Origin: a virus
IMG/VR virus record: IMGVR_UViG_3300004369_000937
Coordinates: 1 to 51,731 of that record
DNA length: 51,731 nucleotides
Direction: 5' to 3' (one strand)
A model generated the notes under the pieces. It worked only from the letters and a program-made list of their open reading frames with translations, made no database searches and was not told where the DNA came from. The translations under genes were made by a program, and so were the position numbers. Shown here one piece after another: positions 1-51,731 of the stretch (the stretch's first letter is position 1; each line of letters starts with the position of its first letter).

Positions 1-876
1 TTATTTTTTAAATCGGATTTGCAACGATTCTTCTAACTCTTCTTCCTCTTCGTATTCTTCAAGGTCTTGGGTTACGGTAATTATCGTAAGTGTTTTACCA
101 TAATTGCCTAATCCGATTACGTCTTCTTGTATTTCCAAATCATACTCCCCACACCAATCGGAAAGAATGCCTGAATTACTATTTTCTTCAGTAGTACAAT
201 TGCCTATGTATTTAGCATTAAATGTCTTTGTTAAGGCGCTTGTCGGAATACTATTACCTTTTCTAATCCACTCTATATCAGGGAATTGTTTTAATGTTTC
301 TGACATAAAGGCATAATCTATATTATTGCCTTCTGAAACAATAATTGCACATGCTTCTTCTGCAAATTCTGTATAGCGAATTGCTGTGGCTAGAATGGAA
401 GTCCTACAAAGACTAGCTAACTTTTTTATTGCTGTTAACCCCTCTCCATTTTTACGTATAGCTCTTTGAAAAAGCTCACTGGGCATTAGTAATGCTGAGG
501 CAAAATTATCTGCTTCTATTTCATACGGATCTTGTGACGTAAAACCTGACTCAGATATATGCATACCATCCCCATTTGGTAGAACTCGTTCAATATGTCC
601 ATCTAATATATAATGCCCTATTTCATGGGCTATGCTGAACCTTTGAAAACCATCATTTTCAATATGAGTGGCATACATAATGCCAAAATCATTCCCTTGT
701 TTTAGTAACATGCCAGAAACACCAGAGGCATTTTTAGGTTTCGCTTGAACTAAAATATCAAGTTTTTTTGCTATACCATCTAAATCTACAGGAAGTTCAT
801 AAAAATTGTTTTCTTTTAGAAAATGTTCAGCCTTGCGTTGTACCATAACACATCGATCTTTTTTATTTATCATCAT
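1..876 (-). CDS. ImmA/IrrE-family metallopeptidase
   Basis: This 291-residue protein has a zincin motif HEIGH at about residues 84-88. A downstream glutamate helix near residue 121 (EIEADNFASALLMP) should supply the third zinc ligand. Both features are typical of the ImmA/IrrE (COG2856) family, whose members cleave or inactivate a partner XRE repressor. The coding start overlaps the end of the XRE gene by 14 bases, so the two are co-transcribed and translationally coupled. An inner start at Met11 is also possible. About 150 residues follow the protease core and match nothing I recognise. The inferred role is relief of repression by the neighbouring XRE protein, as in ICEBs1 ImmR/ImmA. XRE plus ImmA pairs are also described as a toxin-antitoxin-type defence (RosmerTA), so that is an alternative. 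Confidence 0.85.
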   Translation of the reverse strand: MMINKKDRCVMVQRKAEHFLKENNFYELPVDLDGIAKKLDILVQAKPKNASGVSGMLLKQGNDFGIMYATHIENDGFQRFSIAHEIGHYILDGHIERVLPNGDGMHISESGFTSQDPYEIEADNFASALLMPSELFQRAIRKNGEGLTAIKKLASLCRTSILATAIRYTEFAEEACAIIVSEGNNIDYAFMSETLKQFPDIEWIRKGNSIPTSALTKTFNAKYIGNCTTEENSNSGILSDWCGEYDLEIQEDVIGLGNYGKTLTIITVTQDLEEYEEEEELEESLQIRFKK

Positions 877-1213
877 TTTTATTATTTCTCTCCCCTAACA
901 TTTGTAAGAAATTTTCAGCCAATTCCATATCTTCACTACTAAAATTCTCTACATGACGAGCTAATTTAGCTGCTACTTCACCATGTGCAAATGGGTCATC
1001 GCTACGCCCTAAAAGATAGTCTATTGTGACATCTAACCCATTAGCTAGTTTCCGTAAATTATCGAATGATGCTTTTCTTGATCCAGTCTCAAAATGTGAA
1101 ATAGCTGATGGTTGCAACCCTGTTTTTTTTGCAAGAGCACCTTGACTTAATCCTCTTAATTCTTCACGAGCCGTTTTGAGTCGTTCGGCAAAAACATTGG
1201 ACTCTTTATTCAT
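863..1213 (-). CDS. XRE-family helix-turn-helix repressor
   Basis: This 116-residue protein has a Cro/CI-type helix-turn-helix at roughly residues 10-65. The recognition region reads SQGALAKKTGLQPSAISHFE, and the helix ends in a typical DYLLGRSD segment. It lies upstream of, and overlaps, the ImmA/IrrE gene. It is divergent from the small basic protein, nucleotidyltransferase and nuclease genes. The region between them carries strong inverted repeats that could be its operators, so it probably represses its own promoter and perhaps the divergent one. It could be the repressor of the accessory block only or of the whole prophage. Confidence 0.85.
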   Translation of the reverse strand: MNKESNVFAERLKTAREELRGLSQGALAKKTGLQPSAISHFETGSRKASFDNLRKLANGLDVTIDYLLGRSDDPFAHGEVAAKLARHVENFSSEDMELAENFLQMLGERNNKNDDK

Positions 1214-1225
1214 GTGGACGACTCC

Positions 1226-1291
1226 GTAATATAATATTTGACAATATCGTATATATCATGCTATATACGATAGCGTAATATTTTATATTAC
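1226..1291. promoter_or_regulatory. divergent operator/promoter region with inverted repeats
   Basis: Two inverted repeats lie between the XRE gene and the divergent operon. The first has perfect 11-base arms, TATCGTATATA at 1245-1255 and TATATACGATA at 1262-1272, around a 6-base centre. The second is GTAATAT at 1275-1281 and ATATTAC at 1285-1291 around TTT. A related GTAATAT copy starts at 1226. Their position between divergent genes, next to an XRE gene, suggests operators. That reading is inferred. Confidence 0.6.
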
Positions 1292-1327
1292 ATATTTTTG
1301 CAACTGACAATAAGGATTTTTATTATT

Positions 1328-1474
1328 ATGGCCAATAAACGAAAATGTGAGGTTACCGGAAAGAAAGCAGGGACAGCAGCATCTAGGGTATTACGTAATC
1401 CCAAATCAAGTAAAACTGCAAAAACGGCAGCAGCGTCAGCTTTAACACAACGTCCAAATAGAAAGAAAAAATGA
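1328..1474 (+). CDS. small basic Ala/Lys-rich protein of the nucleotidyltransferase operon
   Basis: This is a 48-codon open frame starting with ATG after an AAGGA-like ribosome site. The product is rich in Lys, Arg, Ala, Ser and Thr. It opens with NKRKCEVTGKKAG and has a central TAKTAAASALTQRP segment. It resembles short basic proteins I associate with phage and accessory loci, but I cannot name a family. It is first in the rightward accessory operon, 55 bases before the nucleotidyltransferase. Its charge suggests nucleic-acid binding. The function is unknown. Confidence 0.6.
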   Translation: MANKRKCEVTGKKAGTAASRVLRNPKSSKTAKTAAASALTQRPNRKKK

Positions 1475-1529
1475 AATTTTAAACACTATTCAACAAAAAT
1501 ATTATTTAATACAAGGTGGATAAAACTTT

Positions 1530-2282
1530 ATGTCCGGGGACATATATTTAAACAATGTTATCAAAAAGTATGCCGTAAATATTTCTAATGCGCAAAATGC
1601 AGGGCAATTAATGTATCCCATTTTACAGCGTTGGGGCAATGGTTATATGGTAAAAGCAGAGTTTTCCGGATCTTTATCCAAAGGAACCGCAATTTCAATT
1701 GGTACTGATGCTGATATTTTTCTTTCGATGTCATCCAGCACTCCAGGAACATTGGCAGATCTTTATAACACTCTTCACAATGCTATATCTCAGGCAGGGT
1801 ATGAAACAAGACGACAGAACGTCTCAATTGGAACAACTGTGAATGGATACAAAGTAGATTTGGTTCCAGCCCGCCGTCAATCTCAATATGGTAATGACCA
1901 TAGTCTATATCTACGTAAAGCTGCTAGTTATACGAAAACCAACATTAACACCCATATAACATACGTTGCTAACAGTAATAGGTTATCAGAGATAAAATTA
2001 GCAAAAATATGGTGTCAACTGCATCAGTTAGACTTCCCTTCTTTTTATCTTGAGATGTCCGTTATTGATTCACTGAAATATGCAAGGAGCGGTAATATTT
2101 CTACAAATTTTTTGACTGTACTAGAGTTTATTAGTAATAATTTAACAGCAACCCAATATGTGGATCCAGCAAATACTAACAATATCATCTCAAATGATTT
2201 AACTTATTCAGAAAAATTAACTATTGCAAACAAAGCTAAATTATCAAGAAGTCAGAAAAACTGGGGGAGCATCGTTTGGTAA
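1530..2282 (+). CDS. CD-NTase-like nucleotidyltransferase
   Basis: This 250-residue protein has the polymerase-beta-type nucleotidyltransferase signature. The GSLSKGT motif is at residues 47-53. The metal-binding pair D60-x-D62 lies in GTDADIF, and a third acidic residue, D110, lies in KVDLVPARR. A GS-x2-KGT motif, DxD and VDLVP in this order are the hallmarks of CD-NTase/SMODS enzymes that make cyclic or linear oligonucleotide signals. The rest is helical, as in the OAS/cGAS-like fold. An AAGGTGG ribosome site precedes the ATG. The gene is followed one base after its stop by a nuclease gene. The natural inference is a signal synthase paired with its nuclease effector (CBASS-like). The alternative is a protein- or tRNA-modifying nucleotidyltransferase. 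Confidence 0.75.
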   Translation: MSGDIYLNNVIKKYAVNISNAQNAGQLMYPILQRWGNGYMVKAEFSGSLSKGTAISIGTDADIFLSMSSSTPGTLADLYNTLHNAISQAGYETRRQNVSIGTTVNGYKVDLVPARRQSQYGNDHSLYLRKAASYTKTNINTHITYVANSNRLSEIKLAKIWCQLHQLDFPSFYLEMSVIDSLKYARSGNISTNFLTVLEFISNNLTATQYVDPANTNNIISNDLTYSEKLTIANKAKLSRSQKNWGSIVW

Positions 2283-2283
2283 A

Positions 2284-3036
2284 ATGAATAAGGCAAAAAT
2301 CACTTCTAACACCGATGGAAAATCATTTCTTTGTTCCGCATTTTCTGCAGAACAAGAACTTCTTAAGGTGAAACTAAATTTTTCTTCCGTGTCCATTACA
2401 CATGATGGAGTGATGGGTGATGTAAATGAACAGCATTTCATAGAGGTGTTGAGGAAATACCTTCCAAATCGTTATGCAATAGATAGTGCAGTTGTAATAG
2501 ACTCAAATGGATACTCTAGTGATCAAATTGATATAGTGATTTTTGATAAGCAGTATACTCCGACTTTATTTGATCAACATAATCATCGGTTTGTACCAGC
2601 GGAAGCTGTTTATGGCATATTTGAAGTAAAACCAACGGTTAACAAAGAGTATCTTGAGTATGCAGCAGAAAAAGCAGAATCAGTTCGTATTCTAGAAAGG
2701 ACTAGCGTTGCAATTACGCATGCAGCAGGAGAATCTCCACCAAGAGAATTATTCCCAATTCTTTCAGGGATAATTGCAGTTAATGTAGAGTGGACAAAAG
2801 GGTTCAATAGCAACGCATTTATAGATAATCATAGCTTATTAAATGGCAACAAGTTAATTAATTGTGGCTTAGCGGTGTCTGGTGGGTGTTTTGATGATTT
2901 TGGAGAAAAATTAGAAATATGTCCTACAAATAATTCTTTGGGGTATTTTATGTTCCGACTTCTTCAAAAACTACAGGGACTTGGCACTGTTCCTGCGGTA
3001 GATTGGAATAAATATGCACTTGTTATGAAGGCTTAA
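2284..3036 (+). CDS. PD-(D/E)XK nuclease-like protein (DUF6602 type)
   Basis: This 250-residue protein carries a restriction-endonuclease-like core. Glu49 lies in GDVNEQ, Asp83 in QIDIVIFD, and E114-x-K116 in GIFEVKP, so the D...ExK signature is complete. The layout matches DUF6602 proteins as I know them. The ATG at 2284 starts one base after the upstream nucleotidyltransferase stop, indicating translational coupling. An upstream TTG start (2224) inside that gene is less likely. There is no SAVED or other obvious nucleotide-sensor domain, so any activation by a nucleotide signal would need an unrecognised binding site. Its role is inferred as a DNA-degrading effector. Confidence 0.65.
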   Translation: MNKAKITSNTDGKSFLCSAFSAEQELLKVKLNFSSVSITHDGVMGDVNEQHFIEVLRKYLPNRYAIDSAVVIDSNGYSSDQIDIVIFDKQYTPTLFDQHNHRFVPAEAVYGIFEVKPTVNKEYLEYAAEKAESVRILERTSVAITHAAGESPPRELFPILSGIIAVNVEWTKGFNSNAFIDNHSLLNGNKLINCGLAVSGGCFDDFGEKLEICPTNNSLGYFMFRLLQKLQGLGTVPAVDWNKYALVMKA

Positions 3037-3056
3037 TGTTTTCACAAGTGATTTTC

Positions 3057-3467
3057 TTAGGAAGAATTAAATCCAAACATTTCCTTTTGCTCCTGCCATA
3101 AATCAGGAATAGGTTTATCCATAAAATCCTGGAGCTTTAGATTGCGAGGCTGCTTGCCTTCTAGAATGGAAACAATTATATAAGGCGATAGATAATTTAG
3201 GCGTGTTATTTTTCTAAAGTATGACAAGCCTACTTTTTCTCTTGCGGCCAGTTCTGTTATTGTTAAGTTGTTATCCATCTTGAGCGTCTGCTGCCATTTA
3301 TATGCCTTGGCAATGGCATTGATGAGCTTTTGATCGTAATTGTAAGAATCATTTTTGCGCACACCATTTGGCAAGATCACCATGGCAGCACCACCACGTT
3401 TTTTGATTTTCATTGGTATAAATATGCTTACAGTTTTATCATCAATCTTTTTATATATTGTGCTCAT
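3057..3467 (-). CDS. recombinase-associated helix-turn-helix protein
   Basis: This 136-residue protein overlaps the stop of the serine recombinase by one base and is read in the same direction. Its middle, about residues 60-115, has a ParB/KorB-like helix-turn-helix pattern. The key elements are LTITELAAREKVGLSYFRKI followed by LSPYIIVSILEGKQPRNL. Small proteins of this type commonly follow serine recombinases in alphaproteobacterial elements. It probably binds the att region or helps excision and integration. The exact role is not known. Confidence 0.7.
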   Translation of the reverse strand: MSTIYKKIDDKTVSIFIPMKIKKRGGAAMVILPNGVRKNDSYNYDQKLINAIAKAYKWQQTLKMDNNLTITELAAREKVGLSYFRKITRLNYLSPYIIVSILEGKQPRNLKLQDFMDKPIPDLWQEQKEMFGFNSS

Positions 3468-4777
3468 TATGCCGCCTCCAGTTCTTGTTTAAGTAAATTG
3501 ATTCCATCTGAATGTATGGTGATATCGATGCCTTTTGGTGTTATTATTACGCCTCTGATAAGTAAGTGTATGATGCGCGATTGCTCCGATGGAAATAGCT
3601 CACCCCAGACTTTATCTATATTTTGCAGGCCAGATATCACCTGAGTATCTGGCAATTCACCTGAGGTGGCAGCAAGAGTGCGCGCTGTAATTTCAGGAGA
3701 TGATAGTAATTGTAATACCTGATCTATAACAACCTGCTCGGCTTCTGATGCTGATATTGTTCCAACAGGGCATTTCTCATTTACGCCGCGCTGTTTTGCC
3801 GAGCAGACATAATAGCGATAACGTTTGCCTTTTTTATTGGTATAGGTTGGAGTCATAACGGTTCCACAGAATCCACAAGAAAATATGCCCTTGAGCAGTG
3901 GTGGTTTGCTAATTCGTGAGGTTGGCTTTGTGACTTTGTCGTTTTTCCGCTTAAATATGGACTGCGCTTTATTCCACATATCGGGCATAATTATTGGTTC
4001 ATGCTCACCATCATATATATTGCCTTTATGAGAAATTTTGCCTGCATAAACTGGGTTATCAAGAATATGGCGTATGGATCTTTTCGTAAAATTACTTCCC
4101 TTGTGAAGCTTACCTGATTCCGATATCCATGTTTTTGTTTTAAAACCCATCTCGTTCATATCACGAGCAACTTCTGTAGGTGATGCAACTTCTAAAAAAC
4201 GTTGGTAAATAATGCGGACGAGTTTGGCCTCACTTTCATTAATCAGGAGTTTCCTGTCTTTTGGATTATAACCCAGCGGAGGATTGCCGCCCATCCAAAT
4301 GCCAAGCTTGCAGGATGCTTCAAATTTATCTCGGATACGTTCAGATGTAAGCTCTCTCTCATATTGGGCAAAGCTTAGCAGGACATTAAGCATTAGCCTG
4401 CCCATAGAATTTGAGGTGTTGAAAGACTGAGTAACAGCCACAAAACTGCAATTATGTTCATCAAGAAGTTCTATTATTTTAGAAAAATCCAGCAATGAGC
4501 GGGTTAATCGATCAATTTTGTAAACTATTATACAGTCAATTTTACCGTCACGAATATCCTGAAATAATCTCTGTAACGCCGGGCGTTCTAAATTACCACC
4601 TGTAAATCCACCATCATTATATTGTACCGGAAGGCATTCCCAGCCCTCATGCTCCTGACTGGCAATATAGTTTTCTGCCGACATACGTTGAGCATCAAGT
4701 GAGTTAAATTCTTGTTCTAACCCTTCCTCATGAGATTTTCTGGTATAGATACCACAGCGTTTTTTGATTTTTTCCAT
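3467..4777 (-). CDS. large serine recombinase (integrase)
   Basis: This 436-residue protein has an N-terminal resolvase domain with the catalytic serine at residue 15 in YTRKS. The active-site arginines lie in DRLTRSLLDF and ERELTSERIRDKF. A central Recombinase domain follows at about residues 165-280. A zinc beta ribbon follows at about 290-345 (CGFCG, then CSAKQ and CPVG). It is shorter than phiC31-type integrases because the final coiled-coil part is reduced; the downstream helix-turn-helix protein may complement it. It should carry out site-specific integration and excision of this prophage between short att sites with a 2-base crossover. It is the third gene of a leftward module with DUF2924. 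Confidence 0.92.
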   Translation of the reverse strand: MEKIKKRCGIYTRKSHEEGLEQEFNSLDAQRMSAENYIASQEHEGWECLPVQYNDGGFTGGNLERPALQRLFQDIRDGKIDCIIVYKIDRLTRSLLDFSKIIELLDEHNCSFVAVTQSFNTSNSMGRLMLNVLLSFAQYERELTSERIRDKFEASCKLGIWMGGNPPLGYNPKDRKLLINESEAKLVRIIYQRFLEVASPTEVARDMNEMGFKTKTWISESGKLHKGSNFTKRSIRHILDNPVYAGKISHKGNIYDGEHEPIIMPDMWNKAQSIFKRKNDKVTKPTSRISKPPLLKGIFSCGFCGTVMTPTYTNKKGKRYRYYVCSAKQRGVNEKCPVGTISASEAEQVVIDQVLQLLSSPEITARTLAATSGELPDTQVISGLQNIDKVWGELFPSEQSRIIHLLIRGVIITPKGIDITIHSDGINLLKQELEAA

Positions 4778-5197
4778 TTAATTCCTCACTTTAAAAAATG
4801 CAGGGCCATTCCAGTGCGTCCCTGTGATTTTTTTGGCAATAGCAGAAAGGCTCCTGAATTTTTGGCCGTTATATTCAAATCCATCGCGCAAAACTTCTAC
4901 CTGATGCATTATTCCATCATGCTCACGGCATATTTTTGTTCCAGGCAATAAGTTGCTATGCTTACTGCTGCCTATTACAGTTGCTCCTTTTGAAATAGAT
5001 TCAAGTTTTGACTTTATATTATCGTTTAGCCCGCCAATTGTTAGCTCTTGCAAACGATAGGCAATCTTTGGGCGCAGCTGATCCTTGCTGGCATTATGGG
5101 TGCATTTATCATCGAAAATACCGTTATATATTTCTCGTAACTGTGCTGATGTTTTATTATCTAAATCCAGCACTTGCCTTATAATACTCTTACTCAC
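4778..5197 (-). CDS. DUF2924 protein, recombinase partner
   Basis: The C-terminal half has the DUF2924 pattern: LPGTKICREHDG, VLRDGFEYNGQKFRSLSAIAKKITGTHWNGPAFF. These proteins sit directly upstream of serine recombinases in many alphaproteobacterial elements, as here (the recombinase ATG is adjacent). I chose the GTG start at 5197 because a GGAGGTG site lies just before it and the start overlaps the stop of the preceding gene. An ATG at 5233 in the same frame would add 12 residues. DUF2924 is of unknown biochemical function. A role in recombination is inferred from linkage only. Confidence 0.85.
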   Translation of the reverse strand: MSKSIIRQVLDLDNKTSAQLREIYNGIFDDKCTHNASKDQLRPKIAYRLQELTIGGLNDNIKSKLESISKGATVIGSSKHSNLLPGTKICREHDGIMHQVEVLRDGFEYNGQKFRSLSAIAKKITGTHWNGPAFFKVRN

Positions 5198-5375
5198 TTT
5201 CACCTCCATTTGAGTTAAACTCTTCTGAGGCATGAACGCTTGGGTGAGCGGTGAAGTCCAGTGAAACTTCTCTGTTTTTTGATGTTTTTCGGATGTTTAG
5301 CCGCTTAATGGCAACTGCCAGCAATGAAGCTACTTCACTTAGCCGATCTTTTGCTGTGATAGGAGTGGTTTGCAT
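5190..5375 (-). CDS. small protein, first gene of recombinase module
   Basis: This is a 61-residue protein with an amphipathic helix (DRLSEVASLLAVAIKRLNIRK) followed by SLDFTAHPSVH. Short proteins of this form, with an ILA-like helix and a HPSVH-like tail, precede DUF2924 and serine recombinase genes in related elements. It overlaps the start of the DUF2924 gene, which supports co-translation. Its size and helix suggest a DNA-binding or directionality factor. That is a guess. Confidence 0.65.
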   Translation of the reverse strand: MQTTPITAKDRLSEVASLLAVAIKRLNIRKTSKNREVSLDFTAHPSVHASEEFNSNGGESE

Positions 5376-5467
5376 TAATAACCGCCTTCAAAATAGTTTG
5401 CTAATGTTTCTATTTTGAAGGATATAGCTTCATTGATAATTAGAATAGATGACACAAATACGCAGAA

Positions 5468-5481
5468 GTACGTTTATGTAC
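5468..5481. promoter_or_regulatory. near-palindrome upstream of recombinase module
   Basis: GTACGTTTATGTAC is a 14-base near-palindrome with one mismatched pair. It lies in the 120-base gap between the S24 protease gene and the recombinase operon. It is a candidate operator for control of the integration genes. There is no other support. Confidence 0.3.
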
Positions 5482-5498
5482 GATGGGATAATCAGGAA

Positions 5499-6008
5499 TT
5501 ATAATTCTCTTACAACCTTAATAACCACACCCCAGACATGAAGGTTTGAATGGTCGGTTATTTTTATAGGCGTAAAATCCTTATTCTCTGAAACTAGCTG
5601 CCCATTCTTTTTATCCAGGCGTTTTACAACTATGCCACCTTCAACAGAAGTAACTATAATATCACCATCCGCAGCTTCTTTATTCCGATCAACCAGCAAC
5701 AAGTCATCAGGTAATATTCCTGCATCTTTCATTGAATATCCGGAAACTTTTGCCATAAAACAATCTTTAGGGTTTGAGATATTGAGGTCTTTTAACTGGT
5801 ACATTTCACAGCTATCGTCACCAGATAAAAACGGCACACCCGCTTCAACCGGAAAGTTGTATAAAGGGATTGAAGAAGTTATACTTTTTGCGAAAGCTTT
5901 CACCTCATCAACAATAGAGATAGGTATGCGTACAGCCTTGGTCGGCTCGCCATATAATCCCTGTCCTACAGGTCGTCCTGCTCCTTGTCTTGCGCCTCCT
6001 CTGGGCAT
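5499..6008 (-). CDS. S24-family LexA/UmuD-like autoprotease
   Basis: This 169-residue protein has a serine-lysine dyad at Ser92 in SGYSM and Lys129 in VVKRL. An Ala56-Gly57 bond (PVEAGVPF) sits where LexA and UmuD cleave themselves. The N-terminus is a short basic stretch (GGARQGAGRP) instead of a helix-turn-helix, which resembles UmuD-type proteins more than a CI repressor. It is divergent from the early operon with palindromes between them. RecA-dependent self-cleavage would couple it to DNA damage. It may act as an SOS-responsive regulator or as a lone UmuD-like polymerase accessory; no UmuC gene is nearby. Confidence 0.85.
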   Translation of the reverse strand: MPRGGARQGAGRPVGQGLYGEPTKAVRIPISIVDEVKAFAKSITSSIPLYNFPVEAGVPFLSGDDSCEMYQLKDLNISNPKDCFMAKVSGYSMKDAGILPDDLLLVDRNKEAADGDIIVTSVEGGIVVKRLDKKNGQLVSENKDFTPIKITDHSNLHVWGVVIKVVREL

Positions 6009-6037
6009 GCTTTTCCTTCAATTTTAGATTGCATCTT

Positions 6038-6065
6038 TTGAATAGAGTTACTATATTCAATTGAA
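6038..6065. promoter_or_regulatory. operator candidates between S24 gene and early operon
   Basis: TTGAATA at 6038-6044 and TATTCAA at 6054-6060 form an inverted repeat with a 9-base spacer. The perfect palindrome TTCAATTGAA overlaps its right arm at 6056-6065. They sit in the 96-base gap between divergent genes, where the lysogeny switch would be expected. Confidence 0.45.
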
Positions 6066-6104
6066 GCCTTATATGCAACAAGAAATTTAAATAATGGTGA
6101 TATT

Positions 6105-6812
6105 ATGCCGGCACCTGAAAGAGAATACTATTATCTTGATGAAGTAATAAATCATTGGGGTGTCAGCAATGTAGACATTGAATATTTGATAGAAAACGGT
6201 CATTTGACAGCATGTTTTTTCTTGCTAAATGTCGATGTGGAGGTTGGCACTTATGAGAAAACCGCTGATGGCAGGTATTCCGCAGTATCGCATGAAATTA
6301 TAAAATACAGAGGACTTCATCAATTATTGCCAGATGACTGCCGTAAAATATTCCGCAGAGGAAAAACCAAAATACATTATTTTCACGTTGGTAATCCTCA
6401 AGAATATTGCAAAATACGTAAAGATAATGGCATTACCGTACAAAAATCAGACTTGGTAATAGTCAGAGAAGAAAAGAGCCGCTATGAAACGGAGTATGAT
6501 TTTGATCATAAGAAAAAGAACAATGTCTGTAGCATTGTAAAATCAAAAAGCAAAACAACATTTTACCAGGAAAATGATTATCACCATATTGAGTATGATG
6601 AACTCGTGTTTGAGTTTGGCATGATTCAGGCAAAAATCATAGAAACTCTACATATTGCCAGCAAAACTAACCACCAGTGGGTTCATTGCAAACCATTGCT
6701 GGATAAGGCCGGTTCAACAAGCACAAGAATTCGTGATTTGTTCAAATCAAAAAAAGATTGGCAGAAGCTAATTTTATCTGATGGAAAAGGCAAATACAGA
6801 CTAAATCTGTAG
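6105..6812 (+). CDS. conserved HTH/winged-helix prophage protein
   Basis: This is a 235-residue protein. The N-terminal region (YYYLDEVINHWGVSNVDIEYLIENGHL) is a MerR/excisionase-like helix-turn-helix. The C-terminal 75 residues (FGMIQAKIIETLHIASK, then WVHCKPLLDKAGSTSTRIRDLFKSKKDW) look like a second, winged-helix domain. That tail recurs in proteins from prophages and plasmids of many proteobacteria. It is the first gene rightward from the switch region, so it is probably an early regulator. Its exact function is unknown. Confidence 0.65.
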   Translation: MPAPEREYYYLDEVINHWGVSNVDIEYLIENGHLTACFFLLNVDVEVGTYEKTADGRYSAVSHEIIKYRGLHQLLPDDCRKIFRRGKTKIHYFHVGNPQEYCKIRKDNGITVQKSDLVIVREEKSRYETEYDFDHKKKNNVCSIVKSKSKTTFYQENDYHHIEYDELVFEFGMIQAKIIETLHIASKTNHQWVHCKPLLDKAGSTSTRIRDLFKSKKDWQKLILSDGKGKYRLNL

Positions 6813-6813
6813 T

Positions 6814-6893
6814 TCATCCACCACCCATCCCCCAGCAATCCACCACCTTCATCCCCACCCAAGCCCTCACCAAGCCCCACGACATCCACCACT
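6814..6893 (+). promoter_or_regulatory. C-rich, G-poor leader with ATCCACCAC repeats (rut-like)
   Basis: This stretch of about 80 bases is dominated by C on the plus strand and has only about five G. ATCCACCAC occurs at 6816-6824, 6838-6846 and 6884-6892, with a variant (ATCCCCACC) from 6851. A long C-over-G bubble in the transcribed strand is the classic signature of a Rho utilisation site. Its position after the first early gene parallels the early terminators of lambda. A multi-copy protein-binding site is the alternative. Confidence 0.45.
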
Positions 6894-6909
6894 CGTGAGT
6901 GAGATCCTG

Positions 6910-6936
6910 CTCTTATTGTTTTTTCATTAACCAATA
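6910..6936 (+). promoter_or_regulatory. hairpin overlapping the ribosome site of the next gene
   Basis: CTTATTG at 6910-6916 pairs with CAATAAG at 6930-6936. The right arm includes the first bases of the AAGGAG ribosome site before the ATG at 6949. In RNA the hairpin could partly hide the site and tune translation of the downstream helix-turn-helix gene. Confidence 0.35.
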
Positions 6937-6948
6937 AGGAGCCTTCAA

Positions 6949-7188
6949 ATGACGGTACAACATATTACTGAAAAAGAACTGGCAAAACGGTGGGGATTAT
7001 CTCATCGGACATTACAACGCTGGCGCGCATGTGGTGAAAAATTATCACATATTCGAATTGGCGGACGCATACGCTATACGCTTGAGGCAATCGAGCAATT
7101 CGAAGCTAAGCATAATAATGGATCTACAGGAAAATTGTCTGTCACACCTTCTTTGCCTCAAGAAGCACTTATACAGGAGGCTGTGTAA
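6949..7188 (+). CDS. MerR/excisionase-type helix-turn-helix protein
   Basis: This 79-residue protein consists almost entirely of one DNA-binding domain. ITEKELAKRWGLSHRTLQRWR is the helix-turn-helix and HIRIGGRIRYTLEAIEQFE is the wing. Such proteins act as excisionases or early regulators. The ATG has a clear AAGGAG site nine bases upstream. Its stop overlaps the start of the next gene. Because the integrase here is a serine recombinase, a recombination directionality role is possible but unproven. Confidence 0.8.
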   Translation: MTVQHITEKELAKRWGLSHRTLQRWRACGEKLSHIRIGGRIRYTLEAIEQFEAKHNNGSTGKLSVTPSLPQEALIQEAV

Positions 7189-7667
7189 TGGAAAATTTGA
7201 ATATTCATACAATTACTCATACTCCTGTTGGAGATCTTACAACATTATCTTCAGGGCAACTTAATGAGCTCTTATGTGCTGCAAGTGAGTATTTTGCCAA
7301 CGCAAAAAAAACAAAGCAGTGGATAGAGGCCGCTATTGGCTTGAAATATAAGGAACGTATTCAGGCTAAGCGTCATCGTTTAGAGAAAGATACCGGCACT
7401 ATTCATATTGAAGATGACGGCTTTAAACTCACCAGTGATGTGCCTAAAAAAGCTATATGGGATCAAAAAATTCTCGCAGAAATAGTCACCAGAATTCAAA
7501 ATGAAGGTGATGACCCACTCGAGTATGTAGATATCTCCTACAAGGTTTCTGAAAACAAATATAAAGCATGGCCCAATCTCATTAAAAAAGAGTTTGAACC
7601 GGCAAGAACCTTAAAAACAGGCAATCCAACCTACTCGCTAACTCCAATAAATCAGGAGGTAGCATAA
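7188..7667 (+). CDS. hypothetical early protein upstream of Sak4-like ATPase
   Basis: This 159-residue protein is soluble and charged, with no catalytic motif I recognise. The central part reads as a helix (LNELLCAASEYFANAKKTKQWIEAAI) followed by a Lys/Arg-rich stretch. It overlaps the preceding stop and ends exactly at the start of the ATPase gene. I have seen similar proteins beside phage recombination ATPases, so it may be an accessory of the recombination module. Its function is unknown. Confidence 0.6.
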   Translation: MENLNIHTITHTPVGDLTTLSSGQLNELLCAASEYFANAKKTKQWIEAAIGLKYKERIQAKRHRLEKDTGTIHIEDDGFKLTSDVPKKAIWDQKILAEIVTRIQNEGDDPLEYVDISYKVSENKYKAWPNLIKKEFEPARTLKTGNPTYSLTPINQEVA

Positions 7668-8581
7668 TGTCAGGATTACCAATTATAAGCGCTGATGAGC
7701 GCATGAAAGAAAAAAAAGGCATCAAGGGTTGTATTATAGGCGTTTCCGGAATTGGGAAAACATCGCAACTCTGGACGCTTGATCCTAAAAGCACCCTATT
7801 TATAGATCTTGAAGCCGGTGATTTAGCTGTTGAGGGTTGGAAGGGAGATACATTCCGCCCTCGCAAATGGGAAGAATGTCGTGATTTTGCTCTATTTATT
7901 GGCGGCTTCAATCCTTCTTTGCGTGATGATCAGCCATATAGCGAAGCGCATTATAATGCTGTCTGCAAAGAATATGGTGATCCTAAATCTTTGGATAAAT
8001 ATGAAACTGTATTTATCGATTCTATAACAGTAGCAGGCCGTCTTTGTTTCCAATGGTGTAAAGGTCAACCACAGGCATATTCTGATAAAACAGGCAAACC
8101 TGACATGCGTGGTGCATATGGTTTGATGGGTCAGGAAATGGTGAACTGGCTTACTCAGCTTCAACATGCGCGTAATAAAAATGTCTGGGTTGTCGGCATT
8201 CTAGATAAAAAAACCGATGATTTTAATCGTGTTTATTACGAAATACAGATTGATGGCAGTAAAACAGGATTAGAGCTGCCAGGCATATTTGATCAAATCA
8301 TTACAATGGCTGAAATACCCACCAGTGATCCTAAGCAAGATGGCTCTACTTTCCGAGCGTTTATCAACCACACTCTGAATCTTTATGGATATCCGGCAAA
8401 AGATCGTTCAGGTCGTCTTGATCTGCTGGAAGAGCCTCATCTTGGCCGTTTAATGGAGAAAATCAAGGGGCCTGTAAAACCGGCATCGATGCGCTTGGTT
8501 TATGAGCAGCCAAAGACTGATGTTGATTCTGAATCTACCAACACTAATACCCAACCTAAAACTGAAGGAGAACTATCATGA
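7667..8581 (+). CDS. Sak4-like RecA-fold ATPase
   Basis: This 304-residue protein has a Walker A motif GVSGIGKT at residues 25-32 and a Walker B segment YETVFIDS with Asp118. The fold matches AAA_24/Sak4-type phage proteins, which are minimal RecA-like ATPases that promote single-strand annealing with a partner SSB. An SSB-like gene follows directly with a 4-base overlap, and a RecB-like nuclease gene lies further down. This supports a recombination or replication role. A generic phage nucleotide-binding protein is the fallback call. Confidence 0.8.
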   Translation: MSGLPIISADERMKEKKGIKGCIIGVSGIGKTSQLWTLDPKSTLFIDLEAGDLAVEGWKGDTFRPRKWEECRDFALFIGGFNPSLRDDQPYSEAHYNAVCKEYGDPKSLDKYETVFIDSITVAGRLCFQWCKGQPQAYSDKTGKPDMRGAYGLMGQEMVNWLTQLQHARNKNVWVVGILDKKTDDFNRVYYEIQIDGSKTGLELPGIFDQIITMAEIPTSDPKQDGSTFRAFINHTLNLYGYPAKDRSGRLDLLEEPHLGRLMEKIKGPVKPASMRLVYEQPKTDVDSESTNTNTQPKTEGELS

Positions 8582-9219
8582 ATACATGGAATGATTTTAA
8601 CTCTGCCGATGAGCAGACAAATTTTGATGTCATACCAAAAGGTACACTTGTAAAAGTTAGAATGACAATAAAGCCCGGAGCCTTTGACGATCCTAATAAT
8701 GGATGGACTGGTGGTTATGCGACACGCAACAATGACTCAGGTGCTGTTTATTTAGCATGTGAGTTTGTAATCCTAGCAGGTGAATATGCCAAACGCAAAG
8801 TATGGAGCAACATCGGTCTATATAGTCAGAAAAACAATAACAATTGGGGCAATATGGGGCGCTCGTTTATCCGCGCTATCCTCAATTCTGCTCGTGGAGT
8901 TCTCCCTAAAGATGAATCACCAAATGCTCAAACTGCCAGAAAGATTAATGGTCTTGCCGACCTTGATGGCATTGAATTTATCGCAAGTATAGGCATTGGT
9001 AAAGATCAGAATGGTTCTGATAAAAACGAAATCCAACTGGCTATCACTCCAGATCACAAAGAGTACGCTGCTATTATGGGAGTTGCAGCTACTGTATCAA
9101 ACCCAACAAGTGCTGCACCCGCACCACCACTATCTGCAAATTATCAACCTGCTGCACCGGCAGCAACCCCTGCTGTTTCTGCGTCTAATCCAACCGGCAA
9201 ACCTAGCTGGGCACAATAA
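8578..9219 (+). CDS. phage SSB-like protein
   Basis: This is a 213-residue protein. The first 150 residues have the beta-rich pattern of an OB fold, including VIPKGTLVKVRMTI, YLACEFVILAGEYAKRKVW and LDGIEFIASIGIG. A Pro/Ala-rich linker follows at about 165-205 and the protein ends in GKPSWAQ. This is the layout of phage DUF669/SSB-like proteins, except that the usual acidic C-terminal tip is missing. It is translationally coupled to the Sak4-like ATPase, with which it probably works on single-stranded DNA. Confidence 0.7.
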   Translation: MNTWNDFNSADEQTNFDVIPKGTLVKVRMTIKPGAFDDPNNGWTGGYATRNNDSGAVYLACEFVILAGEYAKRKVWSNIGLYSQKNNNNWGNMGRSFIRAILNSARGVLPKDESPNAQTARKINGLADLDGIEFIASIGIGKDQNGSDKNEIQLAITPDHKEYAAIMGVAATVSNPTSAAPAPPLSANYQPAAPAATPAVSASNPTGKPSWAQ

Positions 9220-9234
9220 GTAAAAGGATTTAAG

Positions 9235-11937
9235 ATGTTATTGCGTCCGCGCCAGAAGATATTTGTTGAAAAGAGTGTTGCCGCTTTAAAAGAGCATGGC
9301 AACACTCTTGGTGTTGCGCCGACAGGGTGTCATGCTCCAGGCGCGCCAATACTTATGTTTGATGGCACAGTCAAGAAAGTTGAGGAAGTACAAACTGGCG
9401 ATCTGTTAATGGGGCCAGATAGCACCTCCCGCACGGTACTGGAGCTTCATCATGGACAGGATGAAATGTATGAAATCCGTCCAATTAAAGGTACATCGTT
9501 TGTTGTCAATGGTGGTCATATTTTATCATTGGTAAAAACAAACGAAGGAATAAAAGGTTCTCATGCATGGTCTAGTCCTAGTGGCACGATAACAAATATA
9601 TCAGTAAATAGTTATATACAAACAAGCCACAATTTTAAACATCTACACAAGTTATACAGAGCAAAAGTAGATTTCATGGAGTCAGGGTTATTGCCGCTTG
9701 ACCCTTATTTCTTTGGATTGCTGCTGGGAGATGGAGGGTTAGCGCATGGAACTCCTAATATTACTACCCCTGATCCCGAAATTATTACATACTGTCAGCA
9801 TACAGCAGACTCGTTAGGTTTAACCCTACGCATTGACCAACTTAATGATAACGAAGCAAATACATATTTTTTTGTAAAAGGAAAGAATCGAAAGAACCCT
9901 TTAACAGAAATATTACGCACACTTGCAATATACGGGAAAAAATCGTCTGAAAAATTTTTACCGCAACTATATAAAACTTCTTCATCTAAAGAACGCGCTT
10001 CATTATTAGCAGGATTGCTAGACACAGATGGTCATCTGCAAAGTAATATAATCGAATACTCTACAGCTTCATACCAGCTTGCACAGGATGTTGCCTTCAT
10101 TTCCAGAAGCCTTGGATTTATGGCTCTTCCAAAAGAAAAGATTGTAAACGGAGTTATTTATTATCGTTTTTGTATTTGTGGTGACTTTACAAACATTCCT
10201 TTACGTGTAAGCCGCAAAATTCCTGGTGAGCGCAGGCAAAAGAAAAACCCTCTGCGTACCGGTTTTACAGTACATCAGATGGGCAAAGGTGAATATTACG
10301 GCTTTACTGTAGACTCTGATAATCTTTATGTAATGGGTGACTTTACTGTTACACACAATTCTGGCAAGACTATAATGCTGTCTGGCGTTATAGGTGAATT
10401 GTTAAAGGACAACAGCAGAAAGGCTTGCGTACTTGCTCACCGTGATGAATTAACTGCGCAAAATTGTCAAAAATTCAACAAGGTCAGTCCTACTCTTACC
10501 ACCTCCATTTTTGATGCGGCAAATAAATCATTCTGCGGTGATGTTACCTTCGCAATGGTGCAAACGCTATCTCGTGATAACAGCATCAATTTAATGCCGG
10601 AATTGGATTTACTGGTAATAGATGAAGCGCATCACGCCATAGCTAATGGCTATATGAGAATAATTGATAAAATAAAAGAATTAAATCCTGAGTGCATGGT
10701 CTATGGGGTAACAGCGACTCCAATGCGTGGTGATAAAAAGGGTTTGCGTCCTATTTTTTCCAATGTATCTGATCAAATCACCCTGGAAGAATTAATCGCC
10801 TCCGGTCACCTTGTGCCACCACGCACTTTTGTCGTTGATGTTGGTGTTAGGGAAGAACTTACAAATGTAAAAAAAGTAGCTGCTGACTTCGATATGGGTG
10901 AAGTCGATAAAATAATGAACAAACGGCCTATCACTAATGCGGTTGTAAAGCATTGGAAGGAGAAAGCCGGGGACCGTAAAACCATTGTTTTTTGTTCTAC
11001 TGTAGATCATGCCAGAAATGTCTGCCAAACATTTACAGATGAAGGTGTAACGGCTGTTTTAATTCATGGTGGGCTTTCAAAATCTGATCGTGAAGCTGCA
11101 CTTAAATCCTACGAAGAAGGTGATACACAGGTAATTGTAAATATTGCAGTTCTGACGGAGGGATATGATTATACTCCGACATCATGCGTGGTTTTACTGC
11201 GTCCATCTTCCTATCGATCCACAATGATTCAAATGGTTGGGCGTGGGCTTAGAACAATAGACCCAGCCGAATATCCAGGCATTATAAAAACCGACTGTAT
11301 TATTCTTGATTTTGGCACATCATCGCTAATGCATGGGTCGCTGGAACAATCTGTAACATTAGATGTTAAAGAAACAGATAGCGAAGCACCCAAGAAAGAT
11401 TGCCCTGAATGCAATGCTGTCGTACCCATGAGTGTCAGGGAATGTTCATTGTGTGGTTATGTATGGGAGCAAAAAGAAAGTGAAGAAACAGAAGATGACC
11501 GTCTATCTGATTTTATCATGTCAGAAATCGATTTGCTGGCACGCTCCTCTTTTAAATGGTGCGATATATTCAGCGATGATGCAGCCCTTATCGCTCAAGG
11601 ATTCAACGCTTGGGCAGGAATATTCTTTTTAGAAGGCAGGTGGCACTCTGTTGGTGGTGGCAAAGATTTAAAAACATCCCTTCTATCTATTGGAGAAAGA
11701 ACCGTTTGTTTAGCTGCGGCCGATGACTGGTTAAATGATAATGAAACATCTGACAGTGCGCATAAAACTAATCAATGGCTGAACCAGCCTGCAACATACA
11801 AGCAGCTTAGATACCTACCGACTCATTTAAAAAATGATCATGGACTGACCCGTTATCAGGCATCGGCGCTTCTCACGTTCCAATTTAATAAAAAGAACAT
11901 TCGTAACCTTGTTTTTAATAGCAGGAGGGCGGCATGA
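9235..11937 (+). CDS. SF2 DEAD/DEAH helicase containing an intein
   Basis: This 900-residue precursor carries an intein at residues 32-375, which splits the Walker A motif GVAPTG/SGKT. After splicing the helicase would be 556 residues. It keeps the DEAH box VIDEAHH, motif III VTATPMRGD, and motif VI QMVGRGLR. A C-terminal zinc ribbon has cysteine pairs CPEC and CSLC. It resembles RES/SSL2-type phage helicases placed between the SSB and nuclease genes. It probably unwinds DNA in phage replication or recombination. Without splicing the ATP-binding loop is broken, so activity depends on the intein. Confidence 0.9.
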   Translation: MLLRPRQKIFVEKSVAALKEHGNTLGVAPTGCHAPGAPILMFDGTVKKVEEVQTGDLLMGPDSTSRTVLELHHGQDEMYEIRPIKGTSFVVNGGHILSLVKTNEGIKGSHAWSSPSGTITNISVNSYIQTSHNFKHLHKLYRAKVDFMESGLLPLDPYFFGLLLGDGGLAHGTPNITTPDPEIITYCQHTADSLGLTLRIDQLNDNEANTYFFVKGKNRKNPLTEILRTLAIYGKKSSEKFLPQLYKTSSSKERASLLAGLLDTDGHLQSNIIEYSTASYQLAQDVAFISRSLGFMALPKEKIVNGVIYYRFCICGDFTNIPLRVSRKIPGERRQKKNPLRTGFTVHQMGKGEYYGFTVDSDNLYVMGDFTVTHNSGKTIMLSGVIGELLKDNSRKACVLAHRDELTAQNCQKFNKVSPTLTTSIFDAANKSFCGDVTFAMVQTLSRDNSINLMPELDLLVIDEAHHAIANGYMRIIDKIKELNPECMVYGVTATPMRGDKKGLRPIFSNVSDQITLEELIASGHLVPPRTFVVDVGVREELTNVKKVAADFDMGEVDKIMNKRPITNAVVKHWKEKAGDRKTIVFCSTVDHARNVCQTFTDEGVTAVLIHGGLSKSDREAALKSYEEGDTQVIVNIAVLTEGYDYTPTSCVVLLRPSSYRSTMIQMVGRGLRTIDPAEYPGIIKTDCIILDFGTSSLMHGSLEQSVTLDVKETDSEAPKKDCPECNAVVPMSVRECSLCGYVWEQKESEETEDDRLSDFIMSEIDLLARSSFKWCDIFSDDAALIAQGFNAWAGIFFLEGRWHSVGGGKDLKTSLLSIGERTVCLAAADDWLNDNETSDSAHKTNQWLNQPATYKQLRYLPTHLKNDHGLTRYQASALLTFQFNKKNIRNLVFNSRRAA
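9328..10359 (+). other. intein with LAGLIDADG homing endonuclease
   Basis: This 344-residue in-frame insertion starts with Cys32 and ends in THN, followed by Ser as the +1 extein residue. These are the residues required for protein splicing. The N-terminal Hint block (CHAPGAPILMFDGTVKKVEEVQTGDLLMG) and the C-terminal block (YYGFTVDSDNLYVMGDF) are both clear. Between them lie two LAGLIDADG-type motifs, FFGLLLGDGGL and LLAGLLDTDGHL, each with its acidic residue. The homing nuclease therefore looks intact. Insertion in the Walker A loop is a favoured intein site because its DNA is highly conserved. Confidence 0.92.
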
Positions 11938-12305
11938 GATGTGCAGTGTGTTTAATGATGGATCACGGTTTTGGCTATGTCCAACCACCCTACAAAGTTT
12001 CCAGCCAGTGGGGACAGAAAACCTATCGCAAGTTCTGCTCAAAATACTGTCAGGACATTTATGCGCAAATCAAAAAAACAAAAGGAGACCAAACAGTGAT
12101 CGATCCTACAAAACATGAAATTGAGGCAATGGCGGCAACACTAAAACCACTTGGTGAATATGTAGCATCCATCGGTATGCATCGTGGGCTAGCAAATTAC
12201 ACCAAAGAAGAAATCCTAACGCTCGTTGAGGTGACGGTTACCGCCTATCACGACTACTTAAGAGAAGCTGTCAAAGATGAATTTGAAGTGGGGTTGTCAT
12301 GCTAG
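11934..12305 (+). CDS. DUF6511 family protein
   Basis: This 123-residue protein begins with a zinc-ribbon-like CAVC and a second pair in FCSKYC. The conserved tail LGEYVASIGMHRGLANYTKEEILTLVEVTVTAYHDYLRE is the DUF6511 signature. It overlaps the helicase stop by four bases. The family is common in early operons of alphaproteobacterial phages and its function is unknown. Confidence 0.8.
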   Translation: MRCAVCLMMDHGFGYVQPPYKVSSQWGQKTYRKFCSKYCQDIYAQIKKTKGDQTVIDPTKHEIEAMAATLKPLGEYVASIGMHRGLANYTKEEILTLVEVTVTAYHDYLREAVKDEFEVGLSC

Positions 12306-13057
12306 ATTTTAACAGCTCAAAAAAATTTGCTGATAGGGTGAACAGTTTTATCGATCTTGCGCTCCGGTGCGAAAACAAAAAGCAAAAACCTAGAGATTAC
12401 CTTGGTGGTTCACGTCTGGGTGTTGAGTGCAAACGTGCTTTGCAGTTTGAATATATGAATACTCCAAAAGATGATGGGCGTGATTTTAATGGGCAAACAT
12501 TACGGATTTTTGCAGCCGGTCATTTATTCGAAGATCTGGTTATCAAATGGTTGCGCGCAGCTGGCTTTGAACTTTATACGACAAAGAAAGATGGTAATCA
12601 ATTCGGCTTCTCGGTGGCGAAGGGGCGCATACGTGGTCATGTTGACGGTATTATCAATAACGCTCCTGAAGAATTAGACATGGGTTTTCCTGCTCTTTGG
12701 GAATGTAAAACCATGAATCATAAAAACTGGAAGGATACGGTTAAGCGAGGAGTTACCTTATCAAAGCCTGTGTATGCAGGTCAAATAGCAACCTATCAGG
12801 CATATATGGAAAGTTCCATTCCTGGTATTTCAAAAAATTCAGCACTTTTTACAGCAATAAATAAGGATACAGCAGAGATATACCATGAACTCGTTCCATT
12901 CGATTGCGAACTCGCACAAAAGCTCACAGATAAAGCCGTTACTATCTTACAAGCATGTGATGCAGGTGAATTATTACCACGTATAGCAAACAGCAAATCA
13001 TTTTTTGAATGCAAATGGTGTTCCTGGCAGGACAGATGCTGGGAGGCAAATGCATGA
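12299..13057 (+). CDS. RecB/Cas4-like PD-(D/E)XK exonuclease with Fe-S cluster
   Basis: This 252-residue protein has the full nuclease signature: Asp116 in GHVDGII, E135-x-K137 in LWECKTM, and Q162...Y166 in AGQIATYQAYM. Cys44 together with Cys238, Cys241 and Cys247 (CKWC and C) gives the one-plus-three cysteine pattern of a 4Fe-4S cluster in Cas4 and AddB. It probably resects DNA ends for the Sak4/SSB annealing system encoded just upstream. It overlaps both neighbouring genes by a few bases. The role is inferred from motif and context. Confidence 0.85.
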   Translation: MLDFNSSKKFADRVNSFIDLALRCENKKQKPRDYLGGSRLGVECKRALQFEYMNTPKDDGRDFNGQTLRIFAAGHLFEDLVIKWLRAAGFELYTTKKDGNQFGFSVAKGRIRGHVDGIINNAPEELDMGFPALWECKTMNHKNWKDTVKRGVTLSKPVYAGQIATYQAYMESSIPGISKNSALFTAINKDTAEIYHELVPFDCELAQKLTDKAVTILQACDAGELLPRIANSKSFFECKWCSWQDRCWEANA

Positions 13058-15213
13058 CAAATGATTGGGGTGATTTTAATCAGGCAGTGGAGCAACAAAC
13101 ATCTTCCGGCAAAAAATATAATGTAGAGGATATCAGGTCACGCATGCTGACTAATATCCATGCTATTTTACGCTATTTATTGCCAAAAGGTGTTTTTCAA
13201 GCCGATAGATTCGTTGTTGGAGATCTGCAGGGCAATTCCGGTAAAAGCCTTGTTATTACAGTATCGGGCGATAAGGCTGGGCTGTGGCAGGATTTTTCTA
13301 CCGGCGAGTGCGGTGATCTATTCACATTATGGGCGAATATTTATGGTCTTGATGCCAAGCAGAATTTTAGTGAAGTGCTGCAGGATATAGAAGGTTGGAT
13401 CGGTGGTGATTACAAAGACAAATATACAAAGACAGCAGATACAAAACCTATACCTCCCATTGATGAGCTTGGAGCTTTTACAGGTAAGTGGGATTATTTT
13501 GATTCGCAAGGAAAACTGATTGCATGCGTTTATCGCTACGATCCTGAAGATGGGAAGAAGCAGTTCCGTCCTTGGGATGCAAAGCTACGAAAATATAAAG
13601 CGCCAATACCACGCCCTCTTTATAACCAGCCTCAAATGGTAACTGCCAAGCAAGTTATTCTCGTTGAAGGTGAAAAAGCGGCGCAGGCACTCAATAACAT
13701 CGGAGTATGCGCAACAACAGCAATGAATGGTGCAAAAGCTCCAATTGATAAAACTAACTGGAAGCCACTAACCGGTAAAGACGTTGTTATCTGGCCTGAT
13801 AAAGACAAGGCAGGCTGGGAGTATGCAGAGAATGTGGCAATGCATTTACAGCATTCAGGAATTTCTAGTATTTCTATTTTACACCCCCCCGATGATAAAC
13901 CTGAAAAATGGGATGCAGCCGATGCCGTCTCCGAAGGTTTAGATATAAACCAATTTCTTGGCAGTGTTACACGATCTGAAATCAAAACCGCTAGTTCAAC
14001 ATCCATCAATCTATACGACTGGATTGCAGATAAATACGATGGTGATGCACCTGAACAGACATTTTTGGTGCAGGATACATTTCCAATGGGCATGGTGTCA
14101 CTACTGGCTGCGATGGGTGATACAGGAAAAGGTATGCTTACCTTGAATTTAGCATTGCAAGTGGCAACAGGAACGGCTCCTGCAACAAGTGTAAGTCCAT
14201 CACCACATGCATTTGGCAATTCAGTAAAAGAGTTCGGCACAGCGGTTATATTTACTGCCGAGGATGATAAAAATGAAGTTCATCGCAGGCTGGAACGATT
14301 AGATCCTCACAGAATACGTAGTCGTAAAGAAAACAGAAAGAAATTGCTAATCATCCCACTTCCGAGTGCAGGTGGCGTATTTCCTATAGTTAACAGCACC
14401 AAAGAAGGCTCGGAGATTACAAAGCAATATCAGGAGATTTATAATCAACTTGTTCAAATACCTGATCTTAAACTGGTAGTTTTCGATCCCCTTTCTTCAT
14501 TTATCCATGCTGATGTGAATAGCGATCCGGCGGCAGGAAGTTTCGCAACAGGAATATTGGCAGCGCTTGCATATGAGACAGGTGCATCACTTATTATTCC
14601 GCATCATATGCGAAAACCTACCGGCGGAAAATCTATTACAACAGCAGAACAAGCCAGAGATGCAATCCGTGGCACAAGCGCATTGGTTGATGGTGTAAGG
14701 CTGGCTTACGCATTATGGCCTGCTCCTGAAGAAGTACAGATGATGATTTTTAAATTATTAGAAGAAAAATCAGAACGTAACGCTGTTTATCAGGGTGCAG
14801 TTGTCAAAGCCAACTCTCCTGCAGACAGAACCATACGCACATATTTAAGGAATAAAACAGGGCTGCTGGTTGATGTTACCCAAAGACTTGCGGAGGTCAA
14901 AACACCTGATGAGGCGTTAAAGGAAATGCTGATTTTCAGTATTGCTCGTGCCGCACGTAATGGTCACCCATTTACCCACACAGGCGGTTCAGGCGTATTT
15001 AAGCAGCGTAACCGTCTCACACAAGTTTTGCATGGCGTTGGTCGTCACAAGCTTGAAAAACTGGTGCAGTCACTCATGAATGAACGCCCTCCACAGATAG
15101 TAAAAGGCAAGGCTTCAGGCTCTACAGAAGATAAGTGGCTGGACATTCCTGATGGGCCGTTCGCACGAGGTGAAGGAGAATTTCAACATGGTGCAGATGA
15201 GGTGGAAATATGA
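13054..15213 (+). CDS. toprim primase / RepA-like helicase fusion
   Basis: This protein is 719 residues from the ATG at 13054, chosen because GGGAGG precedes it and it overlaps the upstream stop. The N-terminal part has a primase-like region. A Toprim domain follows, with the catalytic Glu in VEGEKAA and the DxD in WPDKDKAG. The C-terminal part is a RepA/KaiC-type hexameric ATPase with the variant P-loop MGDTGKGM and a Walker B segment in LKLVVFDPLSSF. It likely primes and drives phage DNA replication. An iteron-like region follows immediately, which fits an initiator acting next to its gene. Confidence 0.85.
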   Translation: MTNDWGDFNQAVEQQTSSGKKYNVEDIRSRMLTNIHAILRYLLPKGVFQADRFVVGDLQGNSGKSLVITVSGDKAGLWQDFSTGECGDLFTLWANIYGLDAKQNFSEVLQDIEGWIGGDYKDKYTKTADTKPIPPIDELGAFTGKWDYFDSQGKLIACVYRYDPEDGKKQFRPWDAKLRKYKAPIPRPLYNQPQMVTAKQVILVEGEKAAQALNNIGVCATTAMNGAKAPIDKTNWKPLTGKDVVIWPDKDKAGWEYAENVAMHLQHSGISSISILHPPDDKPEKWDAADAVSEGLDINQFLGSVTRSEIKTASSTSINLYDWIADKYDGDAPEQTFLVQDTFPMGMVSLLAAMGDTGKGMLTLNLALQVATGTAPATSVSPSPHAFGNSVKEFGTAVIFTAEDDKNEVHRRLERLDPHRIRSRKENRKKLLIIPLPSAGGVFPIVNSTKEGSEITKQYQEIYNQLVQIPDLKLVVFDPLSSFIHADVNSDPAAGSFATGILAALAYETGASLIIPHHMRKPTGGKSITTAEQARDAIRGTSALVDGVRLAYALWPAPEEVQMMIFKLLEEKSERNAVYQGAVVKANSPADRTIRTYLRNKTGLLVDVTQRLAEVKTPDEALKEMLIFSIARAARNGHPFTHTGGSGVFKQRNRLTQVLHGVGRHKLEKLVQSLMNERPPQIVKGKASGSTEDKWLDIPDGPFARGEGEFQHGADEVEI

Positions 15214-15626
15214 GAAATTATACGCATTCTATTTATCGCTCAAAAACCTATGAAAACCCTTGTGGTTATTGGCTTTCCAGCCAGTTCCAAAAGTTTTGGA
15301 AACGTAGTCGTGTATCACAAATGATAAAACCCTTGTGTATAAAGGGCTGTAGCGATTTTTTACGTTTCCAGTTTCCAACGTTTCCATTGGAAACGCAGAG
15401 GTTGGAAACGCAAATCAAAACGCTAGAACCCTTGGTTTTACTGCTTAAGAAGATTTTCGTTACGTTTCCAATTTCCAAAACGCATTTCCAGCTACAGCCC
15501 TTATTACACGGGCGTTTCCAATTTCCAGAGGTTATATATAAATATATATATGAAGGTTTACACCTCCATACATATTTAAGTTTTAAAACTGGCCTCATTT
15601 TTTTTCAAACCAGGAGGTCAGCATGA
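15210..15626 (+). CDS. doubtful ORF across the iteron region
   Basis: This is a 138-codon open frame. Its start overlaps the primase stop and its stop overlaps the next start, which looks like an operon gene. The product, however, is dominated by translated repeats (QFPTFP, VTFPIS, RFQFPE) from GTTTCCA copies, and no domain is recognisable. I think the DNA is primarily a repeat region. The frame may be open by chance or may be translated only as a spacer. Confidence that it encodes a functional protein is low. Confidence 0.3.
   Translation: MRNYTHSIYRSKTYENPCGYWLSSQFQKFWKRSRVSQMIKPLCIKGCSDFLRFQFPTFPLETQRLETQIKTLEPLVLLLKKIFVTFPISKTHFQLQPLLHGRFQFPEVIYKYIYEGLHLHTYLSFKTGLIFFQTRRSA
15274..15551. 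repeat. TTTCCA iteron cluster with AT-rich tract, candidate origin
   Basis: CGTTTCCA occurs directly at 15363, 15379, 15463 and 15513, and inverted as TGGAAACG at 15297, 15388 and 15403. Shorter copies start at 15274, 15371, 15471, 15484 and 15521. The pair at 15379-15395 is a perfect inverted repeat around one base. Copies often sit in tandem seven or eight bases apart. A pure A/T tract lies at 15532-15551, right after the last copy. Iterons next to an AT-rich unwinding tract, just behind a primase-helicase gene, resemble a replication origin. An operator array for the early operon is the alternative. Confidence 0.6.
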
Positions 15627-16096
15627 AACAAAAAACTCACCCAACAATTTTAGCACTTGATCTTGGTACTAACACCGGATGGGCAGCTTGTGATGAAACA
15701 GGCTCCACCACATCGGGCACGATACACTTCAAAACTAACAGATTTGAGGGCGGTGGCATGCGTTACCTTAAATTCAAACGCTGGCTAACTGAGATTAAAC
15801 AATCTCTCGATGGTATTGATGAGGTTTATTTTGAAGAAGTTCGCAGGCATCTGGGTGTTGATGCAGCTCACGCTTATGGTGGATTTATGGCACATCTCAC
15901 TTGCTGGTGTGAACATCACCAGATTCCATATCAAGGTATTCCGGTTGGAACAATAAAACGCCATATCGCAGGCAAAGGCAATGCCAACAAACAAGATGTC
16001 ATCAATGCTGTTAAGGCTCTTGGCTTTAACCCGATCGATGACAATGAAGCAGATAGCATAGCTTTGCTCAATTTAATCTTAGGAGAAAAATTATGA
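15623..16096 (+). CDS. RuvC-like Holliday junction resolvase
   Basis: This 157-residue protein has an RNase H fold with acidic residues in the right order: Asp13 in LALDLGTNTGWA, Glu71 in VYFEEV, and the C-terminal DDNEADS with Asp140 and Asp144. The GGAGGT ribosome site is strong. This is the phage RuvC-like family that resolves branched DNA before packaging. It completes the recombination set of ATPase, SSB, helicase and nuclease in this operon. Confidence 0.85.
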   Translation: MKQKTHPTILALDLGTNTGWAACDETGSTTSGTIHFKTNRFEGGGMRYLKFKRWLTEIKQSLDGIDEVYFEEVRRHLGVDAAHAYGGFMAHLTCWCEHHQIPYQGIPVGTIKRHIAGKGNANKQDVINAVKALGFNPIDDNEADSIALLNLILGEKL

Positions 16097-16428
16097 TTAG
16101 TTTTAACAAAACACCTGAAGGTGAATTATGGCAGGAAGTAATTAAACTGGCCATGAAAGACGCAGGATTTCAATACGATAAAAATGGCGGTGTCAGGTAC
16201 GTTAGACCAGTTTTGAAAGCCAGCAAAAAACACCAAAAGGATAAAAAATCTCTCAGGGCAATCCATATGGATCAGGGGATAAATTTCCTTACTGCCAATT
16301 CTGGTGCTTGGAGAGAATCACGAGAAGCTATCTGTGACATGGCAATGATTTGCCCTGACCAACTTCGGGAACGCTGCATACAAATTATGGATAGAGATTA
16401 TTCAACATATTCTGTTGGGAGGCGCTAA
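16093..16428 (+). CDS. hypothetical early protein
   Basis: This 111-residue protein is basic in the middle (KASKKHQKDKKSLRA) and helical at the C-terminus, with REAICDMAMICPDQLRERC. It overlaps the resolvase stop by four bases and so belongs to the same operon. I do not recognise a family. A small nucleic-acid-binding role is possible given the charge. Confidence 0.6.
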   Translation: MISFNKTPEGELWQEVIKLAMKDAGFQYDKNGGVRYVRPVLKASKKHQKDKKSLRAIHMDQGINFLTANSGAWRESREAICDMAMICPDQLRERCIQIMDRDYSTYSVGRR

Positions 16429-16431
16429 AAA

Positions 16432-16659
16432 ATGAATCACACCCCATACAGATCAAACCTTGCAGGAATGATTCCAAACAAAATAGATCCCGAAGATGTA
16501 AAGCGCAAAGGCTGGCGTGATGACGGCATACTGGTAATTGCCAAGAATGATCACCGCCTAAGTTGGCCGGAGCGTGAGTTTATAACTCAGATCGGAACAA
16601 AGCTTTATGGCAAACCCGCTAGTGACAACCGCAAACAGGAGAACTTAAATGACAAATGA
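16432..16659 (+). CDS. small hypothetical early protein
   Basis: This is a 75-residue protein with a conserved-looking core: PEDVKRKGWRDDGILVIA, then LSWPEREFITQIGTKLYG. It starts three bases after the previous stop and overlaps the next gene by 11 bases. Similar short proteins occur before DUF6362 genes in related prophages. Its function is unknown. Confidence 0.6.
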   Translation: MNHTPYRSNLAGMIPNKIDPEDVKRKGWRDDGILVIAKNDHRLSWPEREFITQIGTKLYGKPASDNRKQENLNDK

Positions 16660-17038
16660 TTGGACAAAAGAAATTGTGATAGAGCGTTTTGAGGAAGCTG
16701 TCAGAACACTGAAACGTTGGCATGTACCGGGAACAAAACCAAAAGGTTACTTTGTTGGTTGGCCTGAGATTGTTTATACCGCATGGGAAAGAGAAATGCA
16801 GGATAAACTGCCGCTTCGCCGTGGAGCACCTCCGGCTGGTGAGATAGATCGCATGGATGAAACATTCAGGTGGCTTTGTTATCTTGATAGAGTTGATGAG
16901 CGCAAAGTTATCGTGATGAAAGCAGAGAAAAAACGCTGGAAAACCATACTTCCGGTGATCGGATGTGGTCGCACTCATGGTTGGGAAATCTACCAAAATG
17001 CGTTAAATAAAATAGTTATAAAACTCAATAGGTTATAA
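16649..17038 (+). CDS. DUF6362 protein, possible HTH regulator
   Basis: This 129-residue protein matches the DUF6362 pattern: EAVRTLKRW, a GYFVGWPEIVYTAWE block, DRMDETFRWLCYLDRVD, and a final helix-turn-helix-like region (WKTILPVIGCGRTHGWEIYQNALNKI). The tail resembles the last region of sigma-like or GcrA-like proteins. It is the last early gene before a 270-base gap containing a perfect palindrome, so a role in switching on later genes is plausible. That is inferred from position. Confidence 0.75.
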   Translation: MTNDWTKEIVIERFEEAVRTLKRWHVPGTKPKGYFVGWPEIVYTAWEREMQDKLPLRRGAPPAGEIDRMDETFRWLCYLDRVDERKVIVMKAEKKRWKTILPVIGCGRTHGWEIYQNALNKIVIKLNRL

Positions 17039-17308
17039 AAATATTGTTCGCGAACACTTTTTTACTGAACAGATTTGACAAGATCGGTTATATTGGTACA
17101 TACAATCGGGAGAGATGTACGTTACATGGTTTGTTAACCAATAAAAAATAGTTACTCCGTGGCATAAAAATATTACGGGTGACTAAACCCCGAAACTTGC
17201 CTAGCGGTAGAGTTTTTAACTTCCTTGACAGCCCATTAACAAAAAATGCTGCAGACGACACGTCGCAGCAAGCCGTATTACTATAAACTTACTCAGAAAA
17301 TTATAAAA
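17039..17308. promoter_or_regulatory. 270-base intergenic region with perfect palindrome
   Basis: The perfect 12-base palindrome TGTTCGCGAACA lies at 17045-17056, just after the DUF6362 stop. A TTGACA hexamer is found near 17085 with TACAAT about 20 bases later, which is a poor promoter fit. No convincing terminator or RNA gene is visible. The palindrome is a good operator candidate, perhaps for DUF6362 or an XRE protein. The frame of the next gene is open from an upstream ATG at 17246, so part of this gap could be coding. Confidence 0.4.
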
Positions 17309-18547
17309 ATGACTGCACTTACAATTGAAAATTGGAAGCTGGATAAATTTGTGCCTTACGCACGAAACCCAAGGAAGAACGATGATGTCGTAGAAAAAAT
17401 GTGCGGCGCAATTCGTGAATTTGGATTCAGAATTCCGATAGTTGCAAGAAGTGACGGCACGATTGTTGATGGTCATTTGAGACTCAAAGCAGCTTGTCAA
17501 CTGGCACTTGACACAGTGCCGGTAGTTTTAGCTGATGACTTGACAGACACTCAAATAAAGGCATTCAGGCTTCTGGCTAATCAATCTGCTAATTGGGCTG
17601 ACTGGGATGATGATCTTCTAAAGCTGGAAATAAAGGATTTACAAGATCTAGATTTTGACCTTGATCTTACAGGCTTTGACCTTGAGACAATCGAACAATT
17701 ACTTGAGGCTAAGCCACAAGATGGTTTGGTTGACGATGATGCTACCCCTGAAGTTGATAATAAAAATGCACCTATCTCAAAACCCGGTGATATCTGGGTG
17801 ATGGGTGACCATCGCCTGATATGCGGAGATTCAACATCGCTAGATGTAATCGAAAAACTGATGGCCGGCTCGTTAGCTGACATGGTATTTACTGATCCTC
17901 CATATAACGTAAATTATGGTCAAAGTATGAAAGACTCTTTGCGTGGTAACGATGGGCATAAAAATTACGCAGGAAGCCAGCCCGGCCGCACAATTATGAA
18001 CGATAATCTTGGCGATGAGTTCTACAATTTTCTTCTTAGCACATGCCAAAATATGATTAAAGTGTGCAAAGGCGCATTATATATTTGCATGTCATCTTCT
18101 GAATTACATAATTTGCATAAAGCCTTTACAGAGGCTGGAGGCCACTGGTCAACATTCATAATCTGGTCGAAAAACCATTTTACGATGGGTAAAGCTGATT
18201 ATCAAAGACAGTATGAGCCAATACTTTATGGCTGGCCTGAAGGTCAAAAGCACTACTGGTGTGGAGATCGTAATCAAAGCGATGTGTGGAATATTAAGCG
18301 CCCACATACTAACGATTTACACCCCACTATGAAGCCGGTAGAGCTTGTACAAAAGGCCGTTGAAAATAATAGCAAAAGCCGTGATATTATTCTCGATCCA
18401 TTTGGTGGTTCGGGATCTACTATTATTGCTTGTGAAAAAACCGACAGGTCGGCAAGGCTTGTTGAGTTAGATCCTAAATATTGTGATGTAATTGTAAAAA
18501 GATGGGAGGATTATTCTGGTGGGGAAGCGCACTTGGAAAGTGATTGA
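17309..18547 (+). CDS. ParB-domain DNA methyltransferase (N6-adenine or N4-cytosine)
   Basis: This is a 412-residue protein from the ATG at 17309; an ATG at 17246 would add 21 unusual residues. Residues 1-100 form a ParB/sulfiredoxin-like domain (YARNPRKND, then TIVDGHLRLKAA). The C-terminal part is a methyltransferase with the catalytic DPPY in MVFTDPPYNVNYG and the AdoMet motif DPFGGSGST, in the order of the beta class. Such fusions are common in phages. They probably modify phage DNA against host restriction or take part in regulation. No matching restriction endonuclease lies nearby. Confidence 0.9.
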   Translation: MTALTIENWKLDKFVPYARNPRKNDDVVEKMCGAIREFGFRIPIVARSDGTIVDGHLRLKAACQLALDTVPVVLADDLTDTQIKAFRLLANQSANWADWDDDLLKLEIKDLQDLDFDLDLTGFDLETIEQLLEAKPQDGLVDDDATPEVDNKNAPISKPGDIWVMGDHRLICGDSTSLDVIEKLMAGSLADMVFTDPPYNVNYGQSMKDSLRGNDGHKNYAGSQPGRTIMNDNLGDEFYNFLLSTCQNMIKVCKGALYICMSSSELHNLHKAFTEAGGHWSTFIIWSKNHFTMGKADYQRQYEPILYGWPEGQKHYWCGDRNQSDVWNIKRPHTNDLHPTMKPVELVQKAVENNSKSRDIILDPFGGSGSTIIACEKTDRSARLVELDPKYCDVIVKRWEDYSGGEAHLESD

Positions 18548-18604
18548 AGTATTATTATAAAATACTTAGTATTAGCAAATGCCCATAAAGATTGGAGAAG
18601 CATT

Positions 18605-19210
18605 TTGTCAGATAAAAAATTACAAATTCTACTAAAGCGCTACGGTTGTGAATTTCCAGCATATGTTGTGAGAATGATGATGCTAGGCAATATTGCACAC
18701 CTTTCGTTACAAAGGTCAACGTCAGAAATCAATAAACGTCTTTTTAATAATAAAGAGATTATATTTAATAGCGAAAAAGATGCGCATGATTTGTATGCTG
18801 GCCTAACGAACCTATGGAATAAAATGGTGGATTATCAATTTAATGGAGTAAGAATGCATCCATGTAAAGTTGGTGACAATAACATTCTATTAAAACTCCG
18901 CCTTGAAATCAGGCGTAAAGAAGTCCAAGCTTTTCTTGGAGAATACCTTTCCGATATTGATGAATCGCTAATTTCTAAAAAGGCACAAGAAGGCATAGAT
19001 ACGCTTAATAATATGATTGAAAAAATAGGAAAATACCTGGAACTTCTTAATAACAAAAAAGCAAAACAAATTGATGGACTCAATCAATTTATGAACGATG
19101 TAAAATATACAATACCTTTTTGCCTGGATGATATAATACATGAATCCTTGGACTCTAGAAAAACGGCAATTGATTTTATGCAAATGCCCACCAAGGACAG
19201 CATTCATTAA
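18605..19210 (+). CDS. unknown helical protein paired with NYN nuclease
   Basis: This is a 201-residue protein from a TTG start with a GGAGAAG ribosome site. It is mostly helical and charged. The centre has LRLEIRRKEVQAFLGEYLSD, followed by a long helix with many Lys. I recognise no domain. It starts 57 bases after the methyltransferase, and only ten bases separate its stop from the NYN nuclease gene, so the two form a unit. It may be an antitoxin, sensor or adaptor for the nuclease. There is no direct evidence for any of these. Confidence 0.65.
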   Translation: MSDKKLQILLKRYGCEFPAYVVRMMMLGNIAHLSLQRSTSEINKRLFNNKEIIFNSEKDAHDLYAGLTNLWNKMVDYQFNGVRMHPCKVGDNNILLKLRLEIRRKEVQAFLGEYLSDIDESLISKKAQEGIDTLNNMIEKIGKYLELLNNKKAKQIDGLNQFMNDVKYTIPFCLDDIIHESLDSRKTAIDFMQMPTKDSIH

Positions 19211-19220
19211 AAGGTAAATC

Positions 19221-19697
19221 ATGCAAACAGTATCAGTCTTCGTTGATGTCCAAAATATTTTCTATACTACTAAACAAGAATATGGGTGTAACTTCAATTA
19301 CAACATTTTTTGGAAGACAGTGACTTCCGGTAGGACGGTTGTAAAAGCAATTGCCTACGCTATTGATCGTGGTGATGAAAAACAAAAACAATTTCAAAAT
19401 ATACTTAGAGGAATTGGATTTGAAGTTAAGCTTAAGCCATTTATCAGTAGAAAAGATGGATCGAGCAAAGGAGATTGGGATGTTGGCATTACTATTGATA
19501 TAATGGAATGCGCTCAAGAATCAGATGTAATAGTTTTAGCGTCTGGAGATGGAGATTTTGATCTCTTGATACAAAATATCAAAACAAGACATAATACTTT
19601 ATCTGAAATATATGGAGTTAGAGCACTTACATCAAACTCTCTAATCAATTCCGCATCTAAATTTATTCCAATTGAAGGTGATTTACTATTGAAGTAA
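19221..19697 (+). CDS. NYN-domain (LabA/DUF88) ribonuclease-like protein
   Basis: This 158-residue protein consists of a single NYN domain. Conserved acidic residues are visible in VFVDVQNIFY near residue 9, KGDWDVGITIDIME in the middle, and VLASGDGDFDLLI further on. That is the PIN-like metal-binding set of LabA-type nucleases. The length equals the domain, so there is no extra sensor part; the upstream unknown protein could supply that. RNA or tRNA cleavage is likely from the family. The biological role in this prophage is open. Confidence 0.85.
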   Translation: MQTVSVFVDVQNIFYTTKQEYGCNFNYNIFWKTVTSGRTVVKAIAYAIDRGDEKQKQFQNILRGIGFEVKLKPFISRKDGSSKGDWDVGITIDIMECAQESDVIVLASGDGDFDLLIQNIKTRHNTLSEIYGVRALTSNSLINSASKFIPIEGDLLLK

Positions 19698-19772
19698 TTC
19701 GTCAAAAAATCTTTTAGTAAATACAACATGACTTTATATAAAACTTATTTCGCAGTCAGCGTGGGCAAAACG

Positions 19773-20054
19773 CTATTGTTCAACCGTAACTGAGTTTTTA
19801 TTATTTTTAACCGTGAAATGATTAAATACGCGCCGTAATACATAGCTGCGTATAATGCTGACAACAGTGAATATCACGGCGATTAGCATATTTTCACTTA
19901 CGCTCACTTTGATTTCAAATAATGGAAAAACGATCATTTGCGTAAAAACAGCTATTAAATACCCGATAAACGTGTTGGTAAAAACTTCGATAAAGCTATG
20001 AAGTTTCTTTTGCCCATAAGATGAGTATAGCATTTTCTCTATTTTGTTATCCAT
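19773..20054 (-). CDS. DUF7220-like small membrane protein
   Basis: This is a 93-residue protein with two hydrophobic segments (about 28-46 and 54-70), separated by KVSVSENM, and ending in YVLRRVFNHF. The pattern with FIGYLIAVFTQMIVFPLFEI matches the DUF7220 type that I know from phages. It is read against the neighbouring early genes and probably has its own promoter in the 92 bases before the C5 methyltransferase. It could act at the membrane in exclusion or lysis timing. The function is unknown. Confidence 0.65.
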   Translation of the reverse strand: MDNKIEKMLYSSYGQKKLHSFIEVFTNTFIGYLIAVFTQMIVFPLFEIKVSVSENMLIAVIFTVVSIIRSYVLRRVFNHFTVKNNKNSVTVEQ

Positions 20055-20152
20055 TTCTTGACCTTAAGTTATATCAATATGATGCCCTGGAAAGTGGCGT
20101 CTATCAAGTCATGTTATGATAAATAAGCAGCTAATATAAATGGATTGTGCGG

Positions 20153-21379
20153 ATGAAAAAGCCTTTAAAAGTGCTGGATATTTTTTCTGGCATTGGAGGC
20201 TTTAGCATTGGTTTAGAAAATGCAGGAATGGAGACAGTAGCGTTTTGTGAAATTGAACCATTTGCGCAAGATATATTAAATAAACATTGGCCGCATACCA
20301 GAGTGTTTACTGATATCCGTATTTTGAATAGTGATACTTTACTTAAAAGTGGGATAGCAGAAATAAATATTATAGCCGGTGGTTTTCCTTGCCAGGATAT
20401 TTCATGCGCAGGAAAACAAGCCGGCATAGACGGTAATAGATCAGGGCTGTGGAAAGAATTCAAGAGGCTAATAGATGAACTTCGCCCAGATTACGCAATT
20501 ATCGAAAACGTGGCAAACCTTCGAAGTCGTGGACTTATCACCGTCCTGCAAGATCTATGGCAGATCGGGTATGATGCACAGTGGCATTGCATACCGGCTG
20601 CCTCCGTTGGCGCTCCTCACAGACGGGATCGCATATGGATCGTGGCCTACCCCAACAGCAAGAGCAACATCGGATTGCCCTGCAGAGAGAAGACGACACA
20701 CGCCATGTCTGGAATCGGCAGTAAAAATATTTCCGACTCCAACAGCGCGGGATGCAACAATAACAAAGGCACGTCCACCGAAGAAAATGATCCGAAAGGA
20801 TGGCAGGAATGTTCTGCGGACTCCATCTCTGGCAGAAACATTGCTACAGGAGAAGGACTTTCCTTACACAAAACAAGACCTGAAAAAGAAACAAAACCAA
20901 CAGAATTACAAAATAGCAAAACAATTCTGGCCAACTCCGACAGCACAAGGACGATGGGCATCGGAAGGACAGATAACAAAGCTTCGCAAAAAGGTGGATG
21001 CAAAAGAACTGACGGTGGAAGAAGCCGAAGCAATGATAGAGGGCAGCATAACGCCGGCGAGAATGAAAAAATGGCCTACACCAACGGCCAGGGATTACAA
21101 GGATACAGGCAATTTGAAGAAACTTGCCAAATACTCACACAAGAAGAGATTGGCTTGTTCTGTCGCAGCAGAGGAATTGAACAATGGGGAACTGAACCAG
21201 ACACAGTTCCAAGACTTAAAGACGGAAGATTAAATCCTGATTGGGTAGAGTGGCTGATGGGTTTTCCTATTGGTTGGACTACTGGCGGAACGCGAAAACA
21301 AAGGCTGGTTGCTCTTGGTAATGCTGTTGTTCCATTTATTCCTGAACTAATTGGATTTGGTATTGCTAAATGGAACTAA
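20153..21379 (+). CDS. DNA (cytosine-5) methyltransferase
   Basis: This is a 408-residue protein; a GTG two codons upstream is an alternative start. The main C5 motifs are present: motif I FSGIGGFSIGLE, motif IV GGFPCQDIS with the catalytic cysteine, motif VI IIENVANL, motif VIII HRRDRIWIVA, and C-terminal RLVALGNAVVP. Between motif VIII and the C-terminus lies a variable region of about 200 residues with repeated (A/L)(Y/N)-x-NS-like units. That would be the target-recognition part. This region is also open in another frame (see 20475-21233). The gene overlaps the small terminase start and presumably protects phage DNA before packaging. Confidence 0.9.
   Translation: MKKPLKVLDIFSGIGGFSIGLENAGMETVAFCEIEPFAQDILNKHWPHTRVFTDIRILNSDTLLKSGIAEINIIAGGFPCQDISCAGKQAGIDGNRSGLWKEFKRLIDELRPDYAIIENVANLRSRGLITVLQDLWQIGYDAQWHCIPAASVGAPHRRDRIWIVAYPNSKSNIGLPCREKTTHAMSGIGSKNISDSNSAGCNNNKGTSTEENDPKGWQECSADSISGRNIATGEGLSLHKTRPEKETKPTELQNSKTILANSDSTRTMGIGRTDNKASQKGGCKRTDGGRSRSNDRGQHNAGENEKMAYTNGQGLQGYRQFEETCQILTQEEIGLFCRSRGIEQWGTEPDTVPRLKDGRLNPDWVEWLMGFPIGWTTGGTRKQRLVALGNAVVPFIPELIGFGIAKWN
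20475..21233 (+). other. overlapping 252-codon ORF with WPTPTARD repeats
   Basis: This long open frame lies entirely inside the C5 methyltransferase gene in another frame. Its product carries four (W/F)PTPTA motifs at 20643, 20730, 20928 and 21072. It is preceded by RSGMMHSGIAYRLPPLALLTDG, a segment I recognise from stand-alone phage proteins with the same WPTPTARD repeats. The methyltransferase frame over the same bases is also family-like. Both frames therefore look like real protein sequence. Whether this frame is translated is unknown; no good ribosome site precedes its ATG. Confidence 0.4.
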
Positions 21380-21876
21380 TTACACAATCCCAGTGGGCAA
21401 AACGCTCCGGTTTTTCACGACAATATGCCAGCCAGTTAGTAAAAAACGGAACTGTAAGAAATTATGACGGAAAAATAAACCCTGTCCAAGCGGATAAGGC
21501 GTTAGAGGCTATGCGTAATCCTGCCCATACGCAAAAACGTGTGAGTGAACAGCAACAAGCAACAGTTACCAATGCTCCTAAAAGTAAGATTGATAATACT
21601 GACCTTTCTGAAATATTACTCAGAACACGTATCAAAAATGAAATTGAAAAAGGTAAGTTACTGCAATCAAAAGTACAATCTGAGCTTGGAGAGCTGCTTG
21701 ATGCAGAAGAAGTAAGGGTTGCGGCATTTAATAAAGCAAGAGTTGTTCGTGATGGAATTCTTAATTTTGCTGACCGTTTAGCATCGGTTGTAACAGCATG
21801 TAATGACGAGAAGAAAAACCATGAAACGATAATGAAAGAAACTCGCATGGTTTTGGAGGCATTATCAAATGAATGA
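21370..21876 (+). CDS. terminase small subunit (Nu1-like)
   Basis: This 168-residue protein opens with a winged helix-turn-helix (QSQWAKRSGFSRQYASQLVKNG). A long helical region follows, with an EIEKGKLLQSKVQSELGELLDAEEV pattern typical of Nu1/terminase small subunits. It overlaps the methyltransferase stop and the large-subunit start. It should recognise the packaging site on phage DNA and recruit the large subunit. Confidence 0.8.
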   Translation: MELITQSQWAKRSGFSRQYASQLVKNGTVRNYDGKINPVQADKALEAMRNPAHTQKRVSEQQQATVTNAPKSKIDNTDLSEILLRTRIKNEIEKGKLLQSKVQSELGELLDAEEVRVAAFNKARVVRDGILNFADRLASVVTACNDEKKNHETIMKETRMVLEALSNE

Positions 21877-23803
21877 TGTTGCTCTGATTTACAATGAGAA
21901 CTTCAATGCAGGACTGCGTCCCGATCCATTGTTGTTGGTATCACAGTGGGCAGATAAGTATAGAGTATTATCACAAATATCCTCCAGTGAACCTGGAAGA
22001 TTTAGAACGTCGCGCACGCCATATTTAAAGGAATTGATGGATTGCCTGTCACCTTCTTCAGATGTTGAAGAGGTGATATTTATGAAAGGCGCACAAATTG
22101 GCGGCACTGAGGCGGGGAATAATTGGGTTGGTTTTGTAATTGATCAGGCTCCGGGGCCAATGTTAGTGGTTCAGCCAACAGTAGAGATGGCAAAACGCTG
22201 GAGCAAAGGGCGACTTGCTCCACTTATTAGCGATACACCATGCCTGGATGGAAAAGTAAAAGACCCAAGATCAAGGGATTCCGGTAATACCGTTCAAAGC
22301 AAAGAATTCCCCGGTGGAATTGTTGTAATCACCGGTGCAAATAGCGCTGTGGGCTTGCGTTCTATGCCTGTACGCTATTTGTTTTTAGATGAGGAGGATG
22401 CTTATCCTTTAGATGTAAATGGTGAAGGTGATCCAATATCGCTAGCAATACGGCGCACCAGCACATTTGCAAGACGCAAAATTTTAAAAGTATCTACTCC
22501 TACTATCCAAGGCTTAAGCCGAATTGAAAGGGATTTTGATAATTCAGATCAGAGGTTTTTTTGGATTCCATGTCCGACGTGCAAAGAACCTCAGATACTA
22601 AAATGGATACAAATAAAATACGATAATGATGATCCTAAAACCACACGATATGAATGTGAGCATTGTGGTTACGGAATTAAAAACCACCAAAAAACATGGA
22701 TGTTAGAACGTGGTGAGTGGCGAGCAAGAAATCCTGAAATAACTAAATTTGCAGGCTTCCATTTATCAAGCCTATACTCTCCTGTCGGCTGGTTTGCTTG
22801 GGAAGATGCGGTATCTAGTTTTTTAGTAGCCAAGAAAAATGATGAACTTCTAAAAGTATGGGTCAATACCGTACTTGGTGAAACATGGGTTGATAAAGGT
22901 GAAGCCCCTGATTGGGAGCGGCTCAGCGAACGTGCAGAAGATTATAAAATTGGTGAAGTTCCGACAGGTGGTTTGCTTCTTACTGCTGGCGCTGATGTAC
23001 AAAAAGATCGTATAGAAGTTGAAATTGTTGCTTGGGGTCAAGATAAGCAGAGTTGGTCTGTAGAGTATAGGATATTTTATGGTGATCCTGCGAGACCTGA
23101 ATTGTGGAAACAATTATCGGATCTTTTACAGGAAACATTTATACATGCAAGTGGCGTTGATCTCCCACGAGTGGGGTTGCCTATAATGATGCTTGCTATC
23201 GATTCAGGCTATGCCACACAGGAAGTTTATAATTGGGTGCGCAAACAACCGGCATCACGGGTTATGGCGATAAAGGGCGTGTCTCGTAGCGTAGCACCTC
23301 TTGGTAGTCCGACAAAAGTTGATGTTACTTGCCGTGGTAAAAAACTGCGCAGAGGATTGCGTATGTGGCCTGTTGGCGTTTCGATTTTAAAATCGGAATT
23401 TTACCATTGGCTGAAATTGACTCGCAACGAAGATGAAACATATCCAAACGGATATTGTCATTTTCCAAAATATAACCCTGAATTCTTTAAGCAGCTGACA
23501 GCTGAACAGCTTGTAACAAGAATGGTTAAAGGCTATCCGAAGCGTGAATGGCAGAAAGTTCGTGACCGCAACGAGGCATTGGATTGTAGAGTATATGCAC
23601 GGTCTGCAGCTATTGCACTGGGTGTTGAGCATTGGTCGGAACAGAAATGGCAGAAAATAATTGGCAATATTGGTTTAAAACCCACTAGTGGTGAAACAAT
23701 AGAAGCACCGATTATGGAACAACCCGCATCACAGAAAAGAAGCTCCAATTATTTGGCAAACAAATCACGAAAACGTAAATCCAGAAGCGGTTTTATGGGG
23801 TAA
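21869..23803 (+). CDS. terminase large subunit (GpA family)
   Basis: This 644-residue protein has an ATPase domain with a Walker A-like loop, KGAQIGGTEAG (residues 73-83), and Walker B YLFLDEEDAYP. A zinc-ribbon insert follows (CPTCKEP, then CEHCGYG). The C-terminal nuclease domain begins near GADVQKDRIEVE and includes AIDSGYATQEVYNW. The length and architecture match lambda gpA. It drives DNA into proheads and cuts the concatemer. It starts the late head operon together with the small subunit. Confidence 0.95.
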   Translation: MNDVALIYNENFNAGLRPDPLLLVSQWADKYRVLSQISSSEPGRFRTSRTPYLKELMDCLSPSSDVEEVIFMKGAQIGGTEAGNNWVGFVIDQAPGPMLVVQPTVEMAKRWSKGRLAPLISDTPCLDGKVKDPRSRDSGNTVQSKEFPGGIVVITGANSAVGLRSMPVRYLFLDEEDAYPLDVNGEGDPISLAIRRTSTFARRKILKVSTPTIQGLSRIERDFDNSDQRFFWIPCPTCKEPQILKWIQIKYDNDDPKTTRYECEHCGYGIKNHQKTWMLERGEWRARNPEITKFAGFHLSSLYSPVGWFAWEDAVSSFLVAKKNDELLKVWVNTVLGETWVDKGEAPDWERLSERAEDYKIGEVPTGGLLLTAGADVQKDRIEVEIVAWGQDKQSWSVEYRIFYGDPARPELWKQLSDLLQETFIHASGVDLPRVGLPIMMLAIDSGYATQEVYNWVRKQPASRVMAIKGVSRSVAPLGSPTKVDVTCRGKKLRRGLRMWPVGVSILKSEFYHWLKLTRNEDETYPNGYCHFPKYNPEFFKQLTAEQLVTRMVKGYPKREWQKVRDRNEALDCRVYARSAAIALGVEHWSEQKWQKIIGNIGLKPTSGETIEAPIMEQPASQKRSSNYLANKSRKRKSRSGFMG

Positions 23804-23806
23804 GGT

Positions 23807-24034
23807 ATGACTTATACAGAGACAGATTTACAGGCAGTACAGGATGCAATAACGAAATTACAAAATGGTGAGCGCGTTGTTCAGGTAGCACATGACGGCC
23901 ATGTAGTAAAATATGCCGGAGTGGAATTAGACGAGTTACTCGCACTTCGCAATCAAATAAAAACTGTAGTGAAAATTGCAGGGCAAAAACATAAACGTAG
24001 AATACAGATTATTTCTAACAAAGGGGTTTTGTAA
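23807..24034 (+). CDS. gpW-like head-tail connector protein
   Basis: This 75-residue protein matches lambda gpW in size and position between terminase and portal. It has the pattern LQAVQDAITKLQNGERVVQV, then VELDELLALRNQI and a basic tail. It joins the head after packaging and prepares the tail-attachment site. The stop overlaps the portal ATG. Confidence 0.85.
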   Translation: MTYTETDLQAVQDAITKLQNGERVVQVAHDGHVVKYAGVELDELLALRNQIKTVVKIAGQKHKRRIQIISNKGVL

Positions 24035-25521
24035 TGGGCTTGTTTTCTAAAAAAACAAAAAAGCCTAGACATAATTTAAAAGCACCCCCAACCAGTAGGA
24101 TTCGTCATATTATAATGAATGCTTGGGATGGTGCCGGACAAGCTGTGCGTCTAAAAAACTGGCAGGCCAGCAGTGAATCAATCAATAGCTTATTGCTTGG
24201 GTCGCTGGATATTTTACGCAGGCGTTCACGCAAAATTGTGCTTAATAACCCTGTAGCGTTTAGCGCTATAGATACGATTGTGTCAAATTGCATTGGTACT
24301 GGTATTAAGCCGCAGTCACGATCCACCGACTCTGCCTTTAAAGAAGAGGTGCAAGAATTATGGCTAGATTGGAAGGATGAAGCAGATTTTTACGGTGTTA
24401 ATGATTTTTATGGATTGCAGGCTTTAATATGCGCATCAATTTTGGAAGGGGGCGAATGCTTCGTAAGATTCAAAATAGCAAATCCAAGAGAAGACTTAAG
24501 TGTTCCTCTACAATTGCAGGCATTAGAATCGGAGCATTTAGACAGTTCAAAGAACGAAGTATTGTCAAACGGCAATATCGTTCGTTCAGGGATTGAGTTT
24601 AATAAACATGGCAAGCGTGTTGCTTACCATTTATTTCCAACGCATCCCGGGGAAGATTCAGCAACAGGTGTTAATGATTCTATCCGTATTGCCGCATCGG
24701 AAATATTGCATATTTATAAACCATTGCGGATTGGGCAGATACGAGGTGTTCCATGGCTCAGCAGAGTTTTACTGAAGCTGTACGAGCTTGATCAATATGA
24801 TGATGCTGAGTTGGTACGTAAAAAAACAGCAGCGTTATTTGCTGCATTTATTACACGGCTTGATCCTGAATCTAATATGATGGGTGAAGGCGAAGCAGAT
24901 AGCGATGGCTTATCTATTGCTGATCTTGAGCCTGGTACTGTTCAGCTTTTAGAGCCTGGTGAGGATATAAAATTTTCTCAGCCATCAGATGTTGGCGGTA
25001 GCTATGAACCGTTTATGCGTCAGCAGTTACGTTTTGTAGCAATGGGTATGGGGATTACTTATGAACAATTAACCGGCGATCTTACGCAGGTAAATTTTTC
25101 ATCTATCAGAGCCGGACTTATTGAGTTCAGGCGCAGATGTGAAATGTTGCAGCGACATGTTATAATATTTCAGCTATGTCGTCCTGTTTGGAAGAAATGG
25201 CTGCAGCTTGCGGTTTTATCAGGGGCAATTGACTTGCCCGATGATAAAAAAAAGCATCAAAGAGTGAAATGGATTCCGCAAGGGTTCGAATGGGTAGATC
25301 CGTTAAAAGATCAAAAAGCACAGGAATTAGCGGTAAAAAGCGGATTTAGAAGTAGATCTGAGGCGGTATCTAAGCTTGGTGGTGATTCGGAGGAAATCGA
25401 TCGTGAGATTGCAGCAGATAACGCTCGCGCCGATGAGCTTGGTTTGGTTTACAACACTGACCCTCGATTAGTGAAGGAATCAAAAGTTCCTGAAGACATT
25501 GATGAAGACGAAGAAGCCTAA
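24034..25521 (+). CDS. phage portal protein (lambda gpB family)
   Basis: This 495-residue protein has the lambda-type portal pattern, including NNPVAFSAIDTIVSNCIGTGIKPQ, ILHIYKPLRIGQIRGVPWL, and FSSIRAGLIEFRRRCEML. It forms the dodecameric ring through which DNA enters the head. It lies between gpW and the S49 protease, the usual lambda-like order. Confidence 0.95.
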   Translation: MGLFSKKTKKPRHNLKAPPTSRIRHIIMNAWDGAGQAVRLKNWQASSESINSLLLGSLDILRRRSRKIVLNNPVAFSAIDTIVSNCIGTGIKPQSRSTDSAFKEEVQELWLDWKDEADFYGVNDFYGLQALICASILEGGECFVRFKIANPREDLSVPLQLQALESEHLDSSKNEVLSNGNIVRSGIEFNKHGKRVAYHLFPTHPGEDSATGVNDSIRIAASEILHIYKPLRIGQIRGVPWLSRVLLKLYELDQYDDAELVRKKTAALFAAFITRLDPESNMMGEGEADSDGLSIADLEPGTVQLLEPGEDIKFSQPSDVGGSYEPFMRQQLRFVAMGMGITYEQLTGDLTQVNFSSIRAGLIEFRRRCEMLQRHVIIFQLCRPVWKKWLQLAVLSGAIDLPDDKKKHQRVKWIPQGFEWVDPLKDQKAQELAVKSGFRSRSEAVSKLGGDSEEIDREIAADNARADELGLVYNTDPRLVKESKVPEDIDEDEEA

Positions 25522-25556
25522 CCTTACATCTAAAAACTAATATTTGAGAAAATCAC

Positions 25557-26855
25557 ATGGATAAATCACAGCCTTTATACGGCCTGATCTCAGGTCACCC
25601 CATTAGTGGGCGTCCTATGATGCTTGAGAGAAAAGCATTTGACTATTTGCTGTCAAAATCAAATGAGCCGATGGCAGATATCAAAGCGTTTGACTTTGGT
25701 GGTAATAATAATCCCAAGCCATTTGAGCTTATAAATGGCGTTGCTATTATTCCTGTACATGGTCCGCTTAGTAAAAGATCGGGGATCTTCGATGCATTTT
25801 TTGGCTTTACCAGCTACGAATTATTATCTGAATTACTGGGTCAGGCGCTGGATAATTCAGAGGTAAACGCAATATTGCTGGATGTTGATAGTCCAGGTGG
25901 TGAAGTTGCAGGGTTGTTTGATTTTGCTGATGAAATCTTTACAGCAAGAACTAAAAAGCCAATATGGGCAGTTGCCAATGAGGAAGCATTTTCTGCAGCT
26001 TATGCAATAGCGTCATCTGCGAGCAAAATATTTGTCAGCAGAACGGGTGGTATTGGCAGTATTGGAGTACTTGCTACTCATGTTGATCAGTCATCATTTG
26101 ATGAAAAGCAAGGTATAAAAGTTACCACCATTTTTGCAGGGGATCGCAAAAATGATCTTAATCCCCACGAGTCTTTAACCACGGATGCCGCCAAAGTCCT
26201 ACAGGACGAAGTTAACCGCCTTTATGAAATGTTTATCGGGCTAGTTTCACGTAATCGGAAAATAACGTCTGCCAATGTAAGAAATACTGAGGCAGGTCTA
26301 TTCTTTGGATCAGATGGAATAAGCATGGGGCTAGCAGATGACATTTTAACAATGCCACAAGTCCTAGAACTGATGACCCATAAATTTCAACCTAAATTAA
26401 TGAGTAAAACCATGACCAAAAACGCACCTACACTTGAGAAAGAATCAATTGCAGAAAAAGTGGAACTAAAATCCCAAACTGATGCAGTTACTGCAAATGC
26501 AGAAATACCGGCCTCAGACCCAATTATTGATATAGACACCATTACAAAAGAAGCGGCAGCCAAAGGACGTGCTGCATATCGTACAGAAATTCTGGAACTG
26601 GCGAAGACATGCACGGCTGCACAAATGCCCTCAATGCTGGCTGATCTGGTTGAACGCAATGTTGGAGTACAAGCTGCAAAAGATGAATTGATGCAGATGC
26701 TTGTTGCACAAAATCAGTATGGAAAATCCCTTAGCGCTGAATCCACTAGTGGAGAAACTGAAATCAGTTCATCCGTAGTTCCGTTGGAAACAGGAAAACC
26801 AAAGGAAAGTCCTGTAGTTGCCGCTGCTAAAGCAAAAGCTGCAGAAGCCAAGTAA
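25557..26855 (+). CDS. S49-family capsid maturation protease with scaffold tail
   Basis: This is a 432-residue protein. The N-terminal 270 residues are an SppA-like serine peptidase with VDSPGGEVAG and the nucleophile Ser146 in EEAFSAAYA; the partner Lys is probably Lys198 in GDRKND. The C-terminal 150 residues are charged and helical, like the lambda Nu3 scaffold that forms the end of gene C. An in-frame ATG at about 26401 could start a separate scaffold as in lambda, although no strong ribosome site is visible there. It should process the portal and scaffold during prohead assembly. Confidence 0.9.
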   Translation: MDKSQPLYGLISGHPISGRPMMLERKAFDYLLSKSNEPMADIKAFDFGGNNNPKPFELINGVAIIPVHGPLSKRSGIFDAFFGFTSYELLSELLGQALDNSEVNAILLDVDSPGGEVAGLFDFADEIFTARTKKPIWAVANEEAFSAAYAIASSASKIFVSRTGGIGSIGVLATHVDQSSFDEKQGIKVTTIFAGDRKNDLNPHESLTTDAAKVLQDEVNRLYEMFIGLVSRNRKITSANVRNTEAGLFFGSDGISMGLADDILTMPQVLELMTHKFQPKLMSKTMTKNAPTLEKESIAEKVELKSQTDAVTANAEIPASDPIIDIDTITKEAAAKGRAAYRTEILELAKTCTAAQMPSMLADLVERNVGVQAAKDELMQMLVAQNQYGKSLSAESTSGETEISSSVVPLETGKPKESPVVAAAKAKAAEAK

Positions 26856-26906
26856 ATTATTTCCCCCTTCATTCTAAATTATAACCACTAATAAATGAGG
26901 AAAACC

Positions 26907-27281
26907 ATGCCCGCATTAACCGAACAGGATCGCCTTGGTGATCTTTTAAAATATGAAGCACCAAATCTTTATTCAAGAGATGAGGTTATAGTTGAAACCG
27001 GACAGACTTTAGTTGCCGGCTCTGTAGTAGCTTTGCATAATGCCACCGACGAAATTGTTGAGTTAAATCCCGGAGCAGGAAGCGGCCAAGGTAATGCTTA
27101 TGGCATTGTGACAGAAGAAGTGGATACGTCCACCGCCACTGTAAAAACATGGATCATAGCTCGTCATGCTCTTGTCGCTGAGGATTCTGTAATTTGGCCT
27201 TCCGGCATTTCAGCAAACCAGCTCAAAAGTGCTATCGAGGAGTTAAGAGCCCTGGGAATCATTATTAGAAAAGATATCTAA
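26907..27281 (+). CDS. head decoration protein (gpD-like)
   Basis: This is a 124-residue protein from the ATG at 26907, chosen because TGAGGA lies just upstream; an ATG inside that site at 26895 is less likely. The sequence has the gpD-family pattern of VETGQTLVAGSVVAL and GIVTEEVDTSTATVKTWII. It stabilises the expanded capsid. Its position between protease and major capsid gene is as in lambda. Confidence 0.88.
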   Translation: MPALTEQDRLGDLLKYEAPNLYSRDEVIVETGQTLVAGSVVALHNATDEIVELNPGAGSGQGNAYGIVTEEVDTSTATVKTWIIARHALVAEDSVIWPSGISANQLKSAIEELRALGIIIRKDI

Positions 27282-27336
27282 TTGTTGATTTTTCTATAGC
27301 CCCTTTAAACCTATTCACAAATTTGGAGATTTTACC

Positions 27337-28347
27337 ATGCCTATGAACAATCCATTTGATGATGCGGCTTTTTCAATGACTGAATTAACCGCTGCCATTA
27401 ATATTTTACCTAATAATTACGGTCTTGTTGGCCAGATCGGGCTATTTAGACCCAAGCCTGTAAGAACACGTCAAATAGCTATTGAAGAAAATAATGGTGT
27501 TTTGAATCTGTTGCCTACTCAATCTCCGGGTAGTCCCGGAACTGTTGGCAAACGTGGAAAAAGAAAATTGCGTAGCTTTAGCGTTCCACATATTCCGCAT
27601 GATGATGTGGTATTACCTGAAGAGGTGCAAGGTGTCAGATCCTTTGGATCAGAAAGTCAATTACAGGCACTTTCTGATATTATAACAGAGCATTTGCAAT
27701 CAATGCGTAATAAACACGCAATTACCCTCGAACATCTGCGTATGGGCGCATTAAAAGGCGTGATTCTAGATGCTGACGGTTCAACTTTACTTGACTTGTT
27801 TAGTGAATTTGAAATTACGCCAAAATCTGTCAATTTTGCGCTGGGAACTCCTACAACGGACGTAAAAAAGAAATGTTTGGAAGTAAAACGCCATATTGAA
27901 AAGAACCTTCTTGGTGAAGTTATGATCAATGTTAGCGTTCTTGTTTCTCCGGAATTCTTTGATGCCCTTACTTCTCACGATAAAGTAAAAGTGGCGTATG
28001 AGCGCTGGCAGGAAGGTAGAGCGTTACGTGAGGATTTACGTGATGGCTTTACATTTGGTGGATTAACTTTCAGAGAATATCTGGGTGAAGCCAGCGATGG
28101 CGATGGTAATATCAGACGCTTTATTGCTGCAAATGAAGGCCATGCATTTCCAATGGGAACAATGGAAACCTTCAAGACGTATTTTTCTCCTGCCGACTTT
28201 AACGAAACGGTTAATACACTTGGCAGGCCGATTTATGTAAAACAGGAATCACGTAAATTTGAAAGAGGCACTGACATTCATACTCAGTCAAATCCCCTGC
28301 CTATGTGCCACCGTCCGGGCGTACTTGTAAAACTTACAAATACTTAA
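27337..28347 (+). CDS. major capsid protein (gpE family)
   Basis: This 336-residue protein has the lambda gpE pattern: FSMTELTAAINILPNNYG near the start, RSFSVPHIPHDDVVLPEEVQ, and RFIAANEGHAFPMGT toward the C-terminus. A TTGGAG ribosome site precedes the ATG, as expected for a highly expressed gene. Confidence 0.95.
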   Translation: MPMNNPFDDAAFSMTELTAAINILPNNYGLVGQIGLFRPKPVRTRQIAIEENNGVLNLLPTQSPGSPGTVGKRGKRKLRSFSVPHIPHDDVVLPEEVQGVRSFGSESQLQALSDIITEHLQSMRNKHAITLEHLRMGALKGVILDADGSTLLDLFSEFEITPKSVNFALGTPTTDVKKKCLEVKRHIEKNLLGEVMINVSVLVSPEFFDALTSHDKVKVAYERWQEGRALREDLRDGFTFGGLTFREYLGEASDGDGNIRRFIAANEGHAFPMGTMETFKTYFSPADFNETVNTLGRPIYVKQESRKFERGTDIHTQSNPLPMCHRPGVLVKLTNT

Positions 28348-28350
28348 ATT

Positions 28351-28665
28351 ATGAGTAGAGAAATTATAGCAAGGGCAATGGATGATATGCTTATCCATTT
28401 GGGTGTTGATGCTGTCTATACCGGTCAGGGATTGTCTCCTATTAATATCAGAGTTTTAAAATTTGCATCCGATGTTGAATATGAGACTGGTGATGTAAAC
28501 ATGGTTGGTGAAAAAGCCAAGTTTGAAATTTTGATACAAGACGTGGCAAACCCTATAGCCGATGACACCATTAACATAGATGGCACTATATATCAGATTA
28601 TAGGGCTGCCCTTACGTAATTTAGACAGAAAAAGCTGGGATGTTGAAGGGCTGGTGATACCATGA
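28351..28665 (+). CDS. head-tail joining protein (FII-like)
   Basis: This 104-residue beta-rich protein begins three bases after the capsid gene. It contains IQDVANPIADDTINIDGTIYQIIGLPLRNLDRKSW, close to FII/neck proteins of lambda-like heads. It probably forms the head completion ring that accepts the tail. The assignment rests on position and a weak pattern. Confidence 0.7.
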   Translation: MSREIIARAMDDMLIHLGVDAVYTGQGLSPINIRVLKFASDVEYETGDVNMVGEKAKFEILIQDVANPIADDTINIDGTIYQIIGLPLRNLDRKSWDVEGLVIP

Positions 28666-29195
28666 GTAACTTATTTTCAGTCGATATAAACGGCGTTGAC
28701 AATATCAGTGCTATTATTGCTGATATGAAAGCTACTGAAAAACATGCTTTGATTGCATCCATGCGGTCACTGAACAAAACGGCTTTATGGCTTCGGACGC
28801 AGGCCACTCGTAAAATCAGTAAGAATAAGCGGATTACTCAGAAAATTATAAGGCAGCGTTTACGAGTATTAAAAGCTAGTCGAAGCCAATTAAAATCACA
28901 TGTTCTTGCTAGCCTTGGCGGCGTAACAGCTACAAAGGTTGGGAAACCAAGGCAAACCAGAACCGGTGCAAAGGTAAAGCAATATAATTTTCCAGGTGCA
29001 TTTATAGCTACAATGCCCAGTGGACATACAGGTATTTATAAAAGAAAACGCAAAACACGTCTGCCTATTCGCGAATTAAGCATACCTTTAGAGCCGGAAA
29101 GCTCAGATATTATCGAAAGTTTTCTTGATAACGGGGTTAAGGAGCGGTTTGAAACTATATTCAGGCGTGAATTGAAGTTTTTGGTGCAAAGATAG
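28662..29195 (+). CDS. minor tail protein Z-like (tail completion)
   Basis: This 177-residue basic protein overlaps the joining-protein stop by four bases. The N-terminal part (IADMKATEKHALIASMRSLNKTALWLRTQATRKI) and the centre, with a GHTGIYKRKRKTRLPIREL block, match the prophage minor tail protein Z family. It likely completes the tail at the neck. Confidence 0.8.
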   Translation: MSNLFSVDINGVDNISAIIADMKATEKHALIASMRSLNKTALWLRTQATRKISKNKRITQKIIRQRLRVLKASRSQLKSHVLASLGGVTATKVGKPRQTRTGAKVKQYNFPGAFIATMPSGHTGIYKRKRKTRLPIRELSIPLEPESSDIIESFLDNGVKERFETIFRRELKFLVQR

Positions 29196-29203
29196 GTGTT
29201 TAT

Positions 29204-29268
29204 GGTATAAAAAAAGCCCCGGAAGCATTGTTAAGAGGCTTACCCGGGGTCAACAACTATATTATACC
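29204..29268. terminator. nested inverted repeats, putative hairpin terminator
   Basis: A 65-base structure lies just before the Abi-like gene. Outer arms are GGTATAA at 29204-29210 and TTATACC at 29262-29268. The inner GC-rich arms CCCCGG (29217-29222) and CCGGGG (29244-29249) enclose AAGC and GCTT. The A-run before the GC stem would be a T-run on the minus strand, so termination of leftward transcripts is favoured. The symmetric outer arms suggest a two-way device or remnant of a small inserted element. Confidence 0.5.
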
Positions 29269-29283
29269 AGAATAAAAGGCTAA

Positions 29284-29922
29284 GTGTCAAATCAAATGAA
29301 TACTAAAAATATCCAGAAATCAATATCAGAACCTCGTTTTGCGACCTATTTGTTGGATACCGATGGTGATGCTGACAAAGCTCTGGAGCTATATTTATGG
29401 AATTGTCGTTTGTGCGAATCTTTGTATACGCCTATTCATATATTAGAGGTCTCTCTGCGGAATAATTTTCATGATAAACTTTCTGAAGTTTATGGAAGTC
29501 ATTGGTATGATGACATTAAAGATAACCTTCTTGAAAAAGACATCTCAAAAATTGAAGAAGTAAAAAAGCGTTTTTTGAGTAAAAAGAAAGAATTAAACAC
29601 TGATGATATAGTTGCAACATTAAGTATGGGATTTTGGGTAGGGTTACTTTGGCGACATTATGAAACAAAATTATGGAGGCCGTGTATTTATAATGCTTTT
29701 CCAAATGCACCAAAGCCTTTTACACGAAGTGCGGCAGCCAAGAAATTATCAGTAATAAAAGACTTACGTAATCGTATAGCACATCATGAGCCTGTTTATA
29801 ATCGTAACCTTCCAGAAATGCATTCTACCTTATTAGAAACGCTTGGATGGATGTGCGAGGATACAAAACAATGGCTTATCAGTAACTCTACTTTTGATGA
29901 AGTTTACTCCCAAAAGCCATAA
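29284..29922 (+). CDS. Abi-like HEPN protein (abortive-infection moron)
   Basis: This is a 212-residue protein from a GTG start; the ATG four codons later is possible. The sequence matches the Abi_2/AbiD-F family: a start with FATYLLDTDGDADKALELYLWN, a centre with ILEVSLRNNFHDKL, and near the end the HEPN catalytic motif RNRIAHHE (R-x4-H). HEPN proteins of this type are RNases that stop infected cells. It sits alone between head-tail genes, behind a hairpin, and interrupts the usual order. It is probably cargo that protects the lysogen from other phages. Confidence 0.85.
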   Translation: MSNQMNTKNIQKSISEPRFATYLLDTDGDADKALELYLWNCRLCESLYTPIHILEVSLRNNFHDKLSEVYGSHWYDDIKDNLLEKDISKIEEVKKRFLSKKKELNTDDIVATLSMGFWVGLLWRHYETKLWRPCIYNAFPNAPKPFTRSAAAKKLSVIKDLRNRIAHHEPVYNRNLPEMHSTLLETLGWMCEDTKQWLISNSTFDEVYSQKP

Positions 29923-29935
29923 TTAACAGAAAAAC

Positions 29936-30466
29936 ATGTCCTTTATTGAAGATTTGCACTCGGCAATACTTGCTGAGATAACAACTAGTATTGCTGGAAT
30001 TCAGACATCCGGTGCATATCCAAAGTTGCAAACTGCGGTTAGCGTTCCTGCTGTTTTTGTTGACCTTTCATCACTAGAGCCTGGTGATAATCCCGGAACT
30101 GAACAGGTCGCACTTGTGGCAAGGTTTGAAGCAAGGGTAATTGTAAATTCTGCTGATAATGGTTTGATGAAAGTAAGAGAGCTTGCGGTCGAGGTTGCCA
30201 AAATTATTCATAACAAAAACTTTGGTATGAAGACTAGGCTTTCAAGGTTGGTATCTATCGGGCCGGATAGTTTTAGTCCAGAGCTTGATGCTTATGATGT
30301 GTGGATTGTTGAATGGGAACAAGAATTTGATATTGGGCTGTCTGTGTGGGATGGTACTGGTATTGTGCCTACTGAAATTTTACTTGGCTACGTGCCAAAG
30401 GTAGGAGTCCCACATGAGGATGACTATTTTGAGATACCAACACATCCACCTTTAGGATTGCCATGA
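29936..30466 (+). CDS. tail terminator-like protein
   Basis: This is a 176-residue protein. The first 130 residues resemble phage tail terminator/Gp37-type proteins, with FIEDLHSAILAEITT and VVNS-like beta segments (RFEARVIVNSADNG). It overlaps the gpV gene by four bases. Position before the spike gene in contractile-tail operons supports a tail completion role. The family call is moderate. Confidence 0.65.
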   Translation: MSFIEDLHSAILAEITTSIAGIQTSGAYPKLQTAVSVPAVFVDLSSLEPGDNPGTEQVALVARFEARVIVNSADNGLMKVRELAVEVAKIIHNKNFGMKTRLSRLVSIGPDSFSPELDAYDVWIVEWEQEFDIGLSVWDGTGIVPTEILLGYVPKVGVPHEDDYFEIPTHPPLGLP

Positions 30467-30978
30467 TGCAGGGTTTTGAAGTAACAGAATTAGACAGACG
30501 ACTTTCCAATCTGATTCAGGTTGGAACTGTTTTAGAGGCTGATTATCCAAATGCAAAACTAAAAGTAAAAATTGGAGATATTACTACTGATTGGCTTCCC
30601 TGGTTAACCATGCGAGCTAGCAATGATACCACGTGGTGGTCGCCTGAAATTGGCGAACAAGTTATGGTTTTAGCTCCTTCAGGGGAATTAAAACAGGCTG
30701 TAATATTATCGGCTATTTATCAAAATGCACATCCTGCAATTGATGATAATGATGATGTAAGCAAAACAGTTTATAAAGATGGTACTATCACCAGGTATAA
30801 TCGCGATACTCACGTATTGACGGTAGATGTAAACAAAGATGGTAAGGTCGAAATAATAATAGGCGCATCGACAATAACAATGACAAATACTAATATAGAG
30901 CTTAAAAATGGTGGCTCTTCGATATTGATTACAGATTCAAATATTAAATTATCAACTCCGAGGATTGATTTAAATTAA
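30463..30978 (+). CDS. baseplate assembly protein V (spike)
   Basis: This is a 171-residue protein. The N-terminal OB-like region (VGTVLEADYPNAKLKVKIGDITTDWLPWL, then WWSPEIGEQVMVLAP) is diagnostic for P2 gpV. The C-terminal repeats (STITMTNTNIEL, SSILITDSNIKL) would build the triple-stranded spike. It is the membrane-piercing tip of the contractile tail, capped by the PAAR protein encoded nearby. Confidence 0.92.
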   Translation: MMQGFEVTELDRRLSNLIQVGTVLEADYPNAKLKVKIGDITTDWLPWLTMRASNDTTWWSPEIGEQVMVLAPSGELKQAVILSAIYQNAHPAIDDNDDVSKTVYKDGTITRYNRDTHVLTVDVNKDGKVEIIIGASTITMTNTNIELKNGGSSILITDSNIKLSTPRIDLN

Positions 30979-30989
30979 CAGATAAAAAT

Positions 30990-31538
30990 ATGAATATAGC
31001 AACAACACAGGAAATATTAAATTTTTGGTTTTCAGATAATGCTCGAGATAAGTGGTTTATTAAGGATGAATCATTTGATAATGAAATCAAAAAACTGTTT
31101 CTTGCAACCTATAAAAAAGCAAAACTTGATAAAGAAAATGCATTTGAAGGTTCGCCAGAAGGCCTGTTAGCACTTGTTATTACTCTTGATCAATTTCCAA
31201 GAAATATATTCCGTGATAAGAAGGAAGCATTCGCTGCCGATAATATTGCACTAAAGGCTGCAAATGATGCTATCAAGAAAAATTATGATAAAAAACTAAC
31301 TAATGAACAAAGAAAATTTCTTTATATGCCATTTATGCATAGTGAGGATATTAGAGATCAACGCACTTGTGTTGCTCTTTTTAACAGAATTAAAGATCAG
31401 CAAAGTGTAGATTATGCATTGAAGCACAAGGAAATTATATTACGTTTTTCTCGGTTTCCTCACCGCAATGAAATCCTAGGGCGTAAATCTACTGATGAAG
31501 AATTGAAATTTTTGACCCAGCCTAATTCTAGTTTTTAA
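30990..31538 (+). CDS. DUF924 family protein (moron)
   Basis: This 182-residue helical protein matches DUF924: ILNFWFSDNARDKWF, PEGLLALVITLDQFPRNIFRD, FLYMPFMHSEDI and FPHRNEILGR. The family is normally chromosomal in bacteria and its function is not established. Here it lies between the gpV spike and the PAAR tip in the tail operon, where it has no structural reason to be. It is probably cargo acquired from a host. Confidence 0.88.
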   Translation: MNIATTQEILNFWFSDNARDKWFIKDESFDNEIKKLFLATYKKAKLDKENAFEGSPEGLLALVITLDQFPRNIFRDKKEAFAADNIALKAANDAIKKNYDKKLTNEQRKFLYMPFMHSEDIRDQRTCVALFNRIKDQQSVDYALKHKEIILRFSRFPHRNEILGRKSTDEELKFLTQPNSSF

Positions 31539-31553
31539 ACTCAGGATATTATT

Positions 31554-31838
31554 ATGCCAGCAGCCACACGAAAAGGTGACGCAGGAAGCGGTCATGGCTG
31601 TTTTCCGGCACGGCCATCCACTGAAGGAAGCCCTGACGTTTTTATAAATGGCAAACCAGCGCATAGGCAGGATGACGCTTGGGGTACGCATTGTTGCGGC
31701 CCTGTTTGTCACGATGGAAAATTAGCGGCTGGATCACCAACTGTCTTTGTTAACGGAAAACCGTTAGGCAGAGTTGGCGATCCGGTAGATTGTGGGTCAA
31801 CCGTTTTCGAGGGAAGCCCAAATGTTTTTGCAAATTAA
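31554..31838 (+). CDS. PAAR-domain spike tip protein
   Basis: This 94-residue protein has the PAAR repeat pattern, with GSPDVFINGKPAHRQDD, GSPTVFVNGKPLGRVGD and GSPNVFAN. His and Cys residues are placed for metal binding (GHGC, HCCGPVCHDG, DCGS). It would sharpen the gpV spike. It overlaps the stop of the opposite-strand HU gene by four bases. Confidence 0.9.
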   Translation: MPAATRKGDAGSGHGCFPARPSTEGSPDVFINGKPAHRQDDAWGTHCCGPVCHDGKLAAGSPTVFVNGKPLGRVGDPVDCGSTVFEGSPNVFAN

Positions 31839-32107
31839 TTAACTGCATCTTGCAGAGTTTTTCCTGCTTTGATTTTTACAACATTTTTAGCTGCAATTTT
31901 AATTGTTTCGCCGGTGGATGGATTGCGTCCATCTCTTGCAGGCCGCGCTATTTTCTCAAAAGTAGCAAAGCCAGGAAGAGTTACTTTGCTTCCATTTTTA
32001 ACGCTGTCAGTAACGGCACTGATAAATGCATCAACATGTTTTGCCGCATCAATTTTGGTAGAGTCGGTTGCTTTGGCAATTGCTTCTATAAGTTCAGATT
32101 TATTCAC
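31835..32107 (-). CDS. HU-family DNA-binding protein
   Basis: This 90-residue protein is a full HU/IHF subunit: MNKSELIEAIAKATDS, the GFATFEKIARPARDGRNPSTGE beta-arm with the RNP turn, and the tail AAKNVVKIKAGKTL. It starts with GTG behind AAGGAGTAT on the minus strand. It is read opposite to the tail operon and so is probably expressed in the lysogen. It may help integration, packaging or host gene control. Confidence 0.93.
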   Translation of the reverse strand: MNKSELIEAIAKATDSTKIDAAKHVDAFISAVTDSVKNGSKVTLPGFATFEKIARPARDGRNPSTGETIKIAAKNVVKIKAGKTLQDAVN

Positions 32108-32218
32108 AGGATACTCCTTTTATTGGGGGTTGGTAACAACTTCACAATAAATTGGAATACCCTTTAAGACAACAGATTTTAAGCGGGTTATTTTGACCTG
32201 TTTTTTTATGGACGCAAT

Positions 32219-32560
32219 ATGTATGGAATGAGTGCCAACACAGGTAAAGGCTTAGGACAGATTAATCACCTGAAGCAATCTATCCGGGATATTTTAACTA
32301 CGCCGATTGGTAGTCGTGTTATGCGACGTGATTATGGCTCGAAGATTTTTGAAATAATTGATAGCCCGACAAATGAAGACCAGAAAACAGAAATATATGC
32401 AGCAGTTGCAGAAAGTTTAGATAAATGGGAACCACGTTTTAAATTACAGAAAACAACGCTGATTGAGGTTGAACCCGGTAAGCTGATTTTAGAGCTTAGA
32501 GGCGTATTTTTACTGGATGGTTCTGAGGTCACATTATCTGATTTGGAAATAGCACTCTAG
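32219..32560 (+). CDS. baseplate protein W (gp25-like)
   Basis: This 113-residue protein has the gpW/gp25 signature: GKGLGQINHLKQSIRDILTTPIGSRVMRRDYGS and a C-terminal GVFLLDGSEV. It is part of the baseplate wedge and initiates sheath assembly. It is followed by gpJ and gpI in the P2 order. The start could also be the third Met codon nine bases later. Confidence 0.93.
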   Translation: MYGMSANTGKGLGQINHLKQSIRDILTTPIGSRVMRRDYGSKIFEIIDSPTNEDQKTEIYAAVAESLDKWEPRFKLQKTTLIEVEPGKLILELRGVFLLDGSEVTLSDLEIAL

Positions 32561-32570
32561 GAGTGATCAT

Positions 32571-33470
32571 ATGAAGTTTGATTCTATTAATCTCGAGAAA
32601 CTGCCTGCACCTGACGTAGTAGAAACGCTTAACTTTGAGGCCATACTTGGCGAGATAGTAGAAGATTTGCGCTTGCGCAACTCTGATATCGCACAACTCT
32701 TTGACAGTGGAATTGAAAGTGATCCTGTTAACAAGCTGCTGGAAGCATTTGCCTTTCGTGAGCTTGGAATCAGGCAACGCGTAAATGATGCAGCAAGATC
32801 GGTGATGCTACCTTACGCAAAAGGTACGGATTTAGATAATCTGGCAGCTTTTTATGGACTTTTACGACAAGTAGTTCAGGAAGAAAATCTACAAACCAGG
32901 CCACCGGTTATAGAAATATTAGAAGATGATACGAGGTTCAGATTACGAGTTGCGGTATCACTGGAAGCTGCAACAACTGCTGGCCCTGCTGGTTCATATA
33001 TTTCGCATAGCTTGAATGCTGACCCAAGGGTGAAAGATGTATCGGTGGAATCACCTAATCCGGGAGAGGTTGTAGTTACAATATTATCGCAAGAAGGAAC
33101 GGGTGAAGCCAGTCAGGAGTTACTGGATATTGTAGAAGCTGCCCTCACTGATGAATTTGTAAGACCATTAACTGATTTGGTAACTGTGCAATCAGCCCAA
33201 ATTGTTACATATGGTATTCAGGCTATTATCCATGTATTCGATGGGCCGGATAGTCAGGTGGTGAAGGACTTTGCTATTGCAAATACGCAAGGCTATGTGG
33301 CTGAACAGCATAAAATTGACCGCAATATTGCTTTGTCGGGACTTTATGCAGCAATGCATGTTGCAGGAGTTCGAAGAGTAGAGTTACTTACACCAACGAT
33401 GCAAATTATAACGGCTTCAAATGAAGCTGCATGGAATACAAATATAGACATAACGGTTACTAATGGCTGA
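32571..33470 (+). CDS. baseplate protein J
   Basis: This 299-residue protein matches P2 gpJ: DVVETLNFEAILGEIVEDL, AFAFRELGIRQRVNDAARSVML, AKGTDLDNLAAFYGL and GPAGSYISHSLNADPRVKDV. It forms the baseplate wedge with gpW and gpI. It overlaps gpI by eight bases. Confidence 0.93.
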   Translation: MKFDSINLEKLPAPDVVETLNFEAILGEIVEDLRLRNSDIAQLFDSGIESDPVNKLLEAFAFRELGIRQRVNDAARSVMLPYAKGTDLDNLAAFYGLLRQVVQEENLQTRPPVIEILEDDTRFRLRVAVSLEAATTAGPAGSYISHSLNADPRVKDVSVESPNPGEVVVTILSQEGTGEASQELLDIVEAALTDEFVRPLTDLVTVQSAQIVTYGIQAIIHVFDGPDSQVVKDFAIANTQGYVAEQHKIDRNIALSGLYAAMHVAGVRRVELLTPTMQIITASNEAAWNTNIDITVTNG

Positions 33471-34455
33471 TTCAATTTTACCACCTAATTCTTCCAAACT
33501 TGAAAGAGACATTGAGGAATTAGGCGGAAAAAAACGTATTGATGCAGTCGAAAACCCTGTAGGAACATTATGGAACCCAGAATCTGTTCCGGCAAAAATA
33601 CTTCCCTACCTTGCCTGGGCATTATCAGTTGATACATGGGAAGATGATTGGTCAGATGAAATAAAGCGACTGGTTATAGCTAGCTCGGTAGAAGTTCACA
33701 GAAAAAAAGGAACTGTTGGAGCAGTAAAAAAAGCAATTGCAGCAACAGGAATAGATGTCGAATTTTTTGAGTGGTTTGAAAATGGAGGAACGCCGCATAC
33801 ATTTTCTATAACCGCATGGTCTAATGATAATAGAAATACAGATGGCACTACCCGGCTTTTGCCAAAAGCACATGCAGAGACAATAAGCGGTGTAAATGCA
33901 ACGAAACCTGTTCGTGCGCATTTTGAATTGATGTTTGGCAGTCGTATTCCATCGGATATTGGACTTATTGCAGATGGAAATGCTACCGGCCGCATAAATG
34001 AAAAGAATGAAATTGTACCATATCCAAATCGTTCTAACTCTACAGCAGGAGGGAAATTTGATTCTTTTGTGGACGCACGAGTAAGTGATATTAACGAGAT
34101 TATACCTTACACGAATCGTTCAGATTCAAGTGTTGGCGGTAAATATGACCCCTTAGTAGCAACAAGAATAAATGACACCAATGAAGTTGTACCTTACCCA
34201 AACAGCTCAAGCTCAAATGCCGGTGGCAAATTTAATCCGCTGGTAGTAGCAAGGCTAAGTGATAGTAATGAAATAGTACCTTATTTGAGCCGATCAAATT
34301 CAGTTGTTGGAACTGGGTATGACTCTTTTGTTACCTCAAGGGCTGGTGAAAATATTGAGGTAACAGCTTACGCAAATACTACAAACGCAGATATAGGAAT
34401 GCTCAATTATCTTCCTGTAATTGCCAGAGTAAACATAAATATGGAGATTTTATAA
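33463..34455 (+). CDS. tail protein I with repeated C-terminal extension
   Basis: This is a 330-residue protein. Residues 1-165 are a normal P2 gpI (DAVENPVGTLWNPESV, LPYLAWALSVDTWEDDW, VHRKKGTVGAVKKAI). From residue 177 to the end the protein consists of 29-residue repeats, which is unusual for gpI. It forms part of the baseplate and anchors the fibre. The repeats may extend the anchor or present a surface. Confidence 0.92.
   Translation: MADSILPPNSSKLERDIEELGGKKRIDAVENPVGTLWNPESVPAKILPYLAWALSVDTWEDDWSDEIKRLVIASSVEVHRKKGTVGAVKKAIAATGIDVEFFEWFENGGTPHTFSITAWSNDNRNTDGTTRLLPKAHAETISGVNATKPVRAHFELMFGSRIPSDIGLIADGNATGRINEKNEIVPYPNRSNSTAGGKFDSFVDARVSDINEIIPYTNRSDSSVGGKYDPLVATRINDTNEVVPYPNSSSSNAGGKFNPLVVARLSDSNEIVPYLSRSNSVVGTGYDSFVTSRAGENIEVTAYANTTNADIGMLNYLPVIARVNINMEIL
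33991..34455 (+). repeat. 29-residue tandem protein repeats in gpI
   Basis: Repeat units begin at Arg177, Arg206, Arg235, Arg264, Arg293 and Arg322, giving an exact 29-residue (87-base) period. The consensus is R-x-x-D-x-NEIVPYPNRS-x-S-x-x-GGKFD-x-x-V-x-A. The last unit is short. The DNA copies have diverged, so the repeat is old or under selection at the protein level. Confidence 0.85.
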
Positions 34456-34965
34456 ATGGAAACAGTAGCAACCCTGGTTGGAATGGCGGCTGTCGCAGAT
34501 GCTGTAGCTAACGGCGGAACTGTTCAAGTTACCCATATTGCTTTGGGTGATGGCATCTGGACGCCGGATGAAAATGCAACAGCACTCAATAATGAGCGTA
34601 TTAGAACTCAGGTTTTAGGAGCGCAGCAAATTGAAAATAATATTCATAAAGTATCGGCTTTTGCTGAAGGTGTAGAAGAATTTTTTATTCATGAAATAGG
34701 AGTTATAGCCAGCCATAACGGGACAGACGTTTTGTTGGCAGTGGCTGCAGATATCAATGCCATCCAGTGGAAACCTTCAAACCAGCGCGTTCCTTTGGAA
34801 TTGCTTTTGCACTTTGCTGCTTTCCCTCCAGGGTCTGTAACTATTGATGCCACAATAAATAATAATTTATCGCTTTTAAAACCTTTTGCCGGGCAAGCGT
34901 TAGCCAATATCCGTAATAGCCGAATAATTGTACAAAATCATCTGACAAATGTAGGAGTATTGTAA
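34456..34965 (+). CDS. tail-collar fibre protein (gpH N-terminus-like)
   Basis: This 169-residue protein has the DUF3751/phage tail-collar pattern: VTHIALGDGIWTPDENATALNNER and FIHEIGVIASHNGTDVLLAV. In P2-like phages this is the N-terminal domain of fibre gpH that docks to gpI. Here it is a separate protein and the fibre shaft follows as another gene, with one shared base between stop and start. Confidence 0.82.
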   Translation: METVATLVGMAAVADAVANGGTVQVTHIALGDGIWTPDENATALNNERIRTQVLGAQQIENNIHKVSAFAEGVEEFFIHEIGVIASHNGTDVLLAVAADINAIQWKPSNQRVPLELLLHFAAFPPGSVTIDATINNNLSLLKPFAGQALANIRNSRIIVQNHLTNVGVL

Positions 34966-36644
34966 TGCCGACACTCGAAGAAACATTAAGTAACATCAGC
35001 AATGAAGTATCTCAAATAGGTGCTGACATATCAGATATTGATGCGGCTACTTCTACCAAGGCCGGGCTTGTCGCAATATCAGATAACACAACACCTTTGG
35101 ACAATTCTGTTCCAACAGTAGCCTTTTTTAAGAATAGGAATATTCTTGGAGCTGGCGGTGAAGCTGCCGGCGGATTACCACAAGCACAACTTGATCAAAT
35201 TGCTGCGCTTCCAAGTGAGGCAGCACTTGCAGCATTATCTACATTGCCTGTGGCTCAAATAAATGCTTTGCCTTCTGAAACTATTTTAGCTGCGCTTGCG
35301 GCATTGCCGGCAGCACAAATTAGCGCATTACCAACAACGGCAATACTCACAGCCCTTGGAGCTTTACCGGTTTCGCTTACAGGTCAGGCAGGAAAAGTTA
35401 TTGCTGTAAATGCTACAGGTGATGGTTATGAGATAGTCACCGCTCCTACAGGCGGTGGTGGCGGAACATTACCAACCAGTATTGTTGTTAACAGATTTAC
35501 AGGTGATGGCTCTACAGTAGCATTTACCTTATCTCAATCCCCTGCAGATTCAAATGCACTTGATATTACAGTGAGTGGAATCAGCATAGACCCAGCAATA
35601 TATAATGTTTCCGGAACTACCCTAACATTTAATGATGCGCCACCAATCACTGATGCAAATGCGATAGTGGTTCGTCATTTAGGAACAGTCGCAGCAGTTG
35701 GTGATGCCAGCATTATTACCATAAAACTTGCTGATAAAGCTGTCACCTTGGGTAAAATGGCTGATGGCACAGCTGGAAAATTCCTAAAATACAACGATAG
35801 TACAGGTGTTATTGAAGAAGGTGATCCAATCGTTGGAACGGTTGCAGATAACAGTATAAACACGTTAAAGCTAATAAACAAAAACGTTACTTTGCAAAAG
35901 TTAGCTGATGGCACTCCTGGCAAATCACTGAAATATAATGATAGCACTGGCGTTATTGAAGAAACCGATATTATCGTACCGGATAACTCTATTGTGACAT
36001 CCAAGCTATTTAGCAAGACCGTCACTCTTGGAAAAATTGCAGATGGCACGCCTGGAAAGTTTTTAAAATTCAATGATAGCACGGGTGTAATCGAAGAGGC
36101 TGATGGTGCAGCTGGAGCGGTTGGTACTTGGAACTTTATAGAAGAGCAAATTATTTCTTCAAACACCACTGAAGTTGCTTTTACTACTGCCATTAACTCT
36201 ACATATAAAATATATCGTATGCGTGCGCATGGCATGGAGAGGGCTGGAGGTTCTGGCTCGAATATTCAGTTCAGAGTTACCAAAAATGGCGGCGTATCTT
36301 ACGAAACAGGCAATGAGTATGCCTATATAAGACAAGAATCATTTGCAAATGGGCCAAATACTACTCCTACTGGAACTACATCCACAAACCTGATTGATAT
36401 TGGTCATCATGAAGATACAGCGACAGGTATAATTGAAATTGAGTTTTATGAGCCAAGCTCAATAACATTAGAAAAACCATTCAGATTTTCTCTTATTAGC
36501 CCACGTAATCCTAATACTATATGGAATGAGGGAGTTGGATTTTATGGCAAGAGTGACTTTGCTGCGATCAACGGTTTTAAACTCTTCTTTGCTAATGCGG
36601 ATAGCTTCTCTGCTGGTAGATTTATACTTGAAGGTAAAAACTAA
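34965..36644 (+). CDS. tail fibre protein 1
   Basis: This is a 559-residue protein with a modular structure. A helical start is followed by ALP-rich repeats of about 22 residues (residues 75-130), then a Gly-rich hinge and a beta domain (VNRFTGDGSTVAFTLSQSP). Three units of ADGTPGK-x-LKYNDSTGVIEE follow, and then a C-terminal receptor-binding domain. It is a paralogue of the fibre encoded at 37171-38787, nearly identical in plan but with a different C-terminal domain. It is likely the adhesin that binds the host surface. Confidence 0.85.
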   Translation: MPTLEETLSNISNEVSQIGADISDIDAATSTKAGLVAISDNTTPLDNSVPTVAFFKNRNILGAGGEAAGGLPQAQLDQIAALPSEAALAALSTLPVAQINALPSETILAALAALPAAQISALPTTAILTALGALPVSLTGQAGKVIAVNATGDGYEIVTAPTGGGGGTLPTSIVVNRFTGDGSTVAFTLSQSPADSNALDITVSGISIDPAIYNVSGTTLTFNDAPPITDANAIVVRHLGTVAAVGDASIITIKLADKAVTLGKMADGTAGKFLKYNDSTGVIEEGDPIVGTVADNSINTLKLINKNVTLQKLADGTPGKSLKYNDSTGVIEETDIIVPDNSIVTSKLFSKTVTLGKIADGTPGKFLKFNDSTGVIEEADGAAGAVGTWNFIEEQIISSNTTEVAFTTAINSTYKIYRMRAHGMERAGGSGSNIQFRVTKNGGVSYETGNEYAYIRQESFANGPNTTPTGTTSTNLIDIGHHEDTATGIIEIEFYEPSSITLEKPFRFSLISPRNPNTIWNEGVGFYGKSDFAAINGFKLFFANADSFSAGRFILEGKN

Positions 36645-36684
36645 TTTATAATTTTGTCATTAACCCATAACAGGAAAATTCATT

Positions 36685-37080
36685 ATGAAAATTATACATG
36701 ATGGCACGAAAGTGCTTAACAATACCGTTTGTGGTCACGATCCACGTAAATATCCACGTCTGAATAAACATGGCAAGCCACTTCCGGGACATGGTTATTA
36801 TATTTTGGAAGGCGATGAACTGGCAAAATTTCAGGCTAAACAAGAAAAAGAGTCTAATACAACTGATGCACTCATACCTGAAACAGAAAGACAATGGGAA
36901 GAAATCGGCAAAAAGCGTGATGAACTGCTCACAGCCATAGAATGGGTAAACGATGAGAATGCCAATCTTTCAAAAAAGAAAAAAGCAGCGTTTGATAAAT
37001 ATCGCAAGCAGCTAGAAAATCTTAAGAGTGATTTTGAAAGTCCTGCCGATGTTATCTGGCCTGATAAACCAGAAAAATAA
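36685..37080 (+). CDS. fibre-associated assembly protein 1
   Basis: This is a 131-residue protein. The N-terminus (IHDGTKVLNNTVCGHDPRKYPRLN...GHGYYIL) is shared with the protein encoded at 41012. The rest is a charged helix. Its position directly after a fibre gene is that of fibre chaperones (Tfa-like), so it may fold or attach the fibre. The family is not certain. Confidence 0.6.
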   Translation: MKIIHDGTKVLNNTVCGHDPRKYPRLNKHGKPLPGHGYYILEGDELAKFQAKQEKESNTTDALIPETERQWEEIGKKRDELLTAIEWVNDENANLSKKKKAAFDKYRKQLENLKSDFESPADVIWPDKPEK

Positions 37081-37121
37081 ATAGTGGGTTTAAAACCATT
37101 TCACCATTGTAATACATTTTG

Positions 37122-37147
37122 AGGGCTGTCGTTTGGCAGCCCTTCTT
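37122..37147 (+). terminator. putative intrinsic terminator
   Basis: AGGGCTG at 37122-37128 pairs with CAGCCCT at 37137-37143 around an 8-base loop, followed by TTCTTATTTG. It sits between fibre units inside the tail operon. It is likely a weak terminator or attenuator. Confidence 0.6.
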
Positions 37148-37170
37148 ATTTGAATATTGGAGCTTTTGAC

Positions 37171-38787
37171 ATGCCTACAATCGAGGACACTTTGAGCGAT
37201 GTCTCTGTAGAAATAGCACAACTGGCAAGTGATGTTACCGCTATTGGCGAAGCGAGCACAGCCAATTCAGGGCTTATCAAGCTTTCAAGCGAGACAAATC
37301 CTGATAATAATACTGTACCGACAGTCGCATTTTTTAAAAACAGAAATATGTTAGGAGCAAGTGGTGAGGCTGGAGGTGGGCTACCACAAGCACAGCTTAA
37401 CCAGATTGCAGCCCTTCCAACCGAAGCAGCACTTGTGGCTTTAGCTACTTTGCCAGTTGCACAGATTAGCGCATTACCGGCCACAGCAGTATTGACAGCA
37501 CTTGGAACATTACCTGCATCCTTGACTGGTCTTGCAGGACAGATAATTGCTGTGAATGCTACTGGTGACGGCTATGAAATAATCACCGCACCTACAGGTG
37601 GTGGTGGAACTTTGCCAACCAGTATAGTTGTTGATCATTTTACAGGTGATAACTCTACGGCGGCATTCACTTTGTCACAATCTCCGGCAGATGCAAACGC
37701 ACTAGGTATTTCCGTTGGAGGAATGAGCATTGATCCTGCAATTTATAATGTTGCTGGCACTACACTAACATTTAACGATGCACCACCGGTGACGGATACA
37801 AATGCAATTGTCGTTCGTCATCTTGGTACGGTTGCAGCCATTGATGATAATAGCATTCTCACCATAAAAATAGCTAATAAGGCTGTCACTCTGACTAAAA
37901 TGGCAGACGGAACGCCAGGCAAGTTTCTCAAATATAATGACTCAACTGGAGTGATTGAGGAAGGCGACCCTACGGTCGGTACTGTTGGCGATAATACCAT
38001 CAGTACAACAAAAGTGATTGATAAAAACATTACTTTGCCAAAATTAGCAGACGGCACACCTGGCAAATCATTAAAATACAATGATAGCACTGGTGTTATT
38101 GAAGAAACCGATATTGTTGTACCTGATAATGCAATTGTAACATCGAAGCTATTTAACAAAGCTGTTACTCTCGGAAAAATAGCCGACGGAACTCCTGGAA
38201 AGCTCCTTAAATTTAACGAAAGCACAGGAGTTATTGAGGAAGTAGATATTGCTGGCATTAGTGGAGGCATGGTGCATGTTACGCGCACAACAGTATCAAG
38301 CTCTGTTGCACAGGTGGATATTGAAGATGCTTCTTTATTTGATGGTACTTATAAGCAGTTAATGGTTATTGGTTCTGGCATTCGCCCTGTAACACAAAGT
38401 TCTGCTGGACATGTTTATTGTAGGGTAAAAACACAAGGCGTTTATCGTTCTGATGGTAATTACAGATCGTCGGGTCATGACGCACCTAATAATGGTGGTC
38501 ACAATGTTTATTCTGACAATTCTGCAATATTAATAGTTCCTACATGGAGTAGTCATAGTCATTGGTATGATTTCAAAACAATCATAACAAACCCAGCATC
38601 TACAACGCTTCCAAGGCCAACGTTTATGACTTTGGGCAACCAAACTAATGATGGTGGACAGTCAGGAAACTCTACTACCGCTGGCATTTATGAAACTCAT
38701 ACTACTTTACCATTGCAAGGGTTACGGTTCTTCTTTGCAAATGATAATACCACTGGCGGAAATATTGATGTCTACGGACTGAAATAA
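37171..38787 (+). CDS. tail fibre protein 2
   Basis: This 538-residue protein starts at an ATG preceded by TTGGAG; an upstream ATG at 37150 would add seven residues. Its first 370 residues follow fibre 1 closely: same start MPTIEDTLSDVSVEIAQ, ALP repeats, beta domain with VDHFTGDNSTAAFTLSQSP, and three NDSTGVIEE units. Its C-terminal domain is different and ends in IDVYGLK. This looks like gene duplication followed by a tip exchange that could change receptor use. Confidence 0.85.
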   Translation: MPTIEDTLSDVSVEIAQLASDVTAIGEASTANSGLIKLSSETNPDNNTVPTVAFFKNRNMLGASGEAGGGLPQAQLNQIAALPTEAALVALATLPVAQISALPATAVLTALGTLPASLTGLAGQIIAVNATGDGYEIITAPTGGGGTLPTSIVVDHFTGDNSTAAFTLSQSPADANALGISVGGMSIDPAIYNVAGTTLTFNDAPPVTDTNAIVVRHLGTVAAIDDNSILTIKIANKAVTLTKMADGTPGKFLKYNDSTGVIEEGDPTVGTVGDNTISTTKVIDKNITLPKLADGTPGKSLKYNDSTGVIEETDIVVPDNAIVTSKLFNKAVTLGKIADGTPGKLLKFNESTGVIEEVDIAGISGGMVHVTRTTVSSSVAQVDIEDASLFDGTYKQLMVIGSGIRPVTQSSAGHVYCRVKTQGVYRSDGNYRSSGHDAPNNGGHNVYSDNSAILIVPTWSSHSHWYDFKTIITNPASTTLPRPTFMTLGNQTNDGGQSGNSTTAGIYETHTTLPLQGLRFFFANDNTTGGNIDVYGLK

Positions 38788-38812
38788 AACCAGATCATAA
38801 AACTTAATAATC

Positions 38813-38843
38813 AAGGGCTGCAACTCTGCAGCCCTTTTCTTTT
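38813..38843 (+). terminator. strong intrinsic terminator
   Basis: AAGGGCTGCA at 38813-38822 pairs perfectly with TGCAGCCCTT at 38827-38836 around the loop ACTC. A T-rich tail (TTCTTTT) follows. It is a textbook Rho-independent terminator after fibre 2, and it shares its GGGCTG core with the one at 37122. It would reduce transcription into the following fibre genes unless antitermination occurs. Confidence 0.85.
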
Positions 38844-38861
38844 GCGTAACGGAGAAAAATT

Positions 38862-39509
38862 ATGCCATTTCCAAAAATAGACAGCGACTTAATTGATACA
38901 GGAGTTGTTGCCGGTAAAATTATTCAGCTTGATGGCTCTGCTAGACTTCCTGCAATAGACGGTAGTTTACTGACAAATCTGCCTAATGCTGGTGGTGTTG
39001 GAGGAAGAGTATTACTTGATACTGTCAATGCTAGCAATAATGCAGAAATTGTATTTAGCAATTTTATTGACGGCATTTATAAAAACTATCTCGTTGAGAT
39101 GACTTCAATACAACCTTCTACAAGTAATGTAGATGTTCATGCTCAAGTTAGTAATGATGGTGGCTCTACATATTTAACAGGATATGACCAGCATACGCAG
39201 ATATTAACTCACACATCAGTTGGATATAACGCGCAGGTTGGTTCAGCTGATTCTACGATAAATATGGCGATTGGAATAGGAGCTTATGGAACCGGATCAT
39301 GTCATGGCCACATAATTTTACATGATCCTTCAGCTGTTCAAAACCATACTATATCAGGACATTTAGCTTATCTAAAATCTGGTGCAGATAGCGCAGGTGG
39401 TGCATTTTATGCTGAACTTAGTGGCTCACATATAATAAATGCAATTAAATTCACGTTATCTGCCGGAAGTTTTGTGCAGGGAACTTTCAAACTTTACGGA
39501 CTTTTATAG
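38862..39509 (+). CDS. fibre-tip-like protein A
   Basis: This is a 215-residue protein. It has the shared N-terminus MPFPKIDSD, the hinge IQLDGSARLPAIDGSLLTNLP, and a beta-rich C-terminal domain ending in TFKLYGLL. The two following proteins have the same layout, so this is a tandem family. They are probably short fibres or exchangeable tips, each with a different central domain. Confidence 0.75.
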   Translation: MPFPKIDSDLIDTGVVAGKIIQLDGSARLPAIDGSLLTNLPNAGGVGGRVLLDTVNASNNAEIVFSNFIDGIYKNYLVEMTSIQPSTSNVDVHAQVSNDGGSTYLTGYDQHTQILTHTSVGYNAQVGSADSTINMAIGIGAYGTGSCHGHIILHDPSAVQNHTISGHLAYLKSGADSAGGAFYAELSGSHIINAIKFTLSAGSFVQGTFKLYGLL

Positions 39510-39519
39510 GAGATAGCAA

Positions 39520-40236
39520 ATGCCATTCCCAACCGTTGATAACGACATGCTCAATACTGGAATCGTAGATGGACAGGTTCCTATAGTTGGCGCAGGTGAT
39601 AAGTTACCGAGCTCATTGATTGATGCGGGTGTAGCGGCAAACCAACTTGTACAATTGGATGGTTCTGCAAGGCTTCCAGCAATAAACGGAAGCTTACTTA
39701 CTAATCTTCCTGTTCCTGGTGGCGGTGTTGGTGCGATGAAGTTAATTCAATCGCAATCAGCAAGTAATTCGGCGCAGATAGATTTTAGTGGACTTGACAG
39801 CACATATAAAGCCTACATTTTTGAATTTATAAACGTAGTACATTCTATAAACGCAGCCGTAAGAATGACAATTAGCCAAGATGCTGGTGTTAGTTTTAAA
39901 ACTACAGGTTTTGAAGTTGTAAACGCTGAATTAAGGGCTTCTGCTTCTCCATCATGGGGTTTGTCTGGTGATTCTACTACTGGAAACTTAGTATTAACTA
40001 GGGGCAGTGTAGGAGTTGCTGAACCAGCATCTGGGCGCGTAGTTCTTATTGATCCATCCCAGACCTCAATAAAGAAAGCCTTTTGGTGGGATACCGCCAC
40101 TATAGATTCAGCATATAATCGCCAAGTTGGTGGCGGTTATTATAAAGGATCAAGCGGAGCTATAGATGTTGTTCGCTTTTTTCCATCTCAAGGGAATTTT
40201 GCATCGGGACTCTTTAAACTTTACGGAATTTTATAG
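39520..40236 (+). CDS. fibre-tip-like protein B
   Basis: This 238-residue paralogue of proteins A and C has MPFPTVDNDMLNTGI, the LVQLDGSARLPAINGSLLTNLP hinge, and the ending LFKLYGIL. It has an added IVGAGDKLPSSLIDAG segment shared with protein C. An AGGAG site precedes it. It is probably a receptor-binding module. Confidence 0.75.
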   Translation: MPFPTVDNDMLNTGIVDGQVPIVGAGDKLPSSLIDAGVAANQLVQLDGSARLPAINGSLLTNLPVPGGGVGAMKLIQSQSASNSAQIDFSGLDSTYKAYIFEFINVVHSINAAVRMTISQDAGVSFKTTGFEVVNAELRASASPSWGLSGDSTTGNLVLTRGSVGVAEPASGRVVLIDPSQTSIKKAFWWDTATIDSAYNRQVGGGYYKGSSGAIDVVRFFPSQGNFASGLFKLYGIL

Positions 40237-40244
40237 GAGGCATT

Positions 40245-40967
40245 ATGCCATTTCCTCGCATAGATAACGATATGCTCAATATAGGAGCTATCGCAGGGGA
40301 TATTCCTGTGATTGGAGCAGGAAACAAACTGCCAAATTTTCTTATTGATGCAGGTGTTGGCGCAAATAAGTTTTTACAATTGGATGGCTCTGCGAGATTA
40401 CCGGCTATAGATGCCAGTTTACTTACAAATCTTCCTGGCTCTATTGGTGGTTCAGGCTCGTTGCATCTTATTGAAACGCAAATAGCCAACAATTCTGTCA
40501 ATGTAGATTTTACCACTGGAATTGGCCCGACATACGAGGCTCATTTAATCAGGGTGATAAATGCTGAACCTCTCGCATCTGGTTCATTGCGATTACAGGT
40601 AAGCACTAGTGGTGGGGCTTCTTATAGAGGCGATGGAAATTATCATTGGAGCAATGCCGAGTTGCGTGGCGGTAACTCGCCATCATGGAATATGCAAGGC
40701 AACCTTTCATCTGCCAGTTTAGATGTTTCTGTCAGAACGCTGGCAACTGGTGAAGTCGTATCTGTAGACATACTACTATATCGTCCGTTTTTCACAGGAA
40801 ACAAGAAGGTTTTTCTATGGGAAGGTGCAAGCATTGACAGCGGTTACAACAGAATTATTGGCGGTGGTCATTACAACGGCACAACAAGTCCGATAAATGC
40901 CCTGCGTTTTTTCTTCAGCAGTGGCGACATAGCTTCAGGAACATTCAAACTATACGGAATCTCTTAA
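40245..40967 (+). CDS. fibre-tip-like protein C
   Basis: This 240-residue protein is the closest relative of protein B: MPFPRIDNDMLNIGA, VIGAGNKLPNFLIDAG, FLQLDGSARLPAIDASLLTNLP, ending TFKLYGIS. The central beta domain differs mostly at surface-like positions (RGDGNYHWSNAELRGG). It begins eight bases after protein B ends. The tandem arrangement suggests recent duplication. Confidence 0.75.
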   Translation: MPFPRIDNDMLNIGAIAGDIPVIGAGNKLPNFLIDAGVGANKFLQLDGSARLPAIDASLLTNLPGSIGGSGSLHLIETQIANNSVNVDFTTGIGPTYEAHLIRVINAEPLASGSLRLQVSTSGGASYRGDGNYHWSNAELRGGNSPSWNMQGNLSSASLDVSVRTLATGEVVSVDILLYRPFFTGNKKVFLWEGASIDSGYNRIIGGGHYNGTTSPINALRFFFSSGDIASGTFKLYGIS

Positions 40968-41011
40968 ACAACCATTTCTTTTACCTTAACTTATTATATG
41001 GAGTATTTAAC

Positions 41012-41548
41012 ATGCCTATTACAATACATGATGGAACTACTGTTGCTGATGGAACGCCTGTAGGAATGAACACAGGCCAGTATTCACGGCTTGATACAGA
41101 TAGAAAAACACCACTGGAAGGACACGGTGTTTATCCTCTATCTGGCGATGATTTAACTGATTATAACCAAAGACTGGCAGATGCTGCTGCAAATGCATTA
41201 CCTGAAGCACAGGCACGAAAAGTTATCGAATTAGAGGCCGTGAGGCATGAAAATCAGTATGCTGATGTGGTTTTTAACTCAGTTACATACAATGCAGGAA
41301 AAGTTGCCAGTAATAACCTTACCGCAATGGTGACATCATTTAATTTTAGTACAAAGACTGAAGATATTTGGTTGGATATAAATAATGCTCAAGTAACCCT
41401 TACCGAAGCAGAATTTCAGGGATTGTTTGATACTATTCTTGCTGCACAAAAATCTGCATATGTAACTGAAGCAATTAAATATGCTGAGATTATGGCACTT
41501 ACAGATGTTGTAGATGTAGAAAACTATGATGTTAGAGCCGGATGGTAA
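41012..41548 (+). CDS. fibre-associated assembly protein 2
   Basis: This 178-residue protein shares its N-terminus (ITIHDGTTVADGTPVGMNTGQYSRL) with the protein encoded at 36685. The remainder resembles DUF4376-type fibre assembly proteins, with YADVVFNSVTYNAGK and a W at DIWLDINNAQVTLTEAEF. It closes the fibre cassette just before the sheath gene. A chaperone role is inferred. Confidence 0.65.
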   Translation: MPITIHDGTTVADGTPVGMNTGQYSRLDTDRKTPLEGHGVYPLSGDDLTDYNQRLADAAANALPEAQARKVIELEAVRHENQYADVVFNSVTYNAGKVASNNLTAMVTSFNFSTKTEDIWLDINNAQVTLTEAEFQGLFDTILAAQKSAYVTEAIKYAEIMALTDVVDVENYDVRAGW

Positions 41549-41563
41549 TATTAGCCAAAATTT

Positions 41564-41600
41564 AACCTGCTCGACCTGCTGATTTTAGGTGGGTTTTTTT
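41564..41600 (+). terminator. possible terminator before sheath gene
   Basis: AACC at 41564 pairs with GGTT at 41592, and ACCT at 41574 with AGGT at 41587, followed by a seven-T run ending at 41600. The stem is imperfect. It would close the fibre cassette from the sheath gene. Confidence 0.45.
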
Positions 41601-41639
41601 ATGTCTTTAGGAATAGTCCTAAAATATTGGAGAAAAAAT

Positions 41640-42818
41640 ATGCCCGGACAATTTTTGCATGGCGTTGAGGTAATTCAGATAGATACAGGCGCAAGACCAA
41701 TTCGTACCGTAAGATCATCTGTTATCGGACTTATTGGCACTGCACCAGACGCCGATGTTGATGCCTTTCCACTTAATACACCTGTGCTAATTGCAGGAAA
41801 CAGAACTGAAGCTGCCTTGCTCGGTGATACCGGAACTTTGCCCGGTGCAATAGATGGAATATTCGATCAGGCAGGAGCTGTTATTGTGGTAGTGCGTACT
41901 GATGAAGGCGTGGATGAAGATGAAACAATAGCTAATATTATTGGTGGTGTTGATGCTGGAACAGGTAGCTATGAAGGTGTGCAAGCCTTCCTTGGTGCTG
42001 AATCTGTGGTACATGTCAGTCCGCGCATTCTTATCGCACCTGGTTTTACTCACAGGCGGCATTTAGGTAATGCAAATCCTGTAGTTGCAGAGCTGATAGG
42101 AATTGCAGATCGCCTACGTGCGGTTATTATTGCCGATGGCCCTGACACAAATGATGCAGACGCAATTACTTATCGTGGCGATTGGGGAAGCGATCGAGTT
42201 TACGTTGTAGACCCACATGTAAAAGTATTTGATACTGTAACAAGTACGGTAGTTGTTGAACCTGCAAGTGCAAGAGTAGCCGGTATTATTGCCAAAGTTG
42301 ATAATGACAATGGTTTCTGGTGGTCACCATCTAACAAAGTTATGGGTGGTGTTGTCGGTACAAGCCGAACTATTGATTTTACTTTAGGTGATGCCAATTC
42401 GAGAGCAAATCTACTTAACGAAAGTGAAGTAGCAACGATTATCCGTCAGGATGGTTACAGGCTATGGGGAAATAGAACAACCTCAACTGATCCTAAATGG
42501 GCGTTTTTATCTGTGCGCAGAACCGCTGATATCATCAATGATAGCTTGCTTCGAGCACATTTATGGGCGGTAGATCGCAATATAACAAAAACTTACATCG
42601 AAGATGTGTTGGAAGGTGTGAATGCTTTTCTTGCCAGTTTAAAAGCCCAAGGAGCAATTCTTGGCGGACGTGCATTTGCTGATCCGGAACTAAATACTCC
42701 GCTCAATATTGCAGATGGCAAGGTATTTTTTGATTTTGAGTTTACCCCACCATTTCCGGCTGAACATATCACTTTCCGCTCTCACCTGGTTAACGATTTC
42801 ATTGAGGAGATTTTATAA
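41640..42818 (+). CDS. tail sheath protein (gpFI-like)
   Basis: This is a 392-residue protein from the ATG at 41640, chosen because GGAG lies seven bases upstream; an ATG at 41589 would add 17 residues from inside a terminator-like region. It has the typical FLHGVEVIQIDTGARPIRTVRSSVIGLIGTAPDAD start and the C-terminal LWAVDRNITKTYIEDVLEGVNAFL. It forms the contractile sheath. Confidence 0.95.
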   Translation: MPGQFLHGVEVIQIDTGARPIRTVRSSVIGLIGTAPDADVDAFPLNTPVLIAGNRTEAALLGDTGTLPGAIDGIFDQAGAVIVVVRTDEGVDEDETIANIIGGVDAGTGSYEGVQAFLGAESVVHVSPRILIAPGFTHRRHLGNANPVVAELIGIADRLRAVIIADGPDTNDADAITYRGDWGSDRVYVVDPHVKVFDTVTSTVVVEPASARVAGIIAKVDNDNGFWWSPSNKVMGGVVGTSRTIDFTLGDANSRANLLNESEVATIIRQDGYRLWGNRTTSTDPKWAFLSVRRTADIINDSLLRAHLWAVDRNITKTYIEDVLEGVNAFLASLKAQGAILGGRAFADPELNTPLNIADGKVFFDFEFTPPFPAEHITFRSHLVNDFIEEIL

Positions 42819-43318
42819 TGATACCTAAAATTCTAAAAAACTTTAATGCCTTTGTTGATGGCCGCGGCTATGCAGGGCGTGTTGATGAAGTGGTATTACC
42901 GAAACTCACCGTCAAAACAGAGGAGCATCGTGCTGGTGGCATGGATGTCGCGATAGAAATTGATATGGGAATGGAAAAATTAGAATGCGAACTAACTTTT
43001 GCTGAATATGATATTGAATTGTTCAGGTTATTTGGTTTGATAGATGGCAATTCTGTTGCTATTACCCTGCGTGGCGCAATGCAATCTGATGGCGATGCTG
43101 AGTCGATTGTTATAAATTTACGAGGTTCATTCCGCGAAGTAGATTCAGGAACATGGAAGGCTGGCGATAAAGCTACTTTGAAATGTATGGTAGCCGTTCG
43201 TTACTATAAGCTCACTATGGCTGGCAATGCAATTATTGAAATTGATGCCGAAAATATGATTCGCATTATTAACGGAGTTGATGAGATGGCTACTATTAGA
43301 GGCGCTATAGGGATCTAA
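42818..43318 (+). CDS. major tail tube protein (gpFII-like)
   Basis: This 166-residue protein has the P2 tube pattern: KILKNFNAFVDGRGYAGRVDEVVLPKL, RAGGMDVAIEIDMGMEKLE, and the ending EIDAENMIRIINGVDEM. It forms the inner tube through which DNA passes. It shares one base with the sheath stop. Confidence 0.95.
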   Translation: MIPKILKNFNAFVDGRGYAGRVDEVVLPKLTVKTEEHRAGGMDVAIEIDMGMEKLECELTFAEYDIELFRLFGLIDGNSVAITLRGAMQSDGDAESIVINLRGSFREVDSGTWKAGDKATLKCMVAVRYYKLTMAGNAIIEIDAENMIRIINGVDEMATIRGAIGI

Positions 43319-43743
43319 AAGTCATAAAGTTTTTTTACAGTCTGTAAATTTTCTTTAGCACCTTCGCACTGTTCCCTTGAGTTAAGGCAACTGGTGCAAT
43401 TAACTAAATTGCTAAATGCAGCTCCTAACGGAGGATGGCTTTTTGCAAATTTAGCATCAACTATTTTGCGTAACTCTTTTACCTTTGGGTTGTGTATTTT
43501 AAATGCGTTAATACAGATACTCTTATTGCCACTTTCATCAAGCTCAACCATCTCTTCACCTTTTTTAAGAAGCTCCAGAGACTCAAGGTAAATAGATTTT
43601 ACTCCAATATCTGGTGGATAAACAGCAAGAGACTCAGGAGAAGCATTCGCTTTATCGGCCTCTTTAGCCTCGTCGTCTGAGCATGATGACAGCATCGAAA
43701 TACATGTAACAGCTACAACCAAAAATAATACGATTTTATTCAT
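43315..43743 (-). CDS. predicted lipoprotein (moron)
   Basis: This 142-residue protein begins with a lipoprotein signal: a hydrophobic run followed by LSSC with Cys21 as the lipidation site. A short acidic linker and a helical domain with a CTSC pair follow. It lies on the strand opposite to the tail genes, overlapping the tube stop by four bases. It is probably expressed from the lysogen. Phage lipoproteins such as Llp and Bor alter the host surface, so superinfection exclusion is possible. No family match is recognised. Confidence 0.75.
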   Translation of the reverse strand: MNKIVLFLVVAVTCISMLSSCSDDEAKEADKANASPESLAVYPPDIGVKSIYLESLELLKKGEEMVELDESGNKSICINAFKIHNPKVKELRKIVDAKFAKSHPPLGAAFSNLVNCTSCLNSREQCEGAKENLQTVKKLYDF

Positions 43744-43815
43744 AAAAATTCCGTCATTTTCTATAACGCCAATAGTAATTATTAATTTATAAAAATCAAG
43801 ATATAAGGAAAAATC

Positions 43816-44076
43816 ATGGAAACTATAAAGTTAACTGTGCCAATTACAATTAATAACAATACTCATGAAACATTAATTGTTCGGCGACCTAAAGTTCGTG
43901 ATCGGCTTGCAGTAGAGCGCATAAAAAAAACTGATGCTGAGAAAGAAATAGTAATGATAGCTAACTTAGCAGAAGTAACAGTTGATGTTATCGAAGAGCT
44001 TGATCTTGCTGACTACGCAAAAATACAAGAGGTGCTACAAAATTTTTTGGAACTAAGCCCAGCGATATCCGATTAG
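43816..44076 (+). CDS. tail assembly chaperone gpE
   Basis: This 86-residue protein corresponds to P2 gpE: METIKLTVPITINNNTHETLIVRRPKVRDRLAVERIKK. It is the unshifted product. The frame contains a slippery T6G sequence at codons 77-78, from which a longer E+E' protein is made (separate entry). It sits just before the tape measure gene, as expected. Confidence 0.9.
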   Translation: METIKLTVPITINNNTHETLIVRRPKVRDRLAVERIKKTDAEKEIVMIANLAEVTVDVIEELDLADYAKIQEVLQNFLELSPAISD

Positions 44077-44189
44077 CGGTTTTATCGCTTGCCTCTTTTG
44101 CTGGTGGAGGCATAGACGTATGGCTTGATATGGAACTAGACGAATTTACCTTATGGCTTGAAGCTGCCAATATTTTATCAAAGAAGTGA
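43816..44189 (+). CDS. gpE+E' product of -1 frameshift
   Basis: If ribosomes slip back one base at TTTTTTG (44043-44049), translation leaves gpE after Leu78. It continues from 44049 for 46 residues (GTKPSDIRLAVLSLASFAG...TLWLEAANILSKK) to the TGA at 44187-44189. The total is 124 residues. The extension has the conserved look of E' proteins and ends two bases before the tape measure start. The -1 shift at this location is a conserved feature of P2-like tail operons. It keeps the chaperone-to-extended-protein ratio for tape measure assembly. Confidence 0.85.
44043..44049 (+). promoter_or_regulatory. slippery heptamer for programmed -1 frameshift
   Basis: T TTT TTG is exactly in the X XXY YYZ phase of the gpE frame (AAT TTT TTG). 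After slippage the tRNAs re-pair on TTT TTT. The -1 frame is open up to the tape measure gene. Confidence 0.85.
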
Positions 44190-44191
44190 CA

Positions 44192-46843
44192 ATGTCTAAA
44201 CAACATACAGTAGCTGTAACAATTGGTGCTGCATTAAAAGGTAGTTTTGGTTCTACCCTCAGTAAAGGAGGAAGCCAAATTACCAAGCTTGGTAGTGCTA
44301 TAAAAAAATTAGACGGTGATAGCAAAAGGATAACCTCATTTAGAACACTCAAAACGCAAGTGCAATCCGCTAAAAGTGCATGGGATTCTGCAGAAGAACA
44401 GGTTAAACAGCTATCCACAGCAATGAGAAATACTAAAAACCCTACGCAAACAATGCAGCGTGAGTTTGAAAAAGCTAAGAATGCTTCCAACCGTACAAAA
44501 ACTGCTTACATTAAGCAACGAGATTCACTGCAAAAAGTTCGTGGTGAGATGGCTAAAACCGGTCAAAGCACTAGAAACCTTACTTCTCAACAAACAAAAC
44601 TTGGTGCATCTGTTATAAAATTACAGTCACGGTATAGAGCATTAGACTCTACATTAAAACGAAGTGAAGCAATCAAAGCGCGACGTTCTGCAATACGTGG
44701 TCAATTGTTTGACATGGTAGCACTTGGTATAGCTATTGGCGCACCTTTAAAAGCTGCAATTGATTTTGAGAGCGTCATGGCTGATGTTAGAAAGGTTGTA
44801 GATTTTAAGGATAAAGTAAGTGGTCTGAGAAATTTTGGGAATATTATCAAGCAAATATCTCGTGATATTCCTATCTCAGCTGAAGGACTTGCACAAATTG
44901 CAGCAGCTGGAGGTACGTTAGGTATTAGTGAAACAGAATTACCTGATTTTGTGGATGTCGTAGCAAAAATGTCAACGGCTTTTGACCTCTTACCTGAAGA
45001 AGCCGGTGATGCTATAGCTAAATTATCCAACATTTTTGGTGTTCCCATTAATGAAATGACCAAGTTAGGAGATGCAATAAATTTCCTCTCGGATAACACC
45101 GCAGCAAAAGCAAGGGACATAATCCCTGTTTTAGCTAGGGTTGGTGCACAAGCGCAAGATTTTGGCCTTTCTGCAGAGCAAACAGCAGCACTTGCTGACA
45201 GTTTTATAGCTCTTGGCAAGCCACCACAAATAGCTGCAACTGCCATTAATGCTATGTTACTTCGACTTAATACTGCAGATAAGCAAAGTGCAAAATTTCA
45301 AAGAGGCTTAAGCGAATTAGGAGTTGAGGCTACTGAATTAAAAAAATCTATAAAAAATGATGCTCAAGGGGCATTATTATCATTCTTGCAAACAGTCTCT
45401 AAAGTAGAAAAACAACAGCGAGCCGGAATATTATCCGATTTATTCGGTTTAGAATTTTCTGATGATGTATCATTATTAGCAGGTAATGTGAATCAGTATA
45501 AAAAGGCTTTGGATCTACTTGGAAACGCTAAAAGACAAAATTCTATGCAGCGTGAATTTGCTAACCGAGCAACAACACTAGCAAATAGATTACAATTACT
45601 GAAAAACTCTATAACTGAAATTGGAATAAATATTGGAGAAACAATAATACCTCCATTGAAAGTTGTTGTAGATGGAATTCGCTCGTTTACATCAGGTATT
45701 GCAGATTTTGTTACAAAGATACCTCTACTGAGTGGAGTAGTGTTTGGAGTTACATTTAGCTTAATTGGTTTGAAAATTGCTTTTGTGGCTTTAAATTTTT
45801 TGTGGACATTTGTAACAGGAGGAGCAGCTCTTGTAAGAATAGGTTTGGCAAAACTGGGCGTAGAGATAGCCCTGACTGGAATTAAATTTCAGGCATTCAA
45901 TAAAATAGCATTGATTACTGCGATAAAAACTAAAGCTTTAGCAGTTGCTACTTTTGTATCGGGCACTTGGACAAATTTAGGATTAGCAGCAACATTTGTT
46001 AAAACACGGTTTTTAGCATTTAATTTGGTATCCGCAATTACCTTTGTAAGAATGAAGGCACTTGCTATTGGCCAAAGTATAATGGCCTTGTTTGGAGTAT
46101 TGGGCGGAGCTGTATCTTTAGCAACCACCAAGCTGACAACCTTTAATATTGTATCCCTTATCACTGCCGGACGCATAAGATTACTTGCTTTTGGTGGCGC
46201 AATAAAAGCATTTGCAGGTGGGTTAATTGCCCTTGCCAGTCGTGCTATTCCTTTAGTTATAGGTGGACTCAGGGCTTTAACGATTGCTTTCCTGACAAAT
46301 CCTATTGGCTTAATTATTGGTGGCATTTCTATTGCCGCCGGGTTGCTAATAGCTAATTGGGGTAAGGTGAAAGGGTTTTTCGGTGGTTTATGGGAGCCAA
46401 TACAATCGGTCTGGCAAACTTTTGCTGATTGGGTTGGTGGATTTTGGAAAATTATCAGTAGCCCACTTACAGCTATAGGCAGAGTGTTCGGAATTTTATT
46501 CGGTTCAGGCAATAAAGTTCAGGCTAATATCACATCAACAACCAAGTCAAGTACGCCCAGTGATTTTAACAGTGATAATGCAACCACTCAAGAATCAACT
46601 AATTTGCAAAAGTTAGGGGATAATACCATCCCTCAAAAAACCGCAAGTTTACAGGAATCTATTGTAGGAGGCATCATTACTAATCAGAGGTCAGTTGATT
46701 CGAGAACGATTACGAATAATTTTAAAATTGATGTTCATACTACTCCGGGACAAGATGAAGAAAGCATTGCAGAAAAAGTAATGCGGCAAATCAAAGATGC
46801 ATCCCGAGGAGCATTATTTGATACGGCAGGAGCAACGTTATGA
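44192..46843 (+). CDS. tail tape measure protein
   Basis: This is an 883-residue protein from the ATG at 44192, two bases after the E' stop. A GTG two codons upstream is possible. Residues 1-170 are coiled-coil-like. The TP901-type core follows (IDFESVMADVRKVVDF, PISAEGLAQIAAAGGTLGI, LGKPPQIAATAINAML). Hydrophobic membrane-like segments lie at about 510-730. It sets tail length and takes part in DNA ejection. Its length of nearly 900 residues predicts a tail of roughly 130 nm by the usual 0.15 nm per residue. Confidence 0.95.
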   Translation: MSKQHTVAVTIGAALKGSFGSTLSKGGSQITKLGSAIKKLDGDSKRITSFRTLKTQVQSAKSAWDSAEEQVKQLSTAMRNTKNPTQTMQREFEKAKNASNRTKTAYIKQRDSLQKVRGEMAKTGQSTRNLTSQQTKLGASVIKLQSRYRALDSTLKRSEAIKARRSAIRGQLFDMVALGIAIGAPLKAAIDFESVMADVRKVVDFKDKVSGLRNFGNIIKQISRDIPISAEGLAQIAAAGGTLGISETELPDFVDVVAKMSTAFDLLPEEAGDAIAKLSNIFGVPINEMTKLGDAINFLSDNTAAKARDIIPVLARVGAQAQDFGLSAEQTAALADSFIALGKPPQIAATAINAMLLRLNTADKQSAKFQRGLSELGVEATELKKSIKNDAQGALLSFLQTVSKVEKQQRAGILSDLFGLEFSDDVSLLAGNVNQYKKALDLLGNAKRQNSMQREFANRATTLANRLQLLKNSITEIGINIGETIIPPLKVVVDGIRSFTSGIADFVTKIPLLSGVVFGVTFSLIGLKIAFVALNFLWTFVTGGAALVRIGLAKLGVEIALTGIKFQAFNKIALITAIKTKALAVATFVSGTWTNLGLAATFVKTRFLAFNLVSAITFVRMKALAIGQSIMALFGVLGGAVSLATTKLTTFNIVSLITAGRIRLLAFGGAIKAFAGGLIALASRAIPLVIGGLRALTIAFLTNPIGLIIGGISIAAGLLIANWGKVKGFFGGLWEPIQSVWQTFADWVGGFWKIISSPLTAIGRVFGILFGSGNKVQANITSTTKSSTPSDFNSDNATTQESTNLQKLGDNTIPQKTASLQESIVGGIITNQRSVDSRTITNNFKIDVHTTPGQDEESIAEKVMRQIKDASRGALFDTAGATL

Positions 46844-47226
46844 GTATAATGATGGCACTTGGTGACTATCGTTTCTCTATTGCAACTTCGGCCTACCAAC
46901 AACTGCAAAGAACGATTGCCTATCGTTGGCAATCGCAAGACAGAATTGGCAACGATCCTGCTATGCAATTTGTTGGCACAGGTGCAGAGCAAATAAACCT
47001 TGAGGGTGTTATATATCCACACTTTAAGGGCGGCCTTGGTCAGATCGAAGGAATGAAATCTGCTGCCGATAATGGCAAACCACTTTTACTGGTAGATGGA
47101 TTAGGTCAAGTTTGGAGAAAATGGGTGATTACGCAGATTGAAGAAACCAGAGAAGTATTTTTAAAAGATGGTGTTCCTCGCAAAATCACCTTTAGACTTT
47201 CTATTGTACGTTACGGGGAAGATTAA
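46840..47226 (+). CDS. tail protein U
   Basis: This 128-residue protein matches P2 gpU: MMALGDYRFSIATSAYQQLQR, YPHFKGGLGQIEGMKSAADNGKPLLLVDG, and KWVITQIEETREVFLKDGVPRKI. It is a component of the tail hub. It overlaps the tape measure stop by four bases. Confidence 0.95.
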   Translation: MSIMMALGDYRFSIATSAYQQLQRTIAYRWQSQDRIGNDPAMQFVGTGAEQINLEGVIYPHFKGGLGQIEGMKSAADNGKPLLLVDGLGQVWRKWVITQIEETREVFLKDGVPRKITFRLSIVRYGED

Positions 47227-47436
47227 ATGGCAGTTCAATATCGCACAAAAGAAGGTGATATGCTGGATTTTATCGCCTGGAAACATTACAGCAAACAGTC
47301 CGGTGCAGTTGAAAAAATATTAGAGGCTAATCCAAAACTTGCCGATTACGGTGAGCAGTTTCCTGCCGGTGTCCTCATAATATTGCCTGATATTGCTCTG
47401 CCTGAAACCGACACCATAATCAGATTGTGGGATTAA
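47227..47436 (+). CDS. tail protein X (LysM-like)
   Basis: This 69-residue protein has the gpX pattern: YRTKEGDMLDFIAWKHYSKQ, VEKILEANPKLADYGEQFPAGVLIILPD. This is a LysM-like domain that may bind peptidoglycan at the hub. It abuts both gpU and gpD genes with no gap. Confidence 0.95.
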   Translation: MAVQYRTKEGDMLDFIAWKHYSKQSGAVEKILEANPKLADYGEQFPAGVLIILPDIALPETDTIIRLWD

Positions 47437-48039
47437 ATGACCATTACACCAGATTTTCAAGTAATTGCAGACAGCAATGACATTACAGCTGCTATACGCA
47501 AGGGCTTATTATCACTGCGTGTCACTGACGAAGCGGGCTTCCAAAGCGATAAAGCTACCATAAAGCTTGATGACCGTGATGGCAAAATAGCTTTGCCAAA
47601 TACAGGCGCAACGTTGGATATATCACTTGGCTACGTCGAGACATTGCTGATCAGAATGGGATTGTATATTGTCGATGAGATAAGCGTTGAAAGTCCTCCA
47701 CAAAGTATGAGTATACGCGCTCATGCAGCTGATATGGGGCAAGTATTAAAAGCTCCGGTAACAAAAACATGGGGTAAAATAACTCTTGGAGATTTGGTGA
47801 ACAATATTGCCGGCAAACATGGTTTAACGCCACGTATAACAGATGAATTATCCGCTTTTGAGATTCCTCACTTGGTGCAAACTGAAGAAAGTGATCTACA
47901 CTTGCTGACCAGGCTAGCACTCACGCATGATGCAATAAGTAAACCTATAAATGGAAATCCCTCTGTGTCAGATTAGATGAGACATTTTTTAGTATCTAAT
48001 TAATTGTCTAAGTTCTATTTTACACCTAGGAGAAAAGTT

Positions 48040-48531
48040 ATGGAAGATTTACAAAATGTCAGCGAAGCTATTGAGGCAAATTTTCCCCCTGAAAAGACTG
48101 TAGGCCGTAGGCCGGAAGTCTTTGAGGGGGGAAAATTTGCGTCGGATATTAAAGCTCCCCCCACCGAGGTTAAGCCCGCTAAGAAACATCGTAGATTTAC
48201 AGCCTCATATAAAATGAAAATTTTACAAGCAGCTGATAATTGTTCTAAAAGCGGTGATATAGCTATCCTGCTTAGACAAGAAGGCTTATATTCGTCACAC
48301 TTAACCTGCTGGCGCAAGCAAAGAAAACATGGAGAATTTGAAGGATTATCGTCAAAAAAACCTGGTGTTAAAGCTAAAGATTCCACCGCCACATGTAATG
48401 AAAACAAACAGTTAAAACGTGAAAATGACAAGCTTAAAAAGCAGCTTGAGAAGGCTCAGATTATCATTGATTTTCAAAAAAAAACTTATGCAATATTGCA
48501 GATGATCAACCAACAAGACGAGAAGATATAA
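48040..48531 (+). CDS. IS3-family transposase OrfA
   Basis: This is a 163-residue protein from the ATG at 48040, behind TAGGAG. It contains a helix-turn-helix (KHRRFTASYKMKILQAADNC, with GDIAILLRQEGLYSSHLTCWRKQ) and a C-terminal leucine-zipper-like helix (NKQLKRENDKLKKQLEKAQ). The frame contains an A9 run at 48476-48484. The OrfB frame is open from there, so a -1 shift could make an OrfAB fusion transposase. The OrfA stop overlaps the OrfB start as TAATG. Confidence 0.9.
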   Translation: MEDLQNVSEAIEANFPPEKTVGRRPEVFEGGKFASDIKAPPTEVKPAKKHRRFTASYKMKILQAADNCSKSGDIAILLRQEGLYSSHLTCWRKQRKHGEFEGLSSKKPGVKAKDSTATCNENKQLKRENDKLKKQLEKAQIIIDFQKKTYAILQMINQQDEKI

Positions 48532-49574
48532 TGAATGCAACATACGAACTAAGCCTAATAACAGACACAAAATCAGCATGTTACAGTTTTTCTGTGCCAC
48601 GTTCGAGCTTTTACAGATCGATGAAACCACAAGAAAACAAGCCAAAAAAAGGGCCACAAAATGCCCTGGCTTTAAGCCAGATTGAAAAACAAAATGTACT
48701 TGATATGTTGCATAGCGAACGCTTTATTGACAAGACTCCATATGAAGTTTATGCAACATTATTGGATGAAAATAAGTACTTTTGTTCCATTAGCACCATG
48801 TACCGAATTTTAAACGAGGAAGGAGAAGTTTGCGAGAGACGGCGTGGCCATAGGCAACATAATTATGTCAAGCCGGAACTACTTGCAACAGCTCCAAACC
48901 AAGTCTGGAGTTGGGATATTACCAAATTAAAATCTGATACCAAATGGAATTATTATTATTTATATGTCATTATGGATATTTTTAGTCGCTATGTTACTGG
49001 CTGGATGGTAGAGGAGCGTGAAACTGCCGTCCTGGCCAAGGACTTTCTGCAGCAAACTATTGATAAATATGAAATAAACCCAGATCAGCTAACCGTTCAT
49101 GCTGACCGTGGTTCAAGCATGAAATCCAAAACTGTCGCACAAATGTTAAGCGACCTAAATGTAATGAAATCGCATAATAGACCTTATGTCAGCAATGACA
49201 ATCCTTACTCGGAATCTAACTTTAAGACATTGAAATATAACCCTGAATTTCCAGAGAAGTTTGGATCAATACAGGATGCCAGGAGTTTTTGCCGAACATT
49301 TTTCGACTGGTATAATAACGAACACCACCATACCGGCATCGCTCTGCTAACAGCAAAAATGGTACATTTCAAGCTGGACAAGAAAATTATCCAACAAAGA
49401 AATATTACGCTACAAAATGCTTTTAACAAAAAACCAGCACGATTTAAAAATAAAATGCCGCAACATAAAAATATACCGAAATCTGTATGGATTAATAAGC
49501 CAGATAATACAGACCAGTATTGTAAACATATTGTGAATGATAATATGAATAATAAAACCGAATTAGACAATTAA
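48531..49574 (+). CDS. IS3-family transposase OrfB (DDE)
   Basis: This 347-residue protein has a complete catalytic rve domain. The first Asp is in VWSWDITKLKS, the second in TVHADRGSSMKS, and the Glu in NPYSESNFKTLKY. The HTH-type N-terminal region is also intact (FIDKTPYEVYATLLDE). There is no stop or frameshift inside, so the element may still be active. The protein cuts and joins IS ends at new targets. Confidence 0.92.
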   Translation: MNATYELSLITDTKSACYSFSVPRSSFYRSMKPQENKPKKGPQNALALSQIEKQNVLDMLHSERFIDKTPYEVYATLLDENKYFCSISTMYRILNEEGEVCERRRGHRQHNYVKPELLATAPNQVWSWDITKLKSDTKWNYYYLYVIMDIFSRYVTGWMVEERETAVLAKDFLQQTIDKYEINPDQLTVHADRGSSMKSKTVAQMLSDLNVMKSHNRPYVSNDNPYSESNFKTLKYNPEFPEKFGSIQDARSFCRTFFDWYNNEHHHTGIALLTAKMVHFKLDKKIIQQRNITLQNAFNKKPARFKNKMPQHKNIPKSVWINKPDNTDQYCKHIVNDNMNNKTELDN

Positions 49575-50092
49575 TTACAATTTTATTTGTCTCATTTCTC
49601 TTGACACATTCCGATTTGCTATTTGCACCTAAAGGGGAAGCAAAATCTGTAAGTGGTCGCAATATTCCACCAATTACTATAATGCGCAAACAAATTACAA
49701 GCTGGAACGTAACTTTTGCAGATCGAGCAAAATATGGAGCTGTTGAAGGAACGTGGCATGATAAAGGTGACTCGGAAAAAAAGAAGATAAAAGTAGGTGA
49801 AGATGAACCGGTGTTTATCCTTCGCCACACGTTCGACACGCCAGAACTATTGATAGCTGCAGCCGATGCTAAATTAAAGCAACTTGAGCGTGGTACAGGC
49901 AGTTTAAGCATAACCACTCCTGGTGACCCCAGGCTTGCAGCAGAAGGTAAATTAAATCTGATGGGTGTTCGAGCTGGCGTTGATGGGCAGTGGAATATTA
50001 CTCGTGTTGAACATTCACTTGATAATAGCGGTTATATATCACGCATAAGCGCGGAGATACCACAAACCTAATAATAAAATCAGAGAAAAACC

Positions 50093-50383
50093 ATGGCAAA
50101 GCCTAACAAAGAGCAGAACGATAAAATATGCCTGCCAAAAGACGAATTTGAGGCAATGCTTTGCAGGGCAGCTGAAAAAGGTGCCAGGTGCGCATTAGCA
50201 GATGTTGGGCTAGACGGAGAGGATGCCGCTAACGATATACGAGAATTACGTTCGCTAATGTCAGCTCTGCAACTTGCCAAAAAAACAGCATGGCAAACGT
50301 TCATTCGCATTGTCACTAGCGGAATTATGCTGGCTATCATGGCTGGCATTGCAATTAAACTTAAACTTTTTGGAGTAAAATAA
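50093..50383 (+). CDS. DUF6127 family protein
   Basis: This is a 96-residue protein. The pattern CRAAEKGARCALADVGLDGEDAANDIRELRSL followed by a single membrane segment (TSGIMLAIMAGIAIKLKLF) is that of DUF6127. It directly precedes the holin gene, so it probably belongs to the lysis cassette, perhaps as an antiholin or second holin. The function is not established. Confidence 0.85.
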   Translation: MAKPNKEQNDKICLPKDEFEAMLCRAAEKGARCALADVGLDGEDAANDIRELRSLMSALQLAKKTAWQTFIRIVTSGIMLAIMAGIAIKLKLFGVK

Positions 50384-50844
50384 TGCTAACATTACTTGGA
50401 AGTCTACTTGGATTTTTTGGCAGCGCATTTCCGGATATTTTAAAAATATATCGAGATAAACAAGACCGCAAACACGAGCTTGCTATCCTCGACAGACAGA
50501 TGGAACAGGACAAATTAAATCACGCTCAACGGTTAGAAGAAATAAACGTAGGAGCCGATATTGCCGAGAGCAAGGCATTATATAAACACGCAGGCAGAGA
50601 TTCAGGCGTAAAATGGATTGAAGGGCTTCGTGCCTCTGTACGGCCCGTTATCACCTATGCTTTTTTTATTCTGTTTGCAACTGTCAAAGGTGCTGGGCTT
50701 TATATCCTTGTTAATACTAACGGAATTGATGTTTCCGAAGCCTTAACCCAAATCTGGGATGCAGAAACCAAGGCATTGTTTGCAACTGTCATGATGTTCT
50801 GGTTCGGCCAGAGAGCTTGGAAAAAAGCACTTGGAGGAAAGTAG
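50383..50844 (+). CDS. 3TM holin (GTA-type)
   Basis: This 153-residue protein starts with a hydrophobic segment (LTLLGSLLGFFGSAFPDI). A long charged helix follows (KQDRKHELAILDRQMEQDKLNHAQRLEEI), then two further membrane segments (VITYAFFILFATVKGAGLY and ALFATVMMFWFG). This matches the three-TM holins of gene transfer agents and alphaproteobacterial phages. It would release the lysozyme encoded next. Confidence 0.88.
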   Translation: MLTLLGSLLGFFGSAFPDILKIYRDKQDRKHELAILDRQMEQDKLNHAQRLEEINVGADIAESKALYKHAGRDSGVKWIEGLRASVRPVITYAFFILFATVKGAGLYILVNTNGIDVSEALTQIWDAETKALFATVMMFWFGQRAWKKALGGK

Positions 50845-50846
50845 CC

Positions 50847-51350
50847 ATGCGCCATATAACCCATAGAGGTGCAGATCTTATCAAACGCTGGGAAGGGTTT
50901 GTACCACATTTATATATTTGTGCCGCCGGATACCCTACAATCGGATATGGTCATGTGATTTTACCAAGCGATAATTTTGGAAATATCACTGGTGCAGAAT
51001 TGCTGGATATTTACAAAAACTCTGGCCTAAAGGCTGCGAAACATGCTTGTCGGATGACAAGGCAAGACGCTAAAGAATTGCTCTTTCAGGATGCGTGCAA
51101 ATTTGAACATGCTGTTTTACGCTATATAAATGTGCCGCTAGATGATGGTCAGTTCGATGCCCTTGTATCTTTTACCTATAATTTAGGGCCGGCAGCGTTG
51201 CAGAGATCTACTCTCCGTAGAAAGGTGAACCGTGAAGAGCATTCAGACGTTCCACATGAATTTAGAAAATGGGTATTTGCCGGAGGACGCAAACTTAAAG
51301 GATTAATCAGGCGTAGAAATGAAGAGGCGGAGGTGTATGCAAATGGCTAG
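50847..51350 (+). CDS. lysozyme / endolysin (GH24)
   Basis: This 167-residue protein starts at the ATG at 50847, with GGAGG ten bases upstream; an in-frame upstream ATG would overlap the holin. The T4-lysozyme-like triad is at Glu16 (KRWEGF), position 25 and Thr31 (PTIGYGH). Position 25, equivalent to Asp20 of T4 lysozyme, is Cys. No signal peptide or signal-anchor helix is visible, so export needs the holin. No spanin gene was seen. Confidence 0.92.
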   Translation: MRHITHRGADLIKRWEGFVPHLYICAAGYPTIGYGHVILPSDNFGNITGAELLDIYKNSGLKAAKHACRMTRQDAKELLFQDACKFEHAVLRYINVPLDDGQFDALVSFTYNLGPAALQRSTLRRKVNREEHSDVPHEFRKWVFAGGRKLKGLIRRRNEEAEVYANG

Positions 51351-51359
51351 TTTTGATAA

Positions 51360-51731
51360 TCAGCGTTTGTGGGGCGGAGTATATTTGCCTGATGCTACCA
51401 TTTCATCATAAATTTTCTGCTTTTCTTCCTTTGAAAGATTATCGTCATATGCACTGAAATGCGATAAACATATTCTTTTGCCATTTTCATCTTCACCATA
51501 AATATCATCAAGTAGCATATATGGTTCAATTTCAAGGCCGTATGATACCTTTAGCACTGCATTTAGCATTTGATCTTCTTTCCCACCTTCAAGAGTTATA
51601 ATTTCTGCCGTTGTAAGATAACTGGCTTTTGCCAGTGCCTCTTGAGTCAGGCCGTTATCTTCACGGTGAATACGGATATTATTACCGATATATTGTTTAA
51701 ATTCACTGTATCGTTTAGTGGAGTAAAGCAT
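51360..51731 (-). CDS. XRE-family transcriptional regulator (at window edge)
   Basis: This 123-residue protein is read leftward. Its ATG lies on the last bases of the window, so upstream sequence and promoter are not visible. The helix-turn-helix is at residues 15-70 (IRIHREDNGLTQEALAKASYLTTAEIITLEGGK). The C-terminal part has a helix (NLSKEEKQKIYDEMV). It follows the lysis cassette on the other strand. It could be a prophage regulator or the first flanking gene. Confidence 0.8.
   Translation of the reverse strand: MLYSTKRYSEFKQYIGNNIRIHREDNGLTQEALAKASYLTTAEIITLEGGKEDQMLNAVLKVSYGLEIEPYMLLDDIYGEDENGKRICLSHFSAYDDNLSKEEKQKIYDEMVASGKYTPPHKR

Follow-up and report, generated by a model that had tools for sequence, protein, structure and literature searches.

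The C5-cytosine methyltransferase gene of the virus record IMGVR_UViG_3300004369_000937 is under selection in two overlapping reading frames, referred to here as alpha (the methyltransferase frame) and beta (an ORF in the +1 frame), with defined points at which selection passes from one frame to the other, an alpha frame that is read through without stops, a conserved start for beta, and sequence modules that are reused between enzymes. Our preferred reading, to which we would give a probability of around 80%, is that the gene encodes a two-subunit C5 methyltransferase, in which alpha would supply the catalytic part and beta would take charge of target recognition in trans. Positions are those of the window, i.e. 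the whole stretch of 51,731 nucleotides that was analyzed, a virus record with a lambda-type terminase and a portal; the features of the gene are collected in Table 1.

Table 1. Features of the two overlapping frames in the window.
Feature	Positions	Strand	Basis or remark
Alpha, C5-cytosine methyltransferase frame	20153..21379	+	ATG at 20153; alternative start GTG at 20147
Alpha parts in order: motifs I-VIII, unselected filler, motifs IX and X			Filler: substitution pattern
Alpha motif VIII (GAPHRRDRIWIV)	20609..20644	+	Sequence, read in alpha frame
Motif IX (LNPDWVEWLMGFPIGW), alpha frame in window	21230..21277	+	Alpha-frame substitution pattern
Motif X (LVALGNAVVPFIPELIG), alpha frame	21305..21355	+	PF00145 match and substitution pattern
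Stretch with amino-acid selection in beta frame only (alpha filler)	20641..21180	+	Difference rates at alpha positions
Beta, +1 ORF, 252 aa	20475..21233	+	ATG directly 3' of in-frame stops
Putative Shine-Dalgarno (SD) of beta, AAGAGG	20462..20467	+	Within alpha codons K-R
Beta lead-in (MNFAQITQ...SGMMHSGIAYRLPPLALLTDGIAYGS)	20475..20642	+	Same bases as alpha motifs VI-VIII
Module 1, beta frame (WPTPTARATSDCPAERRRHTPCLESAVKI)	20643..20729	+	Kin modules in relatives
Module 2, beta frame (FPTPTARDATITKARPP...AKQF)	20730..20927	+	Module comparison across arrays
Module 3, beta frame (WPTPTAQGRWASEGQ...PARMKK)	20928..21071	+	Module comparison across arrays
Module 4, beta frame (WPTPTARDYKDTGNLKKLAKYSHKKRLACSVAAEEL)	21072..21182	+	Terminal module in at least 44 arrays

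Two open frames in one methyltransferase gene

Alpha matched PF00145 over residues 7-397 (2e-48) and TIGR00675 (1.1e-39), and PDB sequence searches with its catalytic part led to HhaI/HaeIII. The catalytic motifs of PF00145, IX and X included, lie in the alpha frame, which places the protein among the C5 enzymes; no selected variable region or target-recognition domain (TRD) was found in alpha between VIII and IX, where the usual single-chain form has it. Upstream of the gene, positions 17246-18547 encode a ParB_N domain fused to an N6/N4 DNA methyltransferase, with a like neighbor in locus L060. A helicase-like protein (ResIII/Helicase_C) with Hint and LAGLIDADG domains is encoded at 9235-11937, and this combination in a phage helicase is, on its domain content, an intein.

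The initial annotation had reported a second open frame of 759 bases with (W/F)PTPTA motifs at 20643, 20730, 20928 and 21072, and these coordinates proved exact; the ORF (20475-21233) has 252 codons and is +1 relative to the methyltransferase frame. When the sequence was shuffled synonymously so as to preserve the alpha protein, a mean of 5.6 stops appeared in the +1 frame, which was open in none of 2000 trials. Searches with tblastn in viral contigs gave 80 relatives of alpha, and the +1 ORF with its PTP motifs was kept in each of the 42 homologues that were scored. In the five closest (L002-L006) beta was 71-91% identical to that of the window, whereas alpha, encoded by the same bases, was only 56-70% identical. 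The PHROG profile phrog_1008 matched beta residues 27-102 (1.9e-12), in agreement with the earlier proposal that the WPTPTA reading represents a real protein family; it matched the C-terminus of alpha as well (residues 344-396, 3.6e-11), so that one known family holds both pieces in a single frame. No known domain was found in beta, PDB sequence searches with it gave chance matches only, and a text search for 'WPTPTA' in the literature available to us found no mention; the GeneTack survey and a frameshift review contain nothing on the subject. AlphaFold gave no usable model of the modules for the window beta (30 homologues, mean pLDDT 49), and in the actinophage relative L094, modeled with a mixed alignment, pLDDT was below 50 for residues 190-346, where the modules are located.

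The beta ATG occupies the same position in nearly all homologues and is preceded by AGAGG or GAGG. The Arg codon at the putative SD site was AGG in 37 of 42 homologues, compared with 36 of 308 other Arg codons (P=3e-24, a value that is overstated because the homologous loci are related and not independent). Among the loci listed for the wider family, the beta start was accompanied by an SD-like sequence in 220 of 243, and the rate of such sequences per start codon was 20% in the beta frame against 9% in the third frame. In the lead-in, the rate of alpha-synonymous, beta-nonsynonymous changes fell to 0.24, from 0.58 upstream. A comparable drop (0.35 vs 0.75) was seen in a control pair from Vibrio phages, in which the enzyme is of the ordinary kind with its variable region in frame, so the lead-in rate alone is no proof of initiation at 20475. 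In these two Vibrio phage C5 enzymes (L264, 1790-2152; L265, 1799-2158) the +1 ORF was open for about 120 aa, with a beta-like lead-in, and there were few synonymous changes in motifs VI-VIII. The resemblance among beta lead-ins is largely forced by their overprinting on those motifs.

Selection in each frame and read-through of alpha

Difference rates at alpha codon positions 1, 2 and 3 were 0.18/0.13/0.49 before beta and 0.10/0.01/0.27 in the lead-in overlap, shifted to 0.36-0.44/0.13-0.16/0.02-0.16 over 20641-21180, and were 0.10-0.16/0.09-0.13/0.35-0.47 from there to the end of the gene. The wobble position thus moves to the third position of beta across the modules and returns before motif IX, the switch points given by the substitutions being 20641 and, for the return, about 21180. 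The dNN/dNS values of beta were 0.08-0.24, and alpha was weakly constrained in the overlap (0.39-0.81). Changes that alter alpha and are silent in beta amounted to 0.49-0.65 per site over 20641-21120, compared with an upstream synonymous rate of 0.58-0.61; since these rates are about the same, the amino acids of alpha in the filler are not selected. This affects the AYPNS, NSDST and AYTNGQG units, which the initial annotation had read as recognition units of the methyltransferase: they are WPTPTA modules seen out of frame and are not conserved as protein, and the first two were rejected as true recognition units because the alpha amino acids there drift at the neutral rate. The idea that both frames are maintained by selection was, on the other hand, borne out by the substitution pattern, dNN/dNS, the shuffles and the homologues, which keep both frames open and not the methyltransferase frame alone; nor do synonymous changes freely disrupt the WPTPTA frame. 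In loci resembling M.EcoHK31I in motif layout, the beta frame was coding in the module region in 57 of 57 independent pairs (0.370/0.119/0.093), with motif IX selected in beta and motif X in alpha.

The number of alpha-frame stops to be expected was obtained from shuffled sequences in which the beta protein and the codon usage were kept. Among the loci listed, a single stop was seen in the 50 with a window-like layout against 186.5 expected, and two in the 184 EcoHK31I-like ones against 648.5. Taken together, the 234 read-through loci listed had three stops, where about 835 were expected, and 231 had none. The five loci in which IX and X are both in beta had 29 alpha stops, compared with 41.6 expected. 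Alpha is free of stops only where motif X must be reached, and the five loci serve as an internal control by which read-through is told apart from chance, which argues against synthesis by frameshifting only.

Layouts and modules in relatives

Patterns derived from single sequences recovered two loci, and profile searches hundreds at the least. The census comprises at least about 255 loci and was seeded with +1 proteins, hence it does not represent a share of all C5 enzymes. At least about 240 loci, spread over phages and many bacterial phyla, had the modules in the +1 frame. Among the approximately 255 loci listed, modules and IX were in the +1 frame and X in frame 0 in 183, the layout of the window (modules in +1; IX and X in frame 0) was present in 51, and five had modules, IX and X all in +1, as in genes 43/44 of Arthrobacter phage Andrew. 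In eight actinophage loci (L093-L100) the modules belong to the alpha frame, where they lie between VIII and IX and are under alpha-frame selection; in seven of these loci there is, in addition, a short ORF in the +1 frame containing one or two PTP motifs. The same mixture of alpha-frame modules and a +1 ORF with PTP motifs is found in the mycobacteriophages ShiLan and VRedHorse, and part of the PTP modules in the +1 ORF with the rest in alpha was also observed in L093 (2341-2775), L262 (698-1156) and L261 (956-1324). In Paenibacillus phage Tadhana both overlapping CDS were annotated by the depositors. On a tree of the catalytic domain at least nine layout changes are needed, and the window layout arose at least twice. 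The actinophage methyltransferases of L097 and L099 carry a large insertion between VI and VIII, open in the methyltransferase frame and perhaps an element of the ShiLan type; a frame encoding HNH was not identified in it.

The suggestion of an independent WPTPTA family, also made in the initial annotation, did not hold. In the loci examined the modules belong to a C5 methyltransferase gene, in most cases sharing bases with the catalytic motifs by way of the +1 frame and otherwise read in the methyltransferase frame, and no stand-alone family has been found so far outside such genes.

Taking a module as the stretch from one PTP motif up to the next, at least 705 modules were counted in at least 251 arrays, with a median length of 36 aa and mostly one to six per array. 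Close relatives differ by the presence or absence of entire modules (A1), and modules at least 65% identical are common to enzymes with a catalytic identity of 0.31-0.46. Module 1 of the window is also present in L007, L023 and L060, and in the alpha frame in gp5 of Gordonia phage Leonard. The largest module cluster, with 183 members, was obtained by single linkage and mixes module types. Tandem exchangeable modules in the variable region, reused between distant enzymes, are what characterizes a TRD array and, to judge from these comparisons, the modules are lost and gained, and turn up again in distant enzymes, in the manner of tandem recognition domains.

A proposed two-subunit enzyme and known systems

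Beta is most likely the target-recognition subunit, translated in its own right from a conserved ATG and working in trans, a role suggested by the actinophage PTPTA modules, which sit between VIII and IX, in the position of the TRD. The modules may have a TRD fold, but AlphaFold gave no confident structure for them, which counts against this reading. Alpha (frame 0) would form the catalytic domain with motifs I-VIII and, in the window, also IX and X; between them, the module DNA would be read out of frame to give the unselected filler. Translation of beta would start at ATG 20475 with the aid of the SD-like sequence, and the array of four PTPTA modules would assemble with alpha in trans. DNA would be recognized by the modules, each of them probably one exchangeable cassette, so several short sites may be methylated (multispecificity), and methylation could protect the phage from host restriction; the likely role of the C5 enzyme is that of an orphan phage methyltransferase, shielding phage DNA from restriction. 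Because the large domain resumes past the small domain, alpha must cross the DNA of the latter, and it does so in the other frame; in most loci listed the frame division follows the line between the two domains. The window beta lacks motif IX and yet is strongly selected, which indicates that the modules matter without it. Docking to alpha would also have to do without IX, a point that counts against the two-subunit reading.

The selected frames trace exactly the path of a single polypeptide made by two ribosomal frameshifts (frame 0 to VIII, +1 across the modules, frame 0 for IX-X), and the actinophage relatives do hold all parts in one frame. We nevertheless regard this explanation as unlikely, for it leaves the stop-free alpha across the modules (231/234 loci listed), the conserved beta ATG and the AGG codon unexplained, and the return point would have to vary, being before IX, between IX and X, or never. 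Less probable still is that both proteins are made and beta is independent, for instance an anti-restriction or regulatory factor merely overlapping the enzyme gene. The failure of AlphaFold to give a TRD-like fold and the lack of a known domain in beta would fit this possibility, but relatives carry the same modules within the methyltransferase chain, which disfavors an unrelated nested gene, motif IX of the enzyme is also in beta in 183 loci listed, and alpha would be left without a selected variable region. That sequence composition by accident opened the +1 frame over an otherwise ordinary methyltransferase could be argued from the lead-in, whose likeness is largely forced and is shared by Vibrio phages with ordinary enzymes; however, a chance ORF was ruled out by the shuffles in both directions, and these results, along with dNN/dNS and the 57 of 57 pairs, make such an accident hardly credible.

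Besides the two-subunit reading of the window gene itself, we think there is a good chance that a widespread class exists in which the whole TRD, as an array of exchangeable cassettes, is encoded in the +1 frame and supplied in trans, the variable region of the large subunit being filler kept open to reach X. To our knowledge, overlapping genes with both products in one enzyme, split along its domains, are very rare. The frame boundary has moved several times here, in phages and many bacterial phyla, so the arrangement can be dissected by comparison. Many phage 'cytosine methyltransferases' would then be annotated in one frame only, with a meaningless variable region, site predictions from the alpha variable region would be void, and the modules would be small, exchangeable candidates for DNA recognition, available as a natural set.

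With respect to known families and enzymes, phrog_1008 ('DNA methyltransferase', 329 positions) covers the beta lead-in and modules (102-178) and the IX/X region (238-307), a profile that in the window is split over two frames; the library entry is silent on the overlap. The TRDs of the Bacillus phage enzymes SPR, phi3T, SPbeta and H2 lie in one frame and in one chain. These enzymes have tandem TRDs and several recognition sequences (PMC8936443), and the window gene resembles them in its tandem array and differs in having it in the +1 frame. In the ShiLan element, an HNH endonuclease is encoded in an alternate frame of the methylase of a mycobacteriophage (PMC11855218); this is again a second real protein in another frame of a phage methylase gene, but it is a homing insertion and not a portion of the enzyme. 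In gp70, the ShiLan methylase, PTP modules are read in the alpha frame and two further ones in a +1 ORF; the passages of PMC11855218 that were consulted do not mention them.

In C5 enzymes the large domain consists of motifs I-VIII and X and the small domain of the variable region and IX, recognition is mediated by the variable region between VIII and IX, and two-polypeptide enzymes and trans-complementation are known (PMC3404938). M.AquI (CYCGRG) is formed by two polypeptides divided in the variable region (PMC3404938). Genes 43/44 of phage Andrew are like it (alpha with I-VIII; beta with modules, IX and X), whereas the window alpha continues across the module DNA as far as IX and X, and the window beta is made up of lead-in and modules. 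The smaller polypeptide of M.EcoHK31I is presumably encoded inside the larger gene in another frame, and in the window, too, selection in both frames points to a second protein nested in the alpha gene in another frame. The larger polypeptide of M.EcoHK31I (YGGCCR) holds motifs I-VIII and X and the smaller one IX (PMC3404938). This layout is shared by the 183 relatives listed, with IX in the small subunit, whereas in the window IX is in alpha; the likeness is one of motif layout. The literature places the TRD of M.EcoHK31I, as a prediction, in the large subunit, whereas here it is the small one that carries the selected variable region; if M.EcoHK31I is a member of the class, the published TRD assignment would be in the wrong subunit.
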